Assembly (NCBI GenBank): GCA_014729315.1
Contig: WJKD01000154.1
Location: forward strand, 1-19,251
Source of the DNA: Promethearchaeota archaeon
Lineage (GTDB): Archaea; Asgardarchaeota; Lokiarchaeia; Sigynarchaeales; SOKP01
Direction: 5' to 3'
Length of the DNA stretch: 19,251 bases
Made by a program: the position numbers and the translations under genes. Below, piece by piece: positions 1 to 19,251 of this stretch. The first letter of the stretch is position 1. Each line of letters starts with the position of its first letter. The notes under the pieces were generated by a model. The model did not search any database. It was not told the origin of the DNA and saw nothing but the letters and a program-made list of their open reading frames with translations.

Positions 1-370
1 ATACAATACCTATCAATCCAATTCCCGCGATTACGCCTGAGATTTGACCGATATAACTTATATTCCTTTGCAAGTCAGTTTCCGATACCGAATAAGTAAG
101 GTATATAAAAAAAGGGATGAGCGAAAAAGCCCATATGAACAACGCCACAGAAAACAAAATCATCGAAATTGCGTTTATTTGACCCGAATAAGAAACTGTG
201 CGCCCCAAATCGCTTAAACTATTAGCCCAAAAGGAATATCCGGGAGCGTTGGGATATTTTTCAGTCCCTCCGGGATAAAAAAACATGGCAGTAAAGATTA
301 AAATTATATATTGAATACAACCAATAAACTCAAAATAAAAACTCCTAATTTTCCAATCTTTAAGGCTCAT
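1..370 (-). CDS. DUF998-like multi-pass membrane protein, C-terminus beyond window
   Basis: The minus strand is open from an ATG at 370 down to base 1, giving 123 visible codons; the gene continues off the left edge. The visible part has a hydrophobic segment at residues 13-32, a polar loop with FYPGGT, PGY and SLSDLG motifs (31-56), and further hydrophobic segments at 66-90 and from 105 on. It aligns without a gap over all 123 residues with the protein encoded at 2035-2709, with about 54 identities by hand count (44%). The Asn/Ser-Asp-x-Gly loop after the first membrane helix resembles the DUF998 family of polytopic membrane proteins, whose function is unknown. A TATA-like GATTATAAAG lies about 25 nt upstream of the ATG, so the mRNA is probably leaderless. 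It is certainly a gene; the family name is a recollection of motif style. Confidence 0.82.
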   Translation of the reverse strand, partial: MSLKDWKIRSFYFEFIGCIQYIILIFTAMFFYPGGTEKYPNAPGYSFWANSLSDLGRTVSYSGQINAISMILFSVALFIWAFSLIPFFIYLTYSVSETDLQRNISYIGQISGVIAGIGLIGIV

Positions 371-390
371 AATTTTTTTTTTACAAAAGT

Positions 391-400
391 CTTTATAATC
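391..400 (-). promoter_or_regulatory. TATA box for the DUF998-like gene at 370
   Basis: Read on the minus strand this is GATTATAAAG, centred about 25 nt before the ATG at 370. That is the archaeal TATA-to-start distance expected for a leaderless transcript. The rest of 371-618 shows only AT-rich sequence. Confidence 0.5.
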
Positions 401-618
401 TTTTTGGCAAAATTATGTTGATAGCTTGAATATAGCTTAGACGATGTTATTAAAATAATTTTTCTATTTAAAATTTAAAAACAATTTTACTTTTTCTGGT
501 TATATTATTGTTCTATATGCGAATTAAAGAATCAATAAGTTCTTATATTATTAGTATAAAAGAAAATGAATTTGGTGCTCTGGCTTAATATTAAATTAGG
601 AAAGACTACTCTCCCATC

Positions 619-1113
619 TCACATATTTGAAATGATTTCCTCGATTACTTCTTTAGGCATTAAAGATTTTTTCTGAATTTCTTCTTCGGACATGCCCTCG
701 TTAAACATGCGAATAACCACATTTGCCATAGGTTCGCTAATCTCTATTATATGATTGTCTGGATCGTAAAGTCTGAAGCCTCTCTGACCCCAAGGATGTT
801 CTCTAATCGGATGTATTATTCTAATTTTTTCTTTTTTTAATGTTTGAATTAATTCTTCAAGCTCATCATATTCAAAATAGAGTTCAAGATTGTTACCTCC
901 GGTTTTTATTTCTTTTGCTCTTCCTTCGAAAATGGTATTAAGCGCGTATTCCTTTTCCCATATTACGAAACCCCCTTCAAAACCCACATTTCGTCCAAAA
1001 TCTATTGTAATTTTCTGACCAAGTACATTGGTATAAAAATTCTTGGATCTCTTAATATCTTTAACCAATACAACCGAGCTCACAAATTTCGGTAAATTAA
1101 ATTTTTTTTTCAT
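619..1113 (-). CDS. VOC (glyoxalase/bleomycin-resistance fold) family protein
   Basis: This 164-residue protein has the vicinal-oxygen-chelate pattern. A first beta strand leads into VKDIKRSKNFY at 17-27. A central strand, NLELYFEYDELEE (75-87), carries the usual second metal-ligand Glu at E77. A C-terminal block, WGQRGFRLYDPDNHIIEI (108-125), supplies the canonical last ligand E124. The first-strand position that is normally His appears to be Ser (S12/S13), so metal binding may differ from glyoxalase I. H101 and H106 are alternative ligands. After the VOC module comes an acidic helical tail of about 38 residues (127-164) with a helix-turn-helix-like spacing, which simple VOC proteins lack. 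The substrate cannot be read from sequence. It stands alone on the minus strand between unrelated genes. Confidence 0.85.
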   Translation of the reverse strand: MKKKFNLPKFVSSVVLVKDIKRSKNFYTNVLGQKITIDFGRNVGFEGGFVIWEKEYALNTIFEGRAKEIKTGGNNLELYFEYDELEELIQTLKKEKIRIIHPIREHPWGQRGFRLYDPDNHIIEISEPMANVVIRMFNEGMSEEEIQKKSLMPKEVIEEIISNM

Positions 1114-1414
1114 TTGTTATCATTCTCCGCTACAAAATTGGAATTTTTTATATTTAAAATGTTATTATTTAGAGTTTTTGTATTAATAAAAACGATCTAA
1201 CAGAATTAAATTTATAATTTTTTCAAATATGGTTTAGTATAAAAAGAATCCTTAAAATTGGTGAATAATTCGGATAATTAGAGTTTAAGACTGTTTAACC
1301 TTAATTTTATGAAATATAATAGAAATTTTTTTAGGACCTTTCGGAATTAATTTTCTTGGATTGGATTATTTCTACAATAAAAATCATGAAAAATCATAAA
1401 GGAAGAATTATACG
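1114..1414. other. 301-bp intergenic gap with divergent promoters
   Basis: No gene longer than a few codons is visible. On the minus strand an AT-rich TTTAAATATAAAAAA stretch near 1150-1165 could be the TATA box for the VOC gene. On the plus side the end of the gap holds a 10-bp imperfect tandem repeat (AAATCATGAA then AAATCATAAA, 1381-1400) and a GGAAG ribosome-binding-like motif at 1401-1405. Confidence 0.4.
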
Positions 1415-1957
1415 ATGAAAGAAGAAAATAAGCTAGTCTTTAAATGGCAAGTATATGGAATGCTTTTTATTATGATAGTTGGTTCACTTTTACATTTTCT
1501 TTACGAGTGGACAGGTTCTTTTTATCCCATCGGGGCAATTTCAGCAGTAAATGAAAGCGTATGGGAGCATTTAAAGATGGGTTTTTGGCCTGTTATATTT
1601 TTTGCCCCTTTAGAATATCGAATGATTAAAGAGGATGTTCAAAATTTTATCGTAGCTAAAACATTAGCTAGCTATATTATTCCATTAACGATAATCGCTA
1701 TATTTTATTCCTACACAGCGATACTTGGAAGAAATTTTTTACTTTTTGACGGTTTAAGCTTTATTATTGCTATTATAATTGGTCAAATCGTCAGTTTCAA
1801 AATACTTACGATAAATGAGTTAAATCGAACATTTCCGATTATTACTTTTGTTTTAATTTGCTTATTGGGATTATCTTTCGTTTTTTTTACATATTTCACC
1901 CCTGAGCTTCCAATTTTTAGGGATTCACAGACCGGATTTTACGGAATCTCAGCTTAG
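1415..1957 (+). CDS. DUF6512-like integral membrane protein
   Basis: The 180-residue product has about five hydrophobic segments (roughly 13-30, 54-66, 82-104, 107-126 and 138-160). Between the first two is a conserved-looking loop with LLHFLYEW at 25-32 and VNESVWEHLKMGFWP at 45-59. The LHFLYEW and NES-WEH-LK signatures match what I recall of the DUF6512 family of uncharacterised membrane proteins. No catalytic role can be assigned. A GGAAG motif 10 nt before the ATG supports this start. A 10-codon ORF (1386-1418) overlaps the start by ATGA and could couple translation. The gene converges with the next one at 2035. Gene reality is nearly certain; the family label is moderately so. Confidence 0.8.
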   Translation: MKEENKLVFKWQVYGMLFIMIVGSLLHFLYEWTGSFYPIGAISAVNESVWEHLKMGFWPVIFFAPLEYRMIKEDVQNFIVAKTLASYIIPLTIIAIFYSYTAILGRNFLLFDGLSFIIAIIIGQIVSFKILTINELNRTFPIITFVLICLLGLSFVFFTYFTPELPIFRDSQTGFYGISA

Positions 1958-2014
1958 CATTTGTTAATAAGCCGATATAATCTCTTTAAAACATTAAACT
2001 ATAGATGATAAGAT

Positions 2015-2025
2015 AAAAAAAAAAA
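2015..2025 (-). terminator. U-tract terminator for the DUF998-like gene 2035-2709
   Basis: A run of 11 A on the plus strand becomes a U11 tract about 10-20 nt after the stop of the minus-strand gene. This is the typical archaeal intrinsic termination signal. It lies in the 77-bp gap between two convergent genes. Confidence 0.5.
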
Positions 2026-2034
2026 TAAGAAATT

Positions 2035-2709
2035 TTAATTAGATTTCTCGAGTTTCAACGCACCATAGCTAATAATCATTAATGTTATTGTGGTTGCAAA
2101 CCAACCTATTTTCTGGGCAAGCACCATTAATGGGCGACTCCCCACGATTCCTAATAATCCTAGGAAAGATATAAAGAAAAATAAAACTGTGTAAGTCGTA
2201 AAAACATACAAATATTTTCTGGGAAATGTCTTACTTCTGTACATCGCTACTGAATAAAAAATTCCCACAAATATCACGCAAGAATATCGAACATATACAA
2301 AGAACATATGACCTTCGATATTAAGGTCTGAAGGTGTAAACGCTATGCCGATTAAAGCTAAAGAAGAGATTATCCCAAGACCAGTGCCTATTTTACTTAA
2401 TTGTCTTTGTAATCTATCTGCGACAAATAAATATCTTAGAGCTAAATAAAAAGGTATGCTCACGATACCAATAAAGATTAATGCTGAAGAAAGGAAAATC
2501 ATAGATATAATATTTAATCTGCCCGAATATGCGAATAATTGTCCAGAGTCGCTTATTGTATTACCTAAGAAGTTATAGCCTGGGTAATTAGGATTAGTGG
2601 TCGTCCCTCCCGCGTAGAACAACATTGCTAAAATAATAAGACCATTGTTGATGATTAAACCAACAATTTCTAAAACATAAGCCTTTTCTTTCCAGTTTTT
2701 TACTTTCAT
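2035..2709 (-). CDS. DUF998-like multi-pass membrane protein, complete paralog
   Basis: This 224-residue polytopic protein has hydrophobic stretches at about 13-32, 66-93, 108-125, 132-152, 167-190 and 195-217, so six to seven membrane spans. The loop after the first span holds FYAGGT (31-36), PGYNF (43-47) and NTISDSG (50-56), the same motifs as the truncated gene at the left edge. The two align gaplessly for 123 residues at about 44% identity. That indicates gene duplication, now separated by the VOC and DUF6512-like genes. The motif style suggests DUF998, of unknown function. An AT-rich TATA-like stretch lies about 30-35 nt upstream of the ATG. Nothing indicates substrate or partner. Confidence 0.85.
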   Translation of the reverse strand: MKVKNWKEKAYVLEIVGLIINNGLIILAMLFYAGGTTTNPNYPGYNFLGNTISDSGQLFAYSGRLNIISMIFLSSALIFIGIVSIPFYLALRYLFVADRLQRQLSKIGTGLGIISSLALIGIAFTPSDLNIEGHMFFVYVRYSCVIFVGIFYSVAMYRSKTFPRKYLYVFTTYTVLFFFISFLGLLGIVGSRPLMVLAQKIGWFATTITLMIISYGALKLEKSN

Positions 2710-2927
2710 CGAATTTTAACTCACACTTTTTGTCTATAATAAAATAAATTTCTGTTTTATATTATAAATAATTTTTAATCATTCTATTTATGTTTCTCTG
2801 CTATTCAAGCTTTTCTTTTAATTTTATTATTTATTCCATTTTACTTATTAAATTAGCTTAATAGCTCTATCTACCGAGGTCCTAAAGTCTAATAAAACTC
2901 TAGATCCTAAAATCTTTCCTTTACTAT

Positions 2928-2937
2928 AAAAAAAAAA
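2928..2937 (-). terminator. U10 terminator after the hotdog thioesterase gene
   Basis: Ten consecutive A on the plus strand give a U10 tract downstream of the minus-strand thioesterase stop at 2985. A short inverted repeat (GATAA/TTATC, about 2949-2963) precedes it. The remainder of 2710-2984 is AT-rich with no gene. Confidence 0.5.
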
Positions 2938-2984
2938 CCAGGCTAAAGATAATTGATTTATCATAAGAAGAATTGGAGAAATTT

Positions 2985-3524
2985 TTATATTTTCGCAAAA
3001 TATTTTTTGATCGGGCCAAAAAAACTGCGATACACTTCCTCCACATCTTCCAGCCTAATATGAAATAGGCGTGCGAGCGACTTCTTGTCCGGTAAACTCC
3101 AGGTGCTGTTAGATTCCACTAAAATCTTATTGCTCATATCTTTTATATGCGCGTGTACTATCACATGTGTGTCATCATTAGCTCCGATCTTACCCTCTAC
3201 GACGATATCTGTATTAATATAAACGGGTTTGATGTAATTTACTGCGAAGTTTTGAGTTAACCCCAGTCTATTCAAATTTACCGAAATTGTCCAAGCAGAA
3301 ACTTCGTCAAGGAGGGTAGCAATAATACCTCCGTGACCTAAGCCCTGAAACCCACTAAACTTTGGCGGGATATTATAAAATGTGAACAAACTCTCCTCAA
3401 GTCGCCAAAACTCAAGCTCTAAGCCTGAGGGATTCACACACCCGAAACAATAGCCAGAATAATTATTCGGAATTGGGGGATTACTTTTTATAAACTCTTT
3501 TAATTCTTTAACAGTATACGACAT
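2985..3524 (-). CDS. PaaI-like hotdog-fold acyl-CoA thioesterase
   Basis: The 179-residue protein matches the 4HBT/PaaI-type hotdog family. It has a Cys-rich entry, YCFGCVNPSGLELEFW (25-40). The catalytic helix, FQGLGHGGIIATLLDEVSAW (59-78), contains the HGG and the acidic residue D73. The strand pattern VNYIKPVYINTDIVVEGKI follows at 95-113. Family members hydrolyse acyl-CoA thioesters, often aromatic or medium-chain, as tetramers in the cytosol. The YCFGC-NPxGL motif is typical of archaeal and bacterial members described as PaaI-like. A C-terminal tail of about 35 residues is divergent. It is monocistronic and divergent from cdhA; the specific substrate is unknown. An acyl-CoA synthetase lies far downstream, but no operon link exists. 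Confidence 0.88.
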   Translation of the reverse strand: MSYTVKELKEFIKSNPPIPNNYSGYCFGCVNPSGLELEFWRLEESLFTFYNIPPKFSGFQGLGHGGIIATLLDEVSAWTISVNLNRLGLTQNFAVNYIKPVYINTDIVVEGKIGANDDTHVIVHAHIKDMSNKILVESNSTWSLPDKKSLARLFHIRLEDVEEVYRSFFGPIKKYFAKI

Positions 3525-3709
3525 GTTTTTTCATTTATCGAGAATTAAGATATTTTCTTGGTACGAAAGTAAGAAAATCGAGTTATTAAAGACTCTATTT
3601 ATATTTTAATAAGTTAATTCGACATTTCATGTTTGAGGTTTTATGATAAGAGACTAAAGAAAATTTAAGTTCAATAACTCAAATAACCCCGATGAATAAA
3701 ATCTTATTA

Positions 3710-3725
3710 GTGTGAAATTTCACAC
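3710..3725. promoter_or_regulatory. Perfect 16-bp palindrome, candidate operator
   Basis: GTGTGAAATTTCACAC is identical to its reverse complement over all 16 bases. It sits about 180 bp upstream of both divergent starts (3524 and 3907). A dimeric HTH regulator site is the simplest reading. The half-site TGTGA recalls CRP/FNR sites, but the spacing here is 4, not 6. Confidence 0.5.
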
Positions 3726-3875
3726 ATTTATTCCTTAACCCATTTTAGCGTTTTAGTTTTCCTTAATAACCATTAACTTTTAAATTCTCAAATATCTGTT
3801 TATCATAGAAATAAATCATTAACAAAATAAATTTAAAATAAAATCAAAAATAAACTAAATTATCATTATTCTCGA

Positions 3876-3891
3876 TTTAAAAATTATAAAT
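3876..3891 (+). promoter_or_regulatory. TATA-box region of cdhA
   Basis: TTTAAAAATTATAAAT lies 16-31 nt before the cdhA ATG at 3907. With archaeal spacing, transcription would begin at or within a few bases of the start codon. No Shine-Dalgarno motif is present, so the mRNA is probably leaderless. Confidence 0.55.
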
Positions 3892-3906
3892 AGAGTGATA
3901 TGAAAA

Positions 3907-6255
3907 ATGAGTAAAAAAGGGGCTAAGCTTAAGATCGATTCATACAAAGGTCCACTCGGATCCATAAAAGGATTCGAATTAACTGCTGGTAAAGTAAGCT
4001 ACGGTGACGAAACTGAATGGGAACCTATGGGACCAACACCAAGACCCCATATCCCAACATTGCGCGAATGGTTTTTCAAATTGATGGACAGATATAAACC
4101 CTATTATATGCCTATTTGCGATATGTGCTGCTTATGTACGTACGGAAAATGTAATCTTTCCAAGGGTAGAACAGGCGCATGCGGTATTAATATGGAAACG
4201 CAACAAGCAAGAATCGTAGAGATCGCTTGTTGTATTGGAGCTTCGTGCCATAGTGCCCATGGAGATCACTTACTTCATTGGCTTAAAGAAAAGTACGGAA
4301 ATGTTCCAATTAACTTTGGAAATAATATTGCCGTAGAGATGCCGATGGTAAGATTAATCGTCGGAATGAAACCCGAAACCTTGGAAGATTTGGAAAGTGC
4401 TATGGAATGGGTTCAATTCACAATTACCCATTTACTTGCTGCAGGTCATACCGGCCAAGAAGCGAGCTACAAAGATTACGAATCTAAAGCCTTTTTAGCT
4501 GGATTAGCTGATGCAGTAGGTATGGAAATTTCAGATGCGGTACAAATAGCAGCATATGGATTTCCAATGGGCGAACCTGAAGTACCTATTGTAGAATTAG
4601 GAATGGGAACCTTAGATACAGAGAATAAAGCAACAATTTTAATGATTGGGCATAATGTCGCGCCTGGAATTGAATTAGTTGATTATATGAGAGAAAAAGG
4701 CGTAGACGACAAAGTGGATGTTGGTGCAATTTGTTGTACTGCCTTAGATTTGACTAGATATTACGATGGAGCAAAAATTGTTGGTTCATTATCGAGACAA
4801 ATGTTCTATATTCGTTCTGGTTTAGCAGATGTAGTGATGGTTGACGAACAATGCGTTAATCTTAGGTCATACGAACAAGCTAAACTTGTTGACGCGCCAT
4901 TTATTGCAACTAACGAAAAAATTATGGCGGGTTTACCAAATAGAACTGACGATCCCGCAGAAGAAATTATCGATGATTTAGTAAGCGGAAAAGCAGATGG
5001 TGTCCTAATCCTTGATCCGGTTAAGGCTGGTAAAGTAGCTGTTGAGACGGCCATTAAAGTTAAACCGTTGAGAAAAGCGAAAAGTGCGGTTCCGGACGAA
5101 AAAGGATGCATTGAGATGGCTTTAAGGTGTAATGGATGCGGTAATTGCCAGAGGAATTGTCCTAACGATTTACCATTAGTAGAAGGAGTGAATTTAGTTA
5201 AGCAAGGAGATTTTTCAGTATTATCAGAAGCGTTTGATTCTTGCCTGGATTGCGGTAGATGCGAAGCAGATTGCATGAAAGAAGTTTCGCCATTAACCTT
5301 AATTATGTATGCTGGACGGGAAAAAATTAGAAGCGAAACCTTTAACTGTCGAGTTGGTAGAGGACCGATCCAAGACACTGAAATTAGAAATGTAGGTGCT
5401 CCTATCGTTCTTGGAGAGATTCCAGGAATTGTTGCTATTATCGGATGCGCAAACTACGGTAAAGAGATCCAAGAATTATATACGATGGCAGAAGAATTTT
5501 GTAAGCGAAATTACATCGTAGTTGTCTCTGGTTGCGGTGCAATGGATATTGGATTAGTCAAAGACGAGGACGGAAAAACATTATATGACAGATATCCAGG
5601 AGATTTCGACAGAGGCGGTTTAGTAAACGTAGGGTCATGCGTTTCAAATCCACACATTAACGGTGCCGCGGTAAAAGTTGCAAATATTTTTGCCCGAAGA
5701 CCATTGAGAGGAAACTATGAAGAGATTGCTGATTATGTACTGAATAGAGTTGGAGCTTGTGGTGTCGCTTGGGGTGCTATGAGTCAGAAAGCAGCAAGTA
5801 TCGCAAGCAGCTGCAACGGAATGGGAATTCCTGCAGTGTTAGGACCTCATTCCGCTGAATATAGAAGAATGTATATTGGACGAGCTGACGATGATGAAAC
5901 ATGGAAAGTTTGGAACGCTCGAGACGCAACACCCGATCATTTGGTTGGACCTGGACCCGAACATCTATTAACGACCGCAGAATCTATCGAACAAGCTATT
6001 TGCTTAGTAGCAAAAATGTGTTTAAGACCTGCTGATAACTCGAAGGGCAGAATGATTAAGCTTTCCCATTGGATTGATTTAGAAAGAAAATATAAGGGAG
6101 TCGAGTTTCCCGAAGATTTAGACAAATTTATTCGAGTAGAATCTGATATTCCTATCCAAATGAAGGACGGAATTATGGAATATCTAAAAGAAAAAGGTTG
6201 GGAACCAAGAGAAATTGTTGACCCAACATTGCTCGAACGCTTGTGTCATACCTAA
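3907..6255 (+). CDS. cdhA: Acetyl-CoA decarbonylase/synthase alpha subunit (Ni-Fe-S CO dehydrogenase)
   Basis: This 782-residue protein is a full-length archaeal CdhA (family about 780-810). It catalyses reversible oxidation of CO to CO2 at the NiFe4S4 C-cluster and in methanogens is the alpha subunit of the cytosolic acetyl-CoA decarbonylase/synthase complex. The N-terminal B/D-cluster block has Cys at 71, 74, 75, 77, 82 and 92. The C-cluster ligands appear as H249 (GHNVAPG), C277 (ICC), C316 (EQC), C514 (IGC), C543 (SGC) and C578 (GSC). Two ferredoxin-type 4Fe-4S sites (C408/411/414/418 and C446/449/452/456) mark the archaeal rather than bacterial CooS/AcsA form. No cdhB, C, D, E or cooC-like gene is adjacent, although the usual operon keeps them together. 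No residue expected for catalysis seems missing. Confidence 0.97.
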   Translation: MSKKGAKLKIDSYKGPLGSIKGFELTAGKVSYGDETEWEPMGPTPRPHIPTLREWFFKLMDRYKPYYMPICDMCCLCTYGKCNLSKGRTGACGINMETQQARIVEIACCIGASCHSAHGDHLLHWLKEKYGNVPINFGNNIAVEMPMVRLIVGMKPETLEDLESAMEWVQFTITHLLAAGHTGQEASYKDYESKAFLAGLADAVGMEISDAVQIAAYGFPMGEPEVPIVELGMGTLDTENKATILMIGHNVAPGIELVDYMREKGVDDKVDVGAICCTALDLTRYYDGAKIVGSLSRQMFYIRSGLADVVMVDEQCVNLRSYEQAKLVDAPFIATNEKIMAGLPNRTDDPAEEIIDDLVSGKADGVLILDPVKAGKVAVETAIKVKPLRKAKSAVPDEKGCIEMALRCNGCGNCQRNCPNDLPLVEGVNLVKQGDFSVLSEAFDSCLDCGRCEADCMKEVSPLTLIMYAGREKIRSETFNCRVGRGPIQDTEIRNVGAPIVLGEIPGIVAIIGCANYGKEIQELYTMAEEFCKRNYIVVVSGCGAMDIGLVKDEDGKTLYDRYPGDFDRGGLVNVGSCVSNPHINGAAVKVANIFARRPLRGNYEEIADYVLNRVGACGVAWGAMSQKAASIASSCNGMGIPAVLGPHSAEYRRMYIGRADDDETWKVWNARDATPDHLVGPGPEHLLTTAESIEQAICLVAKMCLRPADNSKGRMIKLSHWIDLERKYKGVEFPEDLDKFIRVESDIPIQMKDGIMEYLKEKGWEPREIVDPTLLERLCHT

Positions 6256-6270
6256 TTCTAAATTCCAATA

Positions 6271-6294
6271 TTTTTATTTTCTTTTTTTTATTTT
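6271..6294 (+). terminator. U-rich terminator of cdhA
   Basis: A T-rich stretch with runs of 5, 4, 8 and 4 T starts 16 nt after the cdhA stop. It fits archaeal U-tract termination and supports cdhA being a single-gene transcript. Confidence 0.5.
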
Positions 6295-6346
6295 AACCTT
6301 TAGAAATCTGGATTATGTATTATTTGCAAAATACATGATTTAACTT

Positions 6347-6366
6347 AAATAGAGAAAAATCTATTT
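6347..6366. promoter_or_regulatory. 7-bp inverted repeat overlapping the core promoter of the TspO-like gene
   Basis: AAATAGA (6347-6353), six bases, then TCTATTT (6360-6366) form a perfect inverted repeat. The first arm overlaps the TATA-like CTTAAATAG, about 27 nt before the ATG at 6378. A repressor bound here would compete with TBP. A second inverted repeat, ATGTATT/AATACAT, lies just upstream (6315-6336). Confidence 0.4.
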
Positions 6367-6377
6367 TATTAAGTAAT

Positions 6378-7169
6378 ATGAGTAATTTAAAGTATCGAAA
6401 ACTGCTTCAAATTTTCAATATAATTGCTTTTTTTTTGACCCTTTTAGTAAATGGGCTTTCTGGTTTGAGAATTTTTAATGGAAACACTATCGCTGATGTG
6501 TCGGAAGATTACGAGAATTTGTTCACTCCAGCGGGCCTCACATTCAGTATATGGGGTGTGATTTATACCTTTCTTTTAATCTTTGTATTCTATCAGGCTC
6601 GCGATTTTCTTAATAGGGAACAAAAAAACATCGAATGTGTGGAGCAGATTAATGTGTTTTTTATCATCAGTTGCATATTAAACGGTTTATGGATTATCAC
6701 GTGGCTATACGAACTCATTCTACTTAGTTTAATAGTAATGATTTTATTATTATTTGATTTAATTATAATTTATCTTCGATTAAATATCGCCAAAGCCGAT
6801 ATCGATTTAAGAGATAAAGTAATCGTGTGGATTCCGTTTAGTCTATATTTGGGATGGATATCGGTTGCCACAGTAGCTAACACCACGGTCTTTTTAGTAT
6901 CGATTAACTGGAATGGTTTTGGACTCTCTCCGCTAATATGGACCTTAATCGTGATTATTATGCTAAGTGTACTTACTTTGACGATTTTATATACTCGTAA
7001 AGATCTAGTATATCCCTTAGTTCTGATTTGGACCTCTATTGGAATTATATTAAGAAGAATTGATATATATTTCGTTCTTTTTATCTCGGCAATTTTGGTA
7101 ATCGTCACGATCGCTCTAAACTTAGGATATTTTATCGTTCGCAAATATGTTCTCAAAAAAAAAGTATAA
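6378..7169 (+). CDS. TspO/MBR (tryptophan-rich sensory protein)-related membrane protein
   Basis: The 263-residue protein has about seven to eight membrane segments (roughly 9-29, 54-74, 92-108, 111-134, 148-170, 185-205, 212-226 and 229-255). Two motifs match the long TspO-related group: LFTPAGLTFSIWGVIY (48-63) and PFSLYLGWISVATVANTT (153-170), where Trp and Asn are typical. Classic TspO is about 160 residues with five helices and binds porphyrins or sterols. This longer version shares the core but has extra C-terminal helices, and its ligand is unknown. The gene follows cdhA by 122 bp but has its own TATA box after a terminator, so an operon with cdhA is unlikely. Confidence 0.75.
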   Translation: MSNLKYRKLLQIFNIIAFFLTLLVNGLSGLRIFNGNTIADVSEDYENLFTPAGLTFSIWGVIYTFLLIFVFYQARDFLNREQKNIECVEQINVFFIISCILNGLWIITWLYELILLSLIVMILLLFDLIIIYLRLNIAKADIDLRDKVIVWIPFSLYLGWISVATVANTTVFLVSINWNGFGLSPLIWTLIVIIMLSVLTLTILYTRKDLVYPLVLIWTSIGIILRRIDIYFVLFISAILVIVTIALNLGYFIVRKYVLKKKV

Positions 7170-7214
7170 TATCACACTTTAATGCTTCAGTTATCTTCCA
7201 TAAAAAATTTAAAA

Positions 7215-7231
7215 ATGCATTCAAAATGCAT
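7215..7231. promoter_or_regulatory. ATGCAT double site (17-bp inverted repeat), candidate operator
   Basis: ATGCATT-CAA-AATGCAT is a perfect 7-bp inverted repeat with a 3-nt spacer. It can also be read as two direct copies of AAAATGCAT spaced 11 bp apart, one helical turn. It lies about 120 bp upstream of the small gene at 7351 and 46 bp after the TspO-like gene. Confidence 0.4.
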
Positions 7232-7350
7232 AACCATAGAGATATTACGAGAAGGATGGTTTTTTTAATATACTGAATTGAAATTTGTTCTTATAAGCAA
7301 TTTGTTTTTATTTTATACTTGATTTTATAAACTTAGAATTCACTAGAGTG

Positions 7351-7578
7351 ATGAATTTGACCAAAAAAGATAAAGAATTACTTAAACTTTCGAAATTGTG
7401 TCAACACTGGGCTGAACATAACGAATCGCACAAGGAAAGTTTTATTAAATGGCTGAATATCGCTAAAGATAGAGGTTTATCTGACGTTGTTGAAGACTTA
7501 AGTAGTGCTGTAAAAACCATGGATGAATGTAATAAATTTTTACTATCTGCTAAAGATCGTTTAGACAATACCTTTTAA
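7351..7578 (+). CDS. Small His/Cys-bearing helical protein (HWxxHNxxH motif), function unknown
   Basis: I choose the ATG at 7351 (75 residues) rather than the GTG three bases before it, because a TTTTATAAA TATA box at 7323-7331 places the transcription start at this ATG. The protein is predicted all-helical with no signal or membrane segment. Counting from the GTG, the key motif is LCQHWAEHNESHKESFIKW at 17-35, giving C18, H20, H24 and H28, with C61 in the second half. A second amphipathic helix ends in AKDRLDNTF. The HWxxHNxxH pattern followed by an Ala-rich helix resembles a small conserved archaeal/bacterial domain that I cannot name with confidence; metal binding is a guess. It stands alone between the TspO-like gene and the GTPase. 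Confidence 0.75.
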   Translation: MNLTKKDKELLKLSKLCQHWAEHNESHKESFIKWLNIAKDRGLSDVVEDLSSAVKTMDECNKFLLSAKDRLDNTF

Positions 7579-7786
7579 TCTTTCTTTTTCTCTCTTTAAT
7601 TATCTATTAGGAAGATAAAATGTTATAGGATTTATTTAACTTCCTAAGAGCTTAATTTGACGGTGCTAAATAATAATTATGAAATAAAGTTGCCTCATTC
7701 ATTCCATAATCCAAAAAAGGTGGCAAATAATAAGGATAAATAAGAATAAGATTTTAATAACTACTGTGCTACTTTTTTAATCAAGA

Positions 7787-8989
7787 TTAGATAAACATAT
7801 TAATTAACGGAATCAATTGGTCTCTAAAATAACCTAATTTTTCATCTAATTTCTCGGGTTTATCTGATAGTAGCCATAAATAAACCGGAATTTGCAAATC
7901 TGAGTATTCGAATAATTTTTCTCCTCTGATAGTAATCTCGTTGGTAGGTAATTCCAATATTATCGATTTCTCCCTTAATAATCCTATTGAATTATGGAAG
8001 TTTGAAAGCGTTTGAAGTAATAATGCCGTATTATTAATTAAACTTTCATCGTTCTCATTTCGTGTATAACACCCGAAAATTAAACCATCCATAGAGATCA
8101 AACTCAAAGCTCTCCCTTGGATTTGTTCAGTAAAATCTTCTAATATGTGCTCCACAATTTCTGATGTATCTGACACGCTTATGAGCGCCTTTGAAAACGC
8201 TTGCATAATTGTTTCTTTCTGGAAAATCGTAGTATCGCAGTAGTCTATTTTAAAGTTTTCAAATTGTCCTGCGACAGCTTCAAATTTACTCTTAATAGAA
8301 TCCATATTTCTCTGCCATTCTAAAGTCTTACGGAAATCTTGGTCGGACTTATTAGCAACTATAAGAATAGGTGGTCGCTCGTTCAACTCGTTTAATACTT
8401 TTATTACTTGTTTAAGATAATTAGCTGATTCAGAGAATCTCTCCGGATCTTGTGCATCAACGACGTAGAGTACTAAATCTGCCTCGCCAAAAAATAATTC
8501 AGGTTTATTGAAATAGAGCTTCTCCCTATATTGCACCTGGCCGCCGAGGTCCCACGATATTATTGGATATCCAAAAAACTCGAGTTTTTCTCGCTTCACG
8601 CCTCTTGTAGGTAGTAAATCTTTGATTATGGAAAATTTCTCCTGCAATACGGCAAGAATGCTTGTTTTACCGCCATTATCAAGACCGATCATCAAAATTT
8701 TTTTTTGTGCTTTAATTTGCTCTTTAATGTTTTTTTCTAATACTTTTGCAATTTTAACCCATTTTTGAATAATTGAAGAGGGAATTGACTTGATTTCGGG
8801 TAAATCGTCAAGTGATAAATCAGCTAAATCTTGAATAGTATTTATCCTATATTCTTTCAGCGCATCTGCGCTTATATTGTCAATGCCTATCAATGTATCT
8901 GGCTTAAAGTCCAAGATTTCTTCAATCTCGTTGATAATTACATTGCTTTTAAAGAAATCTTTTATCTTTTCATCATTCTTTTCAGACAT
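7787..8989 (-). CDS. HhH - Arf-type small GTPase - roadblock-like fusion protein
   Basis: This 400-residue protein has three parts. Residues about 28-84 look like a helix-hairpin-helix module (TLIGIDNIS, YRINTIQDLADLS, then IPSSIIQKW). Residues 96-270 are an Arf-type G domain: P-loop GLDNGGKT (102-109), switch I PTRG with T128, WDLGGQ (146-151) with catalytic-type Q151, and NKSD (213-216). Residues about 275-400 run helix, strand, strand (SLISMDGLIFGCYT, 296-309), helix, three strands and a final helix, the order of the roadblock/LC7 (MglB-like) fold. Rag/Gtr GTPases also carry a C-terminal roadblock domain used for dimerisation. There is no N-terminal Gly for myristoylation. It is divergent from the vWA-zinc-finger gene. 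GTPase certain; roadblock probable; HhH likely. Confidence 0.92.
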   Translation of the reverse strand: MSEKNDEKIKDFFKSNVIINEIEEILDFKPDTLIGIDNISADALKEYRINTIQDLADLSLDDLPEIKSIPSSIIQKWVKIAKVLEKNIKEQIKAQKKILMIGLDNGGKTSILAVLQEKFSIIKDLLPTRGVKREKLEFFGYPIISWDLGGQVQYREKLYFNKPELFFGEADLVLYVVDAQDPERFSESANYLKQVIKVLNELNERPPILIVANKSDQDFRKTLEWQRNMDSIKSKFEAVAGQFENFKIDYCDTTIFQKETIMQAFSKALISVSDTSEIVEHILEDFTEQIQGRALSLISMDGLIFGCYTRNENDESLINNTALLLQTLSNFHNSIGLLREKSIILELPTNEITIRGEKLFEYSDLQIPVYLWLLSDKPEKLDEKLGYFRDQLIPLINMFI

Positions 8990-9340
8990 TGTAAATCGGA
9001 TTTTAAAATTTTTTTCTTAGTTATAATAATTGTATAAATCTTCATTATAAAAAGTTTTATTATCTAAGAAGATAGTTTAATTTTTTATATAATTTTGTTT
9101 TCGCAAATAAAATTTAATACTATGTTATTTGAACAATTAATCATTAACATAGTTCTGACCTAAATTATTCTTGCTTTTATAATTCTTGTTAATGGTTATT
9201 AAATATAATTTTGACAAAGATATAATATAAAGGAAAGAAAATTGATTTATCCACTATCAAAATATATAATAAAAAGCTTTTTTATTAGTTCTTTGAAATA
9301 TTATACATTGAAAAAATAATTTGAACATATCAGGTAAATA
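8990..9340. other. 351-bp divergent promoter region between the GTPase and vWA genes
   Basis: It is strongly AT-rich with no gene. A minus-strand TATA-like TTTTAAAAT lies about 20 nt before the GTPase start. On the plus side are an AAAAAGCTTTTT palindrome (9271-9282), a TATA-like ATTATACAT (about 9299-9307) and an AGGT motif 5 nt before the ATG at 9341. The GTTAATGGTTATTAA element at 9188-9202 is the exact reverse complement of one upstream of cdhA. Confidence 0.5.
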
Positions 9341-10540
9341 ATGTCTAAGCGAGTTAGCGAAAATATCATCCTCTGTATAGATACTTCTCGCTCCATGTAT
9401 AGGACGGATTATGCTCCTAGTCGGCTAAAGTGTAGTATAGGCGCTTTAAAGAAACTTGTACATCAAAGACTTCAAGAAGACTCGAGCAGTGCATTTGCTA
9501 TAGTCAGCTTTAAAGACAAAGCCAAAAAAGAATTAGACTTCACCGCTTTAACGGATTTAATTAATTCTACTTTAGATAATTTGGATTATGGGGGAAATAG
9601 TGCTCTTGGTGATGCGTTAGGTTTATCTATTAAGTTAATTATCGAAGAATTAAGAAAAGTAGCAGCAAAAACACCTCGCATATTAGTAGTGTCGGATGGA
9701 AACTACACTCAGACTGCAATAGATCCTATGAAAATGGCAAGACTAGCCCAAGGTTTAGGGATTAGAATTGACGCATTTAAGTTAGGAGAAATATCCGTAT
9801 CTAATCTAAATATCTTAAAAAGAGTGAGCGAAGCAACTAAAGGAAAGTATTATTATAATAACGACAAACCTTCCTTAATCTCAGCATCTCAAGATTTTGC
9901 CAATTCTAACGTAAAAACCTACGGAAAAACTGAGAAAAGCATCGTTGAAAATCCTAATTTCTTAAGGAAAATCGCCGCAAACTTGTTAAGAGTGCAAGAT
10001 CTCTCAAAATCGCAAGAAATAAAAATTAAACAATTAAGAGGAGAAGCTGATTTTAAGAAGTGTTCAATTTGTTTTCAAGAGAACGATCCCGTCACAAAAG
10101 GATCTTTTTTTCTTACAGGGAGATATTGTCCAAATTGTAACGCCTCATTCCACATACATTGTCTTGCAGGATGGGCAGATTCTCAAGAAGACCCCAAAAT
10201 GAAGCAGGCTGGCACAGTAAGATGTCCTCATTGCTTTTATTTACTAAAGATCCCACCAGAAGTCACACAAGCACAGAAACTGAAAGCTTTGACTTCTCTG
10301 CAAGGTTCCTCAAAATCTAATGCTAAAAAACCAGAACAATTTGAAGCAATTTTAGAAAATATCACAGATCTCGGAGACGAAGCATTATATAACTCCTGTC
10401 CTTATTGTAATATGATTTTTGAAAGTAATCAAGGAGTAATCCGATGTACCAATTGTAGTAATCTCTATCACATAAAATGCTTTCAAAAACTCGAGGAAGG
10501 GCGATGTAAAATTTGTGGTGTTAAATTAAAGCTACAGTGA
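9341..10540 (+). CDS. vWA-domain protein with two C4HC3 (RING/PHD-like) zinc fingers
   Basis: Residues about 7-190 form a von Willebrand A domain with a MIDAS: DTSRS (14-18), the GGNSALGDAL stretch (84-93, where Thr is more usual) and D119 in VVSDG. A helical linker follows. Finger 1 is C241-x2-C244-x18-C263-x2-C266-x4-H271-x2-C274-x20-C295-x2-C298. Finger 2, at the C-terminus, is C353-x2-C356-x12-C369-x2-C372-x4-H377-x2-C380-x8-C389-x2-C392. Both are C4HC3, the arrangement of PHD and RING-variant fingers. vWA followed by zinc fingers recalls TFIIH Ssl1/p44 and, for the vWA alone, Rpn10; I claim only similar architecture. An E3-ligase or scaffold role is possible. No signal peptide or membrane segment is seen. 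AGGT 5 nt before the ATG supports the start. Confidence 0.9.
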   Translation: MSKRVSENIILCIDTSRSMYRTDYAPSRLKCSIGALKKLVHQRLQEDSSSAFAIVSFKDKAKKELDFTALTDLINSTLDNLDYGGNSALGDALGLSIKLIIEELRKVAAKTPRILVVSDGNYTQTAIDPMKMARLAQGLGIRIDAFKLGEISVSNLNILKRVSEATKGKYYYNNDKPSLISASQDFANSNVKTYGKTEKSIVENPNFLRKIAANLLRVQDLSKSQEIKIKQLRGEADFKKCSICFQENDPVTKGSFFLTGRYCPNCNASFHIHCLAGWADSQEDPKMKQAGTVRCPHCFYLLKIPPEVTQAQKLKALTSLQGSSKSNAKKPEQFEAILENITDLGDEALYNSCPYCNMIFESNQGVIRCTNCSNLYHIKCFQKLEEGRCKICGVKLKLQ

Positions 10541-10579
10541 TGATTATTTACCAAATAAAATAAGTGATGTTATTTCGTA

Positions 10580-10589
10580 TTTTTTTTTT
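10580..10589 (+). terminator. U10 terminator after the vWA-zinc-finger gene
   Basis: Ten consecutive T lie 40 nt after the stop codon. They separate this gene from the MtrH-like gene, which has a TATA-like TTTATATC about 30 nt before its own ATG at 10667. Confidence 0.5.
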
Positions 10590-10666
10590 ATCAGAATTAT
10601 TGATGTTTATTTTATAAAAATTGAATGTTTTTTATATCTCAAATACCAAATATGTACTGAATTAAT

Positions 10667-11554
10667 ATGGTTGATAATGCATATTTTACGTACGGAAACG
10701 ATATTCGTGTTGGACACGGTCATTTTAATTTTCCTCCCGTATTAATAGGGACTATGTTTTATCAAGGTCAAACCATTGTCGATCGGAGTAATCCCGAAGT
10801 GTTTAATGGAGAAAAAGCAAAAAAAAGAATAAACACTCATAATGAACTTTCCAAGAAATATAAAATTCCTGGGATGATTGAGATTTCGGCAATTACTCCC
10901 AAATCGATGATTAAATATTTAGATTTTTATCTAGAGAACTTTAACCCTCCTTTCGTATTAGGAGGTACTTTCGACGCTCGAGTTGCTGGAATAGAATATT
11001 TAAACGAGAGGGGAATTAAACCGAACGAATATATTTACAATACTATCTCGAATTTAAAGAATAAAAAAGAAATTGACCTCTTAAAGCACAATAAGATTGA
11101 AACAGTAGTTATATTAATATTAGGATCGGAAAACATGACCTCTACTCAACGATTTTCGTATATAACTGCAAAAACTCAACCCAATAACGAGAGCATAATT
11201 GACGGATTAAAAAGAATAGGAATTCCTCGGATTTGGGTGGATGGAGGGGTCGTAGATCTCGAAAGTTTAGCTCATATACTTGAGACCCAACAACTCGTTT
11301 CTTCCTCGTTAAATTTACCAGTTGGAACAGCACCAGGACTTTTTCTTTTCAAATATGCTTCTCCCAGATTGAATATAAAGTTTCACACGCGATATAGGAG
11401 AGCAAGTATTTTCTTCATTGCGACTTGGTTTTCAAATTTTCTCTTTTATGGTGCTATTGAAGATGCTAAAGAATGCTTTGCTTCCGTGTATCAATCTTAT
11501 GAATTTAAAAAAGTTCTAAAAAGCCATAATATTCGTCTTATGGAGGATCTCTAA
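10667..11554 (+). CDS. MtrH-like methyltransferase (tetrahydromethanopterin S-methyltransferase subunit H family)
   Basis: The 295-residue protein matches MtrH (about 310 residues) along its length. VLIGTMFYQGQTIVD (25-39) corresponds to the conserved IGS-FY-KIV start, MIKYLDFYLENFNPPFVLGGT (81-101) and the YNTIS strand (124-128, with N125) follow, and VDGGVVDLESLAHI (191-204) then LPVGTAPG (217-224) complete the TIM-barrel features. MtrH transfers the methyl group between tetrahydromethanopterin and a corrinoid protein. MtrH homologs outside the Mtr membrane complex are known as partners of corrinoid proteins in methylamine- or betaine-type methyltransfer. No other mtr gene and no corrinoid protein is adjacent, so the donor is unknown. 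The family's LIDST-type segment reads LGGTF here. Confidence 0.88.
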   Translation: MVDNAYFTYGNDIRVGHGHFNFPPVLIGTMFYQGQTIVDRSNPEVFNGEKAKKRINTHNELSKKYKIPGMIEISAITPKSMIKYLDFYLENFNPPFVLGGTFDARVAGIEYLNERGIKPNEYIYNTISNLKNKKEIDLLKHNKIETVVILILGSENMTSTQRFSYITAKTQPNNESIIDGLKRIGIPRIWVDGGVVDLESLAHILETQQLVSSSLNLPVGTAPGLFLFKYASPRLNIKFHTRYRRASIFFIATWFSNFLFYGAIEDAKECFASVYQSYEFKKVLKSHNIRLMEDL

Positions 11555-11623
11555 AAGAGATTAAAAAGTCAAAATAAATGCAGACTTTAATATAGCCGTT
11601 TTTCTTTTATGGTATTGCATAAG

Positions 11624-11632
11624 TATATAAAT
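11624..11632 (+). promoter_or_regulatory. TATA box of the TPR gene
   Basis: TATATAAAT is a good archaeal TATA match. Initiation about 25 nt downstream would leave a leader of roughly 45 nt carrying the GGAGG site, in contrast to the leaderless genes nearby. Confidence 0.5.
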
Positions 11633-11687
11633 AAGACTTAAGTTTTCTAAAATGTATTATACAATATAGAATAAATTACTCAAAATT

Positions 11688-11692
11688 GGAGG
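11688..11692 (+). promoter_or_regulatory. Shine-Dalgarno GGAGG that fixes the start at 11701
   Basis: GGAGG followed by an 8-nt spacer and ATG at 11701 is the best initiation context in the window. It rules out the in-frame TTG at 11686, which overlaps the motif. Confidence 0.7.
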
Positions 11693-11700
11693 AAAGTATA

Positions 11701-12840
11701 ATGATTAATAACCGTCGCGATGTGGAAGCGAAAGAATTAGAAGCCATGCAACTTATCGATCGCGCAGAAAGTTTAGCAGATGAAGGAAAAGGAGAAGAAT
11801 CAATTAACTTGTTTGAAAAAGCAGCACAAATTTATCTAGATTTCGGTAGCTACTTAAAGTTAGACGAATTATATATTAAAATCGCAAATGTGGTTTCTAA
11901 ATTCAAAAATAATATCCAAGCAATATATAGATTGAAATCTATTATACGAAAAACGGAGGAACTTAAGTTAGACGAGATCTCTGCAAAATTACTAATACAA
12001 TTAGGAAATATTGCCTACAAAATGAAAGACTGGGAAACCGCAGCCGATAGTTGGAGTAAAGCGTCCGATTATTTCTACGAGTCAGATCCTGAAATTTATT
12101 ATAATTTATCTTCAGAATTACTATTAAGAGCAGGGCAAGCTTTAGAATGGTCTAATCAGAGAAGAGACGAAGGAGAAAGGCTAATTCTAAAAGCAGTTAT
12201 GACTATCAATAAGTTTGATGATCTCTATCACATGGAAGAGAAACGAGCGTTAAATCTACTCTCAATGAATGAATTTGAAGCTGCGGCAAACAAATATCGC
12301 GAAATTTCAATATATTTTGATAAAGCAACTGAGAATATCAACGAATTAATGGAGGAATCCGAAAATCTGAACGCAATAAAAAATGCAAAAGCAAGAATAA
12401 TGCATTTAACAGCAGAGTACAAGGCTGTGGCTGCCTTATGCTTAAGAGCCTCTAAAAATCGGGCATATAATGAAGAAATCAAACAAATCGGAACACAGGT
12501 TATTGATCTGTTAAAATCGTCTATCCAATTGCTAAAAGAAGTATTTCAAGATAGAGGAAACGAAATTGATAAGGAAGACAGATTGCGAATTACTTTCGAC
12601 ACACTACTTTTGTCTATTATGCAAGGAATGCTGGGAAAAAAGGAAATAAATTCGCTAAAATTCTTAATGGAAAATATATCTAATAAAAAATTAATAAAAA
12701 ATTTAAAAGCGACTCCATTTTACAAACTTACAGAGCGCATCGAAAAAGTAGGAATAAGAGAATCGTTAGATAAACTTTCAGAAACGCATCTAGGTCATCT
12801 TGATAAGGTAAAAGAGGAGTTAGTCCCATTTTTCGTTTGA
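11701..12840 (+). CDS. TPR/SNAP-like all-helical repeat protein
   Basis: The 379-residue product starts at 11701, set by the GGAGG motif. It is entirely helical and soluble. The first half shows TPR-like pairs: AMQLIDRAESLADEGK... SINLFEKAAQIYLDFG (about 15-49), LYIKIANVVSKF, LLIQLGNIAYKMKDWETAADSWSKASDYF (about 98-126), then LLLRAGQALEW and FEAAANKYREISIYFDKA. The second half (about 205-340) is a longer helical bundle ending in a conserved-looking FYKLTERIEKVGI. Stacked TPRs with an alpha-SNAP-like spacing act as protein-binding scaffolds; Asgard genomes contain many such proteins. No partner is evident; it lies between the MtrH-like and radical SAM genes with independent promoters. Confidence 0.85.
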   Translation: MINNRRDVEAKELEAMQLIDRAESLADEGKGEESINLFEKAAQIYLDFGSYLKLDELYIKIANVVSKFKNNIQAIYRLKSIIRKTEELKLDEISAKLLIQLGNIAYKMKDWETAADSWSKASDYFYESDPEIYYNLSSELLLRAGQALEWSNQRRDEGERLILKAVMTINKFDDLYHMEEKRALNLLSMNEFEAAANKYREISIYFDKATENINELMEESENLNAIKNAKARIMHLTAEYKAVAALCLRASKNRAYNEEIKQIGTQVIDLLKSSIQLLKEVFQDRGNEIDKEDRLRITFDTLLLSIMQGMLGKKEINSLKFLMENISNKKLIKNLKATPFYKLTERIEKVGIRESLDKLSETHLGHLDKVKEELVPFFV

Positions 12841-12860
12841 AGATACATTTTAGAATATGA

Positions 12861-12868
12861 TTTTTTTT
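12861..12868 (+). terminator. U8 terminator after the TPR gene
   Basis: Eight T begin 20 nt after the stop codon. The following gap up to 13055 holds no gene but contains the structured element at 12968-13032. Confidence 0.4.
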
Positions 12869-12967
12869 CCATTTACTTTATCTGATTTCTATTCATTTGA
12901 TATGGATGCTAGCTAATATTAATGAGAAAGTTTTAATTTCAATTTGGATTAGATACATAAATGAAAA

Positions 12968-13032
12968 TTTATGCTAATCAAAACCGAATCTAAGATCTAT
13001 TTTTTGAAAACCGAAATTAAAATTAGCATAAA
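12968..13032. promoter_or_regulatory. 11-bp inverted repeat enclosing two direct repeats, upstream of the radical SAM gene
   Basis: TTTATGCTAAT (12968-12978) and its exact reverse complement ATTAGCATAAA (13022-13032) flank 43 bp. Inside, AAAACCGAA occurs twice (12980-12988 and 13007-13015), 27 bp apart, just within the arms. The right arm overlaps the TATA-like CATAAAATTAAT about 25 nt before the ATG at 13056. This looks like a multi-site operator or a leader structure. Confidence 0.45.
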
Positions 13033-13055
13033 ATTAATATGATGATTATTTTATA

Positions 13056-14531
13056 ATGAAAATACTTTATGTTAATCCAGCACGCTTAGAAGCGGGCATG
13101 GATGCAATTATTAAAGGTGCTCCGCTAGCGCTTATATCGATAGCTGCGATGGTACCAGAACATGATGCTGAACTTTTTGATTTTAAGGTTGATAAATATA
13201 AAGAAAAGAAATTTAAAGCATTATTGGATCGAACCGATGTTGTAGCAATCACTAGTATGACACCTCAAATATATAGTGCCTTTGAGGTCGCAACTATGGC
13301 TAAGGAGAGAGGATGTACGACCATCATGGGAGGATATCATCCCACTTTAGCTCCTGATTTTGTAGCAAAACATCCAGATGTTGATTATATTGTGAGAGGA
13401 GAGGGAGAGCATACATTTAAAGAGCTTATCGATTATATTGACAGGGGTAAAGACGATTGCAGCATCAAAAAGATTAATGGAATTTCTTATAAGAAAAATG
13501 GAAAGGTTATCCATAATAAAGCTAGAAAGCTTGAGTGTAATTTAGATAATTTCCCAAGACCGAGAAGAGACCTGTTGGACGGGAAACTGTATACCTATTT
13601 AGGTACGACTACTCGACAAGTAGAGACTTCCCGAGGATGTCCACATAGCTGCAAATTCTGTTGTATAGCAAAAATGTGGAGAGATCCTACGCAACGACTT
13701 TCTTACCGCACAAAAAGTCTTAAAAGAATAATGAGAGAAATTTACGATGTGGATTGGAAAAACAATTTTATATTTTTCTGTGAGGATAATTTTTCAATTA
13801 ATGTGAAAAGGACTAAAAAAATTCTTGAAACCATCATTAGGTCTGGTGTCCAGACAAAACTACATTTTAGCTGCCAATCTCGCGTTGATACGCTTTATCG
13901 AAATCCTGAATTAATAGAACTATTTGACAAAGCAGGATTTAGACAAATCTTTTTAGGTGTTGAATCAGTCCATCAACAGAGTCTCGACGCAATGAATAAG
14001 AGAAACACAACTCCTGATATGGTTCGTAAGGTCGTTAAAATGTTAAGAGATCGAGGTATTTCTATTTTTGGTGGTGTAATCATTGGTTATCCCGGAGAGA
14101 CAAAAAAAATGGTTAGACAAACGATTCATTACGCTCGAACGCTCGATATGGACTGCGTCCAATTTACGCCGATTACCGCGTTTCCTGGAACCGAATTTTA
14201 CGATGAAATGGAGGAAAAAGGAATGATCACAAGCAGAAATTATAAACATTACGATTTATTTCATCCAATGATGCGAACAGAACAATTGAGCAACATAGAG
14301 CTTTATAGGCTTGTGGCCGAGGCGTATGCTTACTACTATATGGATCGAACATGGCTTAAAAACCGAGCTAAGGAATACTTAAATCCCTTTGGAAAGTTCA
14401 ATTGGATGCTTAATTCTATCTTTCGGTTGATTAAACAGGGAGTTAAAGGTGGAACAGGAATGCTTTTTAGTCAAGGAATAACAACTTCGGTTATTTCCGA
14501 CGAGCTAAAAGAATTGGACAACCATGATTGA
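13056..14531 (+). CDS. B12-binding-type radical SAM enzyme, substrate unknown
   Basis: The 491-residue protein has an N-terminal Rossmann-like domain of the B12-binding type. This runs from ILYVNPAR at 3-10, through the GGYHP loop at 92-96, to DYIVRGEGEHTFKELI at 110-125. A radical SAM domain follows with the cluster motif C195-x3-C199-x2-C202 (SRGCPHSCKFC). ED at 243-244, QSR at 274-276, GVES at 301-304 and GYPGET at 344-349 are usual core motifs. The C-terminal 100 residues are helical with an aromatic AYAYYYMD segment (423-430). Members methylate unactivated carbon, rearrange rings or build lipids and cofactors, using cobalamin, a 4Fe-4S cluster and SAM. The product cannot be predicted. 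It is monocistronic and ends 22 bp from the convergent gene. Confidence 0.9.
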   Translation: MKILYVNPARLEAGMDAIIKGAPLALISIAAMVPEHDAELFDFKVDKYKEKKFKALLDRTDVVAITSMTPQIYSAFEVATMAKERGCTTIMGGYHPTLAPDFVAKHPDVDYIVRGEGEHTFKELIDYIDRGKDDCSIKKINGISYKKNGKVIHNKARKLECNLDNFPRPRRDLLDGKLYTYLGTTTRQVETSRGCPHSCKFCCIAKMWRDPTQRLSYRTKSLKRIMREIYDVDWKNNFIFFCEDNFSINVKRTKKILETIIRSGVQTKLHFSCQSRVDTLYRNPELIELFDKAGFRQIFLGVESVHQQSLDAMNKRNTTPDMVRKVVKMLRDRGISIFGGVIIGYPGETKKMVRQTIHYARTLDMDCVQFTPITAFPGTEFYDEMEEKGMITSRNYKHYDLFHPMMRTEQLSNIELYRLVAEAYAYYYMDRTWLKNRAKEYLNPFGKFNWMLNSIFRLIKQGVKGGTGMLFSQGITTSVISDELKELDNHD

Positions 14532-14553
14532 GTAAGTTCTTCATTTTGATAGG

Positions 14554-15468
14554 TCATATATTAGTAATTTCAATTTTATTAGTATTTGCGTTGAAATAAT
14601 GATTCACAATCTCCAACAAAAATTTTATGTAATCTTTTTGAACTTTAACATCATGTTTGTCTCTTAAATAATCTGACACGACCATTAAAATTACTTTTTC
14701 TTTGCTAACTGCGTGTTCTAAGATACCAGCGAGCATTGAATTTTCAGATACCTTTTCGGATTCTGTTCTTTCTTCTTCCTTAAAATTTTCAACAAAATTT
14801 ACAATAGATTTTGCTAAGAAATAGGCTTTTTGAATCTCGTTTCGCAACAGCAAATAACTATACGCTAGATCAGATTCAGAAAAGAATTTCATTACTATTT
14901 GCCGTTCTACCTTGAGCTTCTTAGGATCAATTAATTTTTTAAAATTTCGGATTACCTCTTTATCCTTGAAGACCATAGAATTTTTGAATTTTTTTTTATT
15001 CTTCTTATATTCGTTTTCAGTAATAATATTTAGTTCAATTTCAAAACTATCTCTTGTCAAATATCTAAAGAAATTAAACAAATGCTCTTTTAGAAAGACC
15101 ATATCTTCATTTAGAAGAAGAGCTGTTTTTTTCCCTAAAAATATCGACTTCAAAATATGTACAAATAAAATAGCGGGAAAGTCTAACTTTATAAGATCTA
15201 AATTAAGCGTTTCTTTTTTCGGTAATTTTAAGTCGTTAAATTTTTCTGGAGTTCTAAGAGTTGGAAGTTGAATTTGAAAATCTGTTGTAAAATAATCTCG
15301 CACAGTTAAGTTTCTATCAAGATATACAATAAATTCGTGCGGACAAATTATATTAGGCGCAATATTAACTGCTAAGAGTCCGCGAGGAAAGTCTTTTAAA
15401 GAATCTTCACTAAGTTCTATATATCCTTTCTCTGAACAATGAGGACATATAACTTTAACTTTTTTCAT
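14554..15468 (-). CDS. CPHC zinc-site protein with helical C-terminal region, Asgard-type
   Basis: The 304-residue protein begins with a small domain of about 70 residues. It has CPHC at 8-11, then LAVNIAPNIICPHEFIVYLDRN (32-53) with C42 and H44, then VRDYFTTDF (56-64). Four ligands (C8, C11, C42, H44) suggest one structural zinc. I recall this CPxC...CxHxF...D-N-VR-Y pattern as a recurrent N-terminal module in Asgard proteins, but I know no function. Residues 90-300 are mostly helical and charged, with no membrane segment. The gene follows the membrane-protein gene by 45 bp on the same strand; a TATA-like TAAGTATAAAAATAAAT in that gap could add a second promoter. Pairing with a polytopic membrane protein suggests a cytosolic partner of a receptor. 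Confidence 0.8.
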   Translation of the reverse strand: MKKVKVICPHCSEKGYIELSEDSLKDFPRGLLAVNIAPNIICPHEFIVYLDRNLTVRDYFTTDFQIQLPTLRTPEKFNDLKLPKKETLNLDLIKLDFPAILFVHILKSIFLGKKTALLLNEDMVFLKEHLFNFFRYLTRDSFEIELNIITENEYKKNKKKFKNSMVFKDKEVIRNFKKLIDPKKLKVERQIVMKFFSESDLAYSYLLLRNEIQKAYFLAKSIVNFVENFKEEERTESEKVSENSMLAGILEHAVSKEKVILMVVSDYLRDKHDVKVQKDYIKFLLEIVNHYFNANTNKIEITNI

Positions 15469-15513
15469 ATTTATTTTTATACTTAAAAAGTTCTTTACTT
15501 TTAATGTTTCAGA

Positions 15514-16230
15514 TTAGTAGAATTTAGTACAGCTGTAAGTAATCATTGTCAATCCGATTAATTTCATTGAAATTGAAATAATCCATACGATTGATTTCAT
15601 TATTGCTCCATATATTTCCATTAACGGAATAATTACAAATCTCGCTTGAATTCCTGCGCCTATAGCAAAAATGATAATCCCAAAAGCAAAAATCAACGAA
15701 ATCTTTCTAAGTCTTGGAGTTTTAATCCCGAGATAAATAAAAATCATGGGAAATAAAATAACACCAATTAGCGCCCCAATAGTCTCAACCATTGCTATTA
15801 ATTCAAAATCGTCAGCAGAACTGATTGGATATATTAGCTCAAAAATTATAACGGCTATGATAATGTAAGCAAAAACTCCTTTAAACTTAAAATTAATTAC
15901 TTTTTTATCAATTATAAACATCAAGATTGCCAATCCAGACAAAAAGACTACGCTAGCTGCTTTCCATACATACTGGTTAGGGATTAAATGATATTTGTTA
16001 TAGTCAAATCTTGTTAAAAAGAAATCAAAATATGTGTAGAGGATTCTGGATACAGCAAAACACAAGACAAGTATGAAAATACCGAAAACAAAATCAATCT
16101 CAAAATTACCTCGTTTTTTTGTATTTTCAATTACTCTATTTAATAAAAATGCCCCAAGTAGGGATTTTCCTCCGATAAGTATTAAAGTTAACGTAAATAA
16201 TAGAACATATTCAAAAGATCCTAAAGCCAT
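15514..16230 (-). CDS. Seven-segment polytopic membrane protein, paired with the CPHC gene
   Basis: The 238-residue protein has hydrophobic segments at about 6-30, 46-67, 88-106, 116-135, 143-166, 176-196 and 204-232, hence roughly seven spans. A motif SRILYTYFDFFLTRFD (61-76) follows span two, and VWK (88-90) opens span three. That arrangement, R-x2-Y-x3-DF-x2-T then WK, is in my memory common in uncharacterised Asgard membrane proteins. No known receptor, channel or transporter signature is present. A CTTAAATAAAT TATA box about 25 nt before the ATG gives a leaderless start. It is the first gene of a likely two-gene unit with the CPHC protein 45 bp downstream. Function unknown; a sensory or scaffold role is inference. 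Confidence 0.82.
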   Translation of the reverse strand: MALGSFEYVLLFTLTLILIGGKSLLGAFLLNRVIENTKKRGNFEIDFVFGIFILVLCFAVSRILYTYFDFFLTRFDYNKYHLIPNQYVWKAASVVFLSGLAILMFIIDKKVINFKFKGVFAYIIIAVIIFELIYPISSADDFELIAMVETIGALIGVILFPMIFIYLGIKTPRLRKISLIFAFGIIIFAIGAGIQARFVIIPLMEIYGAIMKSIVWIISISMKLIGLTMITYSCTKFY

Positions 16231-16430
16231 AATTGTTATAATTGTATATTATTTATTTAAGCTTTTCTTAATAGATGTGTTATACACTTGCTAATTGAAT
16301 GCTTTTTGTTTGAATATTTTTATTAAAAATTAATTTTCATAAATGTTTGAAAGCTATTTTTTAATATTTAGATTTTCTCTATTAAGCATATCATGCATGA
16401 GATTCCGAATTTTTCCCATTTTGAAGGGAC

Positions 16431-16438
16431 ATATATAA
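16431..16438 (+). promoter_or_regulatory. Strong TATA box not serving an annotated gene
   Basis: ATATATAA followed by GGG is a close match to the archaeal TATA consensus. It is 300 bp from the next annotated start, so it should serve a short transcript beginning near 16458-16462. Confidence 0.5.
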
Positions 16439-16459
16439 GGGCTCAATTAGCCGTGAACG

Positions 16460-16573
16460 ATGATTTGTAATACATTAAACGATATTCAAGGAACGAAACT
16501 CACGGATACTTAAATAGACTCGATTCTTAAACGAACACTTTTACGAAATTGTATAATTTCTTTTGTTTTTTTT
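16460..16573 (+). ncRNA. Candidate small RNA or 17-residue leaderless peptide gene
   Basis: The TATA box at 16431-16438 predicts a transcription start about 16460, and the hairpin plus U-tract at 16545-16573 predicts the end, so the RNA would be about 110 nt. CCGTGA (16451-16456) and TCACGG (16500-16505) are complementary, though the first lies at or just before the predicted start. Exactly at the predicted start is ATG, opening a 17-residue frame (16460-16513, MICNTLNDIQGTKLTDT). No box C/D pair, H/ACA or tRNA signature was recognised. Either a small RNA or a micropeptide would fit. Confidence 0.35.
16545..16573 (+). terminator. Hairpin plus U-tract terminator
   Basis: GAAATT-GTAT-AATTTC is a perfect 6-bp stem with a 4-nt loop, followed at once by TTTTGTTTTTTTT. 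No gene ends nearby on the plus strand, so it terminates the transcript from the TATA box at 16431. Confidence 0.5.
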
Positions 16574-16743
16574 ATTTAACAAGTTTATTGAATTAAAACA
16601 AGTTATAAAGTTAAAATTGTCCTATCACACATTTCTCGGAAAGAATATAATCTTTCATAATGAATGGGACCCTTGATTCATTCCAACAACTTTATCTATC
16701 ACCCACAATTATCGTTGGTAAAAAACTTATACTTTAAAATACC

Positions 16744-17250
16744 ATGTCAAAGAATAAACCTCCCTCTTTTGCTATGCCAATTAATTCTTGTAGACAAGCT
16801 GCGAGATTTCGCGTAATGGATTTGACTGGGCTCGACGATATCGAATTAGCTGATGAAGGAGAATTTCAAAAAATTGAGCACTTTAATAAGGACGTATATA
16901 AAGTCGAAATAACCAACCTCGGACATGACTCGAGCGAATGTTATATAGATGCAAGGAACGGGGAACTTCTATTTTTTAACAACTTAAATCAACAAAAACC
17001 CCCCGAGGATAGACCATTACCAAAAGAATTAATTAAAAAGATCCTATTAGCGCGTTTTAAACGTTTTAACGATCTAATTCCCGAAGATGCTAAATTTGAA
17101 AGTGTTTCAGAAATTAAAGAAGAAATCACCGGAAACACTCTTTACGAGGTAAGATGGAAAAACGAAAATCATTCTAAAGATTATGTTTCAATTTTTTTCA
17201 ATCCTGTGTCTGAAAAAATCTTTAATTATGTAAAAAAATGGTCGTCCTAA
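16744..17250 (+). CDS. PepSY/YcdB-like soluble protein, function unknown
   Basis: The 168-residue protein has no signal peptide or membrane segment. Two similar alpha-beta units are visible. The first ends in YKVEITNLG...ECYIDARNGELLFF (52-78), with the strand, turn, strand and D-x-x-N/T-G-E-L turn typical of PepSY and YcdB/YcdC repeats. The second starts with a helix at LPKELIKKILLARFKRF (92-108), continues YEVRWKN (134-140) and ends VSIFFNPVSEKIFNY (148-162). PepSY domains usually occur in secreted or membrane proteins as peptidase inhibitors or binders, so a cytosolic version is unusual. The relationship rests on pattern only. It is monocistronic. Confidence 0.78.
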   Translation: MSKNKPPSFAMPINSCRQAARFRVMDLTGLDDIELADEGEFQKIEHFNKDVYKVEITNLGHDSSECYIDARNGELLFFNNLNQQKPPEDRPLPKELIKKILLARFKRFNDLIPEDAKFESVSEIKEEITGNTLYEVRWKNENHSKDYVSIFFNPVSEKIFNYVKKWSS

Positions 17251-17399
17251 AGAAGAAAATGGAAAGGATCTCTATCCCTCTCTTTTATTTTTTATAAATT
17301 GCCGGGGTTTTCTTGAAAAATCAGAAAATTTAGCAAGAATCTTATTTTAAAAGGAAAAATATCACTTCTATTTACAAAAAACAGTTTTCTTCGCGATAT

Positions 17400-17789
17400 A
17401 TGAGCTCAGGTTTGATAAAAGGTGAAAGTAGTGAACCCCCTAAGAATGTAATTTTTACTCAAACCTTGGTTTCGATCGAATCGGTTCCGGCTATTAATAG
17501 AGAAATTTGTAATTGTTCTGAAATCGAGCATTATTTCAAATCTACCGACGCTTGTGATAAGGTTTCGTCTTATGTATCAAAGTTTCTAAGCTGTTTCAAA
17601 ATACCTCAAAAACGAGTTAACAAAATCAATGCTGACGACTTTTTGTTTATTCTAAATATGATAAGAAAATCTTTCAAGCATTGCTATCATAGTTTAACAC
17701 ATCAAAAAAAGTTTCAAATTTGTGCTTTAGAACGACATTTAATGAAATTATATCTTGTTGCGTACATGAAACAATACAATTTGGATTGA
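17400..17789 (+). CDS. Cys-rich small hypothetical protein
   Basis: This is an open frame of 129 residues with six cysteines (C37, C39, C52, C65, C94, C107). The N-terminus is flexible (SSGLIKGESSEPPKN). A mainly helical part follows, from about 40 to 125, including DDFLFILNMIRKSFKHCYHSL (79-99) and ALERHLMKLYLVAYMKQYNL. I do not recognise a family. A frame this long is unlikely by chance in such AT-rich DNA, yet no Shine-Dalgarno and only a weak TATA-like TATTTACAAA about 27 nt upstream support it. It may be a lineage-specific gene. Confidence 0.5.
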   Translation: MSSGLIKGESSEPPKNVIFTQTLVSIESVPAINREICNCSEIEHYFKSTDACDKVSSYVSKFLSCFKIPQKRVNKINADDFLFILNMIRKSFKHCYHSLTHQKKFQICALERHLMKLYLVAYMKQYNLD

Positions 17790-17822
17790 AAAAGAATTTT
17801 ATTTAACGCTCGTTCGACTCGT

Positions 17823-17832
17823 TGATGCATCA
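17823..17832. repeat. 10-bp perfect palindrome between convergent genes
   Basis: TGATGCATCA equals its reverse complement. Just before it CTCGTT occurs twice, 9 bp apart. It lies in the 139-bp gap after the Cys-rich gene; no role can be assigned. Confidence 0.3.
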
Positions 17833-17894
17833 GCATAATTAACACTTTAATTAGTTATATCAATTCAAGTTAAACATCAAATTAAGATTGGCCT

Positions 17895-17917
17895 TAAAAA
17901 ATAAAATAAAAAATAAA
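17895..17917 (-). terminator. U-rich terminator of the acyl-CoA synthetase gene
   Basis: On the plus strand this is A-rich with runs of 6, 4 and 6 A. On the minus strand it gives U tracts starting about 12 nt after the stop at 17929. Confidence 0.45.
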
Positions 17918-17928
17918 GAGAGTTGAAA

Positions 17929-19251
17929 TTAGTCCTTCTTTAATTCTCTTCGCTTAATCTTTCCAACTAAAGTTTTTGGCAATTCTTCAATAAATTGGAT
18001 TTCCCTTGGATACTTGTACGGAGAGATATTTTCTTTGCACCATTCCATCATTTCTTCTTCAGTTATCTTTTCCTGATAATCGGGTTTGATCGAAATATAG
18101 GCTTTAATCGTTTCTCCTGGTCCAGTCGGATGAGGGGCTCCGACAACCCCTACTTCATTCACAGCGGGGTGTTGGTAGATTAGATTCTCAACTTCAGCGG
18201 GAAATACGCCGTGTCCCTTGTATTTGATCATGTCTCTCTTCCGGTCTTTTATGTGTAAATACCCTTCTGCGTCGATGCAAGAAATATCAGAAGTGTAATA
18301 CCAAATTCTTCCTTTATCGTCTTTTCTTAGCGCTCTTTCAGTAGCTTTTGGTTTTTTGTAGTAGCCAAGCATAACTTGCGGGCCATTAACGCATAATTCC
18401 CCGATATATTTTTCACACTCTTCTGGTTCCGCTCCTTCGCAGTCAGCGCGAGGACAAATCGGAAGCATTTTTGTTCCAGTATCTATATCCACGATTTTTA
18501 TTAAAGTGTCTGACATTGGTAATCCTGGAGATCCCATTTTATATCGATGAAATGGTCCTCCCGTAACTATAGGTGAAGTTTCTGAGGCACCATATCCCTC
18601 GATTATTAAAGCGTCCGTTAAGGCTTCAAATTTCCTTTTTACTTCTGGAGGTAGTGCTGAACCACCGCTAAGACATGCTGCTAAATATTTGAATTTTCCC
18701 TTATAATCAGCAGAATCGGGATCTTGGTTGATTTGGTTATATAATGTGGGAACAGCAGGCATATAAACCGCGTCTTCCTTTACAAGTTTCTTTAAAATAT
18801 CGGACCTCTTTTCAGGAGGAGTTGGAAAAAGAATTAATTTATATCCGGCGAAAACACCTAGATTCATCGCTGTTGAGAGGCCGAACACATGTCCAAATGG
18901 AATAACACATCCAGACCCACCTTTCCCTCTTACTTCCTTCGTTTTTGGAACTTGAACAAAGATCCATTCTGCTCCTTGTTGGGCATTTGCAATTAAGTTA
19001 AAATGGGAGAGTTTTACGCCTTTTGGAACTCCCGTCGTTCCACCAGTATAAATGAGCGTTCCCACATCTTCCTTTGGATTTATTTTTATATCTGGTACAT
19101 CTAATTCCGAACCCGCTTCAACCAAATCTTGAAATGCGTGGAATGGAATTTTACCGATTTTTGTGGGCCACTCTTTCTTTTTCATATGGGGCACTTTGCC
19201 TAGTAATTTTCCAAGAACGGCTTTAATCTTAGGAAGATACTCGTCCAATCC
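17929..19251 (-). CDS. Acyl-CoA synthetase (AMP-forming, FadD-like), N-terminus beyond window
   Basis: The visible 440 residues are the central and C-terminal part of an ANL-superfamily acyl-CoA ligase; the frame stays open to the right edge, so roughly 100-150 N-terminal residues are missing. Counting from the codon at 19248: the ATP loop YTGGTTGVPKG is at 67-77, GYGASETSP at 218-226, YYTSD at 317-321 (TSD where TGD is usual, ribose-binding Asp kept), DRKRDMIKYKGHGVFPAEVE at 335-354, and the catalytic Lys of the PKTLVGKIKRREL tail is K430. The enzyme activates a fatty or related acid to acyl-CoA through an acyl-adenylate. An insertion at 263-281 adds C265, C270 and C278, with C286 soon after. 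The substrate is not determinable; long chain is the default. Confidence 0.95.
   Translation of the reverse strand, partial: GLDEYLPKIKAVLGKLLGKVPHMKKKEWPTKIGKIPFHAFQDLVEAGSELDVPDIKINPKEDVGTLIYTGGTTGVPKGVKLSHFNLIANAQQGAEWIFVQVPKTKEVRGKGGSGCVIPFGHVFGLSTAMNLGVFAGYKLILFPTPPEKRSDILKKLVKEDAVYMPAVPTLYNQINQDPDSADYKGKFKYLAACLSGGSALPPEVKRKFEALTDALIIEGYGASETSPIVTGGPFHRYKMGSPGLPMSDTLIKIVDIDTGTKMLPICPRADCEGAEPEECEKYIGELCVNGPQVMLGYYKKPKATERALRKDDKGRIWYYTSDISCIDAEGYLHIKDRKRDMIKYKGHGVFPAEVENLIYQHPAVNEVGVVGAPHPTGPGETIKAYISIKPDYQEKITEEEMMEWCKENISPYKYPREIQFIEELPKTLVGKIKRRELKKD

Follow-up and report, generated by a model that had tools for sequence, protein, structure and literature searches.

The window analysed here, a stretch of 19,251 nucleotides from a Promethearchaeota archaeon, encodes a 400-aa GTPase in which a helix-hairpin-helix (HhH) head, a Rag-like G domain with intact nucleotide-binding motifs and a roadblock domain are carried together by a single open reading frame (7787..8989, minus strand), as judged from the ORF, Pfam, structure models and relatives; the opposite, plus strand of the same interval holds many stops. 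The HhH domain, of the NusA-AR2/RadA-N type, covers residues ~27-91 (8717..8911, minus strand), with its hairpin at G35-I36-D37. It is followed by the Arf/Rag-type G domain at residues 93-273 (8171..8713, minus strand; P-loop GLDNGGKT, PTRGV, WDLGGQ and NKSD) and by the roadblock/longin-type domain at residues 274-399 (7793..8170, minus strand), which was delineated by the model and by a profile match to LokiRagO; there the order of helices and strands fits in the structure model, and the alignment reaches residue 398. The sequence-only reading of this gene had proposed just these three parts, and the architecture is real: both terminal folds that it predicted, HhH at the N-terminus and a profilin-like roadblock at the C-terminus, were recovered.

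Two Pfam families overlap on the G domain, Arf (residues 91-220, E 7.1e-23) and Gtr1_RagA (residues 97-304, E 8.9e-20), and the motifs of a Ras-superfamily G domain (P-loop, PTxG, DxGGQ and the xKxD base motif) are all present. The general NCBIfam model small_GTP barely exceeded its cut-off (43.0 vs 42.5 bits), and the NCBIfam models MnmE, EngA and HflX fell far under theirs and were set aside as general GTPase similarity. Throughout the 52 aligned members (52/52), G102, G107 and K108 of the P-loop, T128, G130, D147, GGQ 149-151 and KSD 214-216 are invariant; these include the Q151 picked out earlier, and within the NKSD motif residue 213 varies, being Asn in 18 members, Ser in 26 and His in 8. 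The label 'Arf-type' that had been given to this domain stands for the G domain alone, where Arf/Arl scores equal or exceed those of eukaryotic Rag (in a profile search of solved structures Arl3, E 1e-19, outranks RagA, E 3e-17), but is incomplete for the protein, which is Rag-like by domain layout, by whole-chain structure and by best solved relative. Arf-family proteins have a single domain and a short amphipathic N-terminal helix, without a fused roadblock; the G domain described here is like theirs, whereas it lies between an HhH head and a roadblock tail, and the second residue of the chain is Ser. An existing paper reportedly addresses where Arf GTPases arose among the Asgard archaea. 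The Switch II segment (residues 151-167; 8489..8539, minus strand) aligns to LokiRagO with one gap position and to Arl3 with five, which fits the Switch II insert reported for Asgard GTPase-roadblock (GTPase-RB) proteins in section 7 of Tran et al. 2024 (PMC10933270).

The whole-chain structure and profile matches go to LokiRag and Rag/Gtr proteins. Rag/Gtr GTPases, which are nutrient switches in eukaryotes, form dimers, the eukaryotic ones being heterodimers of unlike Rags that work with Ragulator/EGO, and a C-terminal roadblock on the same chain, part of their layout, is found in the window protein also. The profile match to LokiRagO (PDB 8yl2), a lokiarchaeon RagA-like GTPase that is a homotetramer by its structure title, spans query residues 83-392 and starts at residue 30 of LokiRagO, too near its N-terminus for a comparable HhH head to fit in front. 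LokiRagM (monomeric Rag-like; PDB 8zla, 9m28) shares the Rag-like G domain, with a profile E of 1.3e-46 over query residues 93-334, but is matched from its residue 7 onward and hence has no HhH head, and its whole-chain superposition is poor (rmsd 14). Matches to eukaryotic RagA, RagC, Gtr1 and Gtr2 run from about residue 87 of our model onward, so these too have no HhH head. Fusion of a GTPase to a roadblock is itself known in Asgard archaea: section 7 of Tran et al. (PMC10933270) gives predicted GTPase-RB fusions in strain MK-D1, with the GTPase ahead of the RB and a Switch II insert, as here. That section names longin and RB fusions, and the terms 'hairpin' and 'HhH' are absent from the main text of the paper; our searches of the open-licence PMC literature returned no description of an HhH-headed Rag-like Asgard GTPase. 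The suggestion of an undescribed GTPase class therefore narrows to one component, since the G+roadblock kind is on record (PMC10933270; LokiRagO) and the HhH head is the part for which we found no description in print.

Structure comparison places residues 27-91 in the HhH fold, with NusA, RadA/Rad51 and polymerase-thumb domains as fold neighbours. The acidic repeat AR2 of NusA and the N-terminal domain of RadA/Rad51 have the same fold, there on proteins other than such a GTPase, and AR2, a near structural match to the head, has been solved in complex with a protein, SuhB. At the profile level, the match of the N-terminal region to NusA (E 1.6e-4) combines two repeats that are each weak singly (E above 1), and single NusA or RNA polymerase alpha domain entries gave E 0.02-0.03. 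We took matches to RecB-like TM0106 (E 1e-3) and to the RNA polymerase alpha C-terminal domain (E 1.7e-3) to reflect an HhH resemblance rather than family membership; those to Pfam DUF507 (23/52 whole proteins, best E 0.004), Calmod_bind_M (16/47 pieces, best E 5e-4) and SAM_EPH (13/47) were tentatively put down to chance or helical similarity. DNA-binding HhH hairpins have two glycines (h-G-h-G); the window protein has Asp at the second glycine position, and the hairpin is G35-[IV]36-D37 in 52/52 of its close relatives. The head had been described as DNA- or protein-binding; given this hairpin, the DNA half of that description is weakened, and protein binding seems the likelier in the window's close relatives. 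The canonical GIG hairpin was seen in 3 of the 18 deep sequences examined (L101, L107 and, from Heimdallarchaeum, L102).

As a control, the N-terminal profile was run on 894 ORFs of the neighbourhoods, where its 68 matches at E <= 1e-3 fell exclusively on GTPase-profile ORFs, most of them in or near the training set; it left 29/97 GTPase-profile ORFs unmatched (L103 among them), and none of 8 Loki paralogues reached E 0.01. At loci outside the training set (L084-L109) it matched 25/26 at E <= 1e-3, with L103 at E 0.01. Of 7996 candidates scored in a protein search, 579 were relatives at E <= 1e-3; among the matches listed (119 besides the protein itself) identity was 67-76%, and all with a named organism were Asgard (Promethearchaeota, Loki-, Hodarchaeota etc.). 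A 20-row GTPase profile matched 111 of the 227 genomes of the phylum at E <= 1e-45, and when 20 further genomes were picked from these 111, the best match of 19 began at profile position 6-23, in the head (the exception being G162). Because of these 19/20 genomes and the 25/26 loci, we conclude that the HhH head is widespread in Asgard archaea, Heimdallarchaeum included. Strong GTPase orthologues were defined at 400 bits, which 68 genomes pass; with G003 (304 bits, cut by the contig start) they number 69/227. Our genome surveys for the GTPase and the two neighbour proteins described below scored at most 8 candidates per genome, and absences are therefore weak. A tree was built by a quick method from 52 G+RB sequences, all Asgard, and has many long branches; in it the window's clade joins its near relatives (98), and the deep HhH-bearing rows are not one clade against HhH-less paralogues, a pattern compatible with one or with several origins of the HhH fusion.

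What the gene does is best hinted at by its conserved neighbourhood of VWA-RING and TPR genes, beyond the coordinates that the sequence-only reading had covered. Across a region of 351 bases (8990..9340), the GTPase gene diverges from a plus-strand gene (9341..10540) for a 399-aa VWA-RING protein, a candidate partner with a VWA domain at residues ~8-178 and RING-like Cys/His modules at ~240-298 and ~351-392. Beyond it on the same strand lie an MtrH-like methyltransferase gene (10667..11554; Pfam MtrH, E 1.5e-32) and the gene for another candidate partner, a TPR protein (11686..12840; Pfam TPR) of 384 aa if translation begins at the TTG (first ATG 11701). At a threshold of 430 bits, which excluded a second paralogue family as well as G085, G086, G159 and G161 (339-363 bits), VWA-RING passes in 67/227 Asgard genomes, 65 of them also with a strong GTPase. 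The two genes share a contig in 57 genomes and are divergent in 56 of the 57, with <=392 bases between the aligned parts in 54 pairs and 669 and 2672 in the others; one pair is on the same strand, 2.1 kb apart, and in 8 genomes the genes are on different contigs. Correlated loss of the two genes was not counted as evidence, the pattern looking like assembly incompleteness: when 29 genomes were placed on an RpoB tree (G001 yielded no match), most of the 7 lacking a strong GTPase were spread over it (6 changes vs a shuffled mean of 6.4) and one was almost identical to a GTPase-bearing genome, so that co-absence reads as missing contigs. A Fisher test on the two genes was therefore set aside.

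Flanks were available for 35 Loki loci, and the VWA-RING gene was near the GTPase gene at 34 of them and at 6 of 11 deeper loci (L044-L050, L084-L087; GTPase identity 31-38%), and the TPR gene at 26/35 and 7/11. Other neighbours were not kept, namely CODH (25/35 Loki vs 0/11 deeper), MtrH (29/35 vs 0/11, a neighbour in Loki loci only), a 76-aa gene (21/35 vs 0/11) and radical SAM (12/35 vs 0/11). The deeper loci without VWA-RING are L045 and L087, on contigs of ~5 kb, and L047-L049, where it is absent nearby in stretches of 10-17 kb; at the 22 deepest loci (L088-L109) it is not beside the GTPase. At L090, L091 and L095 the HhH GTPase is divergent from a VWA gene without CxxC pairs or RING cysteines, and for want of the CxxC pairs these were not counted as VWA-RING; genes flanking L092-L100 were suspected of belonging to the same module and were dropped after their sequences were read.

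Against solved structures, the VWA-RING profile best matched one Rpn10 (63.1 bits, E 2.7e-16), followed by 4rck, annotated as membrane-spanning (55.5 bits). Other Rpn10 chains (39.6-46.2 bits) are tied with TFIIH p44 (43.5-43.8 bits, E 2e-10), and the Rpn10 lead over p44 comes from a single chain; Pfam Ssl1 is matched as well (E 8e-9). Rpn10 and TFIIH p44/Ssl1 have the VWA domain in common with the neighbour protein, which adds tandem RING-like modules behind it. The Cys/His positions of the two modules are invariant in 8/8 sequences, and the modules match known E3 RINGs weakly (E 0.015-0.023; Nse1, E 0.013). Many of the same genomes hold a more distant VWA-RING paralogue family (roughly 230-300 bits). 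No Asgard VWA/RING/Rpn10 partner of such a GTPase was found in our open-licence PMC literature searches. For the TPR protein, the profile search led to designed TPR proteins, with a weak match to alpha-SNAP (E 1e-3); at E <= 1e-40 the TPR protein occurs in 68/227 genomes, and 58 of the 64 strong ones have the GTPase and VWA-RING. Six of the 11 deeper loci have a gene for a proteasome alpha subunit near the GTPase gene (identified by Pfam Proteasome, 4e-51, in L046 and by the same BLAST cluster in the others): at L045 and L046 it is 213-231 bases away, at L050, L084, L085 and L086 1.4-5 kb. None was found within the stretches examined of the 35 Loki loci, which confines the proteasome link to loci outside the clade of the window; a gene of the same cluster that is 6.7-7.4 kb off and convergent in L092, L097, L098 and L099 was judged too distant to count. 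Ubiquitin E2 (PF00179) is present in 64/69 GTPase genomes, a co-occurrence that is not specific because E2 is in 166/227 Asgard genomes overall.

The best explanation in our view, which we hold tentatively and would not yet call probable, is that the protein is a Rag-like switch and regulates a protein-degradation adaptor of the RING/VWA kind. The G domain, fused to its own roadblock, would probably oligomerise through it; the N-terminal HhH head would bind a protein, the product of the divergent VWA-RING gene being the likeliest partner, with the TPR protein perhaps as scaffold; and recruitment or activity of the adaptor, whose output may be ubiquitylation or delivery to the proteasome, would depend on whether GTP or GDP is bound. 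We favour this reading because of the three-domain architecture, the divergent linkage, the retention of VWA-RING and TPR genes in deeper loci, the Rpn10 best match of the VWA protein, the proteasome alpha genes near the GTPase, the E2 co-occurrence and, for the head, the G-[IV]-D hairpin and the protein-bound structure of NusA AR2. Against it stand the loci without VWA-RING beside the GTPase (L088-L109) and those that keep the GTPase without the linkage (L047-L049), the lack of a proteasome alpha gene in the Loki stretches examined, and, on the side of sequence comparison, the single-chain lead of Rpn10, the weak E3 RING matches and the nonspecificity of E2.

The same deepest loci would suit a free-standing Rag-like nutrient or membrane switch, in which the HhH docks a protein and the VWA-RING linkage reflects shared regulation or inherited gene order. 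The resemblance of the G+RB half to LokiRagO and Rag/Gtr and the metabolic genes among Loki neighbours (MtrH-like, CODH) also speak for such a switch, but the divergent pair has been kept at 31-38% GTPase identity (L044, L050, L084-L086) while four other neighbours were not kept, and we regard this account as rather doubtful. Less likely again is a nucleic-acid-linked GTPase for transcription or repair, its HhH binding DNA or RNA and its VWA-RING neighbour akin to TFIIH p44. The fold neighbours of the head, the GIG hairpins of L101, L102 and L107, the Ssl1 match and the p44 match, which most Rpn10 chains do not better, all agree with that idea; the Asp that replaces the second hairpin glycine in every close relative, the rarity of GIG among the deep sequences and the proteasome alpha genes at deeper loci argue against it. 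MglB, a roadblock protein, is GAP and GEF for MglA (PMC11016934), and a roadblock built into the GTPase might serve likewise in a polarity or cytoskeletal switch. MglA and MglB, however, are separate proteins where the window has one ORF, the whole-chain matches go elsewhere, to LokiRag and Rag/Gtr, and no polarity or motility gene stood among the neighbours that could be identified (many could not), which makes a switch of this kind highly improbable.

Asgard small GTPases number dozens per genome (74 in MK-D1, according to section 7 of PMC10933270); among them the HhH GTPase has a defined domain architecture, a distribution that runs deep into Asgard, Heimdallarchaeum included, and a specific set of candidate partners. 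If the coupling to the degradation adaptor is true, it would provide a function for an archaeal Rag-like GTPase and might tie Rag-type switching to protein degradation already before eukaryotes. The full proposition, that widespread Asgard HhH-headed Rag-like GTPases gate a ubiquitin/proteasome-linked VWA-RING adaptor and that Rag switching and regulated degradation were coupled before eukaryotes, is a speculative one that we consider unlikely as it stands.

Also near the GTPase gene, the window holds a CO dehydrogenase-type gene (Prismane/CODH; 3907-6255, plus strand), after which L001 and many Loki loci have a ~200-aa gene, an Arf-like GTPase gene (with a ~170-aa N-terminal region) and a ~470-aa gene. 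Convergent with the GTPase gene is the 76-aa gene (7348-7578, plus strand), which has relatives in the 21 Loki loci counted above and gave no Pfam or NCBIfam match above a cut-off. At L044 (7986-10184, plus strand) the HhH GTPase gene is followed, after 102 bases and on the same strand, by a second Rag-like GTPase gene (9270-10184) without the HhH, and by analogy the products could possibly form an unlike pair as in RagA/RagC. At L109 (7861-12681, minus strand), in one deep Asgard genome, four GTPase paralogues are adjacent, two without a match to the HhH profile, one matching it weakly (E 0.003) and one clearly (E 1e-6).
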